From: Lacipirellula parvula
GTDB taxonomy: Bacteria > Planctomycetota > Planctomycetia > Pirellulales > Lacipirellulaceae
DNA: 64,000 nucleotides
Direction of reading: 5' to 3'
Assembly: GCF_009177095.1 (NCBI RefSeq)
Contig: NZ_AP021861.1
Coordinates: forward strand, 1,178,001 to 1,242,000
Part shown: piece by piece, positions 1 through 64,000 of the stretch
Layout: every line of letters begins with the position of its first letter
How positions within the stretch are numbered: the first letter of the stretch is position 1
Program-made: the position numbers and the translations under genes
The notes under the pieces: model-generated
What the model was told of the DNA's origin: nothing
The model's input: the letters and a program-made list of their open reading frames with translations, nothing else
Databases searched by the model: none

Positions 1-57
1 CGGAGTGGATGCTTCATTTAGAGCCCGGCAAGCTTGCGGGAGAAAATGAAACCTTGA

Positions 58-157
58 GGTCCCCTCCCCTTGATGGGGAGGGTTAGGGAGGGGTGAATGA
101 AGCGGGTACCAGAGATCTACCCCCTCCCCCCGCCCTCCCCTCGAGGGGGAGGGAGCC
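58..157. repeat. CCCCTCCCC palindromic element, copy 1
   Basis: A purine/pyrimidine-skewed inverted repeat of about 100 bp. The left arm runs CCCCTCCCCTTGATGGGGAG and then GGGTTAGGGAGGGG; the right arm is CCCCTCCCCCCGCCCTCCCC followed by a GAGGGGGAGGG hairpin. The centre carries GGTACC. Two further copies sit at 23588-23690 and 41044-41154. It lies just downstream of the minus-strand RNase HI gene. The first 57 bases of the window hold nothing I recognise. Confidence 0.8.
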
Positions 158-184
158 AGAACATTCTGAGTAGGTAACCGGGTT

Positions 185-649
185 CTACTTGCCGAGCAGA
201 CGTTGGTACGCCTCGACCGCCATGCCGTCGACGCGGTCGTTTTCGAGATGCCCGCTGTGGCCGGCGACGCGGGTGTACTTCACCTGATGCTGCGCCAGCA
301 GCCCGTCGAGCCGTTGCCAGAGTTCAGCGTTTTTCAGCTCGGCGAACTTGGTTCCTTCCTTGCGGCGCCAACCGTTCGCCTTCCACTTCGGCATGTACTC
401 GGAGATTCCTTTGCCGACGTAGACGCTGTCGGTGAAGACTTCGACTCGCGTCGGCCGCTTGAGCGTCGCGAGACCCTCGATGACCGCTTGGAGCTCCATG
501 CGGTTGTTGGTTGTCTCGCGTTCGGCCCCGGAGCGTTCCATTTCCTTACCGGTGGCGGGGTGGATCAGCAGAAAGGCCCAGCCGCCGGGGCCGGGGTTGC
601 CGCTGCAGGCGCCGTCGGTGTAGAGCAGAACTTCGGGGGAGATCGTCAT
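185..649 (-). CDS. rnhA: Ribonuclease HI
   Basis: Ribonuclease HI cleaves the RNA strand of RNA-DNA hybrids in the cytoplasm (primer and R-loop removal). The 154-residue product has the usual RNase HI length. The four acidic catalytic residues are visible at D12 (in YTDGACSGNPGPGG), E52 (NNRMEL), D74 (TDSVYV) and D141, with the loop histidine in AGHSGH near residue 131. I start at the ATG at 649, because the frame extends upstream to 706 but those 19 residues have no family counterpart. It is the last of four minus-strand genes, 73 bases after the histidine kinase gene. Confidence 0.95.
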   Translation of the reverse strand: MTISPEVLLYTDGACSGNPGPGGWAFLLIHPATGKEMERSGAERETTNNRMELQAVIEGLATLKRPTRVEVFTDSVYVGKGISEYMPKWKANGWRRKEGTKFAELKNAELWQRLDGLLAQHQVKYTRVAGHSGHLENDRVDGMAVEAYQRLLGK

Positions 650-722
650 GGCGGATTCAGCGAGCGGCGCGGTGGCAACGAATGAGAGGAGATAGCTTCT
701 CCCCAAACGTGCGAGGCGTCAA

Positions 723-2543
723 TTAGAGGGCGTCGCCATCCCCATTGTGACCGCCGACCGCGGCCAGCGGCCCGTCGCTGCGAGATTTTGCTAGCTGCCG
801 GAGCTCGTCAGCGAGCGGCGATTCGATGCGATTCGGTTCGGCGACGCTCCAGGGCAAGATGACGGTGAACTCGCTTCCCTTGCCGAGTTCGCTCTCCAGC
901 GTGACGTCGCCGCCGAGGAGCCGGCAAAGTTCGCGGACGATCGACAGGCCGAGGCCGCTGCCAGAGTACTCGCGGGTCATCGCGTTGCCGCCGGCGAGTA
1001 CGTTGGAGCCTTGGCGGAACTTTTCGAAGACCGTCACTTGCTCGGAATCGTTGATGCCGACGCCCGTATCGGCGACGCTTAGCCGCAGATCGCCGCGGCG
1101 ATCTTTGCGGGCGGAAACGTGGATGCGGCCGCCGTCGGGGGTGAACTTGATCGCATTCGACAGCAAGTTGTTCAGCACTTGCTCGAGCTTGCCGCGGTCT
1201 TGGCGAATTGGCGGCAGACCGGCGGCGATTTCGCAGTCGAGGTCGATGTGCTTCTTTTCGCTCAGCGGGCGGGCCAGATCGCACTGGGTGAGCACCACGG
1301 CGCCGATGTCGAATTCGCTCGCCCGCACTTCCATGCGGCCGCTTTCGATCTTCGCAAGATCGAGAATGTCGTTGATCATGTCGAGCAACTGCCGGCCCGA
1401 TCGTTCGATGTTGCCGGCGTACCGACGCTGCTTGTCGTCGAGCGCCTTGCCTTTGGCGAGTAGATCGCTGAAACCGAGGATACTGTTGAGCGGCGTGCGG
1501 AGTTCGTGGCTCACCGTGGCAAGGAAGTCGCTCTTCACCTGGTTCATTTCGAACAGCCGCATGTTCACTTGGGCGAGCTCGTCGATCTTGCCGTCGAGTT
1601 CGTCGTTGACGCTGCGGAGTTGATCTTGCTGGCGGAGAAGCTGCCGCAGCATCCGGTTGAACGCGGCGCCAAGCTCTTCGAATTCGTCGCCCGTGTGAAT
1701 GACGGCCCGCTGTTCGACGTCGCCGCGGCGAATCGAGTCGGCCACTTCTCGCAAGTGGGCGAGCGGCTTGACGATGATGTAGCGGATAATCACATAGAGC
1801 GCCGCCATCGCCAGGAAGACGGTGATCACGCCCAGGGTGATTAGCAGCGAGCGGTTTTTCGCTTGGGCGTATTGCGTGTCTTTCGTGTTCATCGTCACGC
1901 GAAAGACTGCCATCAGGTCGCCCTGCTTCAGGTCGGGCAAGACGAGCTGGTCGACGCTGCCTTTCTGCTTGTGGCAGACAATGCAGTCGGCCTTCGCGAA
2001 GACCGGCTGGTAGTAGACGTACGAGCCGTTGCCGCTGGACGGGCTTTCGCGCCAGAGCTGGTTCTCGGGATCTTTGTGGGCGTTGACGATGCCGGCGTCG
2101 TCGAACTTCCCTTTCTCGCGCATGCTGTCAGCGAAGTCGGACCACTCCTTCATCCATGTGAATTCGTACTCTTCGTCAGGGCGTTTGGAGTCGGTGGGAT
2201 TCTTCGGGTAGCGCGTCTCCCAAGTGATCTCACCGCTGCGGAAGAGGTTGGCCAGCGATTCGTTCGCTTTCTCGTTGGCTCGCTTTTCTTGATCGCTGAT
2301 GCCGGCTGTGTCGCCCGACATGCTCGTCGAGACGACTCCCTTGTGGGCGTCGAGCATCGCGTAGTCGACGAGCGCTTTGCCAACCGACCGGTTGAGGTAC
2401 TCGTAAACGATGCGATCGGTGGCCGTGCTGTACCACCAGAAGCTGCCGGAGATCAGCACCAGGAGGCAAGTGCCGAAGAGCATCCGGCACTTGCGTTCGA
2501 GATTCGTCTCGCCGAGAGCGCGTTTGAAACTGCGATAGCTCAT
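723..2543 (-). CDS. Membrane histidine kinase with a c-type-heme DUF3365-like sensor domain
   Basis: This 606-residue sensor kinase has a membrane segment at about 22-40, then an extracytoplasmic domain of the DUF3365 (Tll0287-like) type ending in a CIVCH heme motif at 187-191. A second membrane segment lies at about 232-258, followed by HAMP (about 255-305) and a short coiled coil. The HisKA domain has its phosphoacceptor at H346 (SHELRTPLN). The HATPase domain shows the N box (NNLLSNAIKF), G1 (ADTGVGI) and G2 (GSGLGLSIV). It probably senses redox state or a small ligand through heme; that is inference from family and motif. The ATG at 2543 directly precedes the first membrane segment; upstream sequence in this frame belongs to priA. 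No response regulator gene is adjacent. Confidence 0.88.
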   Translation of the reverse strand: MSYRSFKRALGETNLERKCRMLFGTCLLVLISGSFWWYSTATDRIVYEYLNRSVGKALVDYAMLDAHKGVVSTSMSGDTAGISDQEKRANEKANESLANLFRSGEITWETRYPKNPTDSKRPDEEYEFTWMKEWSDFADSMREKGKFDDAGIVNAHKDPENQLWRESPSSGNGSYVYYQPVFAKADCIVCHKQKGSVDQLVLPDLKQGDLMAVFRVTMNTKDTQYAQAKNRSLLITLGVITVFLAMAALYVIIRYIIVKPLAHLREVADSIRRGDVEQRAVIHTGDEFEELGAAFNRMLRQLLRQQDQLRSVNDELDGKIDELAQVNMRLFEMNQVKSDFLATVSHELRTPLNSILGFSDLLAKGKALDDKQRRYAGNIERSGRQLLDMINDILDLAKIESGRMEVRASEFDIGAVVLTQCDLARPLSEKKHIDLDCEIAAGLPPIRQDRGKLEQVLNNLLSNAIKFTPDGGRIHVSARKDRRGDLRLSVADTGVGINDSEQVTVFEKFRQGSNVLAGGNAMTREYSGSGLGLSIVRELCRLLGGDVTLESELGKGSEFTVILPWSVAEPNRIESPLADELRQLAKSRSDGPLAAVGGHNGDGDAL

Positions 2544-2662
2544 GGCGATACGAGTCGTGTGAAGCTGGGAAGATCTGGCGGGACTGGTTTTATTGTAGGG
2601 CGGGGGCGCATGGGGGGCCAAGATCAAGCCGCAATCGGGACAGTGCGGCGGATTCGCCCATG

Positions 2663-4972
2663 CTACTGCATATCCCACGGGTCGACGTCGGCCATCCAGC
2701 GGACGCCTTCGGGGGGCGTAAAGCCTTCGGCGGCCGTGCGGACGGCTTGTCGCAGCGCTGCCGCATCGGGGCCTTGCAGCTGCAAGTGGAAGCGGAAGTC
2801 GCCCCGCAGTCGGGCGATCGGCGCCGTGCCGGGGCCGACCACTCGCATTCTGGGGATGCCAGCGGCGGCGATCGCGGCTTTCAGGCGGCCGCCCAGCGTG
2901 GCGGCCGTTTCGCGGACGACCGCCTCGACCGGGCCGCGCACCACGACGCGAATCATTGCGGTGAATGGCGGGTAATGAGCCGCCCGGCGGACGGCAAGTT
3001 CGTGCTCGGCGAAGCGCGGGTAGTCGTGCCGAACCGCCGCCATGATCGCGGGGTGCTCGGGATTGAGCGTCTGCACCAGCACGCGGCCGCCCCGTTTGCC
3101 GCGGCCGGTTCTGCCGGCGACTTGGGCGACGAGTTGAAAGGTCCGCTCCGCCGCGCGGAAGTCGGGGAGGTGCAGCGCCGTGTCGGCATTGATGACGCCG
3201 ACGAGCGTGACGTTCGGAAAGTCGAGCCCCTTCGCGATCATTTGCGTGCCGAGCAAAATCTGAAACTCGCCTCGCTGGAACGCCGAGAGGACGTTGTCGT
3301 GGCTGCCGCGCTGCCGCATCGTGTCGACGTCCATGCGGGCGCATTTGAAGTCGGGGAAACGCGACTTCACTTCCTCTTCGAGCTTCTGCGTGCCGACGCC
3401 GCCGTAGCGGATGGCGGGCGACTTGCAGTCGGGGCAGGCCCGCGGCGGCAGGGCTTCGTGATCGCAGTAGTGGCAGAGGGCCGTGTTATGTTGGCGGTGG
3501 TAGGTGAGGGCGAGGTCGCAGTATTCGCACTTCAGCACGAAGCCGCAGGCGGGGCATTGAATGTGGGTCGAGAAGCCGCGGCGATTCAGCAGCAAAATCA
3601 CCTGCCCGCCGCCGCGGAGCGCTTCGACCATCGCCTGATGGAGCGGCCGCGTGATCGCCCCGCGGCCGAAGCGCGTTTGGGCAGGATCGCGCATATCTAC
3701 CGTCATCACGTCAGGCAGCGGCAGGTTCATCACCCGTTTCGGCAGGGAGATCTTTTCGAACTCACCCTGCTGCGCCCGGACCCAGGCCTCGAGCGAGGGC
3801 GTGGCGCTACCCAAGATGAGCGGAATGCTCTCTGCCTGCGCCCGTTGCCAAGCGACGTCGCGAGCGTGGTAGCGTGGCGCTTGGTCTTGCTTGAACGTCG
3901 TTTCGTGCTCTTCGTCGATGACGATCAGCCCGAGATGGGGCGTCGGGGCGAATACCGCGCTGCGGGCCCCGACGATCACCTCGACTTCGCCGCGGGCGAT
4001 GCTTTGCCAATGCTGGTGGCGTTCGGCATCGGTGAGGTGGCTGTGGAGCACGGCGACGCGATCGAAACGGGCGCGGAAGCGGCGGACCGTTTGCGGCGTG
4101 AGGCTGATTTCGGGCACGAGGACGATCGCTTGGCGGCGGAACTTGGCGACATGCTCGATCGCCTGCAGGTAAACTTCCGTCTTGCCGCTGCCGGTGACGC
4201 CGTGCAGGACAATCCCTTTCGCCTCTCCCGAGTCGAGGGCGGTGCGAATCGACTCGAAGGCGGCCGCTTGATCGGGGTTGAACTCCAACGGCGTCTCGCG
4301 CTGCCACTTCTGCTCGGCGCCGCCGCCCGTGGCGACGCGCGCGACGGCGGTTTCGATGAGGCCGTGCTTGATGAGGCCCTTGATCGGCGCCAGCGAACAG
4401 TCTGCCGACTCGGCGAGTTCGGGTATCGTGAGCGGGCGGTCGCTGGCGAGCAGCGTTTCGAGCGCCTTCAGCTGCTGCGGCGAACGGAGCTTGAGCGTTT
4501 TGAACTTTTCTAGGGCGCCGTCGGCGGGCGTCAGGAACTTCACCTCCCGCGTGCCGGCCATGCCGCGAACGCCGGCCGGGACCACCGCCTCGAGCACCTG
4601 TCCCCAGGGGCAGAGGTAGTAGTCGGCCATCCACTGCGTGAGCCGGAGCATCGCCGCGGAGAGCAAGACGCGCGAATCGACGACGGCGGAGATTTGCTTG
4701 AGCCGCCGGGCGTCGACGCGTTTCATCTCGACCGCGACGCAGTAACCGGTGACTTCACGATCGCCCCGGCCAAACGGCACGCGGAGGCGACGGCCTGCTT
4801 CGGCGAATCGCTCGGGTTCGGCCGGATCGGCGAGGCTTTCGGGCACCAGATAGTTGAATGGTCCCTTGGGACCCGTCGGCAGGACGACCGACGCAACGGT
4901 TCGCAGCTCGGCCTCGTCGATCTCCCACGGCGCAGGTTCGGCGTCGAAGAGGTTGCGCTGATTGGGAGGCAT
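2663..4972 (-). CDS. priA: Primosomal protein N', replication restart helicase PriA
   Basis: PriA is the superfamily 2 DNA helicase that reloads the replisome at stalled forks. The 769-residue product shows the N-terminal DNA-binding region, Walker A GVTGSGKT at 258-265, Walker B DEEH at 353-356 and the helicase motif LILGSATPSLE near 385-395. The eight-cysteine double zinc site is intact (C473, C476, C482, C485, C500, C503, C513, C516). QVAGRTGRG (motif VI) follows. Length and motif order are those of a full PriA. The gene begins 71 bases after the multiheme cytochrome gene and ends 119 bases before the kinase gene, so one minus-strand transcript is possible. Confidence 0.95.
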   Translation of the reverse strand: MPPNQRNLFDAEPAPWEIDEAELRTVASVVLPTGPKGPFNYLVPESLADPAEPERFAEAGRRLRVPFGRGDREVTGYCVAVEMKRVDARRLKQISAVVDSRVLLSAAMLRLTQWMADYYLCPWGQVLEAVVPAGVRGMAGTREVKFLTPADGALEKFKTLKLRSPQQLKALETLLASDRPLTIPELAESADCSLAPIKGLIKHGLIETAVARVATGGGAEQKWQRETPLEFNPDQAAAFESIRTALDSGEAKGIVLHGVTGSGKTEVYLQAIEHVAKFRRQAIVLVPEISLTPQTVRRFRARFDRVAVLHSHLTDAERHQHWQSIARGEVEVIVGARSAVFAPTPHLGLIVIDEEHETTFKQDQAPRYHARDVAWQRAQAESIPLILGSATPSLEAWVRAQQGEFEKISLPKRVMNLPLPDVMTVDMRDPAQTRFGRGAITRPLHQAMVEALRGGGQVILLLNRRGFSTHIQCPACGFVLKCEYCDLALTYHRQHNTALCHYCDHEALPPRACPDCKSPAIRYGGVGTQKLEEEVKSRFPDFKCARMDVDTMRQRGSHDNVLSAFQRGEFQILLGTQMIAKGLDFPNVTLVGVINADTALHLPDFRAAERTFQLVAQVAGRTGRGKRGGRVLVQTLNPEHPAIMAAVRHDYPRFAEHELAVRRAAHYPPFTAMIRVVVRGPVEAVVRETAATLGGRLKAAIAAAGIPRMRVVGPGTAPIARLRGDFRFHLQLQGPDAAALRQAVRTAAEGFTPPEGVRWMADVDPWDMQ

Positions 4973-5043
4973 GCCGAGAGCGGTCCGTCGACTTCAGGGG
5001 AGTGGCCCCTTAGTCGAGCATTTCAACCGCTGAGGATCAACTC

Positions 5044-7518
5044 TTACGGCTGCGGAGCGTTTCCAGTCGCCGGCGGGCTCGGTTCTGGCGTTGAAGTCGG
5101 CGCCTCCTTCGGCTCAGCCGGCTGTTCGGCTGACGGCTCCTGAGGCGTCGCAGCCGGCGTTGCGTCGGGCTTCGCTTCGTCTGTCGCCTCGGGTTGCTCT
5201 GCGGGAGACTCTTCACCGGCAGTCGGCGGCCGCTGGAGGCTAAGCGTTCCCCCCTCGGCTTCGACGCCCGCTTTCACTTGGTACAGCAGCCGCTTCCAGG
5301 TGTCGTCTTCCGGCTGGAGTTGCGACATCCGTTGAATGGCCAGGGCCGCTTGTTCCCAGCGCTTCTGATCGACGCAGATCGACGCCAGCCATTCCCAGTA
5401 GGTGTAATCGTTGGGCGCGAGCTCGCACGCCTTGATAAACGCTTCACGCGCTTCGTCGAGCCGGCCCAGTTTTACCAACAAGAATCCGCGGACGTACCGG
5501 ACCGAAGCGTCCTTCGGGAGCAGCTTTTCGTCCCGCTTCAGCAGTTCAAGTTCTTCTTCACGCAGCTTGTTGATCTCTTCGGGCGTCGCCCCGACCTTGG
5601 CAGCGATGGCGGCCTGGGCCGGATTGGTTGCGAGCGTTTCGAGGTATTGCGCCAGTTGAGCCCGCACGCGGCTCAGGTATGGCTCGACGCGGATCGCGTC
5701 GCGCATCGACTTCACCGCCGCTTCCGGCTGGCCGAGGCTCATGGCCAGGGTCGCCAAGCTTTGGTTGGAGGGCGCGCGATCGAGATTGATTTGATGGCCA
5801 GCCCGATACTCGCTGATCGCCTGTTCCAGTGCGGTGCGGAATTGGGTGTCTTCGAGCGAATCGACGTCGGTGACAATCCGATTGGCCGCTGCGGTGCGGA
5901 CTGCCCGGCTGCGGTCGTCGAGCTTCGGTCGAAGCTCGCTCAGCAGCTTCGTCACCATGTCGTCTTGGTTCTCCGCCTGGACGGTAAACGATCGCACGGC
6001 GGCGGCGCGAACCATCGCGTTCGGGTCGGTGAGCGCGTCGCGGCGGATCTTCGCGCTTTCGACCGTCGGGTAGTTCTGCAGCAGTTCGATCGCAGTGGCG
6101 CGGATGATCTCTGAGTTCTCCGGCTTTTCGATCGCTTCCTTCAACAGTTCGAAGCCCGCAGGATCGCCGCGGCGCGCCATGGCGAACGCCTCGGCATAGT
6201 GCGGGTCGTCCGGACGTTTTGGCCCGTACCATTGGACGATCTGGTCGGCCGCCCATTGAGCCGATTCGTGCGGCTTCGTGTGGCAGCGATTGCAAACGTT
6301 CGGCGTGCCGTACTTCACGGTGAGATCGGGGCGCGGCACGCGAATGCTGTGGTCGCGGCGGTTGTCGATCTCCATGTAGGTCGAGTGGGGCATGTGGCAG
6401 GTGACGCACTGCGTCTCTGCCGACCCCGGCGCGGCGTTGGGATGATGATTGTGGCCGGCGCCGTCGTACTTGCCCGGCTCGTGGCATTGGGCGCAGAGCT
6501 TGTTTCCTTCGTACTTCAGCTTGAGCGAGTGGGGATCGTGGCAATCGCTGCAGCGGACTCCTTTGTGATACATCTTGCTCTGCGTGAACGAGCCGTACTC
6601 GTAGACTTCGTCCAGAATCTGCCCGTCGTCGTGGTAGAGGCCCGCGTCGAGCATCGACGGCTGGAAGTAATCGAGGAACGAATCGCCGGCGCGGTAGTCG
6701 GGATGAATGATCGACCGCCGCGAGTGGCAGGGAGCGCAGGTTTCGACTTGGCGCGTGTTGAGGGCGCCCTTCATCTCGTTCGTCAAACCGTAGTGAACGT
6801 TGCGGTCCCAGAACAGGCCGCGGCGGTTCGCGAGTTCAACGTGCAGGCTGCCAGGACCGTGGCAGGCTTCGCAGCTGACGTCGATTTCGAAAAAGTTGGA
6901 GTGGTAGGTGTTCGTCGCGAGGTCGTAGTTCTTGTGGTAGTCGGTCGAGTGGCACTCGGCGCACATCGTGTTCCAATTTTGCGCGAGGCCGGTCCAATGG
7001 AGCGGATCGCCCGCCTCGATTCGTTCCTGCGAGGCGTCGGTCGGGGCGACGTAAAACCACTTCTTCTTATCGACGTCCCACGAGACGCGCAGCACTTGGA
7101 TGCGGCCGTCGGGGAATTCGACCATGTATTGCTGGAGCGGGCGGATGCCGAACGTGTACTTGATCTCGTAGTCGTGGTATTGGCCGTCGGGGCCTTCGGC
7201 GTTGACCATGAACTTCTTGCCGTCGCGGAAGAAGCGGGTTTTTTCATCGAAGCGGTTGAACTCGACGTCGTTGAAGTCGCCGAGCACCGTTTCGTCGGTG
7301 GCGAGCTCCATCGCCCGATCGTGGTCGGAGCCTTTCCAAAGATCGTACTGCTCTTGATGGCAGGCGATGCACTTTTCGCGGCCGACGTACGTGGCGTGCT
7401 CCAGCGCATCGGGAGGGACCGTGCGATACCAATCGGCGGCTGCCAGGGCTGCGAATACCGCAAGCGCTAAGCCAAGGCCGACGGCGGGCCAGCGATACGT
7501 ACTTCGAGAAATGGGCAT
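5044..7518 (-). CDS. Octaheme c-type cytochrome with HEAT-like and TPR C-terminal half
   Basis: A secreted or membrane-anchored 824-residue protein. A hydrophobic stretch at 12-28 is an uncleaved anchor or signal peptide. Eight CxxCH heme motifs follow at 50, 186, 216, 261, 323, 342, 371 and 409, resembling the cytochrome c554/doubled-CxxCH group. Residues about 415-580 look like HEAT-type helical pairs and 590-760 like tetratricopeptide repeats (for example KDASVRYVRGFLLVKLGRLD). The last about 65 residues are Pro/Glu/Ala-rich and probably disordered. Multiheme plus TPR architectures recur in planctomycetes; the electron partner is unknown. The C-terminal helical repeats suggest a scaffold for a periplasmic complex. 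First gene of the minus-strand run towards priA. Confidence 0.85.
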   Translation of the reverse strand: MPISRSTYRWPAVGLGLALAVFAALAAADWYRTVPPDALEHATYVGREKCIACHQEQYDLWKGSDHDRAMELATDETVLGDFNDVEFNRFDEKTRFFRDGKKFMVNAEGPDGQYHDYEIKYTFGIRPLQQYMVEFPDGRIQVLRVSWDVDKKKWFYVAPTDASQERIEAGDPLHWTGLAQNWNTMCAECHSTDYHKNYDLATNTYHSNFFEIDVSCEACHGPGSLHVELANRRGLFWDRNVHYGLTNEMKGALNTRQVETCAPCHSRRSIIHPDYRAGDSFLDYFQPSMLDAGLYHDDGQILDEVYEYGSFTQSKMYHKGVRCSDCHDPHSLKLKYEGNKLCAQCHEPGKYDGAGHNHHPNAAPGSAETQCVTCHMPHSTYMEIDNRRDHSIRVPRPDLTVKYGTPNVCNRCHTKPHESAQWAADQIVQWYGPKRPDDPHYAEAFAMARRGDPAGFELLKEAIEKPENSEIIRATAIELLQNYPTVESAKIRRDALTDPNAMVRAAAVRSFTVQAENQDDMVTKLLSELRPKLDDRSRAVRTAAANRIVTDVDSLEDTQFRTALEQAISEYRAGHQINLDRAPSNQSLATLAMSLGQPEAAVKSMRDAIRVEPYLSRVRAQLAQYLETLATNPAQAAIAAKVGATPEEINKLREEELELLKRDEKLLPKDASVRYVRGFLLVKLGRLDEAREAFIKACELAPNDYTYWEWLASICVDQKRWEQAALAIQRMSQLQPEDDTWKRLLYQVKAGVEAEGGTLSLQRPPTAGEESPAEQPEATDEAKPDATPAATPQEPSAEQPAEPKEAPTSTPEPSPPATGNAPQP

Positions 7519-7875
7519 AGACGAGCAGCGGGGCGTAACGGGGCCGACGACAATTCACTTAAGAATGGGTCATGGCTCGTGCGGCGCCTCTCCCACTTGC
7601 CGTCATTCTATCGGGGTCGGCGGCGTGAGCCATTCGCACAATAGAAAAGTTGCGACCCTGTAACCGGCTTAACAGGAAAAATCGCCATATTGCGGTGAAT
7701 TGTATGACTTACGGGGAACGGACAGTCGCTCCCTCGGTGTCGCAACACAAGGGCTGGCGAGCCACCGCGATTCCTTCCGCGGCCGGAGGCCGTCAGATAT
7801 GATCGCAGTTGGCGACCGCTGCCTGGGCGCGTCCCATCGGCCGTCTTCCGTCACTTCCCGCGCAGAGCAATACGC
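7519..7875. other. Divergent intergenic region, cytochrome and PVC heme protein
   Basis: A 357-base spacer between two divergently transcribed heme-protein genes. Both promoters must lie here, but I could not pick a convincing -35/-10 pair. No coding signal or repeat is evident. Confidence 0.4.
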
Positions 7876-10440
7876 ATGGAACTCTTCCGCCGCTCGCCCC
7901 TTGCCCTCTTCTCGAGCATTGCGATCGCGATTGCCGCCAGCTGGTTCGCCGGCGCGAGCGTCGCTCAAGCGGAGGCCGTCGGCAAGATCAAGCTGCCGCC
8001 GGGCTTCAAAGCGGAACTCGTGCATGAAGTCCCCGCAGAGACCGAAGGCTCTTGGGTGGCGCTGACCCCAGACGACAAGGGGCGGATCATTGCGTCCGAT
8101 CAGCATGGCTCGCTCTACCGGATCACGCCGTCGCCGCTCGGGGCCGATCCCTCGCAAACAAAGGTCGAGAAGCTCAAAACGAAAATCGGCATGGCCCAGG
8201 GCCTGCTGTTCCATGAAGGCAAGTTGTACGTCGTGATGAACGGCGACATTGGCGGGTTCAGTTCGGGGTTGTATCGGCTCTCTGACTCGAACAACGACGA
8301 CCAGTTCGATCGCATCGAGCAGTTGCGGGTGTTCGAAGGCGCCGGCGAACATGGACCGCACGGCATCGTGCTCGGGCCCGATGGGAAGAGCTTGTACGTC
8401 GTCTGCGGCAACCATACGGGCGCGCCGCTGTTTAGCAGCTCGGCAGTTCCCGCGCGGTGGCGCGAAGACCAGTTGCTGCCGCTCATCACCGATCCCAACG
8501 GCCATGCCGCGGCGATTCGCGCCCCGGGCGGCTGGTTCGCGAAGATGGACCTCAACGGCGAGAACCTGGAGATGTTCTCGATTGGTTACCGCAACGCCTA
8601 TGACTTGGCGTTCAACGATGCGGGCGATTTGTTCACGTTCGATTCCGACATGGAGTGGGACATTGGCGCCCCGTGGTATCGCCCCACGCGGATCTGTCAT
8701 GTGGCGAGCGGCAGCGATTTTGGTTGGCGGACCGGCAACAGCGTCTGGCCGACCTACTACATTGATACCGTACCCGCCGTCGCCGACGCGGGGCCGGGTT
8801 CGCCGACCGGTGTGGTGTTTGGCAAGGGGGCAAAGTTCCCGGAGAAGTACCAGAAGGCCCTCTTCGCCGCCGACTGGAGTTATGGCAACATCTATGTGGT
8901 CAACCTGACGCCGTCTGGTTCGTCGTACACTGGCGAGATCGAGCGGTTCGCCAACGCGATGCCGCTGGGCGTGACCGACATGGTCGTGTTGCCGAAGGAT
9001 GGGGCGTTGTACTTCGCCGTCGGCGGACGGAAGAGCGAATCGGCTCTTTACCGGATTGTGTACGACGGCAAAGACGCGCCGGCCGATGCGCCGAAGTTGG
9101 AAGTTGTCGCAGAAAACGATCCGCAGCGGGTCTTCGGCAGCGGCGCCCCTGCCCCGCCGGCGCCGGAAGCCCACGCGATACGCGTGGCTCTCGAGAAGCT
9201 AAACCGGCCAGCCGGGCCTGCGGCGATTAACGACATCTGGCCCCATCTCGGCAGTTCTGACCGCTTCATCAAGAACGTCGCCCGCACGGCGCTGGAGCAT
9301 CAACCCTTCTCCCTGTGGCGTGCCAAAGCGCTGGCTGAAAAGAATGTCGACGCCCAGCTGAACGCGCTCGCCGCGTTCGCCCGCGCTGCTGACGCCAACC
9401 AGCAGCAGGCGTGGGTCGGGGCGCTCACGGCGATCAAGTTCCCCGAGCTTTCGACGCAGCAAAAGCTCGATTACCTCCGCGTCGCCTCGCTCGGCGTGAT
9501 GCGACTCGACCCGTTCCAACCGGCGTCGCGTGAGAAGCTGATCGCGGCGCTCAATCCCTACTTCCCCGCCGACGATCACTTCGTGAACCGCGACCTGGGG
9601 AACCTGCTGCTTCGGCTCCGCGCGCCGAACGTCGTGCCGCGGATGCTGACGTTGATGGAAAACGCGACGACGACGGAAGATGCGATCGACTTCGCGGTGA
9701 GCCTTTCCGCGGCACAAGAAGGTTGGACGACGGCCGATCGCATTCGACTGCTTGATTGGTTTGAACGCGCCGCGCATGTCGGTGGCGGGCACTCGTTCTT
9801 TGGCTATCTCGTTTCCGCCCGCGATCGCTACATCGCCAACATCCCGGCGGCCGCCCGCCCGCCGATTGCCGAACGGATCTCGAAGCCGCTCATGCAGCAG
9901 ACGATCGCGATCGACACGGCGAACCGTCCGCTGGTGAAAGAGTGGACGCTGGAGGAAGTGAACGACCTCGTTGCGAACGACAAGTCGCCGCGCAACTTCG
10001 AGAATGGCCGTAAGATGTTCTCGGCCGCGGGCTGCTACAACTGCCACCGCGTCGCGGGCGCCGGCTCGTCGATCGGACCCGATCTCACGGGCCTGGGCGG
10101 CCGCTTTGGCGCCGCCGACATCATGCGGTCGATCGTCGACCCCAGCCACACGATCTCCGACCAGTATCAGCAGATGGTGTTCGAGACGAATGGCCGGATG
10201 ATCGTTGGCCGTATTTCCAACATCAACAACGACGCCATGATGGTCAGCACGAACATGCTCGATCCGAAGAAGACCGAGACGATCAAGCGCGACGAGCTGG
10301 ACGACCAGTTCCCGTCGGACGTCTCGATGATGCCGACGGGCCTGCTCAACACGCTGACGGCCGAGGAGATTCTCGACCTGACGGCGTTCTTGCGGTCGGG
10401 CGGGAAGCCGGAGCATGAGTTGTTTAAGGCTGGCAAATAA
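7876..10440 (+). CDS. PVC-type heme-binding CxxCH protein
   Basis: A secreted 854-residue protein of a family expanded in planctomycetes and verrucomicrobia. It has a signal peptide (about 1-32) and a beta-propeller-like glucose/sorbosone-dehydrogenase type domain (about 35-400), opening with PPGFKAELV and including ASDQHGSLYRI and GPHGIVLGPDG. A helical middle region follows, and then a C-terminal cytochrome-c domain with CYNCH at 720-724 and the downstream SIGPDLTGLGGR typical of this family. The probable axial methionine is in the VSMMPTGLL segment. Substrate is unknown; such proteins are usually proposed to oxidise sugars or similar compounds in the periplasm. The ATG at 7876 immediately precedes the signal peptide. 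Confidence 0.9.
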   Translation: MELFRRSPLALFSSIAIAIAASWFAGASVAQAEAVGKIKLPPGFKAELVHEVPAETEGSWVALTPDDKGRIIASDQHGSLYRITPSPLGADPSQTKVEKLKTKIGMAQGLLFHEGKLYVVMNGDIGGFSSGLYRLSDSNNDDQFDRIEQLRVFEGAGEHGPHGIVLGPDGKSLYVVCGNHTGAPLFSSSAVPARWREDQLLPLITDPNGHAAAIRAPGGWFAKMDLNGENLEMFSIGYRNAYDLAFNDAGDLFTFDSDMEWDIGAPWYRPTRICHVASGSDFGWRTGNSVWPTYYIDTVPAVADAGPGSPTGVVFGKGAKFPEKYQKALFAADWSYGNIYVVNLTPSGSSYTGEIERFANAMPLGVTDMVVLPKDGALYFAVGGRKSESALYRIVYDGKDAPADAPKLEVVAENDPQRVFGSGAPAPPAPEAHAIRVALEKLNRPAGPAAINDIWPHLGSSDRFIKNVARTALEHQPFSLWRAKALAEKNVDAQLNALAAFARAADANQQQAWVGALTAIKFPELSTQQKLDYLRVASLGVMRLDPFQPASREKLIAALNPYFPADDHFVNRDLGNLLLRLRAPNVVPRMLTLMENATTTEDAIDFAVSLSAAQEGWTTADRIRLLDWFERAAHVGGGHSFFGYLVSARDRYIANIPAAARPPIAERISKPLMQQTIAIDTANRPLVKEWTLEEVNDLVANDKSPRNFENGRKMFSAAGCYNCHRVAGAGSSIGPDLTGLGGRFGAADIMRSIVDPSHTISDQYQQMVFETNGRMIVGRISNINNDAMMVSTNMLDPKKTETIKRDELDDQFPSDVSMMPTGLLNTLTAEEILDLTAFLRSGGKPEHELFKAGK

Positions 10441-10444
10441 ATGC

Positions 10445-10546
10445 GTCAGTTGTCCGTGGTCAGTTGTCAGTGGCAAATGCTGGCAACTCCCTCGGCAAAC
10501 CAGCGCATTTCTTCAGCAACTGACCACTGACAACGGACCACTGACG
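10445..10546. repeat. Imperfect inverted repeat (GTCAGTTGTC type)
   Basis: About 30 bases rich in GTCAGTTGTCNGTGGTCAGT are mirrored about 45 bases later by CAACTGACCACTGACAACGG. Each arm itself contains repeated CAGTTGTC units. It sits directly after the PVC heme protein gene. A functionally similar but different-sequence element is at 63062-63130. Confidence 0.7.
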
Positions 10547-10727
10547 GGCCGTAGGCCCTAGTGCTAGCACGTCAGCCTCGCGTCGCTACAGTCTGCGCGC
10601 ATCGGCAGCCGATATCTACGGATACGCCGGCAAACGTTGCGCTCTTCGTACGCCTTCTCGAACGCGCTGCAACTTTGATCCTGTCGCCGGCGGCGGGATC
10701 GGGTCGTTGCGCGTGCGAGCTCACTTG

Positions 10728-11240
10728 ATGTTCACGCTCTTCCTGCGGCCTGTCCGCATGCTAGCGCAAGCCTTGATCGGCAACGACACGCCGCGCCAAA
10801 CGGCATGGGGATTTTCGTTGGGGATGATGGTTGGCTTGCTGCCGAAGGGGAATCTGACCGCCATCGTCATCGCGATGCTCTTGTTCTCGTTCCGCGTGAA
10901 CCGCGCGGCCGGGTTCCTCGCCATCGCCATGTTCTCGTATCTGGGAGCTTGGTTCGACGGCACTGCCCATTGCCTGGGCTCGTACTTGCTCATGTCGCCA
11001 ACGCTGCAGGCGATGTTTGCCGCTGTTTACGACAAACCGCTGGGGCCGTTTTCAGGGCTGAACAACACCGTCGTTCTCGGCCAACTGTTGATCGGTCTCT
11101 ACCTCTTCTATCCGGTCTACCGCGGTTCGCGGGTGGCGGCGACGTACCTGCGGCCGCGGTTGCAGCATTACCTCATGCGTTATCGCCTCGTCCGCTGGCT
11201 GATGGGCGCCGAGATCGGCGCGCAGTGGGGGCTCGAATAA
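10728..11240 (+). CDS. DUF2062 / TIGR03546-like membrane protein
   Basis: A 170-residue small membrane protein. PRQTAWGFSLGMMVGLLPKGNL near the N-terminus is the DUF2062 pattern, followed by hydrophobic segments at about 40-60, 68-90 and 120-140. I chose the ATG at 10728; a TTG seven codons upstream is also in frame. Its stop overlaps the next start by one base (taATG), so the two genes are translationally coupled. The TIGR03545/TIGR03546 families are known to occur as a two-gene pair in a minority of outer-membrane bacteria; function unknown. Confidence 0.8.
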   Translation: MFTLFLRPVRMLAQALIGNDTPRQTAWGFSLGMMVGLLPKGNLTAIVIAMLLFSFRVNRAAGFLAIAMFSYLGAWFDGTAHCLGSYLLMSPTLQAMFAAVYDKPLGPFSGLNNTVVLGQLLIGLYLFYPVYRGSRVAATYLRPRLQHYLMRYRLVRWLMGAEIGAQWGLE

Positions 11241-13030
11241 TGAAGCTCAAACGCCCGAAGCTGCCGCCCATCTTTCGTTGGAAGTACATCGCACCGCGGC
11301 TCGCGATTGCGACGGCCGTCGTGCTAGCGGTTCGCTATGGGCTCGACCCGGCGCTTCGCTGGGGGATCGTCGTTTCGGGCGAAGCTGCCGTCGGCGCGAA
11401 GGTCGAAGTCGTCGATCTGACGACGTCGCTGCGCGATGGAACGCTCACCGTCGACGGCGTCGCTGTGGCGAATCCCAGCAAGCCGATGCGGAACCTGCTC
11501 GAATCCTCGCAGGTTCGCTTGGAGATTGATGGCGCCCAACTGCTGCGGAAGCGGGTGGTCGTCCACAACGGTCGGATCGACGGCATTAAGTTCGACGGCG
11601 AGCGGACGACCTCCGGGGCGCTCGAAATCCTGCCTGAGACGCCCGCGGAACCGTCGGCCCTCGATCCGGTATTCACCGCGGCCCAAGAAACGGCGGCCGG
11701 CTGGTTCGACGATCTCACCGGCCGGATGGAGCAAGACCTGCTCGGCTCGCTGGCAACGCCGCAGGTGGTGGAAGAGCTAAAACGCCGCTGGCCCGAGCAG
11801 TACCAGGCCCTGCGGAAGCGGGCCGACGACTTGCGCGCCAAGGCGAAGCAGATTGAAACCGCCTTCCGCGATGCGAAGAAGAACCCGCTCCGCGGCATGC
11901 AGCAGGTCGAAGAACTACGCAAGCAGCTGACGCAGACTCAAGCCGAGCTGCAAGCGACGCTTGCCGAGATCAAAGCGTTGCCAGATCAGGCGAAGGCCGA
12001 TCGCCTCGCGCTCGACGCGGCTCGCAAGCAGGACCAGGCGTTCATTAAGGAGCACTTGAAGCTCTCGGGTATCGACCCCGATGAACTCAATCGCTACCTG
12101 CTCGGCGAAACCGCGAGCGGGTATCTCGAACAAACGACCTGGTGGATCGAACAGGTTCGCAAGTTCATCCCGAAGAACCGCGTGGCGGCGCCAACGCGCT
12201 CGCGTGGGACTAACGTCGTGTTCGCGGGCCGGCGGCAGCCGAAGATGTTGCTCGAACGGATCGAACTCGCCGGCGAAGCTCGGCTTGATGGCCAACCGCT
12301 GGCGTTCACGGGCCTACTGAGCGACGTCGCCTCGGAGCCGGAACTCCACGAGCGGCCGCTGCAGTTGGCGATTCACAGCAGCGGCGCCGTCGACGGCGTG
12401 CTGCTCGTGGAACTCGACCGCCGCGGCGAGATGGCGCACGACTCAATCAAGATTGATGTGCCGCAGCTCAATTTGGCTCATCGGACGTTGGGGCGTGCGG
12501 ACAAGCTCGCCGTCACCGTGGCGCCTGGCGCTGCGAGCCTCAAGGCCGACGTTCGCCTCGATGGCGACGAACTGATCGGCACGATCGAACTAAAGCAGTC
12601 GTCGACCCTCGCGGCGCAGACGCCCGCACTGCGCGACGACCGGATTGCCGCGGTGATTCAGGAATCGCTCAGCGGGGTCGATCGGCTCGAAGCGAAGATC
12701 GAACTGGCGGGAACGCTCAAACGGCCGTCGATTCGCATCGAATCGAACGTGGGGCCGCAGCTGGCCGCGGGCGTGAGCGGAGCGGTGAAGAAGTACCTCA
12801 CCGATCGTAAGGATCGGATCATGGCGAAGGTGCAGGGCGAGGTCGACGAGCAACTCGCCAAATTGCAGGCTGAACGCGACAAGGCTCAGCAAGAACTGAT
12901 GGCGGCCCTCGGCGAGAACCAGCAGATGGTGACGCAGCTCGCCTCGGTGATGGGGGGCGGCGAGGTGCCGCTGCAGGTCGACGTGGCGAAAATCGGCAAG
13001 GCGATTGATCTCAATAAGCTCAAGCGGTAG
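11240..13030 (+). CDS. TIGR03545-like envelope protein
   Basis: A 596-residue protein with one N-terminal membrane segment (about 12-32). An AsmA-like stretch follows in which a membrane-proximal beta domain begins VEVVDLTTSLRDGTLTVDGV. A long charged coiled coil covers about 165-285, a second beta-rich domain about 315-520, and a short C-terminal coiled coil follows. The pairing with the DUF2062-like gene is the main support for the family call. AsmA-type proteins bridge the periplasm or affect outer-membrane lipids, so a role in envelope homeostasis is a reasonable inference. No catalytic motif is visible. Start fixed by the taATG overlap. Confidence 0.75.
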   Translation: MKLKRPKLPPIFRWKYIAPRLAIATAVVLAVRYGLDPALRWGIVVSGEAAVGAKVEVVDLTTSLRDGTLTVDGVAVANPSKPMRNLLESSQVRLEIDGAQLLRKRVVVHNGRIDGIKFDGERTTSGALEILPETPAEPSALDPVFTAAQETAAGWFDDLTGRMEQDLLGSLATPQVVEELKRRWPEQYQALRKRADDLRAKAKQIETAFRDAKKNPLRGMQQVEELRKQLTQTQAELQATLAEIKALPDQAKADRLALDAARKQDQAFIKEHLKLSGIDPDELNRYLLGETASGYLEQTTWWIEQVRKFIPKNRVAAPTRSRGTNVVFAGRRQPKMLLERIELAGEARLDGQPLAFTGLLSDVASEPELHERPLQLAIHSSGAVDGVLLVELDRRGEMAHDSIKIDVPQLNLAHRTLGRADKLAVTVAPGAASLKADVRLDGDELIGTIELKQSSTLAAQTPALRDDRIAAVIQESLSGVDRLEAKIELAGTLKRPSIRIESNVGPQLAAGVSGAVKKYLTDRKDRIMAKVQGEVDEQLAKLQAERDKAQQELMAALGENQQMVTQLASVMGGGEVPLQVDVAKIGKAIDLNKLKR

Positions 13031-13049
13031 TTGGAAATACGGGGACGGT

Positions 13050-13297
13050 TGAACCACGAAAAGCACGAAACAGACGAAATAATGGCAAAAGCGGCCCGCC
13101 AATTACGCGAATGAACGCGAATTGAGTTCTTGCCCTCAGCCAACTCCGCCAATTAAGCTCATTGAGCTACTTCACTGACGATCGCACGGCGCCAGCTGCC
13201 AACCATTGGCGTTCATTCGCGTAATTCGCGGGCGATCGTCTGGTTAAGATGGCAGCTCTCTATTTCGTGCTTTTCGTCTATTTCGTGGTTAAAAATC
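13050..13297. repeat. Nested double inverted repeat between TIGR03545-like gene and mch
   Basis: The outer arms are ACCACGAAAAGCACGAAACA (from 13052) and the mirrored TTTCGTCTATTTCGTGGTTA (to about 13295). Inside them lies a second pair: CCAATTACGCGAATGAACGC (from about 13099) and its mirror GGCGTTCATTCGCGTAATTC (from about 13208). It fills almost the whole intergenic space. Related single elements of the outer family are at 59972-60105 and 61232-61316. Confidence 0.75.
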
Positions 13298-13317
13298 CTC
13301 CTGCCTGAACTGCTCCC

Positions 13318-14259
13318 GTGAACCTCAATCACCGCGCCGCTTCACTGTGTCGTACGTTGGCTGATGACGCCGAGTTGTTGCGCGTCGAATTGCACCTGCA
13401 AGATTCGGGCGCTATGGTCGTCGACTGCGGCGTGAAGGCGACCGGCGGACTGGATGCGGGGCTATTGCTCGCGCGACTTTGCCTGGCCGACCTCGCAACT
13501 GTCAGCCTGACGCCCGGGACGAACGGCCTGGGGCCGGTGGCGCAGGTGCAGACCGATCATCCGCTGCTCGCCTGCATGGCGTCGCAATACGCCGGCTGGG
13601 AAGTGAAGGGCGAGAAGTTTTTTGCGATGGGCTCGGGGCCGATGCGAGCCGCGGCAGCGCGTGAGCCGTTGTTCGAGGATCTCAAATATCACGAAGCGGC
13701 CTCGCACTGCGTCGGCGTGTTGGAGAGCGGCAAGCTGCCGAACGACGAAGTCTGCCGCGACGTCGCGGCGAAGTGCGGCGTCGAGCCGTCGGCCCTCACG
13801 CTGCTGGTCGCCCCGACGCGGAGCATGGCCGGTACGTTGCAAGTGGTGGCCCGCAGCGTCGAGACGGCGCTCCACAAGTTGCACGAACTCAAGTTCGATC
13901 TGCACCGCGTCGTCAGCGGCTGGGGCTCGGCCCCGCTGCCGCCGCCGGCGAAGGATGACATGGCGGCGATCGGTCGCACGAACGATGCGATCCTCTACGG
14001 CGGCCACGCGGTGCTGTATGTGCGCGGCGACGACGAATCGCTCCGCGAGATCGGCGCCCGGACGCCGAGTTCCGCCTCGAAAGATTACGGCCGACCGTTT
14101 GCCGAGATCTTTGCGAGCTACAATCACGACTTCTACCAGATCGATCCGCATCTGTTCAGCCCGGCGGTGGTGACGCTCGTGAATCTCGACACGGGCAACA
14201 GTTTTCGGTTCGGCAAGTTCGACGACGCGGTGGTGGCGAAGTCGTTTGGCATTGTTTGA
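13318..14259 (+). CDS. mch: Methenyltetrahydromethanopterin cyclohydrolase
   Basis: Mch interconverts 5,10-methenyl-H4MPT and N5-formyl-H4MPT in the H4MPT-linked C1 pathway used by methylotrophs and planctomycetes for formaldehyde oxidation. The 313-residue product matches the family length and shows its characteristic segments, including VVDCGVKATGGLDAG, MASQYAGWEV and GSGPMRA. The start is a GTG at 13318; no in-frame ATG precedes a better beginning. It heads a plus-strand group with an ATP-grasp gene that is often linked to H4MPT genes. Cytoplasmic enzyme. Confidence 0.93.
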   Translation: MNLNHRAASLCRTLADDAELLRVELHLQDSGAMVVDCGVKATGGLDAGLLLARLCLADLATVSLTPGTNGLGPVAQVQTDHPLLACMASQYAGWEVKGEKFFAMGSGPMRAAAAREPLFEDLKYHEAASHCVGVLESGKLPNDEVCRDVAAKCGVEPSALTLLVAPTRSMAGTLQVVARSVETALHKLHELKFDLHRVVSGWGSAPLPPPAKDDMAAIGRTNDAILYGGHAVLYVRGDDESLREIGARTPSSASKDYGRPFAEIFASYNHDFYQIDPHLFSPAVVTLVNLDTGNSFRFGKFDDAVVAKSFGIV

Positions 14260-14277
14260 TTGATGTCTAAACGCGGG

Positions 14278-14351
14278 GTGCCACTGGCATCCTGCCAGTG
14301 TTGAAGTGGAGACACGCTCGGCGATTCTCACTGGCAAGATGCCAGTGGCAC
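14278..14351. repeat. CACTGGCA/TGCCAGTG element, copy 1
   Basis: Two 23-base arms, each itself a hairpin. The first (14278-14300) begins GTGCCACTGGCATCC and the second (14329-14351) ends GATGCCAGTGGCAC; the arms are reverse complements with one mismatch. Between mch and the ATP-grasp gene. Confidence 0.85.
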
Positions 14352-14398
14352 CCGATTTCCATCCACCTATAATCTCTTCCGATTCAATAATCGCGCCG

Positions 14399-15259
14399 AT
14401 GAACATTGCCGTGCTCGCTGCCCGCGACAGTTGGTACTTCCGCGATCTGCAGCGCGCGGCTGGCGCACGATGCGAGCTGACGGCGATCTCCTACAAATCG
14501 CTCGCGTCGCAAGTGATCGGTGCGACGCTCGGCGTCAGCTCTGGCGACGCGCGACTCTCAGAGTTCGATGGCGTGCTCGTCCGTTCGATGCCGCCGGGGA
14601 GTTTGGAGCAGGTCGTCTTTCGGATGGATGCGCTGGGGCGACTTGAGGCGAGCGGCGTGCGGGTCGTGAACTCAGCGCGAGCGATCGAAGCGGCGGTCGA
14701 CAAGTACCTGGCGACCGCGAAGCTGCAAGCCGCGGGGCTGCTCGTGCCGCCGACGATCGTCTGCCAGACCGCTGCCGATGGGCTGGCGGCGTTCGAAACC
14801 CTTGGCGGCGACGCGGTCGTAAAACCCCTCTTCGGGGGCGAGGGCCGCGGCATCACGCGGGTGAGCGACGCTGCGATTGCTCGCCGCGTGTTCATGTCGC
14901 TGGAGCAGATCGGCGCCGTGCTTTACGTCCAAAAGTTTATCCCGCACGATGGCGTCGACTGGCGGCTGCTTGTCGTCGGCGACGAGGTGCTGGGGATGAA
15001 GCGAGTGAATCCCGACGACTGGCGGACGAACATCAGCCTCGGCGCCCGCCCTGCCCCGCTCGAGGTGACGGTGGAACTGGCACAACTCGCGCGCCGAGCC
15101 GCGGCGGCCGTCGGGGCGACCGTTGCAGGAGTCGATTTGCTGCCGGCCCGCGATGGCCGGCTGTACGTGATCGAGGTGAATGCGGTGCCGGGGTGGAAGG
15201 CGCTTGGCGAGGTGACCGGCGTCGACGTGGCGGCGAGAGTGTTGGAGCTCGTTCAATAG
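14399..15259 (+). CDS. RimK-like ATP-grasp ligase linked to H4MPT genes
   Basis: A 286-residue ATP-grasp enzyme. The nucleotide-binding region is clear: VVKPLFGGEGRGITRV near 140-157, YVQKFIPHDGVDWRLLVVGD near 179-199 and the metal site YVIEVNAVPGW near 258-268. RimK/MptN-type ligases add glutamate to an acceptor; MptN glutamylates tetrahydrosarcinapterin in methanogens. An adjacent mch suggests a role in making or modifying the H4MPT cofactor, but that is inference from context. I start at the ATG at 14399. It is flanked on both sides by the same palindromic element (14278-14351 and 15270-15415). Confidence 0.82.
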   Translation: MNIAVLAARDSWYFRDLQRAAGARCELTAISYKSLASQVIGATLGVSSGDARLSEFDGVLVRSMPPGSLEQVVFRMDALGRLEASGVRVVNSARAIEAAVDKYLATAKLQAAGLLVPPTIVCQTAADGLAAFETLGGDAVVKPLFGGEGRGITRVSDAAIARRVFMSLEQIGAVLYVQKFIPHDGVDWRLLVVGDEVLGMKRVNPDDWRTNISLGARPAPLEVTVELAQLARRAAAAVGATVAGVDLLPARDGRLYVIEVNAVPGWKALGEVTGVDVAARVLELVQ

Positions 15260-15269
15260 CTCTACCGGT

Positions 15270-15415
15270 GTGCCACTGGCGTGTCGCCAGTGCGAAGTGA
15301 GGACACGGCTGCCATCTCCACCAGGAGAAAGCAGTCTGATGTTGGCGGCCGCTTGTTAGTCAAACGGCAACCACGCTGTTTGGGCACTTCAGCACTGGCA
15401 AGATGCCAGTGGCAC
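15270..15415. repeat. CACTGGCA/TGCCAGTG element, copy 2
   Basis: Arms at 15270-15292 and 15393-15415 repeat the arm sequence of the copy at 14278-14351 with small changes, with about 100 bases between them. It fills the space between the ATP-grasp gene and the OleC-like gene. Confidence 0.82.
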
Positions 15416-15469
15416 CCGTTCAACCTCCTCCGCCTTACCTGATCGTGGCCGGTCGGGCACAATAGGGCG

Positions 15470-17239
15470 ATGACAGTTGCTGCGCCCACTATCCGAACGA
15501 ACGTCGCCGATCGTCTGACGCGGATCGCTGCGCGGATGGCGGACGCCGTGGCGATTGCCACGCCGGGGAGCGGCGATGTCGCGGGGAAGAACTCCTACGC
15601 GACCTGCACGTTTGGCGAGCTTGAGGCCGACTCGCTCGCTCTCGCACGCGGCTTGGTCGATCTCGGCGTCCGCCCGGGCCAGCGGTTCGTGCTGCTGGTG
15701 AAGCCGGGGATCGAGTTCGTGAAACTCGTGTTCGCCCTGCTCCGCACTGGCGCCGTCGCGGTGCTCGTCGACCCCGGCATGGGGCGGAAGCACTTGGTGA
15801 ACTGCCTTGCCGCCGCAGAGCCCGATGGGTTCATTGCGATTAGCCCGGCGCAGGCTGTGCGCAGCGTACTGCGACGGCGGTTCCCTCACGCAAAGCTCAA
15901 CGTGACGGTCGGCCGGCGTTGGTTTTGGGGAGGCGCAACCTACCGACAAGTGCTGGAGCGCGGCCGCCACTTGCAAACGACGCTGCCCGAGACGCACGCC
16001 GCCGACGCCGCGGCGATCATTTTTACTTCTGGCAGCACCGGGCCGCCGAAGGGCGTGCTGTACACGCACGAGATGTTCGACACGCAGGCGAGCGAGATCG
16101 AACGGCAGTACGGCATCGTCCCCGGCGGCGCCGATCTCGCGTGTTTTGCGTTGTTTGGGCTCTTCAACTCGGCGATGGGCGTGACGACGGTCTTCCCGCG
16201 GATGGATTTCTCGCGGCCTGCTTCGGCGGATCCGCAGCAATTGCTCGCGGCTGCGAACGATTGGCAAGTATCACAAGCCTTCGCCTCGCCTGCCGTGTGG
16301 GATCGGCTGAGCCGCCACTGCGAGGCGACGCGCGAGCGGATCCCGACCCTGCGGAACGTTTTTTCGTGCGGCGCTCCGGTGCCGGCGGCCGCGCTCGAGC
16401 GGACGCTCGCGATGGTGCATCCCGAGGCCCGCATGCATACGCCTTACGGGGCGACGGAGAGTTTGCCGGTGGCGACCATCGAAGCGGCCGAGGTGCTGGG
16501 CGAAACGGCGGAGCGGACGCGCAACGGCGCCGGCGTCTGCGTGGGGCGGAAGTTCGAGACGATCGAATGGCGGGTGATTCGGATCAGCGACGAGCCGATC
16601 GCCACGATTGGCGACGCTGAAGAACTTCCCGCCGGCGAAATCGGCGAGCTAATCGTTCGCGGCTTACAGGTCTCGCCAGCGTATGTGATCGCTTTGCAGC
16701 CCCTGGCTCCGCCAGGGGGTCGCGCGGCGTTGGCGAGCGACGTTGCGCCAAACGTTGCGGAGAATCACCCCCGGGCGGAGCCCGGGGCTAGGGAATATAA
16801 CGCTGCTTCTAAAATCGCGGACGGCGAAACCGTTTGGCATCGCATCGGCGATGTTGGGTATCTCGATGACGTTGGCCGTTTTTGGTACTGCGGGCGGAAA
16901 TCGCATCGCGTCGAAACGGCAGCGGGAACGCTCTACACCGAATGCTGCGAGGCGGTGTTCAATGAACTGCCTGAAGCAACACGCACGGCGCTCGTCGGCA
17001 TCGGCCCGTGCGGTGCGAAAATGCCGGCCGTCGTTTACGAACCGCGGGACGCCGCCGTCGATCATCCGCAGCTCGTCGAACAGCTGCGGAAGGTTGCGGA
17101 GCGATTCGCTCCTACTCGCGAGATCCGGCACTTCCTGCCGTACAGCCCGTTTCCTGTCGACGTGCGTCACAACTCAAAAATCAATCGCGAGCAGTTGGCC
17201 GCTTTTGCAGAACAAGCGTTGAACGAGCGGAGCAGGTGA
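15470..17239 (+). CDS. oleC: OleC-like AMP-dependent ligase (beta-lactone synthetase family) with in-frame repeat insertion
   Basis: A 589-residue ANL-superfamily enzyme. The P-loop IIFTSGSTGPPKGV is at 183-196, the A5 motif TPYGATES at 324-331 and the hinge region GDVGYLDD...GRKSH at 460-479. The closest family is OleC, which adenylates a beta-hydroxy acid and closes it to a beta-lactone in long-chain olefin biosynthesis; planctomycete annotations usually say fatty acid CoA ligase. An OleD-like gene starts 8 bases downstream, which supports OleC. Odd point: residues about 410-441 are encoded by a CCGGGG palindromic element (16699-16793) that keeps the frame, between VSPAYV and KIADGETVWHR. 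No oleA or oleB lies in the window. Confidence 0.85.
   Translation: MTVAAPTIRTNVADRLTRIAARMADAVAIATPGSGDVAGKNSYATCTFGELEADSLALARGLVDLGVRPGQRFVLLVKPGIEFVKLVFALLRTGAVAVLVDPGMGRKHLVNCLAAAEPDGFIAISPAQAVRSVLRRRFPHAKLNVTVGRRWFWGGATYRQVLERGRHLQTTLPETHAADAAAIIFTSGSTGPPKGVLYTHEMFDTQASEIERQYGIVPGGADLACFALFGLFNSAMGVTTVFPRMDFSRPASADPQQLLAAANDWQVSQAFASPAVWDRLSRHCEATRERIPTLRNVFSCGAPVPAAALERTLAMVHPEARMHTPYGATESLPVATIEAAEVLGETAERTRNGAGVCVGRKFETIEWRVIRISDEPIATIGDAEELPAGEIGELIVRGLQVSPAYVIALQPLAPPGGRAALASDVAPNVAENHPRAEPGAREYNAASKIADGETVWHRIGDVGYLDDVGRFWYCGRKSHRVETAAGTLYTECCEAVFNELPEATRTALVGIGPCGAKMPAVVYEPRDAAVDHPQLVEQLRKVAERFAPTREIRHFLPYSPFPVDVRHNSKINREQLAAFAEQALNERSR
16699..16793. repeat. CCGGGG element inside the OleC-like gene
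   Basis: The left arm CCCCTGGCTCCGCCAGGGGG and the right arm ACCCCCGGGCGGAGCCCGG match the intergenic CCGGGG elements at 26464, 27686, 32463 and 49854. The left arm has diverged symmetrically (CTGG/CCAGG). It is read through in frame as about 32 residues including PLAPPGG and RAEPGAR. Confidence 0.88.
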
Positions 17240-17246
17240 CCAGTCC

Positions 17247-18248
17247 ATGAAAGTCCTTGTTACCGGCGGCGGCGGATTCTTGGGGCGATACATCGTCGAG
17301 CAGCTCGTCGCGCGCGGCGAGCAAGTCCGCAGTTTCGGCCGCGGCAGTTATCCGGACCTTGAAGCTTCAGGCGTTGAGGTCGTTCGCGGCGACATTGCTG
17401 ATCGCGACGCCGTGCTGCGAGCGTGTCAGGGCGTCGAGGTTGTCTACCACGTTGCGGCCCTGCCCGGGATCGCGATGCAGTGGCGCCCCTACGAGCAAGC
17501 GAACATCCGCGGGACGGAGCACGTCATCGCCGCTTGCCGTGAGCATGGCGTTGCGAGGCTCGTTTACACCAGCAGCCCAAGCGTCACGTTCGCCGGCGTC
17601 GACCAGTGCGGCGTCGATGAACAGGCGCCGTACGATTTTGATTGGATGATCGCCCATCGCGCTCACTACTCGCGCAGTAAGGCGATCGCCGAGCAAGCGG
17701 TTCTTGCCGCCAACGATGCTCGGTTGCGCACGTGCGCCTTGCGGCCGCATCTTATTTGGGGGCCACGTGACAACCACCTCATCCCGCGGTTGATCGCGCG
17801 GGCCCGCGCCGGCCGGTTGCGGCGCGTCGGCGACGGCAAGAATCGAGTCGACACGATCTACGTCGAGAACGCCGCCGTCGCTCATCTGCAGGCAGCTGAT
17901 GCTCTGCTTGATGCATCGTCGCCCGCGGCGGGAAAGGCGTATTTTCTCAGCCAGAACGAGCCAGTGAACTGCTGGGACTGGATCGACGAGATTTTGGCGC
18001 TCGTCGATGTGCCGCCGGTTCGGAAGACGATCTCGCGGCGGAATGCCGAGCGTGCGGGGCTGGTGCTCGAGAATGTTTACCGCCTACTGTCGCTCAGCGG
18101 CGAGCCGACGATGACGCGTTTTTTGGCGGCTCAGTTGGCGACTTCGCACTGGTTCGATCTATCGGCGGCGCGGCGAGATTTTGGCTACGCCCCGGCGATT
18201 TCCTCGAGCGAGGGCATGCGGCGGCTGGGGGCTTGGCTCCGTTCGTAA
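17247..18248 (+). CDS. oleD: OleD-like NAD(P)-dependent reductase/epimerase (extended SDR)
   Basis: A 333-residue extended short-chain dehydrogenase. The Rossmann motif GGGGFLGRYI is at residues 7-16, GDIADRDAV near 49 marks the cofactor pocket, YTSSPSV near 108 precedes the catalytic region and YSRSK near 143 supplies the Tyr/Lys pair. OleD reduces 2-alkyl-3-ketoalkanoates to the beta-hydroxy acid that OleC then lactonises, so the order oleC-oleD with an 8-base gap is consistent. Sterol-type 3-beta-HSD homologues look alike; the neighbour decides the call. A single copy of a CACGCAGAGGCGCC repeat arm follows the stop. Confidence 0.83.
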   Translation: MKVLVTGGGGFLGRYIVEQLVARGEQVRSFGRGSYPDLEASGVEVVRGDIADRDAVLRACQGVEVVYHVAALPGIAMQWRPYEQANIRGTEHVIAACREHGVARLVYTSSPSVTFAGVDQCGVDEQAPYDFDWMIAHRAHYSRSKAIAEQAVLAANDARLRTCALRPHLIWGPRDNHLIPRLIARARAGRLRRVGDGKNRVDTIYVENAAVAHLQAADALLDASSPAAGKAYFLSQNEPVNCWDWIDEILALVDVPPVRKTISRRNAERAGLVLENVYRLLSLSGEPTMTRFLAAQLATSHWFDLSAARRDFGYAPAISSSEGMRRLGAWLRS

Positions 18249-18355
18249 AAGTCTCACGCAGAGGCGCCAAGGCGCAGAGTGAATACGGGCTAGAATCAAG
18301 GCTCCGTATTCATTGGCGTGATCAGAACGCCCGCTCCTCTTGATAGGCATTCGTC

Positions 18356-20560
18356 ATGGCGATCGCGCATGTGTTGCGAACCGGTTTCGCTCTCCTCTTC
18401 TGTTTGGTTCAGTGTGCCTCCGCATCGGCAGAGATCGTGGCGGCTGGCTATGCCAATGGCGTCATCGAAGTCACTTTCACCGCCGAGCAGACGTACGCCG
18501 ATCCGTTCAATGACGTGACGCTCGATCTGATCGTCACCGATCCGCAAGGCGGCACAAAACGGCTGCCCGCCTACTGGGCCGGCGGGAACGAATGGCGGGG
18601 GCGGTACTCGTCGCCGATCGTCGGCACGCATCGTGTGCGAACCGAATGCAACCAAGAGAGTGACAAGGGGCTGCACGGCGTCGCGCGCGAAATCGCCATC
18701 GCGCCGTACGCCGGCGACAACCCGCTCTACATTCATGGCCCGCTGCGTGCCGCCACCGATCGTCGGACGCTCGAACACGCCGACGGCACGCCCTTCTTCT
18801 GGCTGGCCGATACGTGGTGGATGGGGCTGAGCGGGCGGATGCAGCGTGACGAAGCGCGGACGCTCGCCGATGATCGCCGGGCCAAGGGGTTCAACGTCGT
18901 GCAAATCGTTATGGGCCCGCCGCCCGATTCGCATCCGTTCGATCCGCGAAGCGCCAACGGCGGCGGATTCGCGTGGGAGAAAGACTACGCGGCGATGCGT
19001 CCCGAGTATTACGACGAGGCCGACCAGAAGATTAACGACTTGCTGGAGCGCGGCTTCGTCCCGTGCATGGTCGGCATGTGGGGCTATCACATCGAGTTCA
19101 TGGGCGTCGAACGGGCGAAGCAGCACTGGCGATATCTCATTGCCCGCTACGGAGCGATGCCGGTCGTCTGGTGCGCGGCTGGCGAGGCGAATCTGCCGTG
19201 GTACTTGGCGCCGGGGTTTCCATTCGACGACCGCGAGCAGGTGACCGAATGGACCGAGGTCCTTCGCTACATTCGCGAAACCGATCCGTATCATCGCCTG
19301 CTGACAATCCACCCGACCGGTTTCGGCTGGTCGGGCCGATACGCTACCGACGACGTGAACTTGCTCGACTTCGACTTGCTGCAAACGCCGCACGGGCAGC
19401 GCGACGCGGTCGATACGACGGTCGGCAAAGTGCGGGAGTCGTATGCCGCGGCCCCGACGATGCCGGTGATCGACGGCGAGGCGGCGTACGAGATGATCAA
19501 CGGCTCGCTGCCGACGCGCTGGACGCGGCAAATGTTTTGGCTTTGCATGACCAACGGCGCCGCGGGCCACACCTACGGGGCCAACGGCATTTGGCAGTGC
19601 AATCGGCCGGGCGATCCGCATGGCCCGTCGCCGCAGCATCCCGCGGGGGGCACCGGCTACGGTACGATTCCGTGGAACGAAGCGATGCGGCTGCCCGGCT
19701 CGACGCAGGTCGGGCTTGGCAAAAAATTGTTCGAACAGTTCGAGTGGTGGAAGTTCGAACCGGCGCATGATTCAGTTGGTTACGCAAACTCGCTATCGCT
19801 TCAGCCGTCGCAGTGGGGCGAGTGGATTTGGTTCCACGAGGGCGAACCGCAGGTCGATGCGCCGCTCGCTAAGCGCTACTTCCGCAAGGCATTCAAGTTG
19901 CCGGCGGATGCTGCGATCAAACGCGCGACGCTGTGGCTGGCGGTCGATGACCGCGGCGTTGCGTCGCTCAACGGCCGGCAGGTCGCCGCGACGAGCGATT
20001 GGCGCTCGCCGGCGCCGGTCGACGTCACCTCAGCCGTGAAGCCAGGCCGCAACGTGCTGGCTGTTGAGGGGGAGAATCTCGCGAGCCAAGTGACGGCAAA
20101 TCCTGCCGGGCTGATGGCCTGCTTGGAGATTGAACTCGCTGATGGCCAAAAGATTGTTGTGAAGTCGGACGAATCTTGGCGCAGTGCGCAGGAGCTGAGC
20201 GGTGAAAACTCCGCGTGGACGGCAGCCGATTTCGACGACTCGCTGTGGCGATCAGTGGCCGAACTTGCTGCCTACGGCGACGCGCCGTGGGGAGCGTTCA
20301 CGCAACCGGCGACCTACGGGCCATATGCGACTGGCATCGAGGGCAAGGTCCGCGTGATCTACGTCCCCGAATCGCGGCCCATCGAGATTCGCTCGTTACC
20401 TCCGAAAGCGACCCATACGGCGTTCGTGTTCGATCCCGTCAGCGGCCAGCAGATCGACCTGGGGACGCTCGCCCCGAACGACCAAGGCCTGGCCGTGGTG
20501 GCGAAACCGGCGCTGGACTCTGACGCGGAGGATTGGGTGCTGGTGATTCGGTCGCGATAG
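18356..20560 (+). CDS. Secreted DUF5060/DUF4038-type glycoside hydrolase
   Basis: A 734-residue exported protein with a signal peptide (about 1-24). A beta-sandwich resembling DUF5060 covers about 25-115. A TIM-barrel of the DUF4038/apiosidase-like type follows (about 130-470), with FFWLADTWWMGLSGRM, KGFNVVQIVMGPP, WCAAGEANLPWY and VIDGEAAYEM; the two Glu-containing strands are the likely catalytic positions. The C-terminal part (about 500-620) is a jelly-roll with LWLAVDDRGVASLNG, as in bacterial rhamnosidase accessory domains. Family members act on branched plant or algal polysaccharides; the substrate here is not determinable. It stands alone, with no sulfatase or transporter neighbour. 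Confidence 0.8.
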   Translation: MAIAHVLRTGFALLFCLVQCASASAEIVAAGYANGVIEVTFTAEQTYADPFNDVTLDLIVTDPQGGTKRLPAYWAGGNEWRGRYSSPIVGTHRVRTECNQESDKGLHGVAREIAIAPYAGDNPLYIHGPLRAATDRRTLEHADGTPFFWLADTWWMGLSGRMQRDEARTLADDRRAKGFNVVQIVMGPPPDSHPFDPRSANGGGFAWEKDYAAMRPEYYDEADQKINDLLERGFVPCMVGMWGYHIEFMGVERAKQHWRYLIARYGAMPVVWCAAGEANLPWYLAPGFPFDDREQVTEWTEVLRYIRETDPYHRLLTIHPTGFGWSGRYATDDVNLLDFDLLQTPHGQRDAVDTTVGKVRESYAAAPTMPVIDGEAAYEMINGSLPTRWTRQMFWLCMTNGAAGHTYGANGIWQCNRPGDPHGPSPQHPAGGTGYGTIPWNEAMRLPGSTQVGLGKKLFEQFEWWKFEPAHDSVGYANSLSLQPSQWGEWIWFHEGEPQVDAPLAKRYFRKAFKLPADAAIKRATLWLAVDDRGVASLNGRQVAATSDWRSPAPVDVTSAVKPGRNVLAVEGENLASQVTANPAGLMACLEIELADGQKIVVKSDESWRSAQELSGENSAWTAADFDDSLWRSVAELAAYGDAPWGAFTQPATYGPYATGIEGKVRVIYVPESRPIEIRSLPPKATHTAFVFDPVSGQQIDLGTLAPNDQGLAVVAKPALDSDAEDWVLVIRSR

Positions 20561-20576
20561 GTTTGGGGGCGGGGAA

Positions 20577-20692
20577 GATCTCACGCAAAGGCGCGATGGC
20601 GCAAAGGAAATACTGAAAGCGGCCGCTCTTTCTTGCGCTTCATCTTCTTAGCGCCTTCGCGCCTTTGCGTGAAATCTGTCTTCAAAAAGCTG
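20577..20692. repeat. Inverted repeat (CACGCAAAGGCGC type) before aspS
   Basis: TCTCACGCAAAGGCGCGATG at about 20579 is mirrored by CTTCGCGCCTTTGCGTGAAA ending near 20691. It takes up about a third of the 327-base gap between the glycosidase and aspS. The rest of the gap is C-rich and shows nothing else. A single related arm lies at about 18252-18283. Confidence 0.7.
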
Positions 20693-20887
20693 CTCCCACA
20701 GCCCAGAACCGCCCCAAAACGGCCCCTTTCCGCCCCCGCCGCCTCGTTCGCCTTTGCGCTGCTACCGCCGGCAACTAGAATTGCGAACTTCCCCCGGCCC
20801 CGCAGGCTCCCCTACAGGGCAGCCCGGCGGGGAGGAGGGTTTCTCGGGGCGGCCCCTGCCCTTTCACTGGTTTTCGAGGTTACGCGC

Positions 20888-22660
20888 GTGCTACGGACTC
20901 ACACCTGCGGCGAATTAGGCGAACTGAACGTCGGGCAAGTCGTCACTTTGTGCGGCTGGGTCGACTCCTACCGCGACCATGGCGGCGGGCTGTTTGTCGA
21001 CCTCCGCGACCGCTACGGCCTGACGCAGGTGGTGTTCAACCCGCCCGACACGGCCCAGGGAGTGATCGACCTGAGCAAGACCGTGCGAGCCGAGTACGTG
21101 CTGAAGGTCACTGGCGTTGTCGCCGTTCGGCCGGAAGGCATGGCTAACCCGAAGCTGTCGACCGGCAAGATCGAGCTGCGGGCAACGGCCCTGGAGATTC
21201 TCAATAAGAGCCTCACGCCGCCCGTGTCGCCGAACGCCCACGCCCAAGACCTGCCGGGCGAAGACCTGCGGCTCAAGCACCGCTACCTCGACCTGCGTCG
21301 TCCGGAACTGCAAAAGGTGCTCATCATGCGCGACCGCATGGTGAAGGGGATGCGCGACTACTTCGCCGACCATCATTTCCTCGACGTCGAAACCCCCTGC
21401 CTCGGTCGCAGCACGCCGGAGGGCGCCCGCGACTACCTCGTGCCGAGCCGCGTGCATCATGGGCATTTCTACGCTCTGCCGCAGTCGCCGCAGCTCTACA
21501 AGCAGATTCTGATGATCGCCGGCTACGACCGCTACGTGCAGGTCGCCCGCTGCTTCCGCGACGAAGACTTGCGGGCCGATCGTCAGCCGGAGTTCACGCA
21601 GCTCGACGTTGAAATGTCGTTCGTCGACAGCGATGACGTCATCGGCATCATCGACGGCCTCGTCGCGAAGCTGGCCAAGGAAGAGCTCGGCATCGACGTG
21701 CCGCTGCCGTTGCCCCGTTTGCGCTACGACGAAGCGATGGAGCGGTTTGGCCACGACGCGCCTGACCTGCGGTTCGGCTGCGAGATCGTTGACCTAACCG
21801 ACCTCGCCCCGCAGAGCGAATTCGGCGTCTTCAAAGCGGTCGTCGACGGCGGCGGCAAGGTCCGCGCGATCAACGTCCCCAAGGGTGGCGAGTTTTACTC
21901 CCGCCGCGGCATCGACGGGCTCACCGAATTCGTGAAGGGCTTTGGCGCCAAGGGCCTCGCCTGGTTCAAGTGCGAGGAAGACGGCAAGCTGAACTCGACG
22001 ATCGCTAAGTTCTTCTCGCCGGAACTGCTCGCACAGTTTGCTGCGCGGCTTGGCTCGAAGCCGGGCGACCTCGTCCTGTTCTCGGCCGACAACTGGGAAG
22101 CGACCTGCAAGGTGCTGCACGCCCTGCGGACCAAGGTCGGCCGTGAGATGAAGCTGTACGATCCGCAGGCGATGAACTTTTCGTGGGTCATCGAGTTCCC
22201 GATGTTCGCCAAGGACGAAGAGTCGGGCCACTGGGCCGCGATGCATCACCCGTTCACGGCGCCGCTCGACGAGCATGTCGCGCTGCTCGATACCGACCCC
22301 GGCAAGATGCGGGCGAAGGCGTACGACCTGGTGATCAACGGCAGCGAGGCGGGCGGCGGCACGATTCGTATTCACGACTCGGAGGTGCAGTCGAAGGTCT
22401 TCGCGCTCCTCGGCATCGACGATGCGACGCAACAGGAGCGGTTCGGCTTCCTGCTCGACGCCTTGCAATACGGCGCCCCGCCGCACGGCGGCATCGCCCT
22501 CGGCGTCGACCGCTGGATCATGCTGTTCGGCCGCCTGGAAAGCATCCGCGACTGCATTGCGTTCCCGAAAACGCAAAAGGCGTCGGATCTGATGACCGAC
22601 GCCCCGGGGACCGTCGACGCCCGGCAACTGCGCGATTTGGCGATCAAACTCGTTCAGTAG
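20888..22660 (+). CDS. aspS: Aspartyl-tRNA synthetase
   Basis: A class II aminoacyl-tRNA synthetase, 590 residues from a GTG at 20888. The N-terminal OB fold starts LRTHTCGELG and includes CGWVDSYRDHGG. The catalytic core shows TPEGARDYLVPSR, RDEDLRADRQPEFTQLD and, near the C-terminus, the motif 3 region PPHGGIALGVDRW. The GAD insertion of bacterial AspRS is present between them. Full bacterial AspRS length. In-frame sequence upstream to 20633 lies in repeat and low-complexity DNA and is not coding. A GAGG stretch lies about 10 bases before the GTG. Whether it is discriminating or also charges tRNA-Asn cannot be told here. Confidence 0.95.
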   Translation: MLRTHTCGELGELNVGQVVTLCGWVDSYRDHGGGLFVDLRDRYGLTQVVFNPPDTAQGVIDLSKTVRAEYVLKVTGVVAVRPEGMANPKLSTGKIELRATALEILNKSLTPPVSPNAHAQDLPGEDLRLKHRYLDLRRPELQKVLIMRDRMVKGMRDYFADHHFLDVETPCLGRSTPEGARDYLVPSRVHHGHFYALPQSPQLYKQILMIAGYDRYVQVARCFRDEDLRADRQPEFTQLDVEMSFVDSDDVIGIIDGLVAKLAKEELGIDVPLPLPRLRYDEAMERFGHDAPDLRFGCEIVDLTDLAPQSEFGVFKAVVDGGGKVRAINVPKGGEFYSRRGIDGLTEFVKGFGAKGLAWFKCEEDGKLNSTIAKFFSPELLAQFAARLGSKPGDLVLFSADNWEATCKVLHALRTKVGREMKLYDPQAMNFSWVIEFPMFAKDEESGHWAAMHHPFTAPLDEHVALLDTDPGKMRAKAYDLVINGSEAGGGTIRIHDSEVQSKVFALLGIDDATQQERFGFLLDALQYGAPPHGGIALGVDRWIMLFGRLESIRDCIAFPKTQKASDLMTDAPGTVDARQLRDLAIKLVQ

Positions 22661-22813
22661 CGCGATCGGCGCCAGCGTTACATCTTCGCAACTGGCGCCG
22701 CTGCGGATGGAATATTCGATCCGCCAGGACTATGGTTCCTGTTGACTGCAGTTGACCCCTCGATCGCCCCGGCGAGAATGAGGGCGTTGCGCCACTGGCA
22801 GGAGAATCGAGTC

Positions 22814-23524
22814 ATGGATCGAGCGGGTTGGACAAGCAAGTTAGCGGCCGCGATCATCAGCGGCGGCGGTATTGTTCCTTTCCTGGCTGGCTGCAGCGAG
22901 CCGGCCATCGGCGCGGCGGCAGCTCAAGTGGCTGAAGCAAACGACGAGAAGTCGTCGAACGCGGGAGCTGGCTCCGACGGCGCCGTGACCCCTGCCGGGC
23001 CGATCGTCCGGACGGCCGCGAAGCCGATCACCGAAGAATATTCCGCGAAGGTGCCGCCGGTGATGCTCGCCTCGGAGCATGCCGCGATCTGCAAGGTGAA
23101 CGTCGGCGAGCCGTTCCCGCAGCTCGAACTCCCGAAGATCGGCGGCGGCAACGCGAAGCTCGCCGACCTCAAGGGGGCGAAGGCGACTGTGGTCCTGTTT
23201 TGGGCGCCCGACCGTTGGATGGCCGAAGGCGCCCTGGCCGATGTGGCTAAGGAAGCGGCGACTTACGGCGGCAAGGGAGCTGCGTTCGTCGGCGTTGTTG
23301 AGGGAGCCCCCAACGATGCCGGTCAAAAGCTGATCAACGCCGCGGGTACGACGCTCACGCAACTAGCCGACGCCGACGGCAAGGCTCTTGCTCAAGTCGG
23401 CGAGTCGTGGCTGCCGCGGGTCTATGTGCTGGATGGCCAGGGGAAGGTTGCTTGGTTTGATATCGAGTTTAGCGAAGCGACTCGGCGCGAACTGCAACAG
23501 ACGTTGGCTGAACTGACGAAGTAG
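22814..23524 (+). CDS. Redoxin-fold lipoprotein lacking the CxxC active site
   Basis: A 236-residue lipoprotein. The signal peptide ends in a lipobox LAGC with C27 as the lipidated residue. A linker follows, and a TlpA/AhpC-like thioredoxin-fold domain covers about 98-235. Where thiol-disulfide proteins have WCPPC, this one reads FWAPDRWMAE at 129-138; the only other cysteine is C93, so it cannot act as a standard oxidoreductase. The fold may bind a partner or a ligand instead. AGGAG at 22800-22804 is placed nine bases before the ATG at 22814 and decides the start over the in-frame codon at 22742. A TTGACC at 22752 could be a -35 element. Confidence 0.8.
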   Translation: MDRAGWTSKLAAAIISGGGIVPFLAGCSEPAIGAAAAQVAEANDEKSSNAGAGSDGAVTPAGPIVRTAAKPITEEYSAKVPPVMLASEHAAICKVNVGEPFPQLELPKIGGGNAKLADLKGAKATVVLFWAPDRWMAEGALADVAKEAATYGGKGAAFVGVVEGAPNDAGQKLINAAGTTLTQLADADGKALAQVGESWLPRVYVLDGQGKVAWFDIEFSEATRRELQQTLAELTK

Positions 23525-23587
23525 CCGTCAACATTTTGTATCCTCTTCGTGCCAGTGGCATGAGCACCACCGCATAATGTCTTTGTG

Positions 23588-23690
23588 GCTCCCTCCCCCT
23601 TGAGGGGAGGGCTGGGGAGGGGGTGGAACTCTGGTACCCGCTGCTTTCACCCCTCCCTAACCCTCCCCCTCAAGGGGAGGGGACCAGAAG
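23588..23690. repeat. CCCCTCCCC palindromic element, copy 2
   Basis: Same family as 58-157 and 41044-41154 but in the opposite orientation: CTCCCTCCCCCTTGAGGGGA at the left, GGTACC in the centre, and CCCTCCCCCTCAAGGGGAGG at the right. It lies between the convergent redoxin lipoprotein and histidine kinase genes, where a bidirectional terminator would be expected. Confidence 0.8.
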
Positions 23691-23706
23691 ATTCCGTGTG
23701 AGGCGA

Positions 23707-25173
23707 TCACCGCTCCGGCGGCTCGTTGAGCCGCGGCTGCTGGGGCGGTTGCGACAGGCGGGTCGGCAGCGTAAGCGTGAACGTACTGCCGCGGCTGAGT
23801 TCGCTGTGGCACTCCAACCGCCCGCCTAGCGCCGCGACGATCCGCGACGCGATGGCCAGTCCCAATCCCGTCCCGGCAATCCCCGCATCGCGGGCGCTCT
23901 TGCTGCGGAAGAAGGGCTCGAAGACCGTCGCCTGATCTTCGGGTGAGATGCCGCGGCCCTGGTCGGCGACGCTGATCGCGGCCGCATCGGCGCTCCCTGT
24001 GGCCGTTACGGTAATCGGCGTGCCGGGCGCGCTGTACTTCGCGGCGTTCGAAATCAAATTGTCGAGCAGACGGTTGAGCAGGGCAGGCGGCGCGCTGACC
24101 GTGGCGTTCGGTGGAAGCTGCACCTCTAGCTGCAGGTCGCCGCGACGTGGGTCGTTCTGCCAACGTTCCATATATCGCGGCAGCCACTCGGCCAACTCAA
24201 TCGATTCGCTGCCGGGCAGCGTCGCATCCTCCGATGTGCGCGCGAGGAATAGCAGCGACTCGACAATTTGCTGCAACTCGTTCGCTTCGTCCCGCAATAC
24301 CCCGAGCGTATCGGCATATTCTTCCGCTGTGCGCGGCCGCCGCAGCGCGACGTCCATTTGCCCCAACAGCACGGTGAGGGGCGTGCGGAGTTCATGGGCC
24401 GCGTCGCCGGCGAAGCGGCGCTGTTGTTCGTAGGCTCGTTGCTGGCGATCAAGCAGCGTGTTGAACGATTGGCCCAGGTCGGCGAGTTCGTCGCCCGAGT
24501 CGGGCGCTGGCAGGCGACTTTTGAAATCGCTGCCGGCAATCGATCGCGCCCGCTGCGACATTTCGAGTACTGGCCGGAGCGCGCGGGCTCCGAACCAGCG
24601 GCCGAGCGCCGCCGCGAGCAGCCACGCCGCGAGCGGCAGCAGAATGACGAGGGTCAGCAGCCGCTGCAGATTTGCATCCATGTCGGCCGTCGAGCGGGCG
24701 ACGACGACGACCAATTCGTCGAACTCGTCGAGTTCACGGTCCAGCCGAATCGGATCGGGCGCGGTGAGCCGCTGGTAGAGAATGTTCAGTTCGCCAGGCG
24801 CCTGCGTTTCGCCGGCGGTTTGATCGTTAGTCGCCGCCTCCGTCGCGATCCGCTTGGCTTCGGCGACGATTTCAGGCGTGGAATTACGCGATTGTTCGAC
24901 GATCTGCGACCGGTCGCCGATGACGACCCACCGCACCTCTTCCGGCCCCGCGCCGCTGCCGAGCGCGATGGCATGTTCGAGCGGCTGCCATTTCACTTCT
25001 TCAGGCTCGACTTCAATCGCGGCAACGAGCGAGTAAAGGGCGCCATGCAGTTCCTGGTCGAACTGTTGCACAAGTCGCCCACGGACGAAAGCGTAGAACA
25101 GCCCGGAGTAGACGACCAGCACGATCGCGAGCGCCGCCAGGAAGAATGCCGAGACGCGATTGACCAACGTCAT
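23707..25173 (-). CDS. Two-component sensor histidine kinase (OmpR-partner type)
   Basis: A 488-residue membrane sensor kinase. Membrane segments at about 8-30 and 171-194 flank an extracytoplasmic sensor of about 135 residues with no recognised family. HAMP covers about 192-247. HisKA carries H260 in AAHELRTPLT; the ATP-binding domain has NRLLDNLISNAAKY, VADQGRGI and GTGLGLAIA. Its start at 25173 lies three bases after the stop of the response regulator gene, so the pair is co-transcribed. Signal unknown. The longer in-frame extension overlaps the regulator and was rejected. Confidence 0.9.
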   Translation of the reverse strand: MTLVNRVSAFFLAALAIVLVVYSGLFYAFVRGRLVQQFDQELHGALYSLVAAIEVEPEEVKWQPLEHAIALGSGAGPEEVRWVVIGDRSQIVEQSRNSTPEIVAEAKRIATEAATNDQTAGETQAPGELNILYQRLTAPDPIRLDRELDEFDELVVVVARSTADMDANLQRLLTLVILLPLAAWLLAAALGRWFGARALRPVLEMSQRARSIAGSDFKSRLPAPDSGDELADLGQSFNTLLDRQQRAYEQQRRFAGDAAHELRTPLTVLLGQMDVALRRPRTAEEYADTLGVLRDEANELQQIVESLLFLARTSEDATLPGSESIELAEWLPRYMERWQNDPRRGDLQLEVQLPPNATVSAPPALLNRLLDNLISNAAKYSAPGTPITVTATGSADAAAISVADQGRGISPEDQATVFEPFFRSKSARDAGIAGTGLGLAIASRIVAALGGRLECHSELSRGSTFTLTLPTRLSQPPQQPRLNEPPER

Positions 25174-25175
25174 GG

Positions 25176-25865
25176 TTACGCCTCGTCGCTGCCGGAGGCG
25201 TCGAGCACATAGCCGCGGCCGCGTCGCGTTTGAATGACGCGCGGGCCAAAAGCTTCGAGCTTGCGGCGGAGTTCCTTCACATGGACCTCCAGCGTGTTCG
25301 ACAAGCCGTCGTATTGCTCGTTCCAAACGGCGTCGAAGATCCGCGTTCGCGACAAGACCTTTCCTGGATAACGCAGGAACAAGCAAAGGAGCGAGAACTC
25401 TTTCGCGGTCAGATCAAGCGGCGAGCCGTCGCGGCTGGCGCGTTGGCTTCCCAGGTCGGCGTGGATGTCGCCGTAATCGAGTGCGAGCGAGGTCGATTGC
25501 TCCGGCCGTCTCAGCAATGCTCGCACGCGGGCGAGGAGTTCTTCGAATGCAAACGGCTTGCAGAGATAATCGTCGGCGCCGGCGTCGAGGCCTTCGACCC
25601 GCTCGCCCACGCCGTCGCGAGCCGTGAGGAACAGCACCGGCGTCTTACGATCTTTCGCGCGAAAACGACGGAGCAGGCTAATGCCGTCTTCGCCCGGCAA
25701 CCACCAATCGAAGAGCACCAAGTCCCACGTGCCATGCTGCAGCGCCACCCAGCCGCTTGGGCCGTCGGCGGCATGCTCGACCTGGTAGCCCTCCTCTCGG
25801 AGGCCGCGGACCAGGAAGTCGGCAATCCGCGCCTCGTCTTCGATCACCAGAATGCGACTGCTCAT
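25176..25865 (-). CDS. OmpR/PhoB-family response regulator
   Basis: A 229-residue transcription factor. The receiver domain has the acidic pair D10/E11, phosphoacceptor D53 (LVLFDWWLPGEDG), the switch Thr in FLTARD and K103 (CKPF). The C-terminal winged helix has LTAKEFSLLCLFLRYPGKVLSR as the recognition region and ends RRGRGYVLD. It is coupled to the kinase gene downstream and overlaps the gene upstream by four bases (ATGA). Targets unknown. Confidence 0.93.
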   Translation of the reverse strand: MSSRILVIEDEARIADFLVRGLREEGYQVEHAADGPSGWVALQHGTWDLVLFDWWLPGEDGISLLRRFRAKDRKTPVLFLTARDGVGERVEGLDAGADDYLCKPFAFEELLARVRALLRRPEQSTSLALDYGDIHADLGSQRASRDGSPLDLTAKEFSLLCLFLRYPGKVLSRTRIFDAVWNEQYDGLSNTLEVHVKELRRKLEAFGPRVIQTRRGRGYVLDASGSDEA

Positions 25866-26314
25866 GCGACGCTTTCGTGCAAGGTGTTCATGGTTCGACG
25901 CTGGAGAGGTAAGCCGGAACGCTCAATTGTACCAGCGTGAGGCGGCAGCCGCCGGGGTGATTTCCCCTGCTGATCGTGCCAGGCTGGCCAGAAGAGCGCC
26001 AGTTCTTCCCCGTCGCGCAGCGATTGCCGTGCCGCGGCAACGGCTTGCCGCCAATCATCGGCGTGCCAGATTTCGCTCCATCCGCATGGTCCGGCATCGG
26101 CAAGCTCGCTGATGGCTGACTGCGGGAGAGCGCCTTCAGCGGCGGCGATAATCAGTCGCGAGCGTCGCGGCTCGCGGCGAATCAACGTCGGCAGATCTCC
26201 CGTGGAATGGCGGTCGAGCACCAGCACTGTGACGCCAGGTCGCAGGACGCGGTTTCGGTCGAGCGCGTCCCACGCGGCTCGTAGCTCGACAAGCGATTCA
26301 TAGTGGCAAATCAT
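25862..26314 (-). CDS. Hypothetical protein translationally coupled to the response regulator
   Basis: A 150-residue soluble protein with no family I recognise. The pattern VTVLVLDRHSTGDLPTLIRR...SRLIIAAAEG...WSEIWHADDWRQAV suggests an alternating alpha/beta fold. It has no signal peptide or membrane segment. The stop overlaps the regulator start by four bases, so it is the first gene of a three-gene signalling operon. I chose the ATG at 26314, preceded by a GGGGAAAGG stretch; the ATG at 26368 is an alternative. Confidence 0.65.
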   Translation of the reverse strand: MICHYESLVELRAAWDALDRNRVLRPGVTVLVLDRHSTGDLPTLIRREPRRSRLIIAAAEGALPQSAISELADAGPCGWSEIWHADDWRQAVAAARQSLRDGEELALFWPAWHDQQGKSPRRLPPHAGTIERSGLPLQRRTMNTLHESVA

Positions 26315-26463
26315 CGCCTTTCCCCTGTTTCCGTTTGGCCTTCGGCTCGTGTGAACCTGAGCAATCAAGGCCGCACAGGAAAAGATACGAGGCTGCCGTA
26401 AACGGCTGCTGAACGGAAGATAAAATCGGCTTTATGTAACGGTGTAGTGTGTCGTCACTTCCC

Positions 26464-26550
26464 CTAGCCCCGGGCTCCGCCCGGGGGTTGCACCACGCGC
26501 GACGCCGCCCACTGGCATGGCGACCGACCCCCGGGCGGAGCCCGGGGCTG
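26464..26550. repeat. CCGGGG element, copy B
   Basis: Arms TAGCCCCGGGCTCCGCCCGG (from 26465) and CCCCCGGGCGGAGCCCGGGG (to about 26547) surround a 40-base variable centre. It lies between the divergent signalling operon and the GT9 gene. Confidence 0.88.
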
Positions 26551-26623
26551 GAACGTTGTAACGAGAGCCGCGGCTGCCCAGTTTGTCTTGTTCGTGGTGA
26601 GAGGGGCTGTTAATTTCCTCGCC

Positions 26624-27679
26624 ATGACCGCACATCCTCCACTCGGCGACGCACCGCGGATTCTCATCGTTCGGCTCTCGGCCCTGGGAGACGTCATTCA
26701 CGGCGTCCCTGTGGCCTGTGCGTTGCGTGCGGCCTACCCGCAAGCATCGATCGGCTGGATCGTCGAAGGCCGTACCGCCGACTTGCTGGAAGCTCATCCG
26801 GCGATCGATTATGTGATCCGGGCGCCGCGAGGTTGGCTGAAGTCGCCGCGCACCGTGCTAGCACTCCGCCGTAAAATGCGGGGGCTGCGTTTCGACGTCG
26901 CAATCGACCTGCAGTGCCTCACCAAAAGCGCCATTGCTGCGAAGCTGAGCGGCGCCCGCCGTCGCATCGGCAAAGCGGGCAGCGACGGCCGCGAACTGAG
27001 CAAATGGTTCCACAATGAGCTCGTCCCCGTGGGCGGCGAGCATGTCATCGATCATTACCTAGAACTGTTGAAGCCGCTCGGCATCACGTCGCCGCTTACC
27101 GAGTTTGATCTGCCAGAGCGGAGTTCCGACGGCTTGCTAGCCGACCAGATTTTGCACACCGAAGAGTTGCCGCGGGGCCGCTACGTGGTGATGAATCCTG
27201 GCGCCGGTTGGGCGTCGAAGATTTGGCCGCCGGAGCGTTACGGCGAACTGGCCGGTCGGTTGGAGCGCGACTATGGCATTCCCACGCTCGCCGTGTGGGG
27301 TCTGCCGGCGGAAAAGCCGCTGGCCGAGGCGATCGTTGCCGCGAGTAGCGGCGCGGCGCGTTTGGCGCCGCCGACGTCCGTGCTGGAGCTTGGCGCCGTT
27401 TGCCGCCGGGCGGCGTTGTTCGTCGGTTCCGACACGGGGCCGATGCACCTTGCCGTCGCCGTCGGCACGCCGACCATCAGCCTGCATGGCCCGAGCATCG
27501 CCGACTGGTGCGGGGCTTATGGGCCGCACAACATTCGCCTGCAGGTTCGCTACGAGTCAGGCTCCGCTCAAGAGCGGCGGAAGGCCGACGACTCGGCAAT
27601 GCGCGAGATTAGCGTCGACATGGTCGAAAAGGCTTGCCGGCAGTTACTCGACGCGAGCCAATTGCGTCGCTGTGCTTAA
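26624..27679 (+). CDS. Glycosyltransferase family 9 (heptosyltransferase-like)
   Basis: A 351-residue GT-B enzyme. ILIVRLSALGDVIHGVP at the N-terminus and FVGSDTGPMHLAVAVGTPT near the C-terminus are the WaaC/WaaF-type signatures; MNPGAGWASKIWPPERY marks the nucleotide-sugar half. It probably adds a heptose or similar sugar to lipopolysaccharide or another surface glycan on the cytoplasmic face. I start at the ATG at 26624, just before the first beta strand; an in-frame codon at 26588 is an alternative. CCGGGG elements lie on both sides of the gene. Confidence 0.88.
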   Translation: MTAHPPLGDAPRILIVRLSALGDVIHGVPVACALRAAYPQASIGWIVEGRTADLLEAHPAIDYVIRAPRGWLKSPRTVLALRRKMRGLRFDVAIDLQCLTKSAIAAKLSGARRRIGKAGSDGRELSKWFHNELVPVGGEHVIDHYLELLKPLGITSPLTEFDLPERSSDGLLADQILHTEELPRGRYVVMNPGAGWASKIWPPERYGELAGRLERDYGIPTLAVWGLPAEKPLAEAIVAASSGAARLAPPTSVLELGAVCRRAALFVGSDTGPMHLAVAVGTPTISLHGPSIADWCGAYGPHNIRLQVRYESGSAQERRKADDSAMREISVDMVEKACRQLLDASQLRRCA

Positions 27680-27685
27680 GCATTT

Positions 27686-27773
27686 TAGCCCCGGGCTCTG
27701 CCTGGGGGGTCGGCATCCATTCCGGTTAGCTTCGTCACGCGTAGTGCAACCCCCGGGCGGAGCCCGGGGCTAG
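27686..27773. repeat. CCGGGG element, copy C
   Basis: TAGCCCCGGGCTCTGCCTGG on the left and CCCCCGGGCGGAGCCCGGGG on the right, about 88 bases overall. It lies between the convergent GT9 and GT4 genes. The left arm carries two CG-to-TG changes relative to the other copies. Confidence 0.88.
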
Positions 27774-27790
27774 GGCAACTCGCGGGCTAC

Positions 27791-28936
27791 TTAGCGTTCC
27801 GACAGCACGCGGTCCCAGACGCCTTCCAGCGTCGTGGTGAAACGCGACCAAGAGAAGACCTCGCGGGCTCGTTCGTGGCCGGCTTTGCCCATACGGGCGG
27901 CGAAATCGCGGTTCTCGAGCAGTGTGAGGATCGCCTCGCCAATTGCTCGGCTATCGCCCACGGGCGCCAGGATGCCAGTCTCGCCGTCGGCGATCGATTC
28001 GGGCGCCCCGCCGGCACGACAGGCGACGATCGGTTTGGCCAACAGCGCGGCTTCGATGTAAGCGAGTGCGCACGGCTCTCGATGCGAGGGGAGGGCCATC
28101 ACGTCGATGGCGTTCATCACGTCGCACGCATCGCGGCGGAAGCCGGCGAAGCGAACTTGTTTCAGGTAGCCGCCGGCACGGGCGGCTTGTTCGAGTTCGT
28201 CACGCAGCGGTCCGCGGCCCATGATCCAGAACTGGGCGTTTGGAACGGCGGCCAAAATCTGCGGCATCGCCGCGAACAATTCGCGGTAACCCTTCTTCAC
28301 CGAGAGGTGGGCAAACGTCCCCACCACCGGCGTCGTCGCGTCGGCGCCGAACTCGGCCCGCACCGCAAGCGGGTCGCGCTGCGGACGATACTCATCGGCT
28401 TCGAGGGCGTTCATCAGCACGGTGATGCGCTCGCGCGGAATGCCTTGCGCAACCAAATCGTCGCGCACGGCGCCCGAGACGGCCAGCAGATGGCTCTGCC
28501 GACGATGCCACCGAGCCGATGTAAAACCTTGCACATGGCCGACCGACTTTGGCCCGCCGAACGCTTCCAGCCAACCGGTCCACCAGCTGGCAGTCGAGAG
28601 CGTCGATTGCACCAGATCGACATGATGTTGTCGAGCCGCGCGAGCGATCCGCGAGATCGCCATGAAGTTCACTTTGCCGCCGATGCGAGCGCGATCGACC
28701 GACATGCCTTGCTCAAGCATATGCTCGATCGCGGGCGAATCGTGCTTCACGAGCACCGGCATCTCGTGGCCGCGAGCGCGGAGCTTGCGGGTGAGCCGCA
28801 CGAGTTGCATCTCGGCGCCCGACATGTGCGACGGGGTGATCACCTGCAGGACGCGGCGGCTATTGGCGACGCGCGGCGCGAGCGTCGCCGCCATTTGTGC
28901 CCGCCGTAGATTCGAGGCCGAACTAACCGTGGCCAT
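27791..28936 (-). CDS. Glycosyltransferase family 4
   Basis: A 381-residue GT-B glycosyltransferase. The N-terminal Rossmann half has VLQVITPSHMSGAEMQLVRLTR and the C-terminal half has VVGTFAHLSVKKGYRELFAAMP and the EX7E region EPCALAYIEAALLAKPIVA. It is probably a cytoplasmic-face enzyme of surface polysaccharide assembly. The in-frame ATG at 28981 is possible, but the ATG at 28936 has GGGATGGG upstream. Next to DUF4254 on the same strand and opposite GT9. Confidence 0.88.
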   Translation of the reverse strand: MATVSSASNLRRAQMAATLAPRVANSRRVLQVITPSHMSGAEMQLVRLTRKLRARGHEMPVLVKHDSPAIEHMLEQGMSVDRARIGGKVNFMAISRIARAARQHHVDLVQSTLSTASWWTGWLEAFGGPKSVGHVQGFTSARWHRRQSHLLAVSGAVRDDLVAQGIPRERITVLMNALEADEYRPQRDPLAVRAEFGADATTPVVGTFAHLSVKKGYRELFAAMPQILAAVPNAQFWIMGRGPLRDELEQAARAGGYLKQVRFAGFRRDACDVMNAIDVMALPSHREPCALAYIEAALLAKPIVACRAGGAPESIADGETGILAPVGDSRAIGEAILTLLENRDFAARMGKAGHERAREVFSWSRFTTTLEGVWDRVLSER

Positions 28937-28999
28937 AGATTCCCATCCCGATGTTTGTGAGCCGCCCCCGGCTAGTTGCAAATTGCCCGCGTGTGCGGC

Positions 29000-29620
29000 T
29001 TATGCCGCTTGCTTCTTCCCGGCCTGATACAGGTACGGGTTGAGCGTCGCGTCGTTGTACATCTTCATCTGGCGGTAGACCTTGAGGATCTTCCGTCCGG
29101 CGCCGAGGTCGAACAGATGCTCGGCCAGCGATTGCGAGAGGTCGCCCTGCTGGACGCGGCACCGAGCGAGACGCTGCTGGACGCGCTCGATGTGGGCGGC
29201 GTCGACGTCGGTCCGCTCAAGCTGTTCTTCCAAGTGGAAGATCCGCAGCGACATGATCGACAGGCGATCGATCGAAGCGCCGGGCGTTTCGGTGTTCAGC
29301 CGGGCATTGGCGGCCGGCTTGACGCTGGCTTCGGAAAGGAGTTCCAAGAAGGCTTCGTCGATCCGCTCGATCCAGTCGTTGCGTTGCTGGTTGTAACCGT
29401 CGATCGCGCGCTTCACCATCGCGATGCGGGCGTCGGTGACTTCGGGGCTGCGAGCGATGTCTTCTTCGTGCCACAGCAGGAAGTTGTATTGGTGCTGCTG
29501 ACAGACCGTGCCGAGGAACTCGCTGTAGGCGTTGTCGGGCTCCACTTGATGCCAGCGGGCGACGGTTTCGTGGTGGAGCTTGTTGACGGCCTTCACAATC
29601 CGCTTCGGATCGAATCGCAT
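29000..29620 (-). CDS. DUF4254 protein
   Basis: A 206-residue, mostly helical cytoplasmic protein. FLGTVCQQHQYNFLLWHEEDIAR and IDGYNQQRNDWIERIDE are the DUF4254 signature regions. In many genomes DUF4254 genes are next to glycosyltransferases; here a GT4 gene is 63 bases downstream on the same strand, which fits. Molecular function unknown; a regulatory or scaffold role in glycan synthesis is inference. Confidence 0.85.
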   Translation of the reverse strand: MRFDPKRIVKAVNKLHHETVARWHQVEPDNAYSEFLGTVCQQHQYNFLLWHEEDIARSPEVTDARIAMVKRAIDGYNQQRNDWIERIDEAFLELLSEASVKPAANARLNTETPGASIDRLSIMSLRIFHLEEQLERTDVDAAHIERVQQRLARCRVQQGDLSQSLAEHLFDLGAGRKILKVYRQMKMYNDATLNPYLYQAGKKQAA

Positions 29621-29861
29621 GGTTCTCTCTAACTGGAAAAGTGCGGCAAGTCTCGGCGTTTCGAGACGATCTCGCGATGTTTCGGGTGTGTTCAGGGGCG
29701 TTCCGAGAGCATGCCGGGACGCAGGCGGCGCGGACGTTTGAGCTCGCGCGGCGGCGGATTTTAGGTGGGCCGCGATCCTGTCACAAGATCAGCCGGGGCG
29801 GGGCTAGGTAGCCTCGTGCGTGACGTATGCGAGAATTCACGGCTCCGGTAAACTGCTAGCC

Positions 29862-30782
29862 ATGAAACTACTGTCCGCCCATTGCCGAGAGTCGCTTCGC
29901 CGCGGGCTCGCCGCGCTGCTGGCGATGCTAGCAACTGCGTCGTCGGTATCGCCGTCGAGCGCGCAATCGGTGCGCTCAGCGCTCGAAAACGCCGCTGGCG
30001 AACTCGAATACGACGGCAAGTCCGACTACTCGCACATTCGCGTTCGCCGCCGCGGGCCGATCCGCTCGATGATCTTCGTCCGCGACAACGGCCAGGAAGT
30101 CCTCGAAACGCAGATGGACATTCGGCGCCCTGCTGACCTCAAGTTCGAGTATCTGCGATTTCTGTTCGCGAGCTACCTGTTCCAGCCCGAGCCCAAGCAG
30201 GTGCTGATCGTCGGCCTCGGCGGCGGCAGCATGGTTCATTACCTGCAGCAGACCGACCCCGGCGTGAAGATCGACGCGGTGGAGATCGATCCGCTGGTGG
30301 TGAAACTGGCTGCCGACATGTTTGGCACGAAGCCGACCGAGAACGTGAAAATCTTTACCGCCGATGGTTTGAAGTTCATCGCCGCGGCGAAAGAGCAAGC
30401 GTATGACGTGATCTACATGGACGCGTTCCTGAAACCGTCGGCGGAGACCGACGGCACGGGGGCGCCGCTCGCGCTTCGCACGCAGCAGTTTTACAAGCAG
30501 TTGCAGACGAAGTTGAAGCCGGGCGGCGTCGTGGCGTTCAATCTCAATCCGCACGAAGAGCTGGAAGCCGACATTCGCGAACTGAACGCGGCGTTCTCGC
30601 AGGTTTATATCTTCCAAATGTCGCAGTTCAACGGCGTCGTCGCAGTCGCGACGACCGACGCGGCTCGCCTCGATGCGAACGAGTTGACCCGCCGTGGCAA
30701 GACGCTCGACCGACGTTTCAAGTCGTCGCTCGACTTCCAAGAAATGCCGCGGCGACTGCGGCGCGAGTCATCTCATCAATAA
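29862..30782 (+). CDS. Secreted spermidine-synthase-fold protein
   Basis: A 306-residue protein with a signal-like N-terminus (about 1-34, MLATASSVSPSSAQS) and a class I methyltransferase/aminopropyltransferase fold. The SAM-type loop is VLIVGLGGGSMVHYL, the acidic strand is DAVEIDP and the family DAF triad is in VIYMDAFL. SpeE acts in the cytoplasm, so export is unexpected; if the N-terminus is a true signal peptide the substrate is probably not putrescine. A fused MFS/spermidine-synthase paralogue follows 63 bases downstream, with a CCGCGGGG hairpin (30792-30812) in the gap. Confidence 0.78.
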   Translation: MKLLSAHCRESLRRGLAALLAMLATASSVSPSSAQSVRSALENAAGELEYDGKSDYSHIRVRRRGPIRSMIFVRDNGQEVLETQMDIRRPADLKFEYLRFLFASYLFQPEPKQVLIVGLGGGSMVHYLQQTDPGVKIDAVEIDPLVVKLAADMFGTKPTENVKIFTADGLKFIAAAKEQAYDVIYMDAFLKPSAETDGTGAPLALRTQQFYKQLQTKLKPGGVVAFNLNPHEELEADIRELNAAFSQVYIFQMSQFNGVVAVATTDAARLDANELTRRGKTLDRRFKSSLDFQEMPRRLRRESSHQ

Positions 30783-30791
30783 GAGAGCGAG

Positions 30792-30812
30792 CCGCGGGGT
30801 TCATCCCCGCGG
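30792..30812. repeat. CCGCGGGG hairpin
   Basis: A perfect 8-base stem CCGCGGGG/CCCCGCGG with loop TTCAT, ten bases after the stop of the secreted spermidine-synthase-fold gene. There is no T tract, so an intrinsic terminator is unlikely. Confidence 0.6.
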
Positions 30813-30845
30813 TCCTTCCAAGTACACCTCAGATCTGAGCAATTC

Positions 30846-32465
30846 ATGGCGGCGCAGCACACCACCGATTCATCTACGACCGACCTGTCATTAACGCGAA
30901 CAGCCCAACGCAAGGCCTTCTCGCTGCTCCCCCCCAGCCTCGGCCTCAAGCTGCTCGTCCTCGTCTCGGGCGCCGTGCTGATGGGCCTCGAGATTGTCGG
31001 CAGCCGGATCCTGGCGCCTTACTTCGGCAACTCGGTCTTCGTCTGGGGCAGCCTGATCTCGCTGTTCCTCATCGCACTGAGCGTCGGTTACTACATCGGC
31101 GGCGGGCTTTCCGATCGCTATCCGTCGCGCGCGCTGCTCAACACAATTCTGCTGGCGGTTGCAGCGCTGATGTTTCTGATCGTTATCATCGGTCAGCCTG
31201 TTTGCGATGCGATCCTGCGGGCCAAGTTTGGCGAGAAATCGGGACCGTTTCTGGCGGGCGCTATTTTGTTTTTGCTCCCAAGCATCGGCATGGGCATGGT
31301 CTCGCCGTTCGCGATTCGGCTCGCCACGTCGACAGTCGCTTCGGTCGGCAAGACGGCCGGCACGCTGTACGCACTATCGACGCTCGGCAGCATTCTCGGC
31401 ACGATGCTGACGACGTTTGTGTTGATCCCCAACTTCGGCGCCGGAGCAATTCTCAAAGGGCTCGCCGGAGCGCTCGCTATCGTCGCCATCGCGACCTTCC
31501 AGTTCGGCAGCGGCGGCGCCGCGATTCGCGGGAGCGCCGTTATTCTCGCTGCGGTGGCGGCTGGGATCTTCGGCCTCGGCGACCTGCGAGCCGCCTCGCT
31601 GCCGCCAGGGAGCGAACTCGTTCGCGAGATCAACACGCCGTATCACCATATTTCGGTCATCGACAACAAGCTCGACTCGCAACGTGAGCTGAAGTTCGAC
31701 CGTTTTACGGAGAGCGCGATCGAACTTAGCCCGCCGCACCGCACGAAGAGCCTTTACACCAACTACTTCAACCTCGCCTTCTTACCGCAACCAAAAATCC
31801 GCCGGGCGCTGTTCATCGGCGCCGGCGGCGGCGTCGGCCCGAAGGCGTTTCATGAGCATGATCCGACGATGGAGATCGACGTCGTCGACATCGACCAGGC
31901 TGTGCTCGACGTCGCTCGCATGGATTTCTACATGCCCGAGGGGGAGAACATCCGCGCGATCGCGGCCGACGGCCGGACGTTCGTCCGCAATAGTCCTGAT
32001 GGGCACTACGACGCGATCTTTCTCGATGCCTTCACGATTGGCGGGCGCATTCCATTCCACCTGGTGACCCGTGAGTTCTTTCAGCTTTGCCGGCAGAAGC
32101 TGGCTCCTGGCGGCGTGTTGGTGATGAACGTCAACAGCGCCGTCCGCGGCGAGAACGCGAGGATTTTCGAGTCGATGTACACGACCCTCGGTGAGGCATT
32201 TCCGCAGGTTCACGCTTTTGCCCTTTACCATCAGTTGGGGCTGCGCGACCAATCGACGAACGTGATGCTCGTCGCGGTGAACAGCGACCAGAAGCTGAGC
32301 CCCGAGGATTGGCTCGCGAAAGCCGTGGCGTACGAGTCGCCTTCACATATCGGCAACGCCGAGGTGCGGCGGATGGTCAACGACCTGCTGACGACGCTGC
32401 CGCCGATGAAGCAGGCGACGCTGTTTACCGACGACTACGCGCCGATCGAAACGATGTCGTTTTAG
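30846..32465 (+). CDS. Fused membrane/spermidine-synthase-domain protein
   Basis: A 539-residue protein. About 7 transmembrane segments (roughly 32-245) start with LLVLVSGAVLMGLEIVGSRILAPYFG, the conserved entry of the fused MFS/spermidine synthase family. The C-terminal domain (about 270-535) has LFIGAGGGVGPKAF, IDVVDIDQAV and IFLDAFTIGG. The substrate of this family is not known. Its stop codon TAG (32463-32465) is the first three bases of a CCGGGG element. Probably co-transcribed with the secreted paralogue upstream. Confidence 0.85.
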   Translation: MAAQHTTDSSTTDLSLTRTAQRKAFSLLPPSLGLKLLVLVSGAVLMGLEIVGSRILAPYFGNSVFVWGSLISLFLIALSVGYYIGGGLSDRYPSRALLNTILLAVAALMFLIVIIGQPVCDAILRAKFGEKSGPFLAGAILFLLPSIGMGMVSPFAIRLATSTVASVGKTAGTLYALSTLGSILGTMLTTFVLIPNFGAGAILKGLAGALAIVAIATFQFGSGGAAIRGSAVILAAVAAGIFGLGDLRAASLPPGSELVREINTPYHHISVIDNKLDSQRELKFDRFTESAIELSPPHRTKSLYTNYFNLAFLPQPKIRRALFIGAGGGVGPKAFHEHDPTMEIDVVDIDQAVLDVARMDFYMPEGENIRAIAADGRTFVRNSPDGHYDAIFLDAFTIGGRIPFHLVTREFFQLCRQKLAPGGVLVMNVNSAVRGENARIFESMYTTLGEAFPQVHAFALYHQLGLRDQSTNVMLVAVNSDQKLSPEDWLAKAVAYESPSHIGNAEVRRMVNDLLTTLPPMKQATLFTDDYAPIETMSF

Positions 32466-32549
32466 CCCCTGGCTCTGCCCGGGGGTGGCGTCGCGTCACG
32501 CAACGCGTAGCGGAATGGTGGGCGACCCCCGGGCGGAGCCCGGGGCTAG
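32463..32549. repeat. CCGGGG element, copy D, overlapping a stop codon
   Basis: TAGCCCCTGGCTCTGCCCGG on the left; CCCCCGGGCGGAGCCCGGGG to about 32546. The first TAG is the stop codon of the fused spermidine-synthase gene. It lies between convergent genes. Confidence 0.88.
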
Positions 32550-32582
32550 AGTGAATGCCGTCGTAGTTTATTTGTGGCAGCG

Positions 32583-34613
32583 TTACTTCGTCTTGCCGTC
32601 TTCGCCCTCTTCACCGAGGCCGAGCGCTGCCAACCACCGGCGTCGCGGTTTGCCGTCGGCGTCGTTAGCGAGGATCCCCTGCGGATCGGTCTTCTGGAAC
32701 TCCGACATTTTATCTCGCAACGCCGCTTGTTCGCGGGCGAGCTTCGCCCGCTCCAGCGAGGCTTCGAGTTCGGCGGCCCGCAGCTTTTCTTCCCACTCGG
32801 CTTGCAGTTGAGCGAGCTTTTCGCGCTCGGCGATAATCGAGGCGTCGGCGTCGACCGCTTCGGCGACGAGCCGCTGGTTGGCCGCAGCTTCGTCAACGAT
32901 TCCCCCGCCGTTCGCACGCAACTCGGCAAGCTCGCGATCCTTCTCAGCGATGGCGTTATCGGTCGCGGAGATCGCATCTTCGATCTTCGCCCGCTCCTTG
33001 CGGCGTTCCGGCGTGACGGCGCCTTCGCACTCTTCGTCTTCGAGCATCGCCATCAAGCGGGCCCGCTGCGACGCCCAGTCGCTGCCACCGCTATGGACCG
33101 GGGCGCCCGACGACGATTGAGCCGTCGCGAGTTGTCCACGTAGCTCGTGGTTGATCTGGTTGGCTTTGCGGAGATCGTCGAGCGTCATCTCGAACCGGTG
33201 CTGCAGATCTTCCATCTGCTGCCGGATCGCCGAGTCGTCCGCAGGGGCCGCCGTCGGCAGCGGTTGCGATTCGAGTTCGACTACGCGCGCGGCGAGGGCG
33301 TCGCGTTCGGTGACCGCTTCCTGCAGCTTGGCCGTTAGTTCCGGATCCACAGCAGCGGCGGTCGCCATCGGGGCGGCGTCGCGCAGCTCGCTGTTCTCCC
33401 GCTTCAGTTTCTGCACCTCGGAAAGCGTGAGCCCGAACTTGTTTTGTAAGGCATCGAGATCGGCACGGGGGCACGTGGTTTCACGCAGCGACGCGAGTTC
33501 AGCCTTGGTGGCGTCGAGATGTGCTAGTACCGCCGCCCGCGCCGTCTCCGCCGCTTCAACTTCCATTTGGAACTGCTCGAACTGCCGTTCCAGTTCGGGC
33601 ACCGACGCCGCGGCTTCTTGCTCAAGGGCGTCGATTTGGCCATGAGCCGCTTCAACCGCGGCTTGCAGTTCGTCGCGGGCCGCAGTGGCGTCGTCGAGCA
33701 GCGATTGCAGCGACGTCAGCTCAGTGGCATGGCTCGTCTGAAGCATGGCGAGTTGCGATTCAAGCTTCGCGTTGGCCGCCGTTAGCTTCGTCGACTCTTC
33801 CTGAATCGAGTCGGCCTGCAAGTGTGCTGCGGCGAGGGCCGATTGCGATTCTTGCAGCTCGCGCTGGCTGACGGCGAGCTCGCTGCGAACTTGTTCGACT
33901 TCCGCCGTTCCGCGCGTCCGCTCTTCGGCGAGGGCCGCTTCGAGCTTCTCGGTCGACTGGCTCTCCTGCTCAAGTTTGTCGTACTCGGCCTGCAACCGTT
34001 CCAGGTCGTTGAGCGCAGCGATCGTTTGCTCTTCCGCAGCCGTGCGAGCCGCTGCGGCCAATTCGAGCTCAGCCTGCAGTTGCGTCGCCTGCTCGCTGGA
34101 GCGGGCTTGCATGTCGCCGATCGCCTGCCGGGCGGCCGCGACTTGTTCGGCGACTTTTTCGTTGCGGCTACGGTCTTCTTGCCGCTGCGATTCCAAGCCG
34201 GCGAGCTGTTCACGCAGCTGGCGAATCTCCGCCTGGGCGTCGGCGATGTGACCAGCCGCTTCGTCGCACGCAGGGCACGGCTCCGACTGAATCGCGTCGA
34301 TCTGCTTCCGCGCGAGGGCGAGCTGCTGGACGAACTTCTCGTGCTTGGCCCGATTTTCTTCGAGTTGTTCGCGGAGCGCCGCGACTTCGGCGTCGCGGCT
34401 GCCGGGAAGATGCTTTTCGATTCCCTCGGCGGCCGTTTCGAATTCCTCAGCCAGCTGGCGAACGCGGTCGCTGAGCTCGGTCTCGATCTGTGCGAGCCGT
34501 TTGCGATGGTCGTCGAGAGCTTGGTTCGCGCGTTCGCGCAGGGCGCGCAGCTTCTCGGCTGCGACCTGCGCTCGATCACCCGGAAAACCGGGGCGCGACT
34601 TGGCTTCTTCCAT
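32583..34613 (-). CDS. Long coiled-coil protein
   Basis: A 676-residue, Glu/Ala/Gln-rich protein that is almost continuous coiled coil (about 15-660), including many EELR, QLAALE and AELE heptads. There is no signal peptide, no membrane segment and no enzymatic motif. The only conspicuous feature is CPAC at 113-116. I start at the ATG at 34613; in-frame sequence to 34748 is available but lacks the heptad pattern. SMC-like hinge or Walker motifs are absent, so this is not an SMC/RecN ATPase. A structural or cytoskeletal role is conceivable. Confidence 0.75.
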   Translation of the reverse strand: MEEAKSRPGFPGDRAQVAAEKLRALRERANQALDDHRKRLAQIETELSDRVRQLAEEFETAAEGIEKHLPGSRDAEVAALREQLEENRAKHEKFVQQLALARKQIDAIQSEPCPACDEAAGHIADAQAEIRQLREQLAGLESQRQEDRSRNEKVAEQVAAARQAIGDMQARSSEQATQLQAELELAAAARTAAEEQTIAALNDLERLQAEYDKLEQESQSTEKLEAALAEERTRGTAEVEQVRSELAVSQRELQESQSALAAAHLQADSIQEESTKLTAANAKLESQLAMLQTSHATELTSLQSLLDDATAARDELQAAVEAAHGQIDALEQEAAASVPELERQFEQFQMEVEAAETARAAVLAHLDATKAELASLRETTCPRADLDALQNKFGLTLSEVQKLKRENSELRDAAPMATAAAVDPELTAKLQEAVTERDALAARVVELESQPLPTAAPADDSAIRQQMEDLQHRFEMTLDDLRKANQINHELRGQLATAQSSSGAPVHSGGSDWASQRARLMAMLEDEECEGAVTPERRKERAKIEDAISATDNAIAEKDRELAELRANGGGIVDEAAANQRLVAEAVDADASIIAEREKLAQLQAEWEEKLRAAELEASLERAKLAREQAALRDKMSEFQKTDPQGILANDADGKPRRRWLAALGLGEEGEDGKTK

Positions 34614-34889
34614 GACGACGCCTAACCCAACGTTGCGATTTCGATGAAGTCTGTCTATATCGTCGCGCAGCAGGGCTTCGGCCGAAGTCCCGCCTCGCGA
34701 AGAGAGGTTATTCCAACGGTATATAGGCCGCAGGAAGGGGCGAGTCAAAGCTCGCGAAAGGCGTTACACGGGCTGGTGGAGTTATGACGAGAATGAGGCC
34801 CGATCAGCTGAATTTACGGACGTGCGCACAGAAATTTTGCGAGTAGCCGCTATGTGACTGCGCAGTGGCTAAGTCCACAGAGTTTTTTC

Positions 34890-34986
34890 GACAGGATTAC
34901 AGGATGGTCTCGGATCGACTGGATAAATACCCTTTGCAATTCATCCTGTAAATCCGCCCGCAATCCTGTGATCCTGTCCAGTCTTC
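34890..34986. repeat. Inverted repeat (GACAGGATTACAGGATG type)
   Basis: CGACAGGATTACAGGATGGT at about 34890 is mirrored by TTCATCCTGTAAATCC and by GTGATCCTGTCCAG near 34970-34982. The 387-base gap between the coiled-coil gene start and the dehydrogenase stop shows nothing else. Confidence 0.65.
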
Positions 34987-35000
34987 AACCGACGCAGCAG

Positions 35001-35963
35001 TCAAGAGTCGATCGCCGCTGGATTGACGATGTTCTCCGGTCGCTCGCCACGGAGAAACGCGGCGACCTGCTGGCCGACGCGGGTCCGCAGTTCGTCGGTC
35101 GCCTGGCTCGAGTAAAACGCCACGTGCGGCGTGACGATCACGCGAGGATCGTTGTAAGGCGCCTGCGAAAGATCGGGCGGCTCCGGCGTTTGCACGTCGA
35201 GCGCCGCCCCGGCAATGACGCCTGCCTGCAGCGCCTCGGCCAGCGCCGCGTGATCGACCAACCCGCCGCGAGCCGTGTTGATGAGATATGCGGTCGGCTT
35301 CATCATCCGCAACGTTTCGCGATTGATGAGATGCTTCGTCTCAGGCGTCAACGGGGCTTGCACGGAAACGTAGTCGCTCTGGGCGAGCAGATCGTGGAGG
35401 CGAACCCAATCGACGCCGTCGTGCGTCGTCCCAGAACGGTTCGTGCCGATCACCCGCATCCCAACGCCATGCGCGCGGCGGGCGAGAATCTTGCCGATCT
35501 GCCCGAGCCCGATAATGCCGAGCGTCTTGCCGCTGATTCGCTCAGCCGGCAGCCCCGCGACGAGATCGTACTGGCCGTTCTTCGTCGCCAGGTGATAGCC
35601 GGCGATGCCGCGACCGAGCGCGAAGATGAGGCCGATCGTATGCTCGGCGACCTCGTTGACGCAGTAGTCGGGGACGTTGGTGACGAGGATCTTACGCTTC
35701 GTCGCATGCTCGACGTTGATGTTGTCGAGCCCGATTCCCGTCCGCGCGATGTGGCGGCAACGGTCGGCGGCGTCGATCACCCGCGCGGTCACCGGCGCCC
35801 AGCAGGTGAGAATGACGTCCATCCCCGAAGCCAGCCGGGCCTGCGTCTCTTCCTTGTTGTCGGGGGCGACGATCAACTCGCAATCAACTTCGGCGAGCAG
35901 CCGACGTTCGATCTCGACGTCGGCCCAGGGGTAGTCGGTGTAGAGTGCGCGGTATTTAGCCAT
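35001..35963 (-). CDS. D-2-hydroxyacid dehydrogenase (CtBP-like)
   Basis: A 320-residue NAD-dependent dehydrogenase of the D-isomer family, with the Rossmann motif GIIGLGQIGKILARR (about 145-160), the arginine in INTARGGLVD, and the catalytic His in VIVTPHVAFYS. Family members interconvert 2-hydroxy acids and 2-oxo acids (glyoxylate, phosphoglycerate, lactate). The C-terminus is too short for a PGDH ACT domain, so this is not classical SerA. The ATG at 35963 gives the usual N-terminus; longer in-frame sequence overlaps the AMP-ligase gene. Confidence 0.88.
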   Translation of the reverse strand: MAKYRALYTDYPWADVEIERRLLAEVDCELIVAPDNKEETQARLASGMDVILTCWAPVTARVIDAADRCRHIARTGIGLDNINVEHATKRKILVTNVPDYCVNEVAEHTIGLIFALGRGIAGYHLATKNGQYDLVAGLPAERISGKTLGIIGLGQIGKILARRAHGVGMRVIGTNRSGTTHDGVDWVRLHDLLAQSDYVSVQAPLTPETKHLINRETLRMMKPTAYLINTARGGLVDHAALAEALQAGVIAGAALDVQTPEPPDLSQAPYNDPRVIVTPHVAFYSSQATDELRTRVGQQVAAFLRGERPENIVNPAAIDS

Positions 35964-36015
35964 GGCAGCAGGCAGGGTTCGAGTTTCAGGGTTCAGCAAA
36001 AGCGCCAGCATCAAA

Positions 36016-37719
36016 TCAAGTCGCGAGCCGGGGCGTCCTCGCCCCCGGTCCCCCACGATACAACGCCTCTATCTCACCAGAAAAGACGCGCTCAATCACC
36101 CCCCGGCACAAACTAAGCTTCGGCGTCATCTCCCCCGCCTCAATCGAAAACCCGCGGCCGAGCAGAGTAAACGGCCCCACCTGCTCGAAGCTTGCCGCGG
36201 CCGCCAAACAACGGTCGATTTCCTCGCGGTACAGGGCGAGCACCTTGGGATGCGTCAGCGCTCGCCGCCGCGACCAAACCCACAGCCGGCGGCGGCGAAT
36301 TTCTTGCCGGAGCTTATCAGGGTTTGGCACGATCAGCGCCGCGAGGCACTTGCGACCGTCGCCGACGACGCAGCATTGTTCGATCCAGGGCGAACCAACC
36401 AACAGCTGCTCGATCCGCGTCGGCGCCACTTTGTTGCCCGTGGCGAGGACGATCATCTCCCGCTTGCGGCCGACAATTCGCAGGTTGCCCGTCTCGCTCC
36501 AAACGGCCAGATCGCCCGTCTGCAGCCAACCGTCCTGAATTGCCGCGGCTGTCGCCGTCTCGTCGCGCCAGTAGCCGGCCATCACGTTTGGCCCGCGAAC
36601 TTGCAATTCGCCGTCGTCGGCGAGGCGGACTTCCAGGTTTGGCAGCGGCCGGCCCACCGTCCCCGCGGCGTAAGAGTCAAAGGTCGTCGCGGTGACGACG
36701 GGACTCGCCTCGGTGAGGCCGTAGCCGCTCAGAATCGGCAGTTCTTGCGATTCGAAACAGGCTTCGACTTCGGGCGCCAAGCCGGCCCCGCCGCAGTAGC
36801 ACCGTTTTACCGCGCCGCCGAGAGCGTTGCGGAGTGCTCCGGCCGTATCGGCGGCGGGCGTTTCCGCCAAGCCGTCGGCGACCTTCTGATAGAAGTAGGG
36901 GACCGCATTGATGACGGTCGGCCGCGCGAGTTGGCAATCGCGGAGGATCGTGTCGCGCGACTCCGCGAGCACGAGCCGCGTGCCGCGGTAGATCCAACTG
37001 TAGAGGTCGCAGGTCCGCGCGTAGATGTGCGACAGCGGCAACAGGCAGAGGCGGATTTCGTCGGCGATCGCGGCGACCGCGTCGGTGACGCCGACGGCGT
37101 TGGCGACGAGGTTGCGTTGGGTGAGCATCACCCCGCGCGGGGGGCCGGTGGTGCCGCTGGTGTAGAGGATGGTGGCGAGGGTGTTGGGGAAGAGGGAGTT
37201 TCTCTCTTCCACGACGAGAAGACTACCGCCCTGCGCTCGGTTGCCACTGGCGACCGTGCTCGGTTGCTCCCGTCCCTTCAAGAGAGGGGAACAAAGGCAG
37301 TCGTCGTGAACGATGGCTTCGACTTGGCTTGGTAGGGTGCCCCGAAGTTTGTTGTCTGTCGCTAGCGAATCGACAACCAGCAGCTTCGCCCCTGAGTGCC
37401 CCACCTGCTCCGCCACCTGGGCCGCCGCCAACGCCGCATGGAGAGGCACATGCACCGCCCCCAGCGATTGGATTGCCAGGTCGACCAGAATCCAGTCGGC
37501 GCTGTTCGGCCCAAGCTGCGCAACCCGGTCGCCCGCCGCCACGCCGCAGGCCTCCAGGCGGGCCCGCCAGCGGTCGACGCCGGCGGCCAAGTCGTTCCAG
37601 GAGAGCCACGTCAGTTGACCATCCCGGATCGTTCCCAGCGCCTCCTTCGACCCCTGCTGAGCCACCGTGGCGGCCAGCAGGGCCGGGATCGTCAGGCTGT
37701 CGAGTTCCGCCGGGGTCAT
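36016..37719 (-). CDS. Long-chain acyl-CoA synthetase-like AMP ligase
   Basis: A 567-residue ANL enzyme: the P-loop ILYTSGTTGPPRGVML is at 184-199, the A5 region LSGYGLTEASPV near 340 and GRKREMIVLATGNKVAP near 437 complete the adenylating and thioesterifying domains. It is the FAA1/FadD type that activates fatty acids with ATP and CoA. Unusual: residues about 143-178, just before the P-loop, form an atypical polar insert (SPLLKGREQPSTVASGNRA). The start ATG at 37719 precedes a normal N-terminal domain. Confidence 0.85.
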   Translation of the reverse strand: MTPAELDSLTIPALLAATVAQQGSKEALGTIRDGQLTWLSWNDLAAGVDRWRARLEACGVAAGDRVAQLGPNSADWILVDLAIQSLGAVHVPLHAALAAAQVAEQVGHSGAKLLVVDSLATDNKLRGTLPSQVEAIVHDDCLCSPLLKGREQPSTVASGNRAQGGSLLVVEERNSLFPNTLATILYTSGTTGPPRGVMLTQRNLVANAVGVTDAVAAIADEIRLCLLPLSHIYARTCDLYSWIYRGTRLVLAESRDTILRDCQLARPTVINAVPYFYQKVADGLAETPAADTAGALRNALGGAVKRCYCGGAGLAPEVEACFESQELPILSGYGLTEASPVVTATTFDSYAAGTVGRPLPNLEVRLADDGELQVRGPNVMAGYWRDETATAAAIQDGWLQTGDLAVWSETGNLRIVGRKREMIVLATGNKVAPTRIEQLLVGSPWIEQCCVVGDGRKCLAALIVPNPDKLRQEIRRRRLWVWSRRRALTHPKVLALYREEIDRCLAAAASFEQVGPFTLLGRGFSIEAGEMTPKLSLCRGVIERVFSGEIEALYRGGPGARTPRLAT

Positions 37720-37946
37720 GGGCCCTATTGTCGCTACAACAGGGCCTTGGCGTCGAGGAGGAAAACCAGTCGGTGGCAGTCGGTCGTTGTCTTGGCGCGG
37801 GTCGCTTCGGATACTGGAAATAGCAGTCCCGGCGTGGCGTAAGGTTGAGCGGAGCGAACTCGCTGTAAGCTCCTCTCGCGAACGTTGCCGGCCGCTGCTA
37901 CCTTGCACGGCACACCACTGAATTTGCCGCCTTCGATTCGCATCAC
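37720..37946. other. Divergent promoter region, acyl-CoA ligase and kinase
   Basis: A 227-base spacer between divergently transcribed genes; promoters for both must lie here, but I could not identify specific elements. Confidence 0.35.
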
Positions 37947-39344
37947 ATGACGCCTGACAGCCAACCTGGACCGCCGCCCACAAACCGTAGTCGCCCCAGC
38001 GCGGCGGCGGCGCCCGGCACGTCGGTGAAGCGTCGGCATCACAAGCTGTTGCGAGCCAAGCAAAAGCTCGGCAAGTACATCATCGAACGCAAGCTCGGCG
38101 AAGGGGGCTTCGCCCTCGTCTATCAGGCGAAGGACGAGATCGAAGGCATCCGCGTCGCGCTGAAGATTCCGCACGCTCACCTGCTCACCGGTTCGGCGCT
38201 CGAAGACTTCCGCCGTGAAGTTCGCATGGTCGCTCAGCTTGAGCATCCGAACATTCTACCGCTGAAGACGGCGCAGTTCATCAACGAGTATTTCGTCATC
38301 GTCAGCGCGCTGGGAATCGAGACGCTCGACGATCGCATCAGCCGGCGGCTGTCGATCGATACGGCTCTTGAGTTCGCGCGGCAGATGCTCGCCTCGGTGG
38401 CCTACGCCCACAGCCAGCAGATCATTCACTGCGATATCAAGCCCGACAATTTCATTCTGTTCGAAGACAACCGCCTGCGGCTCACCGACTTCGGCGTCGC
38501 GAAGGTTGCGCAGCGAACGCTGCGGGCCTCGGGCGCCGGGACGCTCGGCTACATGGCGCCGGAACAGGCGATGGGACGCCCTTCGTTCCGCAGCGATGTC
38601 TTCGCGATGGGCCTGGTGCTCTACCGGATGTTCGCCGGCCGGCTGCCCGAATATCCGTTCGAATGGCCGCCGGCAGGTTATCGCGAACTGCAGCGCAAAG
38701 TGCATCCGGCCCTGATCGAGCTGATGCGTAAGGCGATGGAACTCGCCCCGCAAAAACGCTTCGCCGACGGCGAGGCGATGCTCACGGCGTTTAGCCGGAT
38801 CAAATCGCCCAAGGGAGGCCGCACGGCGGCGAAGCGCGGCACGAAGAGCTCGCGCCGCAGCGCCGACTGGAAGACGATCCAGCGGCGACAGTTCCAGCAA
38901 GAGTTCGGCAAAGTGCTCGACGCCAAGCACAACTGCCAAGCGTGCAATGGCCCCGTTTCCGAACCGATGCAATGCTGCCCCTGGTGCGGCAAGAACCGGT
39001 TGGCTCACGAAGGGACGACCGACTTCCCGCAGCAATGCCCACGCTGCAACCGCGGCATGAAGCTCGATTGGGAGTATTGCCCCTGGTGCTACGGCTCCGG
39101 CTTTGAGCCCTCCTCAACCCGCAAGTACACCGACAAACGCTACACAGGCCGCTGCCAGAACGCCAAATGCACCCGCAAGGTGCTGATGCCGTTCATGCGG
39201 TACTGCTGCTGGTGCCACCGGAAAGTTCGGAAGAAGTGGAAGATCCCGGAATCGAATCGGACGTGCGGCAGCTGCGGTTGGGGCGTCGTCCCCGGCTACT
39301 GGAGCCACTGTCCTTGGTGTTGCAAGCGACTGGGAGGACAATAG
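37947..39344 (+). CDS. Ser/Thr protein kinase with C-terminal quadruple zinc-ribbon region
   Basis: A 465-residue soluble kinase. The glycine loop is GEGGFALV at 51-58, the ATP lysine K73 is in ALKIP, the catalytic loop is HCDIKPDN with D163, and DFG is at 181-183. The HRD motif reads HCD, so the usual RD-regulation arginine is replaced by cysteine. The tail (about 328-465) has four CxxC pairs of the zinc-ribbon type: C330/C333 with C344/C347, C364/C367 with C378/C381, C403/C408 with C420/C423, and C440/C443 with C455/C458. There is no transmembrane segment. A PP2C phosphatase gene follows 113 bases later, so they form a reversible phosphorylation module. Targets unknown. Confidence 0.88.
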   Translation: MTPDSQPGPPPTNRSRPSAAAAPGTSVKRRHHKLLRAKQKLGKYIIERKLGEGGFALVYQAKDEIEGIRVALKIPHAHLLTGSALEDFRREVRMVAQLEHPNILPLKTAQFINEYFVIVSALGIETLDDRISRRLSIDTALEFARQMLASVAYAHSQQIIHCDIKPDNFILFEDNRLRLTDFGVAKVAQRTLRASGAGTLGYMAPEQAMGRPSFRSDVFAMGLVLYRMFAGRLPEYPFEWPPAGYRELQRKVHPALIELMRKAMELAPQKRFADGEAMLTAFSRIKSPKGGRTAAKRGTKSSRRSADWKTIQRRQFQQEFGKVLDAKHNCQACNGPVSEPMQCCPWCGKNRLAHEGTTDFPQQCPRCNRGMKLDWEYCPWCYGSGFEPSSTRKYTDKRYTGRCQNAKCTRKVLMPFMRYCCWCHRKVRKKWKIPESNRTCGSCGWGVVPGYWSHCPWCCKRLGGQ

Positions 39345-39457
39345 TCGCGGTTGTGACGACCGGCGTCGCGGGACTTCAGACTTCCGCGAGACTTGACCGA
39401 TTGGGCAGAGTATAGGCTGTGCGCCAACGATGCGGCGCGTTCACGCAAGCGACCACG

Positions 39458-40300
39458 ATGGACTGTCAGCAACTCACCACCCCTGAATCGCGGGTCTACC
39501 TGAACGTCGACATGCTCGAACCGGAAGTGTTCGAGCTGGCGGGCGGGTCGGTGGCGGTGTTGTCGGCGCGCAAACCCGAGAAGGCGACCGCTAACGAAGA
39601 CGCGGCCGCGGTAGTGGCGACGGGCGAAGGCTCGGCCGTGCTGATCGTCGCCGACGGCTGCGGCGGGATGGCCAACGGCGAACAGGCGGCTCGCATTGCA
39701 ATCGACTGCCTCACGAATCACATCGCCACGGCGGCTGCGGCGGGCGAATCGCTGCGGACCGCGATCCTTGACGGCGTCGAAGATGCGAACCGCCAGATCA
39801 TCGAACTGAAGAATGGCGCCGGTGCCACGCTCGCCGTCGTGCAGCTCGAAAACGGCGAAGCGCGGCCCTACCACATTGGCGACGCCCAGATCGTGATGGT
39901 CGGCGGCCGCGGCAAGGTGAAGCTGCTCACCACCTCCCACTCGCCGGTCGGCTACGCGATGGAAGCGGGGATGCTTGGCGAGCAGGAAGCACTCGACCAC
40001 GAAGAGCGGCATCTCGTTTCGAACTACCTCGGCTCCGAGGCGATGCACGTTGAAGTCGGCAGCGTGCGGACGATGTCGACGCACGACGGCCTGCTCGTGG
40101 CGAGCGACGGCGTCCTCGACAACCTCAAGATGGACGAGATCACCGGCTTTCTGAAGAACGGCTCGGCCGCCACCGCCGCGAGCAAGATCGCCGGCGTGGC
40201 GATGCAGCGGATGCAGGCGTCGCTTGAGGGGCAGCCGCACAAGCCGGATGATCTGACGCTAATTGTCTTCAGCCAGCGCGGGAAGCGGCGGGCGAAGTAG
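39458..40300 (+). CDS. PP2C-family Ser/Thr phosphatase
   Basis: A 280-residue PPM-type phosphatase. The metal-binding aspartates are in NEDAA (about 49-53), VADGCGGM (about 65-72), HIGDAQ and the final SDGVLDN/KPDDLTL. It removes phosphate from Ser/Thr, probably including the linked kinase and its substrates. I prefer the ATG at 39458, as the sequence before it is not conserved-looking; a GTG at 39419 is also in frame. No signal peptide. Confidence 0.85.
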   Translation: MDCQQLTTPESRVYLNVDMLEPEVFELAGGSVAVLSARKPEKATANEDAAAVVATGEGSAVLIVADGCGGMANGEQAARIAIDCLTNHIATAAAAGESLRTAILDGVEDANRQIIELKNGAGATLAVVQLENGEARPYHIGDAQIVMVGGRGKVKLLTTSHSPVGYAMEAGMLGEQEALDHEERHLVSNYLGSEAMHVEVGSVRTMSTHDGLLVASDGVLDNLKMDEITGFLKNGSAATAASKIAGVAMQRMQASLEGQPHKPDDLTLIVFSQRGKRRAK

Positions 40301-40301
40301 A

Positions 40302-40454
40302 TCAGGACGGCGGGCTGCGGCGGAACCAGACGCCCCATGGCCAGCGCCAGACTCGCAAGCCGTAATCGCGCACCGTGCCGATCAGCCCGATGATCGCGAC
40401 GATCGCGAAGATGGCGACGTAAGCAATTTCGCTGCCGTGTGGTGGGATATTCAA
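40302..40454 (-). CDS. Possible 50-residue membrane protein
   Basis: A small minus-strand ORF starting at a TTG at 40454 and ending at 40302, too short for routine gene calling. It has one strong hydrophobic segment (IAYVAIFAIVAIIGLIGTV) followed by an aromatic, Arg/Trp-rich tail (YGLRVWRWPWGVWFRR), a typical topology for a small single-pass protein. Against it: no ATG, no clear Shine-Dalgarno. It is convergent with the phosphatase gene, whose stop is two bases from its own. Confidence 0.4.
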   Translation of the reverse strand: MNIPPHGSEIAYVAIFAIVAIIGLIGTVRDYGLRVWRWPWGVWFRRSPPS

Positions 40455-40492
40455 CTGCGGTTTTTAGGGTGAGTAGTAGGCGGCGCTCTTCG

Positions 40493-40517
40493 ACCCCCGG
40501 CTTGAAGAACCGGGGGC
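40493..40517. repeat. CCCCCGG/CCGGGGG hairpin
   Basis: CCCCCGG and its reverse complement CCGGGGG around the 9-base loop CTTGAAGAA, followed by CTAAGAGG. Reminiscent of one half of a CCGGGG element, but too short to be a full copy. Confidence 0.5.
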
Positions 40518-40527
40518 TAAGAGGGGC

Positions 40528-41019
40528 CTATTTTGATGCTTCGTCGGCGGGCGGCTTCACGACGTAGAAGACGAGGTTCGCGATCCGCCATTCGCCTTCG
40601 GACTTCATCAGCGTGAAGTGGTCGTAGCCGTATTCGATGCGTTCGCCGTCGACGAGTTTCCAGTAAACCAGGGCGTGGGCAAGATCGGCGTCGAAGCGAA
40701 TTTCGGTTCGCTCGGCCGTCTCGGTCATCTTGTTCGGATTCGAGCGGTGGGCTTCTTGCTGCGTTTTGAGGAACGGCGCCAGCGGCAGCGTGACGAGCCG
40801 GCCGCTCGGTTCGATCATGTGGATCGCCGACTGCGGCATGAAGCATTTGCCGTAGGAGAGCAGGTCGGCTTTGGACCAGCTGGTGAAGTAGGTGTTGAGG
40901 AGTACTTGGACTTCTTTTTCACGCGGATCGGCGGGCTGCTTGGTTGGTTCGGCAGCAGAGGCCGTGGACGTGAGCGCGGCGAGCAGCGCGAAGATGCAAA
41001 GGATGGCGTGGCGCTGCAT
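40528..41019 (-). CDS. Secreted NTF2-like (SnoaL-fold) protein
   Basis: A 163-residue protein with a cleavable signal peptide (about 1-22, ending TASAAE). An NTF2-like domain follows with REKEVQVLLNTYFTSWSKAD at the start and YDHFTLMKSEGEWRIANLVFYV at the end, the usual first helix and last two strands of the fold. NTF2-like proteins bind or convert diverse small molecules; no specific activity is suggested. The ATG at 41019 is the first with a signal peptide; sequence upstream is a palindromic repeat. Confidence 0.7.
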   Translation of the reverse strand: MQRHAILCIFALLAALTSTASAAEPTKQPADPREKEVQVLLNTYFTSWSKADLLSYGKCFMPQSAIHMIEPSGRLVTLPLAPFLKTQQEAHRSNPNKMTETAERTEIRFDADLAHALVYWKLVDGERIEYGYDHFTLMKSEGEWRIANLVFYVVKPPADEASK

Positions 41020-41043
41020 AGGAAGCCTTTCTTTGAATTCTTC

Positions 41044-41154
41044 TGGTCCCCTCCCCTTGAGGGGGAGGGTTAGGGAGGGGTGACGGTAGCTGGTACCAGG
41101 GTTCATCCCCCCTCCCCAGCCCTCCCCTCCTGGGGGAGGGAGCCGGACAAATTT
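41044..41154. repeat. CCCCTCCCC palindromic element, copy 3
   Basis: GGTCCCCTCCCCTTGAGGGG on the left, GGTACC in the centre and CCCTCCCCTCCTGGGGGAGG on the right, the same orientation as the copy at 58-157. It separates the NTF2-like gene from the CCFG lipoprotein gene and so lies between two minus-strand genes. Confidence 0.8.
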
Positions 41155-41185
41155 TTGGTAGAGCAACCGCTTCAAGTGTGGCGCC

Positions 41186-41839
41186 CTACTCCACCTCGTG
41201 CCCCACCATTTGATAAATCGCCAACGGCCGGCCGTCGGGCCCGCCGGCGAGTTCTTCCAGCCGAATCTCGCCTTCGACGGCGACGGGGCGGATTGTGTAC
41301 TCAGCCGTCTTGCCGGGGGCCATCGTCACCAGCACGCAATCGAACAGCGCGGCGCCGGGACCGAAGCAGCATTCCATGTTGTCGCGAACGAGCACGATGC
41401 GGTTGAGGCCCGTTTTCCGCAGCGTTGGGAAGATATAGCCGCGGATGCGGATCTTCTTCCCCATCAAGGCGTTCACCTTGGGGGTGAGCATGTTGCGATC
41501 GAAGAGCTCGGTCTTCGTCATGTCGAACTTCAGGTCGTCAAACGTTGCTTCGATGTAGCCCGAGGAATCAGGATCGGGCAGTTTGACTGGGGCGGCTGAC
41601 GCTGTGGCGGCGACGGGCGTCGTTGCGGGCGGGGCGACTGCCGAAGCAGGCTGAACTTCGCGATCATCGCGAGTCGCCGATGCGACGGCGGCTGTGGCGG
41701 GCTCCGTCGGAGCGGGCGCTTCCTGTTGCGGCTGACTTAGGCCTGGAGACGACGCGCTCGACGACGGCGCACTATCGCAACCGGCGATTCCGATCAGCAG
41801 GGCGCTCCATGCCATCCATTGCAGCGAGCGAATCATCAT
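41186..41839 (-). CDS. CCFG-motif lipoprotein (paralogue of the upstream membrane protein)
   Basis: A 217-residue lipoprotein with lipobox IAGC (C21), a Pro/Ala/Ser-rich linker (about 22-90) and a globular domain (about 95-217). The domain contains GKKIRIRGYIFP, VLVRDNMECCFGPGA (CCFG at 157-160) and a final EGEIRLEEL strand. The same pattern, GKKVFIKGYIRP then LLVRDSNNCCFGEID, occurs in the gene just upstream, so the two are paralogues. The fold is probably a small beta barrel (the pattern recalls DUF3299, uncertain). Start overlaps the upstream stop by four bases (ATGA). Confidence 0.72.
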   Translation of the reverse strand: MMIRSLQWMAWSALLIGIAGCDSAPSSSASSPGLSQPQQEAPAPTEPATAAVASATRDDREVQPASAVAPPATTPVAATASAAPVKLPDPDSSGYIEATFDDLKFDMTKTELFDRNMLTPKVNALMGKKIRIRGYIFPTLRKTGLNRIVLVRDNMECCFGPGAALFDCVLVTMAPGKTAEYTIRPVAVEGEIRLEELAGGPDGRPLAIYQMVGHEVE

Positions 41840-42561
41840 TTGGCATAGTCGGCTTCGAGGACGAATGCGGGGCCTTTTGGCCGATCGTGGGCGTGCTCTG
41901 GAGCGACGCGTAGCGTGCCCCCCATGCGGAACAGCCCGGGGGAGTAATCGACGCGATCTTTCCCCTCCATCCGCACCAGCATCTGGTCGAAGTATTTCAC
42001 AGAGTCGATCTCCCCGAAACAGCAGTTGTTGCTATCACGCACGAGGAGAAACTGGCTAATGTTCTTGCGGTAGCCGTTGTTCGTCGAGTCGGGGCGAATG
42101 TAGCCCTTGATGAAGACCTTCTTGCCGTCGAGGGCGGCGATCTCCGGCGGAATGTTGTGGTTGCCGCGGAGGTCGATTTCGTCGGGCTTCAGTTCCAAGA
42201 AGCTGGTCCGCTCGTAGCCGGCGGGAACTTCGGTCGAGTAAACGTAGCCGGCAAACGCGAGGCCGCCGATCAAGCAGACGAGCGACAGCGCGACGCCCCC
42301 CTTCGCGAAGCCGCCGCCGGTGAACTGGCCGGGGTTCGCCCGCATGGCCGACAGCGCGCGGAACCCGAGCACCAGCCCAATGATCGGGAACGGCGTCAGC
42401 AGCAGCGAATCTTGAAAATCGTTGCGGCCGGCGAAAAAGATTACCGTCGACAACAGTCCGAAGACGAGCGACGCAATCGCGCCGGTGCTCATCGGTCGGT
42501 ATTCGAACTCTTCGCCGCCGGCGGTGGTGCGATTCGGTGACAAGGCTTGTGCGGTAGACAT
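41836..42561 (-). CDS. CCFG-motif multi-pass membrane protein
   Basis: A 241-residue protein. DUF4190-like N-terminal membrane segments at about 26-44, 54-72 and 88-110 are followed by an extracytoplasmic domain of about 130 residues with GKKVFIKGYIRP and LLVRDSNNCCFG (CCFG at 180-183). The domain is paralogous to the lipoprotein encoded immediately downstream. The paired cysteines could bind a metal or form a disulfide. Gap to the upstream HEAT-like gene is only 25 bases. No known function. Confidence 0.72.
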   Translation of the reverse strand: MSTAQALSPNRTTAGGEEFEYRPMSTGAIASLVFGLLSTVIFFAGRNDFQDSLLLTPFPIIGLVLGFRALSAMRANPGQFTGGGFAKGGVALSLVCLIGGLAFAGYVYSTEVPAGYERTSFLELKPDEIDLRGNHNIPPEIAALDGKKVFIKGYIRPDSTNNGYRKNISQFLLVRDSNNCCFGEIDSVKYFDQMLVRMEGKDRVDYSPGLFRMGGTLRVAPEHAHDRPKGPAFVLEADYAK

Positions 42562-42586
42562 GGTTTCGAGAATGACTGTTAAAACT

Positions 42587-44281
42587 CTACTGACGTTCCT
42601 CGGACGAGCGAGGGTCGGCGCCGCGAAGCAGCACGGCGAACACGGCCAGCAGCACAACCGCTGCTAACAATGGTACGCCGACCAGCTTCAATTTGCTCGG
42701 CGTCGGGAGGTCGGCCGTTGCGACCGGCGTTACCGGCACAGCCGGTTTTTGGACGGTGACCTTTGCCGCGGTCGGCGTTGCAGTGCTTGGCGTGGCGGAG
42801 GTCGTTTCTTTGACGGCAGGCACGCGGGCGTCCTGCGGCAATGGGGCCGCTGCAGCCGGAGTCGCCGCCGCCTTAGCATCGGCGGCTGGTTTCTCAGCAC
42901 TGGCTGCGGTCGTGGCGTCCGCGGAAGTTGCTGCGGCCGGAGTCGCCCCCGGCGTTGTCGCATCAGCGGCCGCGGCTTTCGCCAGGAAGCTGAAGGCCGA
43001 CAAACTGCGGGCTCGCTCGACCGTATCGGGATCGAGGGCCTCCAGCTCCGCAATCGCCGCCCTGCCCCGCTCGCCCGGTTCGCCTGGCTGCTCGGCGGCC
43101 ACCAACACGTACGACGCCACCGGCTGGCGAATCCAATCGTCGGCGGGCGAATCTTTGAACATCTTCACCAACCGGGGCATGACGTCCCAATCTTCCCAAC
43201 GGGTGAGATCGGGGATCACCTGGTCGGCGAACTCTTTGTGGTCGAGGGCGAGCCGCATCGACGCCAGCAACTGCTCGCGCGGAATGATGTCGGTCTCTTC
43301 GCCGTGGAACCGCAGCGCCATGATCGCCGAGTGGAGATGCTTGTACTCGACCGTCGGGTTGCCGAGGAACTTTTCGTTGACGAGTTCCAAACCGTCGGCG
43401 CCCTTGAGCTTGATGTAACAGGCGATCAGCGCGTCGAGGCTTTCCTTCTTGCGGCGTTCGTCGGCGTGGAGCGATTCGTCGATCAATCCCGTGCCGATGG
43501 GAACGCCGACGGCGCCAGTGATGCCAATCGCCGCGATGATGCCCGGCTTGGTCACCTGATAATCGTAGTTGAGGAATTCCTCCAGCAGCTTCACATCGTC
43601 GGGCTGGCCGCAGATGCCGAGCATCGTGAGATAGAGCCGGCGTCCCGACGGACCGACCGTTGGATCTTGAATCCACTTCAGCAGTCGGTCGCGATGCATC
43701 CGCGGGCCGAGGGCCAACACGTCGGCGTACGGCGAACGAGCGAACTCGTCGTACGAGTCTTGCGCGAGGAGCGGATCTTCGTCCTCGAGAAATTCCTGGA
43801 AGAACGCGATTCGTTCGAGGCCGCTCTCGGGAAGCGTTGGCAGCTTCTCGACGTACTCGACCGCTCGGTCGGACAGGGGCACGGGGGTGGTCCACTCGAT
43901 CTTGTCGGGAGTGATCGCGGCGATGCCGGTGATGAGGAACTTCTTGCCGGGGGCGTCTTCGCCGAAGTAAACGACGTCGAGTTCTTTGACGTCGCCGATT
44001 TTCTCGGCGCCGCGGAGGATCTTCACGATGCGGAATTTCGCCGTGGCGGTCGTCGGATCAACGGCGCCGGCAGCGAGGTCGGTCGCGGCTGGCATCGGTT
44101 GGACGAGTTCGGCGATCACTGCCCCGTCGGCGCCGGCGATCTCCTGGCCGAGCGTCGCCATCGCGGCGCTGCAGAAGGGGCATGCGGCGGCGCGGTTAAG
44201 CGGCGCGGCCATATCGGTCAGCACCATCGCCGCGACGAGCCAGCCGATGACAGCAACCTGGAATTTTAAGCGGATCGTCAT
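42587..44281 (-). CDS. HEAT-like membrane-anchored protein with CPFC motif
   Basis: A 564-residue protein. A signal-like segment (about 8-28) is followed at once by CPFC (C34, C37) in AAACPFCSAAM. A beta domain of about 90 residues (FRIVKILRGAE, VVYFGEDAPGKKFLI) precedes a helical HEAT-type region at about 150-415. A long Ala/Thr/Pro-rich linker covers about 425-525 and a C-terminal membrane segment about 530-552 (GVPLLAAVVLLAVFAVLL). It resembles an envelope-anchored scaffold. It lies 197 bases after the FtsX-type permease gene and 25 bases before the CCFG membrane gene. Confidence 0.7.
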   Translation of the reverse strand: MTIRLKFQVAVIGWLVAAMVLTDMAAPLNRAAACPFCSAAMATLGQEIAGADGAVIAELVQPMPAATDLAAGAVDPTTATAKFRIVKILRGAEKIGDVKELDVVYFGEDAPGKKFLITGIAAITPDKIEWTTPVPLSDRAVEYVEKLPTLPESGLERIAFFQEFLEDEDPLLAQDSYDEFARSPYADVLALGPRMHRDRLLKWIQDPTVGPSGRRLYLTMLGICGQPDDVKLLEEFLNYDYQVTKPGIIAAIGITGAVGVPIGTGLIDESLHADERRKKESLDALIACYIKLKGADGLELVNEKFLGNPTVEYKHLHSAIMALRFHGEETDIIPREQLLASMRLALDHKEFADQVIPDLTRWEDWDVMPRLVKMFKDSPADDWIRQPVASYVLVAAEQPGEPGERGRAAIAELEALDPDTVERARSLSAFSFLAKAAAADATTPGATPAAATSADATTAASAEKPAADAKAAATPAAAAPLPQDARVPAVKETTSATPSTATPTAAKVTVQKPAVPVTPVATADLPTPSKLKLVGVPLLAAVVLLAVFAVLLRGADPRSSEERQ

Positions 44282-44478
44282 TGCTTCCCTCCCTCTTCGT
44301 GAGCCAGCCGAGGCCGAACCCAACATTCTATCCCGCCAGAGCTCGAGCCGACCATTGGGGTCGGCCTGCTCGTCTGTATCGACCCGGCTAGAGCCAGTGC
44401 TCGATGCTCATTAGCCGCTGGACGCCTCGCTCGCTGACCGTGCTGCCAGGACCGCAAAAGCAGGGCAATTGGCGGGGT

Positions 44479-46092
44479 TTAGCGAGCTCCCCCCAGCGTT
44501 TTGGCCACGTCGGTACGGTAAGCCGACAGGGCCGGCAGGAAGCCGACCAAAGCGGCGAATGTCACCAAGCCGGGAACTAGCAGCATCTCTTGCCACGAGA
44601 AACTCCATGCCCGCACCGTGACGCCGGTGTAGTACTCGACCACGGGGCTCGCCAGTGCCAGCACGCCATGCCCCAGCAGCAAGCCGGCGATGCCGCCGAG
44701 GATCGACAGCAAAATCGACTCGACCAGGATGACGGCCATCACCGCGTTGCGACTGGCGCCAAGCGCCCGCATCACGGCGATGTCGTGGCTCCGTTCGCTC
44801 ATCGAGTTGTAAATGCTCACCAGGATGCTGATGCCCGCGACGATGACGATCATCACCGTGAGGACGAGCAAGATCAGCCGCATCGGGGCGAGGAAGCTGG
44901 ATTGCAAACGCTCGACGACGGTAACAGGCGCCACGGCCTGAGCGGTGCGGTCGTCGCCCTTGTTGACGCCCATGTCGATCGCCATCGGGGCCATCATTTG
45001 GTCGGCCTTACACCGCACGAGAATCGACGTCACCTCGCGTTGTGCGAGTGGCAAGGGAGCAGGTTGGCCGGCGGGGCCTTTCGTTACCGCAGCTGGTTCT
45101 GCGGGAGCAGCGGATGGCGGCGTTTCATCGTCGTCCAAAAGTTGGAAAACGCTTGGATCGACTAGTAGCGAATGATCGGTGGCGGCATTGGTCGGCGGAA
45201 GCACGCCGAGGATTTCATATTCGTTCTGCTTGGCGCCCGAACGATTGAGCGCGTCGGTTGGACCGAACTTGTCGCCAAGTTCAAGGCCAGTAGCATCCGC
45301 CACGGCGGAGCCGAGGATCGCGCCGAGGACTTTATTTTCTTCGCCGGTGACGTTTGCTCGGAAGCGATGCGACTTGTCGCCGAGCATCACAGTGATCACG
45401 TCGGCTTTCGCCTGCCGAGCATGCCCGTCGAGCAGCAGGAAGCCTTCCACGTTGACGAACATCGCCCGGTCGTTGGCCGTGCCGGTCGGGGCGAGAATCC
45501 CGACGACCTTGAACTCATCGTGCTTATCTCCCTCGGCACTCATGCCGTGCGTGGGGCGGAAGCGGTCGCCGACCTTTAGCCCAGTCCGGTTCGCGGCCAC
45601 TGAGCCGATCACGCCTTCGAAGTATTGATCGGCCTTGAAGTTTCTGCCGGAGGAGAACTCATAGAACTTCTCATTCCCTTGTTCGTCGGCCCCGTACGAC
45701 AGCTTATCGAACATATCAGGCGTCGTCCCGACGACGCGAAATAGCTGCCCATCGGCCGTGGGATAACTATCGCCTAGGCAGATGGGTACAGCGACGTCGG
45801 TGTACTGTGCGAACTCGCCGTCGACAAACTTGTTGTAGTACTTCCACGGAATCGGGTAGAGCGGCTTGCCGACGTGGAAGACTGTCGTCAGCACGATCTC
45901 GTACGGGCTCCCCTTCCCCGCCACGATGAAGTTGTAGCCTTGTGCATCGTTCGACAGCTGAGCAACGACCACTTCGTGGATCACGAGCACCAGCACCATC
46001 AGTGCGACGCCGAGGGCCATCGACAGCCCCGTGAGCGACGACGCGAGCGCCCGCTCCTGCATGTTTCGCCAAGCGATCTTGAAGTAACTCAT
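44479..46092 (-). CDS. ABC transporter permease (MacB/FtsX type)
   Basis: A 537-residue permease with the MacB-type topology: a membrane segment at about 18-44, a large extracytoplasmic domain (about 45-390), then three C-terminal membrane segments (about 400-425, 450-480, 500-525) with SERSHDIAVMRALGASRNAVM, the conserved FtsX/LolE loop. It pairs with the ATPase gene upstream, which it overlaps by four bases (ATGA). The family moves lipoproteins or transmits signals across the envelope rather than importing solutes. The start ATG at 46092 is set by this overlap. Confidence 0.88.
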   Translation of the reverse strand: MSYFKIAWRNMQERALASSLTGLSMALGVALMVLVLVIHEVVVAQLSNDAQGYNFIVAGKGSPYEIVLTTVFHVGKPLYPIPWKYYNKFVDGEFAQYTDVAVPICLGDSYPTADGQLFRVVGTTPDMFDKLSYGADEQGNEKFYEFSSGRNFKADQYFEGVIGSVAANRTGLKVGDRFRPTHGMSAEGDKHDEFKVVGILAPTGTANDRAMFVNVEGFLLLDGHARQAKADVITVMLGDKSHRFRANVTGEENKVLGAILGSAVADATGLELGDKFGPTDALNRSGAKQNEYEILGVLPPTNAATDHSLLVDPSVFQLLDDDETPPSAAPAEPAAVTKGPAGQPAPLPLAQREVTSILVRCKADQMMAPMAIDMGVNKGDDRTAQAVAPVTVVERLQSSFLAPMRLILLVLTVMIVIVAGISILVSIYNSMSERSHDIAVMRALGASRNAVMAVILVESILLSILGGIAGLLLGHGVLALASPVVEYYTGVTVRAWSFSWQEMLLVPGLVTFAALVGFLPALSAYRTDVAKTLGGAR

Positions 46093-46760
46093 GCCACCCT
46101 CGCCGCGCGATTGACCAGTTCCAGTTGTTCGACGCGGCTGAATTGCTGCGACACTTCGGGCGAATGCGTGACGAGCAGCATCGCAATGTTTTCTCGCTCG
46201 CAGGCTGAGCGGAGCAGATCGATCACATGCTGCTGATGGGCCGGATCGACGTTGGCCGTCGGTTCGTCGGCGAGCAGCAGCACGGGGCGATTGGCCAAGG
46301 CGCGGGCGACGGCGACGCGTTGTTGTTCGCCGACCGACAGGGCTCGTGGTTTGTGGATGAGCCGATGGGCGAGCCCCACGTCGGCTAGCAGTTGGGCGGC
46401 GCGGACGGCGTCGGGCTTGCCGCCGGTGAACGTCATCCCCAGCATCACGTTTTCGAGGGCCGTGAATGCTGGCAGCAGGTTGAACGTTTGGAAAACAAAG
46501 CCGATGTAGGTCGCCCGATAGCGGTCGCGGACCGCCTCGGGGAGGGCCGTCACGTCGCGGCCGTTCACCATGATTTGGCCGCTGTCGACGGTGGTGAGCC
46601 CGGCGATGCAATTCAGCAGGGTCGTTTTCCCGCAGCCGCTGCGGCCGCGGAGGACGACCTGCTCGCCGGCGGCGATTTCAAACCGCTCGACGTCGAGAAT
46701 CGGCAGCGGCTTGCCGTCCGGCTCGACGTAGGCTTTGCGGACGTTTTCAAGAACCAGCAT
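46089..46760 (-). CDS. ABC transporter ATP-binding protein (LolD/MacB type)
   Basis: A 223-residue ATPase. Walker A is GRSGCGKTT at about 39-47, the Q loop is in FVFQTFNLLPAF, the signature is LSVGEQQRVAVARAL (Val instead of the usual Gly in LSGGE), and Walker B is LLLADEPTANVDP. It powers the adjacent FtsX-type permease. I start at the ATG at 46760, which begins the ABC domain cleanly; an in-frame codon at 46817 is an alternative. Confidence 0.9.
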   Translation of the reverse strand: MLVLENVRKAYVEPDGKPLPILDVERFEIAAGEQVVLRGRSGCGKTTLLNCIAGLTTVDSGQIMVNGRDVTALPEAVRDRYRATYIGFVFQTFNLLPAFTALENVMLGMTFTGGKPDAVRAAQLLADVGLAHRLIHKPRALSVGEQQRVAVARALANRPVLLLADEPTANVDPAHQQHVIDLLRSACERENIAMLLVTHSPEVSQQFSRVEQLELVNRAARVA

Positions 46761-47218
46761 GAGGGCGCCAACGGCGGGAAGGACTGTAGTGGTAAGGAGT
46801 TGCGGCGGGGCTGCCATGATAGCCGCTCGGCTGGCGAGGCCATAGGCGAACCCCTCGGCGGCAGGCCGTAACTCCTCTCCTACGGCCGTACAAGCGACAT
46901 GGTTTCCGGAGCGAGAGAAGTTCTTTCAATCGCTGTGGCCAGAGTTACAAGCCCAAGCGGCCTGCTGTCGTTGTGTCGCCTGATGCGATTTTAGGCGACA
47001 CTAGCCCTAACCCCCGATTTGGTAAGCGTTTGGGTTGTCGCTTGTCGCGTGATTTCGGGGCGACAGACGACACGAACGGCGTTTGGCGCCCCATTCGCAA
47101 TAATAGTCTTTCGACTGACGCGGATCACCAATCTCCCACCCGCGACGGTTACTCCAAAAACGAACGAAGGGTAGATTCCCGCTCCACCCAATAGTTCCTT
47201 AGCGTCTCCCCCCTCCGG

Positions 47219-47267
47219 AAGGGTCGACGAGGTTTCCCGCACCTCGTCGACCCTTCTACCTTTTTCT
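47219..47267 (+). terminator. Strong hairpin with T tract, possible orphan terminator
   Basis: AAGGGTCGACGAGGT (47219-47233) pairs perfectly with ACCTCGTCGACCCTT (47241-47255) around the loop TTCCCGC, followed by CTACCTTTTTCT. The T tract points to plus-strand termination, but no plus-strand gene ends upstream. Confidence 0.5.
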
Positions 47268-47309
47268 GGGGTGATTGTCAGCCGGCGATTTTCGGCCACC
47301 AAGACTTTT

Positions 47310-47431
47310 CAACACGGAGGACACAGAGAGCACAGAGAAAGCCTGGGGATTCCCTGGCTAGTCTTCTCTGTGGTCTCTGTGGTCTCTGTGGTCTCTGTGG
47401 TCTCTGTGCTCTCTGTGCTCTCTGTGTTGAG
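47310..47431. repeat. CACAGAGA inverted repeat containing seven 9-base tandem units
   Basis: AACACGGAGGACACAGAGAG at 47310 is mirrored by CTCTGTGCTCTCTGTGTTGA near 47409-47430. Between them, the unit TCTCTGTGG is repeated seven times (47365-47427), the last three units ending in C, C and T. It lies just before folC. Confidence 0.8.
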
Positions 47432-47531
47432 ATGTATTTCTTTGCTCGCTCGCAACTTGTCGCTTGCAGTCGCTTGCGTCTATCGTGGAGGTAGCCACGC
47501 CTGCTCTCCCCGACCTCGAAGAATTCCGCCG

Positions 47532-48968
47532 ATGCCCCACGCGGCCCCCTCCGATCGCCACGCCGCCGCTCTCGACTTTTTGCTCGGCCGGATCAACTAC
47601 GAACGCGTCGCGGTGCTGCCGTACGGCGACCGGCATCTCAAGCTCGACCGGATGCGGACGCTGCTCAACCGGCTTGGCAATCCCGACGCGGGGCTGCCGA
47701 TCGTGCATGTGGCCGGCACGAAGGGGAAAGGCTCGACGTCGGCGATCATCGCTTCGATTCTGCAAGCAGCCGGGTACGACGTTGGCGTCTACAGTTCGCC
47801 CCACTTGGAGCGACTTGAAGAGCGGTTCGCGATCAACGGCATCCCCTGCTCTGCCGAAGAACTCGTGTTGCTCGTCGATCGCCTGCGGCCAATCGTGCAG
47901 CAGATGGACGACGCCGCGACCGCGGCGAACGATCCGACGCTTTCGCCGACGTTTTTCGAACTCACGACGGCGCTCGCACTGATGTACTTCGCCGATCGCC
48001 GCGTCGACGCGGTCGTGCTGGAGGTGGGACTCGGCGGACGGCTTGATTCGACGAACGTTTGCCAGCCGGCGGTGACGGTGATCACCAGCATCAGCCTCGA
48101 TCATACGAAGCAGCTGGGTGACACCACCGCGAAGATTGCCGCGGAAAAGGGCGGAATTATCAAGCATGGCGTCCCCGTTGTCCTCGGCCAACTCGATGAC
48201 TCGGCCCGTGACGTGATTCTGGAGATTGCCCGTCATCATGGCGCGCGGGTGATCGACGCGCGGCGCGATTTCTCGCACGCCTATCGCGCTCCACACGAGG
48301 TCGACGCCCAGGCCGAGGCGGGAGAAGTCGACTTCACGGCAACCCTCGGCGACGAGCGGTTTGAACTCGCCGGCGCCAAATTGCGCATGCTCGGCGAACA
48401 TCAGGCGGCCAACGCCGCGGTGGCGATTGCGACGGCGCTGGAACTTCGCCGGCAAGGCTGGCGCATCTCGACCGATGCGATGCGCGCCGGACTGGCCGAG
48501 GCGTCGCTGCCGGGACGGATTGAAGTGATCGGCCGCCGGCCGACGGTGGTGCTCGACGTGGCGCACAACGTCGCCTCGGTGGCGGCGCTCGTGGAGTCGC
48601 TGCGCGAGAGCTTTGCGGCGCGGGAGCGGGTGCTCGTGTTCGCGGCGTCGAAGGACAAAGACGCACCGGGTATGGTGCGGATCTTAGCGCCTTACTTTCA
48701 GCGGATCATCGCGACGGAATATCAGGAGAATCCGCGGGCGATTCCGGTGGAACAAATTGCTCAGTGGTTGCGGGAAGAGAAGGAACGTTTGGGGCTGCCG
48801 GCCGACGACCAGCATGTGAAGGCGTGTCGCTTGCCGATTGATGCGTGGCGGCAGGCGCTCGAGTGGACGAAACCCGACCAGTTGCTCTGCATCACCGGCT
48901 CGTTTTTTATCGCTGCCGAGTTACGGGGACTGGCAACGGCTGCGGCTGAAGCTGCCGCGACTGCTTGA
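47532..48968 (+). CDS. folC: Folylpolyglutamate/dihydrofolate synthase
   Basis: A 478-residue Mur-ligase-family enzyme that adds glutamate to dihydropteroate or folates. VAGTKGKGSTSAIIASIL is the P-loop, followed by YSSPHLERLEERF, the catalytic region of EVGLGGRLDSTNV, SLDHTKQLGDTTAKIAAEKGGI and the C-terminal VLDVAHNVASVAAL. Length slightly above the E. coli enzyme. The ATG at 47532 follows the repeat region; in-frame upstream codons belong to the repeat. The gene stands alone. Confidence 0.93.
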   Translation: MPHAAPSDRHAAALDFLLGRINYERVAVLPYGDRHLKLDRMRTLLNRLGNPDAGLPIVHVAGTKGKGSTSAIIASILQAAGYDVGVYSSPHLERLEERFAINGIPCSAEELVLLVDRLRPIVQQMDDAATAANDPTLSPTFFELTTALALMYFADRRVDAVVLEVGLGGRLDSTNVCQPAVTVITSISLDHTKQLGDTTAKIAAEKGGIIKHGVPVVLGQLDDSARDVILEIARHHGARVIDARRDFSHAYRAPHEVDAQAEAGEVDFTATLGDERFELAGAKLRMLGEHQAANAAVAIATALELRRQGWRISTDAMRAGLAEASLPGRIEVIGRRPTVVLDVAHNVASVAALVESLRESFAARERVLVFAASKDKDAPGMVRILAPYFQRIIATEYQENPRAIPVEQIAQWLREEKERLGLPADDQHVKACRLPIDAWRQALEWTKPDQLLCITGSFFIAAELRGLATAAAEAAATA

Positions 48969-49017
48969 GCGAGCGGTGGATCGTGTGCGCCAGGTAGGCG
49001 GCGAGGAAGGTGAGCAT
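48907..49017 (-). CDS. Possible 36-residue ORF antisense to the end of folC
   Basis: An ATG at 49017 is preceded by AAAGGA at a good spacing (GAAAGGATTCGCCCG before the ATG). The product begins MLTFLAAYLAHTIHRSL, amphipathic or membrane-associated, and ends in a Gln/Pro-rich tail. It is the next minus-strand ORF after the 116-residue hypothetical and overlaps the folC 3' end. Support is only the ribosome-binding site and position. Confidence 0.3.
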   Translation of the reverse strand: MLTFLAAYLAHTIHRSLKQSRQLQPQPLPVPVTRQR

Positions 49018-49087
49018 CGGGCGAATCCTTTCGCGACAGAGTGAGATTGTGAGTAAGTGGTTGGGGCGGTGATCGGTTGACGGTTAA

Positions 49088-49438
49088 CTACTCGGCGGCC
49101 GGTTCGTCTTCGAACGACCAACGGGGCGTTTCGCTCCATTGCCATTCTTCTTCGCCGAACGGGGCGGGCGGGTCGAGGTCGGCGACGGCCGACTGGGCGA
49201 GCCACGCGACGGCGCCGCGATCGTCGAACATGTCCACCGCTTCGCCGCGTTCAGCGGCTTCGGCCCGTTCCATGCGAACTTCGCTCTGGAGACGGCGAAC
49301 CAATCCGGCGATGTACGGGTCGGCCCAAGGTACAAGCGTGCTCGGCTTCCGAATGTAACGGCTCGAATCGATTTGCGGTTCTTCCGCGACGCGGACGATC
49401 GTGCAAACAACTCGGCGTGATTTGTTAGAGGCGACCAT
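49088..49438 (-). CDS. Hypothetical protein
   Basis: A 116-residue soluble protein, not recognised. RRVVCTIVRVAEEPQIDSSRYIRKP opens it; a charged middle (LVRRLQSEVRMERAEAAERG) and an acidic, Trp-rich tail (EEEWQWSETPRWSFEDEP) follow. AAGGA at 49446-49450 lies seven bases before the ATG at 49438, which decides this start over the longer open frame that runs to 49804. No signal peptide, metal motif or clear partner. Confidence 0.6.
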   Translation of the reverse strand: MVASNKSRRVVCTIVRVAEEPQIDSSRYIRKPSTLVPWADPYIAGLVRRLQSEVRMERAEAAERGEAVDMFDDRGAVAWLAQSAVADLDPPAPFGEEEWQWSETPRWSFEDEPAAE

Positions 49439-49950
49439 GACGATTTCCTTTTCGTTTTTTCGCGGCGGCATCCATCGCGGCCGCGTTGATGAGATTGCTA
49501 TTGACTGAGAGAGACCGGATAAGATTCGAACGGCATCCCATAATGCACTCAGCGTGCCAATGGCTTCGAGAGAGATGCTCGCAGCGCCGGCAGTGGGGCC
49601 AAGTGGCGTTGTTTCAAAGACTTGCGATGCGGCGAGTGATGCGGCGTTCGCTGTCGTCGCGATCTGTTTGGAAACGCTTGGAAGAAGTTTCTTCAACGGC
49701 GGTTGCAAGTGGCCGGAAGAGACGCGGATTGCGTAAGATTTGGCGACCTGCGAGCGGGCGTCGCGCTGCGAAGCGGCGTTGTTGCACCATTCAGAAAATA
49801 GCAAAGAATCGGGCGATTTTCGCTAAAGTTCTCGCCTGCTGTGCGCTGCGCTTCTAGCCCCGGGCTCCGCCCGGGGGTGGCGTTACGCGCGGCGATGTCG
49901 ACCGGAGTGGAGAGCGACCACCGGGCGGAGCCCGGGGCTAGGGGGACGGC
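49439..49950. other. 512-base intergenic region
   Basis: Contains no gene I can support. The frame of the 116-residue protein stays open to 49804, but its composition changes upstream of 49438 and no ribosome-binding site fits. The right-hand part is the CCGGGG element at 49854-49942. Confidence 0.4.
49854..49942. repeat. CCGGGG element, copy E
   Basis: CTAGCCCCGGGCTCCGCCCG at the left and CCGGGCGGAGCCCGGGGCTA at the right, 89 bases overall, directly downstream of the minus-strand S41 protease gene. Confidence 0.88.
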
Positions 49951-51282
49951 TTAGTCCTTCTTCTGCTTGCTCAGAAACTCCACCGCTCGCTGCAGAGCAG
50001 CGTCGCGGTAGTCGGCGGGGATCTTGCCGTCTTGCTCGGTTAGTTCATCGAGCAGCACGCCGTCAGCGCTATTACCGACCAGATCGCGGCGACCGCGGTA
50101 GTTGCTCCAGAGGTCATACTCCTCCGGCGTCATCGCGATCACAAACCCTTGGTCTGGGGTGATGCCCCACTCGGCCGCGTCCTCATCCCCTTCCATGCGG
50201 TGGATGTTCTTCCCGCTCGGACGCCAGTAGGTCGCCGAGGTGAGTTTCAGCAAGCTACGCCCTGATTCGATCGGCAGCAGCCGCTGCACGGTTCCCTTGC
50301 CGTAGGAACGTTCGCCGATGATCTTCGCGCGGTCGTAGTCCTGCAGGCAGGCGGCGACGATTTCGCTCGCGCTGGCGCTGTTGCGATCGACCAGCACGAC
50401 GAGCGGCACGTTGGCATAGCCGCCGGTGCCGGTGGAGAGGTAGCGATCGCGAATGCGGCCGTCGCGGTCGCGGGTCGAAACGATGGTGCGTCCCGCGCGG
50501 AGAAAGAGATCGCTGATTTCGACCGCTGCGTCGAGCGAGCCGCCGGCGTCGTCGCGGACGTCGACGATCAGGCCGGCGAGGTCGTCGTCGCGCGTCAGAT
50601 CGGCGAGAATCGTTGCCAGTTCCTCGGCCGTTTTATCGCCGAACTTGCGGATCCGCACATAGCCGATGCGCGGGTTCTTGCTGATGAGGTAGTTCCACTG
50701 ACCGTCGGGACCGCGAACGTCGCCGATCACCGACTCAACCATGATGACGGCGCGATTGACGGTGACGTCGTGCGGCTCGGCGTCGCCGGGGCGGCGGACC
50801 GCCAGCGTCACCGGTTCGTCGACGGGGCCGCGCACCATTTGCGTAATTTGTTCGAGCTGCATGCCGTCGGTCGAGTGGCCGTCGACGGCTTCGATCCGAT
50901 CGCCGAGGCGGATGTCGGCTTCGGCCGCCGGGGTGCCGGGCTGCGGCAGGCCGATGACGGTCGGCACGGGTGGCTTGCCGAGCATTCGCAAGACGATGCC
51001 GACGCCGCCGAACTCTTGGTCGAACTCTTCGGTGAACGCCGCCTGCTGTTGGGCGTCGACGAACTCCGAGTGCTGGTCGCCGTGGCGATGGAGCACCGAG
51101 ATCATGCCGTGCATGGCGCCGTTGAAGAGCTCTTGGTCAGGCGCTTCTTCGAGGGCCCATTCGTCGATCACTGAAAACCCGGCGGCGATGTAGCGGGCGT
51201 AGGGGTTCTGCTCGGCGCGGACGTAGCAGGCGTACGAAATGAAGAGCATCGCCAGCAGCAGCATGAGGTTGCGGTAGGACAT
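49951..51282 (-). CDS. S41 family carboxyl-terminal processing protease
   Basis: A 443-residue periplasmic protease. An N-terminal membrane segment (about 5-22) is followed by a PDZ domain at about 90-170 (GGVGIVLRM, GDRIEAVDGHSTDGM) and the S41 core. The catalytic Ser is in VDRNSASASEIV and the Lys in ERSYGKGTVQR. CtpA-type enzymes degrade or process envelope proteins. It is followed (minus direction) by a CCGGGG element; the MMPL gene begins 237 bases upstream. Confidence 0.92.
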   Translation of the reverse strand: MSYRNLMLLLAMLFISYACYVRAEQNPYARYIAAGFSVIDEWALEEAPDQELFNGAMHGMISVLHRHGDQHSEFVDAQQQAAFTEEFDQEFGGVGIVLRMLGKPPVPTVIGLPQPGTPAAEADIRLGDRIEAVDGHSTDGMQLEQITQMVRGPVDEPVTLAVRRPGDAEPHDVTVNRAVIMVESVIGDVRGPDGQWNYLISKNPRIGYVRIRKFGDKTAEELATILADLTRDDDLAGLIVDVRDDAGGSLDAAVEISDLFLRAGRTIVSTRDRDGRIRDRYLSTGTGGYANVPLVVLVDRNSASASEIVAACLQDYDRAKIIGERSYGKGTVQRLLPIESGRSLLKLTSATYWRPSGKNIHRMEGDEDAAEWGITPDQGFVIAMTPEEYDLWSNYRGRRDLVGNSADGVLLDELTEQDGKIPADYRDAALQRAVEFLSKQKKD

Positions 51283-51519
51283 GGGCTGCGGCGGTGCTCA
51301 GGCTGAGTGAGATGCGTGAAGGGAATGGATTGTCGAGATCGTCGACGGCTGCGGGCCGCCGTGGATAGCGACGCTTCCGCTGGTTTGTCCACCGGCGGAG
51401 CCGGTGGCTTTTATGGGCGGACGCGGGGCGACCGTTGCCTCAGTGTAGCAATCGGGAGGGCCGCTTTCGCGGGAGGGGGCGGAAAGGCACGCCTAGCGGG
51501 CGTCGTCGCGGCGACCGGC
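51283..51519. other. Spacer with CCACCGGC hairpin
   Basis: A 237-base gap between two minus-strand genes. Near 51390-51408, CCACCGGC is mirrored by GCCGGTGG around GGA, followed by CTTTTAT on the plus side. It is the only structure seen. Confidence 0.4.
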
Positions 51520-54500
51520 TCACTCGCCGCCGGCGTGGCGCAGTCGCTGCAGCTTCGCCTGCAGAGTGGCATGAGGGCCGTCGGCGGCCGCGGTTTCGTT
51601 GCCAGCGGGGGCGCCGCTACGGCCGCGGTGGGCCGGGGCGGGAACGCCGGCGGCTGCGACGTCGGTGCGGCCGGGACGGATTTCGCCGTCGCCCTCGCCC
51701 GGCAGGACGATGCGGACCGGCGTCATCTCGACGGCGGCGTCTTCCGGAGCCGCGTCGGCGCCCATCATTCCGGTCAACGGGCTCGCCATGATCGCAGGCA
51801 TCACGACGAGGGCCGCGAACAGCGACGCCATTTCCAGGCCCAACGCGGCGATGCCGAGTTCGTGGAGCGACGTCACGGGGCTGAGCGCCAACACGGTGAG
51901 GCCGATGCCGACGGCGAGGGCGCCGTCGACCGTGGCCGGAGCGCACCGGGCGAAGGCCATGCGAGCGGCTTCCTGGCGGAAGAGGCCCGCTTCGATCCCG
52001 CGGCGATACCAAGCAACGTAGTGAACGGCGCTGTCGAATGCTGTGCCGAGGCCGAGTCCTGCCACGAGGACGATGCCGAGATCGAACTTCACGCCGGCCC
52101 AGCCCATGACGCCGAGCGTCAGCGCGAGCGGCAGCGTTACGGCCGCGACCGTCGCGAGTCCCACCACCGGGTGCCACACGACGCACATCATCGCGGCGAT
52201 CAGGCCAGGGATGATCCAATACGACGCGTTGTCGAGCGTGGCGACGAGTTCTTCGGTGATCGTGGCGGCGATGATTGGTGCGCCGGTCATTTCGAATAGG
52301 ATTGGACCGGGGCCGCCCGATTGCACGGCGAGCTGCGTCGCCGATTCTTCGACGGCGGGAAGTTTCGATACGTCGACGACGTTGACGCCTGCCTGGGCGA
52401 GTTGCTCGGTCGCGGCGGCGATGCGGCCGGCGGCGGCGAGGTCGGCCGGTTGCGCGGCCAGCACGACGGCATGGGCGTACTTCAGCGTTTCGCTGGCACG
52501 GCCGATGGCGTCAGCGTTGATTTCGTCTCCGCGCTCCAGTTGAGCGAGGTTGAAGTATTTGACGGCGCCACCCTGCACGCCGCTGCGGGCCATCAGCGAA
52601 CCGAACAGCGCTTCGGCCGAGTTCGCGGCGGGGGCGGCGGAGTCGGCGCTGCCGCGATAGAGGACGCAGACATTGGCCCGTTGGAGTTGGCCGCCGCGCT
52701 CGTGAAGCTCGCGGAGGAGCCAATCGCGTTGTTCGTAGCTGAGTACGACTGGCGCAACGGCGCTGCGAAGCCGGGCGCGCGAGGAGAGGTAATCGAGTTC
52801 CACGCCCGGCGTGGCGGCCATCAGCCGGCCGCTGATCCGCCAGAGTTGCATGCCGGTTCGCACGTCGCTGCCGGCTCGCTGCTCCGCTTGAAGGAGTTCG
52901 AGATCGTCGCAATCTTGGCGAACTGTATTGGCGATTTCTTCGTCTTCGATTTGGCCGCCGGCGGCCGGTTGCAACGTTGCGGCCGAGAGCGTGCCGCTGA
53001 TTTCCGGGAGCGTGCGGATGCGTTGTTCGACTTCGTCGACGAGCCAGAGTTGCTCGGCGAGCGTCATGCGATACTGCTGCCCGTCGGCTTCGGCCGACTC
53101 GTCGGGGCGGCGATTCCGCAGGCCAGGGATCTTCAACACGACTTCCATGGGCACGGCATGGCCAATGCGGGCGCCGAACCAATCGTAGTCGCTGGCCAGC
53201 GTCGAGCGATCGGCCAGGGCGACCGGCAATTGCGTCGACGGAGCGAGGCCGCGAACGCCAGCCAAGGCGAGCATGAACACCAACAGACCGAAGCCGGCCA
53301 TCATGCCGCGGCCCGAAATGGCCGCTTCGAAGATTGAGGCAAGTCGCGGCGACAGCGAGCCGTCGCGGCGCGGGCCGGCAATCGCTTGGATTTGCCGCTC
53401 GTCGGTCGGAAAGCGGTGGAGCCAGACGGGGATGATCGAGAGCAAGGCGCCGACGCTGGCGAGGGCGCCCATGCCGGCGAACAATCCGAAGCGACGGAGC
53501 GGCAGCAGCTCGCTGTAGCAGAACGCACCCATCACGGCGGCGAACAACAGCGCGACGATCGCCCAAGCAGGCCAACCGTCGGCGACCGCGCGTTCGGCGG
53601 CGCCGTCGACGCCGTGCGCGAGGCGGGCGTCGCGGTAGTAGTAGATCAGTCGCAGGCCAGCAAGGAGCGTCAATGCATATGTCAGCAGCGGCGTGGCGAG
53701 GACGAGGGAATCGGCGACGCCGAGCAGCGGCAGCGAACGGCCGAGGCTGAGGACTTCCAACACTCCGGAATAGTAGACAATGGCGAGCGTCGCGGCGCCG
53801 CCGGCGATCGCGGGGATCGTGACGAGTGCAGCGAGTTGAAAGCTGCGCAGCCGCCAGAGGCAGATCGTCGAGCCAAGCAGCACGGCGAGTCCGCCCCAGC
53901 GGAGCATCGCCCAAGTGCTTTCCTGGCCAACGCGAAGCGAGTCGATCGCGGGGCCGGCGATCCGCAGGCTGGCGGGTTCGACGCCGCTTTCGGCCGCGGC
54001 GCGGCGAATTTGTTCGAGCACGGCGGCGACTTGGGCGTCGTCACCAGCGGCGATTGGCGTCAGGTAGGCGGCGAGGCAAGTGAGGCGCGAGGCTTGTCCC
54101 AGCGAGGCGCCGCGTTCGTCGCGCTGCGTCGGACCGACGAACGTTCCTTCCAAACGGGCGACGGCGCCTTCTTCGGCCCAACCGTACGGAGCCGAGGTGA
54201 GTCGTTCAATCCATTGCGGTCCGGTTTCGATCCGCACGACGCCATTGGCGCCCTGCAACTTGCGCGCGAGCGTGGCGAGCTTCCCCGGCTTGCCGAGGGT
54301 GCAATCGTCCCAACTCACGAGGACGAATTGTTGGGCTTCGAACTGATCGCGGAATTCGCGATCGAGCTTGGCGACGCCGTGCGACGCGGCGAGCCACGTG
54401 TGGGCTTGGTTCGAGGTGCGCTGCGCGGCAAGCCAGGCGCCTAGGGGCGCCATCGCCAGCATGAAGATGGTCGCCATCGCGACTAGCAAATAATTCGGCG

Positions 54501-54546
54501 GCCCTAGCGTCGTGCGAGCCAGAAATGAAGGTTGCTTGGTCGGCAT
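51520..54546 (-). CDS. MMPL/RND-superfamily transporter
   Basis: A 1008-residue protein with the two-fold RND topology: a first membrane segment at about 18-38, a large periplasmic loop, about five segments at 210-400, a second loop and a final cluster at about 770-960. GIVLVAGLGLGTAFDSAVHYVAWYRRG is the RND TM4-like proton-relay region and VGIGLTVLALSPVTSLHELGI follows. Such proteins export lipids or hopanoid-like molecules, but there is no linked HpnN context, so the substrate is unknown. The C-terminal 50 residues are charged and Gly/Ala-rich. Confidence 0.85.
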   Translation of the reverse strand: MPTKQPSFLARTTLGPPNYLLVAMATIFMLAMAPLGAWLAAQRTSNQAHTWLAASHGVAKLDREFRDQFEAQQFVLVSWDDCTLGKPGKLATLARKLQGANGVVRIETGPQWIERLTSAPYGWAEEGAVARLEGTFVGPTQRDERGASLGQASRLTCLAAYLTPIAAGDDAQVAAVLEQIRRAAAESGVEPASLRIAGPAIDSLRVGQESTWAMLRWGGLAVLLGSTICLWRLRSFQLAALVTIPAIAGGAATLAIVYYSGVLEVLSLGRSLPLLGVADSLVLATPLLTYALTLLAGLRLIYYYRDARLAHGVDGAAERAVADGWPAWAIVALLFAAVMGAFCYSELLPLRRFGLFAGMGALASVGALLSIIPVWLHRFPTDERQIQAIAGPRRDGSLSPRLASIFEAAISGRGMMAGFGLLVFMLALAGVRGLAPSTQLPVALADRSTLASDYDWFGARIGHAVPMEVVLKIPGLRNRRPDESAEADGQQYRMTLAEQLWLVDEVEQRIRTLPEISGTLSAATLQPAAGGQIEDEEIANTVRQDCDDLELLQAEQRAGSDVRTGMQLWRISGRLMAATPGVELDYLSSRARLRSAVAPVVLSYEQRDWLLRELHERGGQLQRANVCVLYRGSADSAAPAANSAEALFGSLMARSGVQGGAVKYFNLAQLERGDEINADAIGRASETLKYAHAVVLAAQPADLAAAGRIAAATEQLAQAGVNVVDVSKLPAVEESATQLAVQSGGPGPILFEMTGAPIIAATITEELVATLDNASYWIIPGLIAAMMCVVWHPVVGLATVAAVTLPLALTLGVMGWAGVKFDLGIVLVAGLGLGTAFDSAVHYVAWYRRGIEAGLFRQEAARMAFARCAPATVDGALAVGIGLTVLALSPVTSLHELGIAALGLEMASLFAALVVMPAIMASPLTGMMGADAAPEDAAVEMTPVRIVLPGEGDGEIRPGRTDVAAAGVPAPAHRGRSGAPAGNETAAADGPHATLQAKLQRLRHAGGE

Positions 54547-54810
54547 GGAAAGCCAGTCGCGAGAGTCAAATCGAGGCGCTCCCTTCCTCGTGAAGGAAGC
54601 CGGGATGCGTCGCGTCTGGCCGCTGGCGTTCGCTCGCGAACTAACTGCCCTGCGCGCTCGCAATGCAAGCAACCACGGTAGCGTGAACGGGCCGCAGAGT
54701 CTACGCCGACTGGGGCGTCGCCGCGGGCTGGGGGCGTCAAATTGCCGCTAATTTGCCGAGAGTGCCCGGGCGTCACGAACGGTCGAAGCGAAGCCCGTCG
54801 CTGAGGGCGC

Positions 54811-54848
54811 AAACAAAAAACGAGCCGCGGAAGTTGTTCCGCGGCTCG
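54811..54848 (-). terminator. Rho-independent terminator of the BBP7-like gene
   Basis: CGAGCCGCGGAA (54821-54832) and TTCCGCGGCTCG (54837-54848) form a perfect 12-base stem with loop GTTG; the plus-strand AAACAAAAAA at 54811-54820 becomes the T tract on the minus transcript. It lies 41 bases after the stop at 54889. The rest of the 342-base gap up to the MMPL gene start shows nothing. Confidence 0.9.
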
Positions 54849-54888
54849 CGAAGACGCTAGCACGTTGGTCGGCGTGGCAATCGGTTGC

Positions 54889-56175
54889 TTACCAGTACGA
54901 TTCGATGCCGAGCGAGCCGCCCATGTAGACGCTGTCGCCGCCCGAGGCGATTGCCGAGTAGCCGCCTGGGATGAAGTTGACTTGGAACGGCGCCAGCGCG
55001 ATCGATTCGACGTACAAGATGTCGAGGCCAGCCCGCAGCGAGATGTTCGGCCGCAGATGCCACTTGGTCAAGATGCCCGCTTCACCGACGAACGACAGGT
55101 TGTCTTCCGTGCTGTCGGTTTCGCCGCTGTTGAGGATCGTCGTCTGGCCGACCTGGAAAGCCGAGTTCAGATGCATGCGATTCCAGTAGCCGCCGCCCTT
55201 CGCGGTGGCGGTGATGCTCCAGCGAGCCGTTTCGTACCCGAACGAGCCGCCGATTTGCGTGCCAAGCATGCGATTCTCGGTGTCGACGGTGTAAAAGCCG
55301 CTTTCGCTCAGCGTCGAGGTGAGCGGAATCTCATCGGCGTTCCAGTTGAGATCTTCGCTGATGTCGACGTACCGCAGGCCAGCCAGGTACGAATAAGTCT
55401 TCGTCGGATTGGCGGCCCGCACCCACGTTCCGTTCGGCTGCAGCTGCAACTGATCGCGTGACATGCGCGTCCGCACAGTGTAATTGAGTTCGCCGCTGTT
55501 CATCTCGCTGCTGTAGGCGTAGTTCATGCTCCGGGCGCCGTCGAACGATTCATTCACCCGGTCGATGAAGTTCGAAACTTGCAAGCCGGCCGTCGTGGCG
55601 GCGTTGAGGCTAACGCCCTGCTGCCAGTTGCCGCCGCCGAGCCAGCTGGCTTCGAGCAAGTGATCGCGGTTACGAGCGTCGCGGAACAGGAAGCGGCCGA
55701 GCTTGACGCGGCCGACGCCGTCCATGCCAGGCTTCTCGCCGCCAATGTTCAGGATGTTTTGGACGATGTACTGCCCGATCGGATTGGTAGTGACAATCCG
55801 CTCTTCGTTCGCCAGGACGAGGCCTTTGCGTTCCCAGCCGCGATTGAACGCGACATAATCGACTTCTGTGAACCAGAAGCCGCGTTGCAGCCAGGTGCCG
55901 GAGCTTTCGAAGTAGGGCGAGCACTGCTCGAGCAGTTGCATCGGCTCGCCGAGGATCGAACCATCGAAGGTTTGCGATTCCTCGCCGACGGCGATTGGTT
56001 CGAGTTCTTCGCCGACCGATTGGCCGGAATAGCTCGGCTCTTCCGTGAGATCGATGGCGGGCGGCAAATCACCGGCGTCGCCGGTCATTGGTCCAGACAA
56101 GACCTCTTGCGCGGTCGCTCCTCGGCTCGCGAGTGCGAGCGTCAGACCCAACAGAAGAGGATGGATGATTTTCAC
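54889..56175 (-). CDS. BBP7-like outer-membrane beta-barrel protein
   Basis: A 428-residue exported protein with a GTG start at 56175 and a signal peptide ending ATAQ. GAGGAGA at 56183-56189 lies seven bases before the GTG and decides the start over the ATG at 56235. Alternating beta strands with aromatic belts follow throughout (for example [37 protein letters not shown]) and the chain ends ESYW, a terminal aromatic typical of outer-membrane proteins. BBP7 barrels are a planctomycete family of unknown cargo. A strong terminator follows. Confidence 0.82.
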
Positions 56176-56486
56176 CGGACGGTCTCCTCGCCAAACGGTC
56201 CCCCAGCGACGCGCGATTCGCGCCGCCGTTTGCACAACTGTTTAATCGTCCGCCATCCCCCATCAGCACAGGAATAACCGCTAGAATCGCCAAAAACGTT
56301 TCGACCGGAACAATTGGCAGGGTCGCAGATAATGCACAGCCTCGGGCTGCTTTGCGCAGATTAACAATGTTGCTGGCGCCGCAAATCGCCGGCGCTTCCG
56401 CCGCGGCGCCGAGGCGTTTTTGGCTCGCCGTGGGAATTCGCTATGATGGCGGCGTCCCGCCACCCGGATCCTCAGGTCCCCCCGCT
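56176..56486. other. Divergent spacer, BBP7-like gene and transaldolase
   Basis: 311 bases; holds promoters for both genes, none assigned with confidence. The transaldolase frame is open upstream to 56352, but that part has no family counterpart. Confidence 0.35.
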
Positions 56487-57536
56487 ATGCCCTCTCCCAT
56501 CGAATCGATCATCGCCGCCGGCACCAAGATTTGGCTCGACTCGGTCGACCCCGACCTCGTTCGCGCTAACCGCGCGCTCGGCGCCTCGGGGGCGACCTCG
56601 AACCCGATCATTATCAGCGACCTGGTGAAGACGGGGAAATTCGACGATCAACTCGCCAAGTTGCTGAAAGGCGGGCTGCAGGTATCCGACGCCGCGTGGA
56701 CGCTGACGGACAAAGTCGTGGCTGCCGCGCAAGAAGTTTTCCGTCCGGTGTGGGACGAAACGAAAGGCGACGATGGGTATGTGAGCTTCGAACTCGACCC
56801 GCTGCTCGAAGACGCCGAGTGCACGCTGTCGACCGAAGAGCGGAGTGCGCGGTACATCGAGCTCGGCACGAAGTGGTCCCAGGATCGTCCCAATCGGATG
56901 ATCAAAGTTCCCGCGACGCCCGCGGGGCTGGGGGCGCTCGAGGAACTCTGTGCACGCGGCATCTCGCTCAACGTGACGCTCGTCTTTTCGATGCGACAAT
57001 ACGAGGCGGCCCGCGACGCCGTGTGGCGCGGCGCCCAGCGGCGGAAGTCGCTCGACGCCTTTAAGAGCGTCTACAGCATCTTTATCTCGCGGCTTGACGT
57101 GTACACCGAGAAGTACGTGCCGAGTTTGTCGGAAGCTTCTCAAGGTCAAGTCGGCATCGTCAACGCGAAGCAGATCTGGCGAGCGAACCAAGAATTCTGG
57201 GCCGGCAAGGGGACGCCGCTGAAGCAGGAAATCGTCTTCGCGAGCACCGGCACGAAGCGAGCGAGCGATCCGCCGTGGAAATACGTCGAAGCGCTGGTGG
57301 GCAGCGACATTCAAACCAACCCGCCCGCGACGAACGACGCCGTCCAGTCAAGCGGCAAAATGTTCCGGCGTTCGATCGATGAACTGCCGCCGCCAGAAGT
57401 CCTAGGCGAGATTGCGGCGAAGGTCGACGCCGCCCATCTGGAGCAGACTCTCATGGAAGAAGGCCTGCGGAAGTTCGCTGATCCGCAGAAGGGGCTGCTC
57501 GCGCTCCTAGAGACCAAGCTGGCCTCGCTGGGCTGA
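56487..57536 (+). CDS. tal: Transaldolase
   Basis: Transaldolase transfers a dihydroxyacetone unit in the non-oxidative pentose phosphate pathway. The 349-residue product has the TalB-like barrel: [26 protein letters not shown] near the N-terminus, the Schiff-base lysine K140 in RMIKVPAT, and [16 protein letters not shown]. The C-terminal region is longer than in E. coli TalB. The gene stands alone; the ATG at 56487 follows a C-rich leader. Confidence 0.93.
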
Positions 57537-57587
57537 ACTGACTGAAAGGCAACCGCCAATAGCGCCAAGGGAATACGGGGATTATTG

Positions 57588-57658
57588 AAACCGCCGATGA
57601 ACGCAGATAGACGCAGATAAATTTGGATTTGCGTTCATCTGCGTTTATCGGCGGTTTC
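57588..57658. repeat. Inverted repeat (AACGCAGATAGACGCAG type)
   Basis: AAACCGCCGATGAACGCAGA (57588) is mirrored by TCATCTGCGTTTATCGGCGG (to about 57655) around a short centre. It occupies part of the 295-base gap between transaldolase and the SEC-C/TPR gene. Confidence 0.78.
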
Positions 57659-57831
57659 TTCCCTTGCTTTGTCTCTCTCGTCGCGTCCCTGATGCCGTCG
57701 TGGTTCATGCTTCCGTATTTCCGCAGCGGGTCGTCCCCTTCCCGCCGGTTTGCTACCATAAACGGCCTGTCGGCTCGCGTTTGACGCTGGCCCGGCTCGT
57801 CTCTCACCACCACGCAGAAAGTTACGCCGTC

Positions 57832-59958
57832 ATGGCCATCGATCCATATTCTCTCTGCCCGTGTGGCAGCGGAAAGAAGCTGAAGTTTTGCTGTTCGGAC
57901 CTGGCGGCCGACATTGAAAAGATCACCAAGCTGGTCGCCGGCGAGCAACCGCACGCGGCGCTGAAGCACGTCGAGTCGTTGCTTGCGAAGCAGCCCAACC
58001 GCGCCTCGCTCCTCGACATTCGCGCGATGATCGAGCTGTCGCTCAATGATCTCGACGCGGCCGAGAAGACGCTGAAGCACTTTCTGGCCGTCGAACCGGA
58101 GAACCCGTCGGCTCACGCTCAATGGGCGCTGCTAGCGGCCTCGCGTAACGAAGTCGTCGACGCCGTCTCGCGGCTGCAGGACGCCCTGGAGTTGACGAAC
58201 AACGATATGCCCCAGCGGGTGTTCGAAGCGATCGGCGGCGTCGGCCACGCGCTGCTGCTCGACGGCGACATGATTGCCGCCCGTGCGTACTTGTTGCTGT
58301 ACGCCGGCGTCGCTCCGGAAGGCGACAACCGCGCGCTCGAGCTGTTGCTACGGCTCAATCTGCAAGGCGGGCTGCCGCTGTTGCTGCGCGACAATCTGAT
58401 GCTGATGGAGTGCCCGTCGCAGTTCGCGACGGCGACCAAGAACATTTTTGAGGAAGGACTTCGCTTGGCCCGCCGCGGCCAATGGCGCAGGGCCGAGGCG
58501 CAGTTCGCCAACATCATCAATGAAGCGAATCCCGATCCAGCCGTCACTTACAACCTCGCGTTGATGCGCGGCTGGCTTGGCAACGAAGCTGGCTTCGCCG
58601 ACGGGCTCCACCAGTTCGCGCGGCTGAGCGTGCCGCTCGACGAAGCGGTCGAAGCCGAAGCGCTGGCGCAACTCGTCGATCCCAATTTCGAAGAGCCGAT
58701 CCTTGCGTCGGTGCGGATCACCTATCCGATTCTCAACGAAGACGTCGTTGCGGAACGCCTGGCTAGCGACAAGCGGATCGAGCGCTACGAACTCGATCCC
58801 GAATCGTTGGAAGAGGACGAAGTTACCCGGCCCCGCAGCACGCATATTTTGCTTGATCGCCCGATTCCGAAGACGGGCGTCGATCTGAAGCTCGACGAGG
58901 CGCCGAATGTCCTCGCGTTCATCAGCGTCTACGGCAAGCGGACCGATCGCGACGCCCGCGTCGAAGTGACTACCGATCGTGGCGATGGATTTGCGAACGT
59001 TGAGAAGCTGATCGGTGAAGTGCTCGGCGACGCCATCGGTCCGCACGGCGACGAGGAAGTCGTCGCCGAGAAGTCGGCCTCGGAAGAGGCGCTTAGCTGG
59101 CGATGGCGGTTGCCGAACGACACGCCGCAGGCCCTGCGGCGAAAGTTGCTGGCCGAACGTCGTCGTAAGGCGATCGTTGAGGATTGGGTTGCGGCTCCGC
59201 GCGCTGGGCTCGAGGGCCTGTCGCCGCGCGACGCCGCAAGCCGCGCCGATCTGAAGATTCAGTTACTCGCCAGCATCTTGATCGTCGAACAAGCGGCCGT
59301 CGATCCCGAGGAGCAGGCGATGTTCCAGGAGCTGCGCGACACGCTCGGCGTGCCGCGGGCCGAAGCGGTCGATCCGTCGACCGTCAACTGGGAGCGGATT
59401 CCGATCACCCGCCTGCCGCGGCTTGATCTCGCGAAGGTGCCGGAAGATCGCTTGATGCAGTTGTTCAACCGCGCGTCGATGTCGGGCGCGGCCGTCGCGT
59501 CGCTCGCGTTGGCGCATGAACTCGTGAGCCGCGAAACGCCGGGCGTCGACTTGGCGCCGGTCTACCGTCAGTTGATTCGCTCGGAACCCGATCCCGACAA
59601 GGCGCTGCAGTGGACTGCCAAGGCGAAGGAGTGGGCGGCGAAGGCGGGCAAGTCCGCGGGCGAGTGGGCGCTGCTCGAACTCGAAGTGCAGATCGAACGG
59701 GGCGATCCCATGGGCGTGCAGGAGACGCTCAACGATCTGCGGGCCAATCACCTCAACGAGCCGGGAATTGCCGAAGCGACCTACCGGCTGCTGTACACCG
59801 CCGGCTTGCTAACGCCGCGCGGGCTGCCGGCCGGCGCCGGCGGCGGAATGCCTGCGGCCCCCGCCGCTCCGGCCAACCGTTTGTGGACGCCCGACCAAGG
59901 CGCCCCGGCCGCGGCCCCCGCAGCGGGCGGCGGCAAGTCGGCTATTTGGACGCCGTAG
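57832..59958 (+). CDS. SEC-C motif protein with TPR-like repeats
   Basis: A 708-residue protein. CPCGSGKKLKFCC at 9-21 is the SEC-C zinc-binding motif (Cys at 9, 11, 20 and 21), like that at the C-terminus of SecA but here N-terminal. Residues about 30-300 are tetratricopeptide-type helical pairs. The middle (about 320-480) is beta/alpha of unknown family with an IEDW-like basic segment, and the end is Pro/Ala/Gly-rich, closing with a TPDQGAP and IWTP tail. SEC-C-TPR proteins are thought to be adaptors. ATG at 57832 chosen because SEC-C motifs begin here. Confidence 0.8.
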   Translation: MAIDPYSLCPCGSGKKLKFCCSDLAADIEKITKLVAGEQPHAALKHVESLLAKQPNRASLLDIRAMIELSLNDLDAAEKTLKHFLAVEPENPSAHAQWALLAASRNEVVDAVSRLQDALELTNNDMPQRVFEAIGGVGHALLLDGDMIAARAYLLLYAGVAPEGDNRALELLLRLNLQGGLPLLLRDNLMLMECPSQFATATKNIFEEGLRLARRGQWRRAEAQFANIINEANPDPAVTYNLALMRGWLGNEAGFADGLHQFARLSVPLDEAVEAEALAQLVDPNFEEPILASVRITYPILNEDVVAERLASDKRIERYELDPESLEEDEVTRPRSTHILLDRPIPKTGVDLKLDEAPNVLAFISVYGKRTDRDARVEVTTDRGDGFANVEKLIGEVLGDAIGPHGDEEVVAEKSASEEALSWRWRLPNDTPQALRRKLLAERRRKAIVEDWVAAPRAGLEGLSPRDAASRADLKIQLLASILIVEQAAVDPEEQAMFQELRDTLGVPRAEAVDPSTVNWERIPITRLPRLDLAKVPEDRLMQLFNRASMSGAAVASLALAHELVSRETPGVDLAPVYRQLIRSEPDPDKALQWTAKAKEWAAKAGKSAGEWALLELEVQIERGDPMGVQETLNDLRANHLNEPGIAEATYRLLYTAGLLTPRGLPAGAGGGMPAAPAAPANRLWTPDQGAPAAAPAAGGGKSAIWTP

Positions 59959-59971
59959 AGGTTCCGTGCTA

Positions 59972-60105
59972 ACCACAAAGTCACGAAGGCACGAAGACGT
60001 CACGAAGGAACTATCGCCGATCAGCAACTGGAGTGTGAACTATCTATCTCCCGCTGTTTTTCTTCGTGAACTCCTTCGCGTCTATGAGCCTTCGTGGTGA
60101 GAATT
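59972..60105. repeat. Inverted repeat (CACGAAGGCACGAAG type)
   Basis: CACAAAGTCACGAAGGCACG near 59977 pairs with CCTTCGCGTCTATGAGCCTT and GAGCCTTCGTGGTG near 60075-60101. It extends to within about ten bases of the ribD start. Confidence 0.72.
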
Positions 60106-60114
60106 CAACCGCCG

Positions 60115-61218
60115 ATGAACGACGAATCACGATACATGCAGCGGGCGATTGAGCTCGCGTATCGCGGCGAGGGGTTCGTCGAGCCGAATCCGATGGTTGG
60201 CTGCGTGCTCGTTCGCAACGACGCGGTCGTCGGCGAAGGCTGGCATCAGCGATTCGGCGGGCCGCATGCCGAGATTGAAGCGCTCCGCATGGCGGGCGAA
60301 GCCGCGCGTGGGGCGACGGCGTACGTAACGCTAGAGCCGTGCGCTCATACCGGCAAGACGCCGCCGTGCACCGAGGCGCTCATTTCCGCTGGCGTGGCGC
60401 GGGTCGTCATCGGGCATCGTGATCCTAATCCGGTCGTCGACGGTCGCGGCATCGAGCGGTTGCGCGCGGCGGGCATCGATGTTGAATTACTGGACGGCAT
60501 CGCAGAGGCGCGCGAGCTGCTGGCGCCGTTCGCGAAGCTGATGACGGTCGGCCAACCGTGGGTGATTGCCAAGTGGGCGATGACGCTCGACGGCAAGATC
60601 GCCGCTCATACGGGCGACAGCCAGTGGATTAGCAGCGAAGCGTCGCGGGCGATCGTTCATCAATTGCGCGGACGCGTCGATGCGGTCGTCGTCGGTCGCG
60701 GCACGGCGGAGCAGGATGACCCACTGCTCACTCCCCGCCCTGCTGGCCCGCGCGTGCCGACGCGAATTGTGCTCGACTCGCAGGCGGTGCTGTCGCTTGA
60801 GAGTCAACTCGTGCGAACCGCCGTCGAGGCGCCAGTGCTGGTTGCGGCAGCGGCGAACGCTCCCGATAGCCGTTGCCATGCACTGCGCGAGGCAGGCGTC
60901 GAAGTTTGGCAAGCGCCGGCGGCGGCTGTCGCCCCCAGCGAGCGGTGGATCTCGCTACTCGACGAACTCGGCCGGCGGCGGATGACCAACATCTTGGTCG
61001 AAGGGGGCGGTCACGTCCTCGGCGCGTTGCTCGACACCGACGCGATCGACGAAGTCCATGCCTTCATCGCCCCACGGCTGATCGGCGGCGCCGGGCCCAG
61101 CCCTATTTGCGGCGCCGGACGGGCGGTGATGGTCGATGCACTTCGCTTGGCGTCGCCGCGGGTCGAGACAATCGGCGAAGACGTTTACGTAAGCGGCCGC
61201 GTTCTGCGAAGTCGGTGA
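60115..61218 (+). CDS. ribD: Bifunctional diaminohydroxyphosphoribosylaminopyrimidine deaminase/reductase
   Basis: RibD performs the deamination and reduction steps of riboflavin synthesis. The 367-residue product has an N-terminal zinc deaminase domain with H51/E53 (HAEIEAL) and C76/C85 (LEPCAHTGKTPPCTEAL), and a C-terminal reductase domain from about residue 150 (WVIAKWAMTLDGKIA, TNILVEGGGHVLGALL). Full bifunctional length. No other rib gene is nearby and I saw no FMN-riboswitch pattern upstream. ATG at 60115 chosen over 60094. Confidence 0.95.
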   Translation: MNDESRYMQRAIELAYRGEGFVEPNPMVGCVLVRNDAVVGEGWHQRFGGPHAEIEALRMAGEAARGATAYVTLEPCAHTGKTPPCTEALISAGVARVVIGHRDPNPVVDGRGIERLRAAGIDVELLDGIAEARELLAPFAKLMTVGQPWVIAKWAMTLDGKIAAHTGDSQWISSEASRAIVHQLRGRVDAVVVGRGTAEQDDPLLTPRPAGPRVPTRIVLDSQAVLSLESQLVRTAVEAPVLVAAAANAPDSRCHALREAGVEVWQAPAAAVAPSERWISLLDELGRRRMTNILVEGGGHVLGALLDTDAIDEVHAFIAPRLIGGAGPSPICGAGRAVMVDALRLASPRVETIGEDVYVSGRVLRSR

Positions 61219-61231
61219 GCACTACAAGCAA

Positions 61232-61316
61232 ACGCCTGAACCGCGAATCACGCGAATCTGCGCGAATTAAGAACTAAGGGCATTCTTTCGTGTCTTTTCG
61301 TGTGTTTCGTGGTTAA
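61232..61316. repeat. Inverted repeat (CGCGAATCACGCGAA / TTTCGTGTCTTTTCGTG type)
   Basis: A repeat of the family at 13050-13297: left ACCGCGAATCACGCGAATCT, right TTCTTTCGTGTCTTTTCGTG ending TTTCGTGGTTAAAA. It separates the convergent ribD and yjbQ-like genes. Confidence 0.68.
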
Positions 61317-61335
61317 AAACTCCCCGTATTCCTCT

Positions 61336-61755
61336 TCATTCTCCCCAAATCGTCGCCACGACGCGCCGCCGTCCGCCCTGGTTGCGATGCTCGCAGAGGT
61401 AGATTCCCTGCCACGTGCCGAGCGCCAGCCGGCCCTCGCGAATTGGAATCGTCAGCGAGGCCCCCAGCAGCGACGCTTTCACATGCGCCGGCATGTCGTC
61501 GGGGCCTTCGCATGTATGACGATACGGAAAGCTTTCGGGCGCGATCGCGTTGAATGAAGACTCGAGATCGAACGGCACGTCGGCGTCGGCGTTCTCGTTG
61601 ATCGAGAGCGACGCGGACGTGTGCTGGATGAACAGGTGCAAAAGCCCCACCTGCACCCCGCTCAATTGGGGGAGCTTCGCGGAAATGTCCCGCGTGATCA
61701 GATGAAACCCGCGCGACTTTGCGGGTAGCTCAATCAGCTCTTGGATCCAGGGCAT
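61336..61755 (-). CDS. YjbQ family protein (UPF0047)
   Basis: A 139-residue protein of the YjbQ/UPF0047 family. The family signature is visible: HTSASLSINENADADV, DDMPAHVKASLLGAS, and near the end LGTWQGIYLCEHRNQGGRRRV. Family members have weak thiamine-phosphate synthase activity in vitro; the physiological role is not certain. I start at the ATG at 61755; the ATG at 61767 is four codons upstream. Confidence 0.93.
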   Translation of the reverse strand: MPWIQELIELPAKSRGFHLITRDISAKLPQLSGVQVGLLHLFIQHTSASLSINENADADVPFDLESSFNAIAPESFPYRHTCEGPDDMPAHVKASLLGASLTIPIREGRLALGTWQGIYLCEHRNQGGRRRVVATIWGE

Positions 61756-62157
61756 ATCGCCTCGCAAGGTCAGCGAAATCGTCGCATTTTACCGAGCAAA
61801 TCGAGCGAGTTGCGGGAAGGCGCAATGCTCATTTCAGCTAGCAGCTTCGCCCAGGCGGCAAGGATTCGCGCAAAGCGAGTTTCAAATTGCGAATAGCCTC
61901 GAAGTCAAGGGGGAAAAAACTTGACTTGCTTCGCACGCTAGTAATAATCGCTTAATCCAAAATTCAAAACAGTCGGCAGCTTGGTGGCGGCGAATGGATC
62001 GCCTCCCCGTTGAAGCACCCACCTTAGTTTCCCACCTCTGCAAAGCCGGCTGAGGATTCTTGTTGCGAGCATTACCCAGGCTTGGCGGCCTTCGCTCGCT
62101 GTGGCGCATTTCGATGCAAGGCAATATTGTTCGTTGAATAGCAAAGGTAGCAGGACC
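61756..62157. other. Gap and long leader of the small gene at 62158
   Basis: A comparatively AT-rich 402 bases. After the promoter at 61921-61947 the remaining leader of about 200 bases contains imperfect hairpins such as GGCG...CGCC near 61987-62010. No ORF is supported. It may contain a leader element or a small RNA; I do not recognise any known RNA family. Confidence 0.4.
61921..61947 (+). promoter_or_regulatory. Candidate sigma70-type promoter
   Basis: TTGACT at 61921-61926 and TAATAA/AATAAT at 61942-61948 with a 15-16 base spacer. It would produce a transcript with a leader of about 200 bases before the ATG at 62158. Confidence 0.45.
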
Positions 62158-62388
62158 ATGCCCGATCCCAAGTTGAAGAACGTTTTCGAAGCGATCCTCA
62201 AGTACGGTCACGACGAAGACTTCGCCCCGAAGATGGACGAAGAATTCAAGGCGACTCAAGCCCCGGCAGGTTCCCGTGAGAAGCTCGAAGTGTTGGCGGA
62301 GCGGATTCGCTCGGGTCAGCCCCTGTGGCACGAAGAAGACCGTTCGGACTACACCGGTCTGACCGGCGCCGTTCGTCCCCGCGACTAG
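62158..62388 (+). CDS. Small conserved-looking hypothetical protein
   Basis: A 76-residue highly charged soluble protein: MPDPKLKNVFEAILKYGHDE, then DFAPKMDEEFKATQAP, then GSREKLEVLAERIRSGQPLWHEEDRSDYTGL. No membrane segment, zinc motif or recognised family. AAAGG at 62143-62147 lies about ten bases before the ATG. A strong promoter candidate upstream and a 15-base terminator stem downstream suggest a well-expressed monocistronic gene. Confidence 0.75.
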   Translation: MPDPKLKNVFEAILKYGHDEDFAPKMDEEFKATQAPAGSREKLEVLAERIRSGQPLWHEEDRSDYTGLTGAVRPRD

Positions 62389-62727
62389 TCTAGCGTGTCC
62401 GAACAATTTAATTCAATCGAAGAGGCCGTCCCGGCACCGTCGGGACGGCCTCTTCGCGTTTCTAACCAAGGCGCGAGTTCAGGAGCAACCGCCGTCGAAC
62501 TAAACGCTTGAAGCTTGGGAATGTCGTTCGGAAGTAGTGGACAGGATCCGGGATGACGGCGATCGACAGATGGTGGATTGATGGGAGCGCCTCGCCGCCA
62601 AAGGCGGGACAACTCAGCGTTTCATCATGTCGGTCTGCGGCATCCGGTGATCTGGTCCCTCGTTCTCGCAACGTAAATGCTTCGTGGTTCGCGTTGAGTT
62701 CAGCGACGTCGTCGCTGCTCCCGAGAA
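62389..62727. other. Gap holding the terminator and nothing else identified
   Basis: Apart from the hairpin at 62419-62455 and a short palindrome GCAGCGAC/GTCGCTGC near 62702-62720 beyond csrA, no structure or ORF is supported. Confidence 0.35.
62419..62462 (+). terminator. Strong hairpin terminator of the small hypothetical gene
   Basis: GAAGAGGCCGTCCCG (62419-62433) pairs perfectly with CGGGACGGCCTCTTC (62441-62455) around a 7-base loop, followed by GCGTTTCT. It lies about 30 bases after the stop. The T tract is short. Confidence 0.75.
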
Positions 62728-62943
62728 CTAGGCGGAACGGGCCAGCGACGCCAACTCCCCGGCGGCGACCTCGATCTCCAAACCGGCGCCGTCGTGCGGC
62801 TCCAGTTCATCGCGCAAGACAAGCATGTCACGCGGGGCGTCAATGCCGAGGCGAACCTTGTCGCCGGCGACGCGCACCACAGTGATCACGATCGAATCCC
62901 CCAACTTGATGCGTTGCGATTGCTTTCTCGATAAAACCAGCAT
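62728..62943 (-). CDS. csrA: Carbon storage regulator / translational repressor CsrA
   Basis: A 71-residue CsrA. MLVLSRKQSQRIKLGDSIV at the N-terminus is the classic first strands, and VRLGIDAPRDMLVLRDEL contains the RNA-binding edge with the conserved arginine. CsrA binds GGA-containing hairpins in mRNA leaders and also regulates flagellin in many species. GGAGGT at 62951-62956 lies seven bases before the ATG at 62943 and selects this start over the ATG at 62958. A promoter candidate is at 62992-63019. No fliW is adjacent. Confidence 0.93.
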   Translation of the reverse strand: MLVLSRKQSQRIKLGDSIVITVVRVAGDKVRLGIDAPRDMLVLRDELEPHDGAGLEIEVAAGELASLARSA

Positions 62944-62950
62944 TTGGTTG

Positions 62951-62956
62951 ACCTCC
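62951..62956 (-). promoter_or_regulatory. Shine-Dalgarno site of csrA
   Basis: GGAGGT on the minus strand, seven bases before the ATG at 62943. Unusually strong for this window and itself GGA-containing, so it could be a CsrA autoregulation target (inference). Confidence 0.6.
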
Positions 62957-62991
62957 ATGTTTCCCGCGGCGGGGCTTATGAACTTATGTAC

Positions 62992-63019
62992 AGTATATCG
63001 AGCCGGACAGAGTCCGCAA
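62992..63019 (-). promoter_or_regulatory. Candidate csrA promoter overlapped by a palindrome
   Basis: On the minus strand TTGCGG (63014-63019), a 16-base spacer and TATACT (62992-62997) give a reasonable sigma70-type promoter for csrA. The -35 hexamer and part of the spacer fall in the perfect 12-base inverted repeat at 63002-63030. Confidence 0.45.
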
Positions 63020-63030
63020 CTCTGTCCGGC
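63002..63030. repeat. Perfect 12-base inverted repeat upstream of csrA
   Basis: GCCGGACAGAGT (63002-63013), loop CCGCA and ACTCTGTCCGGC (63019-63030). No T tract. It could be an operator or a short palindromic repeat. Confidence 0.65.
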
Positions 63031-63061
63031 AAATAATCTCGGAATCGACGGGCACTCTAAG

Positions 63062-63130
63062 AAGCGGTCAGCTTTCAGCTATCAGCGTTCAGCCAGATCA
63101 ATTGCTGACCGCTGAGTGCTGACCGCTAAC
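63062..63130. repeat. Inverted repeat (AGCGGTCAGCTTTCAGC type)
   Basis: GCGGTCAGCTTTCAGCTATC (from about 63065) is mirrored by CAATTGCTGACCGCTGAGTG and GTGCTGACCGCT (to about 63127). Similar in kind to 10445-10546. Confidence 0.68.
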
Positions 63131-63134
63131 GGCT

Positions 63135-63422
63135 TTAAGCTTCGATCATCGGAGCTTCAAGCAATCGCGTGCGCTGCATCCGTCGGCCGCATGAACCGTA
63201 AAACAAGATCGTGTTCTGCTCAGTTTCCCAAATCGCGGTGAGGCGGACGGCCCGAGGGCCATGGAGGCAATAATAAATGCCGCACGGTTTGCCGGAGCGA
63301 TTGAGAATTTGTTGGGTGAGCGGGAAGCGATCGGGTTCTAAAGTTTCCAGGCGACTCAGGGTGTGGGCGACGTATTGATGGACCAGTTCCAGCGTCGGCA
63401 GACGCTCGGCGTTTTCCACCAT
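63135..63422 (-). CDS. Hypothetical protein
   Basis: A 95-residue soluble protein, not recognised. It reads ENAERLPTLELVHQYVAHTLSRLETLEP and then QQILNRSGKPCGIYYCLHGPRAVRLTAIWETEQNTILFYGS as a short helix-sheet fold. The strand pattern after residue 45 (VRLTAIWETEQNTILFYG) is protein-like and the codon use fits the window. The ATG at 63422 is the first in-frame start after an upstream stop. A repeat element follows it; then csrA, both minus strand. Confidence 0.6.
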   Translation of the reverse strand: MVENAERLPTLELVHQYVAHTLSRLETLEPDRFPLTQQILNRSGKPCGIYYCLHGPRAVRLTAIWETEQNTILFYGSCGRRMQRTRLLEAPMIEA

Positions 63423-63871
63423 CGACGGACGAACCTCATAGGGACTTCGTTGATGTCAACTCAGCGTGAGGCGACCAGACGCTCGGGAGGGCGATCCGCG
63501 CCAAGCTCGCTCTTGTAGCGAGCTTTCTTCCGAGCGTCGCGGTCAATCGTCTATCCGACTGCCACGGCGCCGCAGTCACCCGTGTTAAGCTAGGTGACTT
63601 GCGACAACCTAGATATCGGCGGCGAGTTGCTGCTAGCTGCAGGTCGGCCGTTAAGATTTGACGAACAACGAAGGCTGCACGCCGTCGTCGCGCGACGCGA
63701 TCGCGCAGTTAGCGCGAAGCGTTAGAGGCGCTGCGATGCGAATTTGAAAGAAGAGATTTAACCTTGGTTTGGCTCAAGGTTGTTGGGACGATTCCGTCGC
63801 ACGAGGTTGTGATCAGATCAGACGGCTTTGCGGCGCCACGTTGAGCGTCACATGCCGCCCGCGATAGTGCG
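63423..63871. other. 449-base intergenic region
   Basis: Holds an AAGCTCGCT/AGCGAGCTT hairpin at 63503-63525 followed by TCTT and an AACCTTG/CAAGGTT pair near 63751-63772. No ORF is supported and no tRNA pattern was found. Confidence 0.35.
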
Positions 63872-64000
63872 TTAGGGCTTCGCTTTCGCAGGCGCGCGGT
63901 ATTCGAAGAAGAATCGTCCCCTTCCAGCGGTATGGACGTTGTACATCCCGAAGTAACGGCAAAGATCGTCCTCGACGCCTTGCAGTTCCTCGCCGATGGC
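63872..64000 (-). CDS. C-terminal fragment of a gene leaving the window
   Basis: A minus-strand frame stays open from the window edge to a TAA at 63872. It encodes 42 residues including ELQGVEDDLCRYFGMYNV and GRGRFFFEYRAPAKAKP, with protein-like composition and a basic tail. Too short to assign a family. Confidence 0.5.
   Translation of the reverse strand, partial: AIGEELQGVEDDLCRYFGMYNVHTAGRGRFFFEYRAPAKAKP

Follow-up and report, generated by a model that had tools for sequence, protein, structure and literature searches.

What becomes of a bacterial Ser/Thr kinase when its catalytic loop reads HCD instead of HRD, its tail carries eight cysteine pairs, and a PP2C-type phosphatase gene lies directly downstream? 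The question arises from a 64,000-nucleotide stretch of DNA from Lacipirellula parvula, which we refer to as the window. Bacterial Ser/Thr kinases have mostly been studied as membrane sensors. In contrast, the window kinase belongs to what appears to be a soluble family, present in several phyla, with a nearly fixed non-RD loop, a fixed four-ribbon tail and usually a phosphatase of its own. The reading we favour, with a probability of roughly 0.6, is a two-gene reversible switch, in which an active, soluble non-RD kinase would be opposed by a dedicated PP2C and would use its zinc-ribbon tail for docking or control. We regard the pair as a real and widespread architecture of a known kind that is apparently undescribed, as word searches of the open-access literature found no paper describing it. 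The features discussed below are listed in Table 1.

Table 1. Positions in the window of the kinase-phosphatase pair and its component features
Feature	Positions	Strand	Remarks
Kinase gene	37947..39344	+	465 aa; ATG start; product probably soluble
Hanks-type kinase domain, aa 42-280	38070..38786	+	K73, E91, D163, N168 and D181 present
Catalytic loop HCDIKPDN, aa 161-168	38427..38450	+	Cys162 replaces the RD arginine
Putative zinc ribbon 1, C330-C347	38934..38987	+	
Putative zinc ribbon 2, C364-C381	39036..39089	+	
Putative zinc ribbon 3, C403-C423	39153..39215	+	first knuckle CX4C
Putative zinc ribbon 4, C440-C458	39264..39320	+	
PP2C-type phosphatase gene, second member of the pair	39458..40300	+	alternative start GTG 39419

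The tail by itself served as the query in the whole-genome searches that collected the relatives, so that the catalytic loop could not bias the HCD counts. The tail was matched in 24 of 43 genomes of the window's taxonomic family (22 of them full-length and strong) and in 28 genomes of a sample of 294 Planctomycetota, 16 strongly, with the window's own genome included. Pooling gave 37 distinct strong hits, counting the window copy. There were also 13 weak matches in 12 genomes, and the nine that were scanned proved to be eight DnaJ chaperones and one unrelated zinc-ribbon protein (L049). All 13, including the unscanned L052, L055, L056 and L058, were left out of the family counts, as were the weak L032 and L031, a tail fragment from genome G017 with internal stop codons that is possibly a decayed kinase copy. 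The tail was further found in 42 of 147 genomes of a gammaproteobacterial order, in 2 of 150 genomes of the phylum of the Gemmatimonadota locus, and in 5 of 199 genomes of the phylum of the Acidobacteriota locus. Four of these five are divergent (L171-L174) and combine the same four-ribbon tail with an HRDLTPSN-like loop. Whole-genome searches of seven further genomes, not part of the window's sample, gave one kinase copy in each.

An alignment-profile scan of one genome per species returned at least 558 relatives, of which the best 80 were kept. The taxa named among these best 80 of at least 558 are Planctomycetota, Gammaproteobacteria (including Woeseiaceae), Alphaproteobacteria, Deltaproteobacteria, Acidobacteriota, Gemmatimonadota, Eisenbacteria and Verrucomicrobiales, and single odd placements may be binning errors because nearly all relatives come from metagenome bins. 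An alignment of 74 members comprises the window kinase and 73 of these best 80. Seven were dropped beforehand, namely L069 (unknown residues), L094 and L104 (internal stop), and L123, L129, L134 and L139 (partial).

The kinase looks catalytically competent from its sequence. Its catalytic domain matches PF00069 with an E value of 1.2e-38 (133.5 bits against a cut-off of 31.7; best stretch aa 44-236) and contains the VAIK lysine, the alphaC glutamate, the catalytic aspartate, the asparagine and the DFG motif of a Hanks-type Ser/Thr kinase. E91, D163, N168, D181 and G183 are present in all 74 aligned members and K73 is present in 73. A counterpoint is found at catalytic-loop residue 165, where lysine (63 of 74 members) is replaced by Thr in 10 and Asn in one, or 11 members altogether. 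A full-length structural model (mean pLDDT 84.8, pTM 0.57) aligns best with PknA (Z 27.6, rmsd 2.7, 249 aligned) and PknB (Z 26.9, rmsd 2.4, 237 aligned), which we treat as a tie. The first approximately 33 residues are an extension found mainly in close relatives and are predicted to be disordered. No membrane helix was detected in the kinase, for which the maximum mean hydropathy over 19-residue windows is 1.13 against a threshold of 1.6, and none of the 74 aligned members reaches that threshold. Because no such window attains a mean of 1.6, the kinase is probably soluble, and the description of a cytosolic kinase in the first-pass annotation agrees with this intact domain lacking a hydrophobic helix. 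In the window genome (6.92 Mb), 36 kinase matches fall into about 33 places, and the nearest named relative at the locus is Lacipirellula limnantheis, with 94% identity.

That annotation had also drawn attention to HCDIKPDN in place of HRDIKPDN, and the loop is a hallmark of the family, not a local oddity. The window kinase has Cys162 where members of the RD subclass have the arginine that precedes the catalytic aspartate. HCD occurs in 45 of the 50 tail-found members with a readable site, which divide into 35 of 36 Planctomycetota, 10 of 10 from genomes not chosen by an HCD pattern, and none of the four divergent Acidobacteriota. Among the 37 distinct strong tail hits, the window included, 35 have Cys162; L047 has HRD, and the open frame of L014 does not extend as far as the catalytic site. 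The loop of L046 reads HCDVTPGN. The close-tail loci kept from the seven-genome, Acidobacteriota, Gemmatimonadota and gammaproteobacterial searches all carry HCD (14 of 14), four of them coming from genomes chosen with an HCD-containing pattern. Position 162 of the 74 aligned members is Cys in 70, Ser in two, Gly in one and Arg in one, an HCD rate that is biased because the alignment-profile scan used HCD and CPWC patterns. A simple motif reading of the 32 other kinases in the window genome gave HRD for 24, HSD, HGD and HLD for one each, and no reading for five, and the window kinase is the only HCD example seen in this way. The activation loop is short throughout, with 20-22 residues between DFG and APE in all 74 aligned members.

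An HCD loop is compatible with activity in eukaryotes. An HCD catalytic loop in an active kinase is described for DYRK in a structure paper (PMC3677093), and according to a second source PKD has HCD and is active, yet still needs loop phosphorylation (PMC6099456). Since DYRK and PKD are active and PKD depends on loop phosphorylation, an HCD loop is evidence neither of an inactive kinase nor, strictly, of independence from loop phosphorylation.

A quick tree of 98 kinase domains places 76 zinc-ribbon kinases, a number that leaves aside the four divergent Acidobacteriota, in one group with SH-aLRT support of 99. The HRD members L135 and L047 split off first and the HCD group follows with support of 84, so arranged that HCD looks like a derived trait that later became nearly fixed. 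The four divergent Acidobacteriota lie outside the main group on a long branch whose position the tree does not settle. The midpoint root and short search make this tree only indicative.

The tail contains 16 cysteines, at positions 330, 333, 344, 347, 364, 367, 378, 381, 403, 408, 420, 423, 440, 443, 455 and 458. The earlier count of eight CxxC-type pairs was right as to the number of pairs, of which seven are CxxC and one is CX4C (C403/C408), and its mention of both 'four' and 'eight' is consistent because eight cysteine pairs make four ribbons. These ribbons would be arranged as two double ribbons, and the 16 invariant cysteines suggest four bound zinc ions per chain. Because every one of the 16 cysteines is kept in all 37 tail-found relatives and all 74 aligned members, the pattern is not due to chance, and the spacing 2-10-2-16-2-10-2-21-4or2-10or11-2-16-2-11-2 is common to 67 of the 74. 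Conservation extends to the non-cysteine residues W346, W375, Y399, R418, Y419, K426 and W452, each conserved in at least 95% of the aligned members, and many tail residues other than cysteine reach at least 90%. This exceeds the needs of zinc binding and suggests a binding surface in addition to a zinc structure.

Modelling of the tail alone, a check proposed in the first-pass annotation, yielded a confident and compact unit of one helix followed by short strands (pLDDT 90.6, pTM 0.84) with no good match among solved structures. Foldseek gave no usable match (best E 1.4) and VIA-align gave no Z of 2 or more among 21 chains, results that do not indicate a new fold. A profile search of solved sequences with the tail was likewise weak, the best hit being a DnaJ zinc domain at E 0.009. 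Resemblance to DZR proteins (PF12773) is more consistent: the window tail scores 23.7 bits, which is below the curated cut-off of 27.3, and all 60 tails compared match DZR at E 0.1 or better, the best at 2e-14. The difference from DZR proteins is that two tandem double ribbons are here fused to a kinase.

The downstream gene product matches PF13672 with an E value of 2.2e-16 (60.5 bits against a cut-off of 24), which places it in the PP2C/PPM family. Judged by eye from the N-termini of relatives, ATG 39458 is the likely start over GTG 39419, and with residues counted from this ATG the Asp/Gly motifs D48, D66/G67, D142, D210, D217/G218 and others are near-invariant in 54 partners. The window genome contains two PF13672 matches, one of which is this protein, and PF00481 finds only the other one. 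Of 51 relatives examined, 43 have a PP2C gene as the next gene downstream of the kinase, in the same orientation (31 of 37 from the Planctomycetota tail searches and 12 of 14 from the other-phyla and seven-genome searches). Among the best 80 of at least 558 relatives it is found downstream in 64, within 1.5 kb in 61 and overlapping by a few bases in three, and five of the 16 other loci stop within about 300 bases of the kinase; the 51-locus and 80-locus sets share organisms and are not independent. Since 8 of the 51 relatives have no detected adjoining PP2C gene, the pairing is not obligatory.

Pairwise distances among the kinases and among their PP2C partners correlate with a Mantel r of 0.90 for 54 pairs, a value matched in none of 999 permutations, although a correlation of this kind is also expected from plain co-inheritance as one unit. 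Adjacency in 43 of 51 loci and this r of 0.90 lend strong support to the earlier suggestion that the neighbouring PP2C makes the module reversible. A scan of the pair for promoters and terminators detected no sigma-70-like site and nothing resembling a terminator in the intergenic stretch; one terminator-like site was seen within the kinase gene on the opposite strand, which is below the shuffled mean.

Some loci depart from the usual pair. In L136, an HCD zinc-ribbon kinase is followed after 17 bases by a different-looking PP2C gene (8292-9080), too different to be found by tblastn with the window PP2C at 1e-5 and excluded from the counts, which is perhaps an independent recruitment. An HRD zinc-ribbon kinase in L191 (4153-6273) is followed by a calcineurin-like phosphoesterase, so that another phosphatase fold occupies the same place. 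No adjoining PP2C match was found in the stretches read of the divergent Acidobacteriota L171-L174.

Only the PP2C gene accompanies the kinase in the window, and upstream lies a divergent gene for an AMP-binding enzyme. Loci of the Woeseiaceae type often continue after the pair with a Gly-rich protein and a further lipoprotein-like protein (in 18 and 15 loci, respectively). In the few loci that were read closely, the neighbours are signalling-type genes and not translation genes. One of these loci (L097, 7001-15263) carries, after the pair and two lipoprotein-like proteins for which no Pfam match was found, a second kinase with TPR and then a PEGA protein whose N-terminus is FHA-like by eye, with FHA itself unmatched in Pfam. 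Similar Woeseiaceae loci resemble this arrangement. In two further gammaproteobacterial loci (L073, 1-3240; L087, 2-5748), ExbB/MotA-like and FHA-domain proteins are encoded upstream of the pair, and L087 additionally encodes a PEGA/FGE-sulfatase protein together with a pair of small proteins whose 'SLSFLD' N-termini are alike; one of the small proteins matches VWA weakly.

Intact catalytic residues, the HCD loop, the invariant 16-cysteine tail, the adjacency and co-divergence of the PP2C, and the absence of a membrane helix are all read from sequence, and we interpret them as a two-gene reversible switch that would operate as follows. The first gene would produce a soluble, catalytically competent Hanks-type Ser/Thr kinase. 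Its non-RD catalytic loop leaves the kinase without the arginine that normally clamps a phosphorylated activation loop, and together with the short activation loop this means that activity is probably set by something other than canonical loop phosphorylation. Such activation independent of the loop is not assured, because PKD, which is likewise HCD and non-RD, depends on loop phosphorylation. From their conservation, the most probable role of the two double zinc ribbons is to provide a rigid platform, for docking or regulation, that receives a protein partner or substrate. The second gene, probably co-transcribed with the first, would supply a dedicated PP2C that removes the phosphates. A more specific version, which we offer only tentatively, is a multi-phylum module with a constitutively competent non-RD kinase that is gated by a ligand of the double ribbons (a nucleoprotein, the ribosome, or a metal or redox state) instead of by loop phosphorylation, and that usually has its own PP2C as eraser. 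The family is a well-defined target for the study of bacterial kinase control without the RD mechanism, and of how one kinase among about 33 pairs with one of very few PP2Cs.

Another possibility, raised in the first-pass annotation, is a tail with affinity for nucleic acid or the ribosome, which would bring the kinase to the transcription or translation machinery. Ribosomal proteins and RNA polymerase subunits often contain zinc ribbons, and a ribosomal bL32 chain does appear in the profile search, though at E 0.067 only. The tail is also basic (+19 net in the window protein, with a median of +18 over 60 members), and conserved Arg, Lys and aromatic residues adjoin the ribbons. However, the remainder of the protein is similarly basic (median +16), and no nucleic-acid binder gave a significant structural match to the tail. 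No ribosomal or transcription gene was noticed near the pair in the 8 of 80 loci read, and in some Gammaproteobacteria a second kinase and proteins of the FHA, ExbB-like and PEGA kinds are the neighbours. We consider this possibility rather unlikely.

Still less probable, in our view, is a redox or zinc sensor, wherein oxidation of the tail (possibly with Cys162) would release zinc and switch the kinase on or off. The 17 conserved cysteines in one soluble protein and the position of Cys162 beside the catalytic aspartate are in keeping with this proposal, and redox control via the HCD cysteine is raised in the DYRK structure paper (PMC3677093). Control of the DYRK type needs a second cysteine at the start of the activation loop, whereas Cys162 is the only common cysteine column before the tail; a DYRK-like intramolecular disulfide is unsupported, there being no second common cysteine in the kinase half. 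At position 162, three related members carry Ser or Gly, and with many non-cysteine residues fixed alongside the 16 tail cysteines, a structural or binding role suits the tail at least equally well. Finally, a pseudokinase that acts as a scaffold, with zinc ribbons holding it together, might be imagined from the replacement of HRD by HCD and from the minority with HCDVTPGN-type loops, but DYRK-type HCD kinases are active, the kinase is consistently paired with a phosphatase, and because the catalytic residues are kept we reject this very improbable explanation.

The two-gene switch has partial counterparts among known systems. PknB/Stk1 and Stp/PstP-type PP2C are paired in bacterial operons, and the window pair resembles the PASTA kinases and their phosphatases in that a Hanks-type kinase gene adjoins a PP2C gene, as well as in kinase fold. 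Unlike PknB/Stk1, the window kinase is without a transmembrane helix or a PASTA domain (none was matched in Pfam), has HCD in place of HRD and a short activation loop, and carries C-terminal zinc ribbons; its best NCBIfam match is the PASTA kinase family NF033483, with 161.7 bits against a cut-off of 450, which leaves it outside that family. The mycobacterial and corynebacterial PknG is a non-RD kinase with an N-terminal rubredoxin metal module and C-terminal TPRs, and the likeness lies in the combination of a soluble kinase with a Cys4 metal module. The window kinase differs in having four C-terminal zinc ribbons and a PP2C partner, and it falls outside the PknG family, with rubredoxin and TPR unmatched in Pfam at E 1 and the metal ligands located C-terminally.

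The HCDIKPDN loop is the feature shared with the eukaryotic DYRK/HIPK kinases and PKD, HIPK kinases also carrying HCD. The activation loop of DYRK/HIPK kinases carries YxY, and that of the window kinase, VAKVAQRTLRASGAGTLGYM, does not. The window kinase further differs from DYRK and PKD in lacking the second cysteine for a disulfide, in its other accessory domains, and in a fold closest to that of PknA/PknB. Comparison with defence systems (PD-T4-6, MAD6 and BREX PglW) gave what look like generic kinase matches: the NCBIfam models for MAD6 and PglW score far below cut-off against the window kinase, and 34 PADLOC families match it, the 25 listed doing so only over the kinase domain and the nearby linker.
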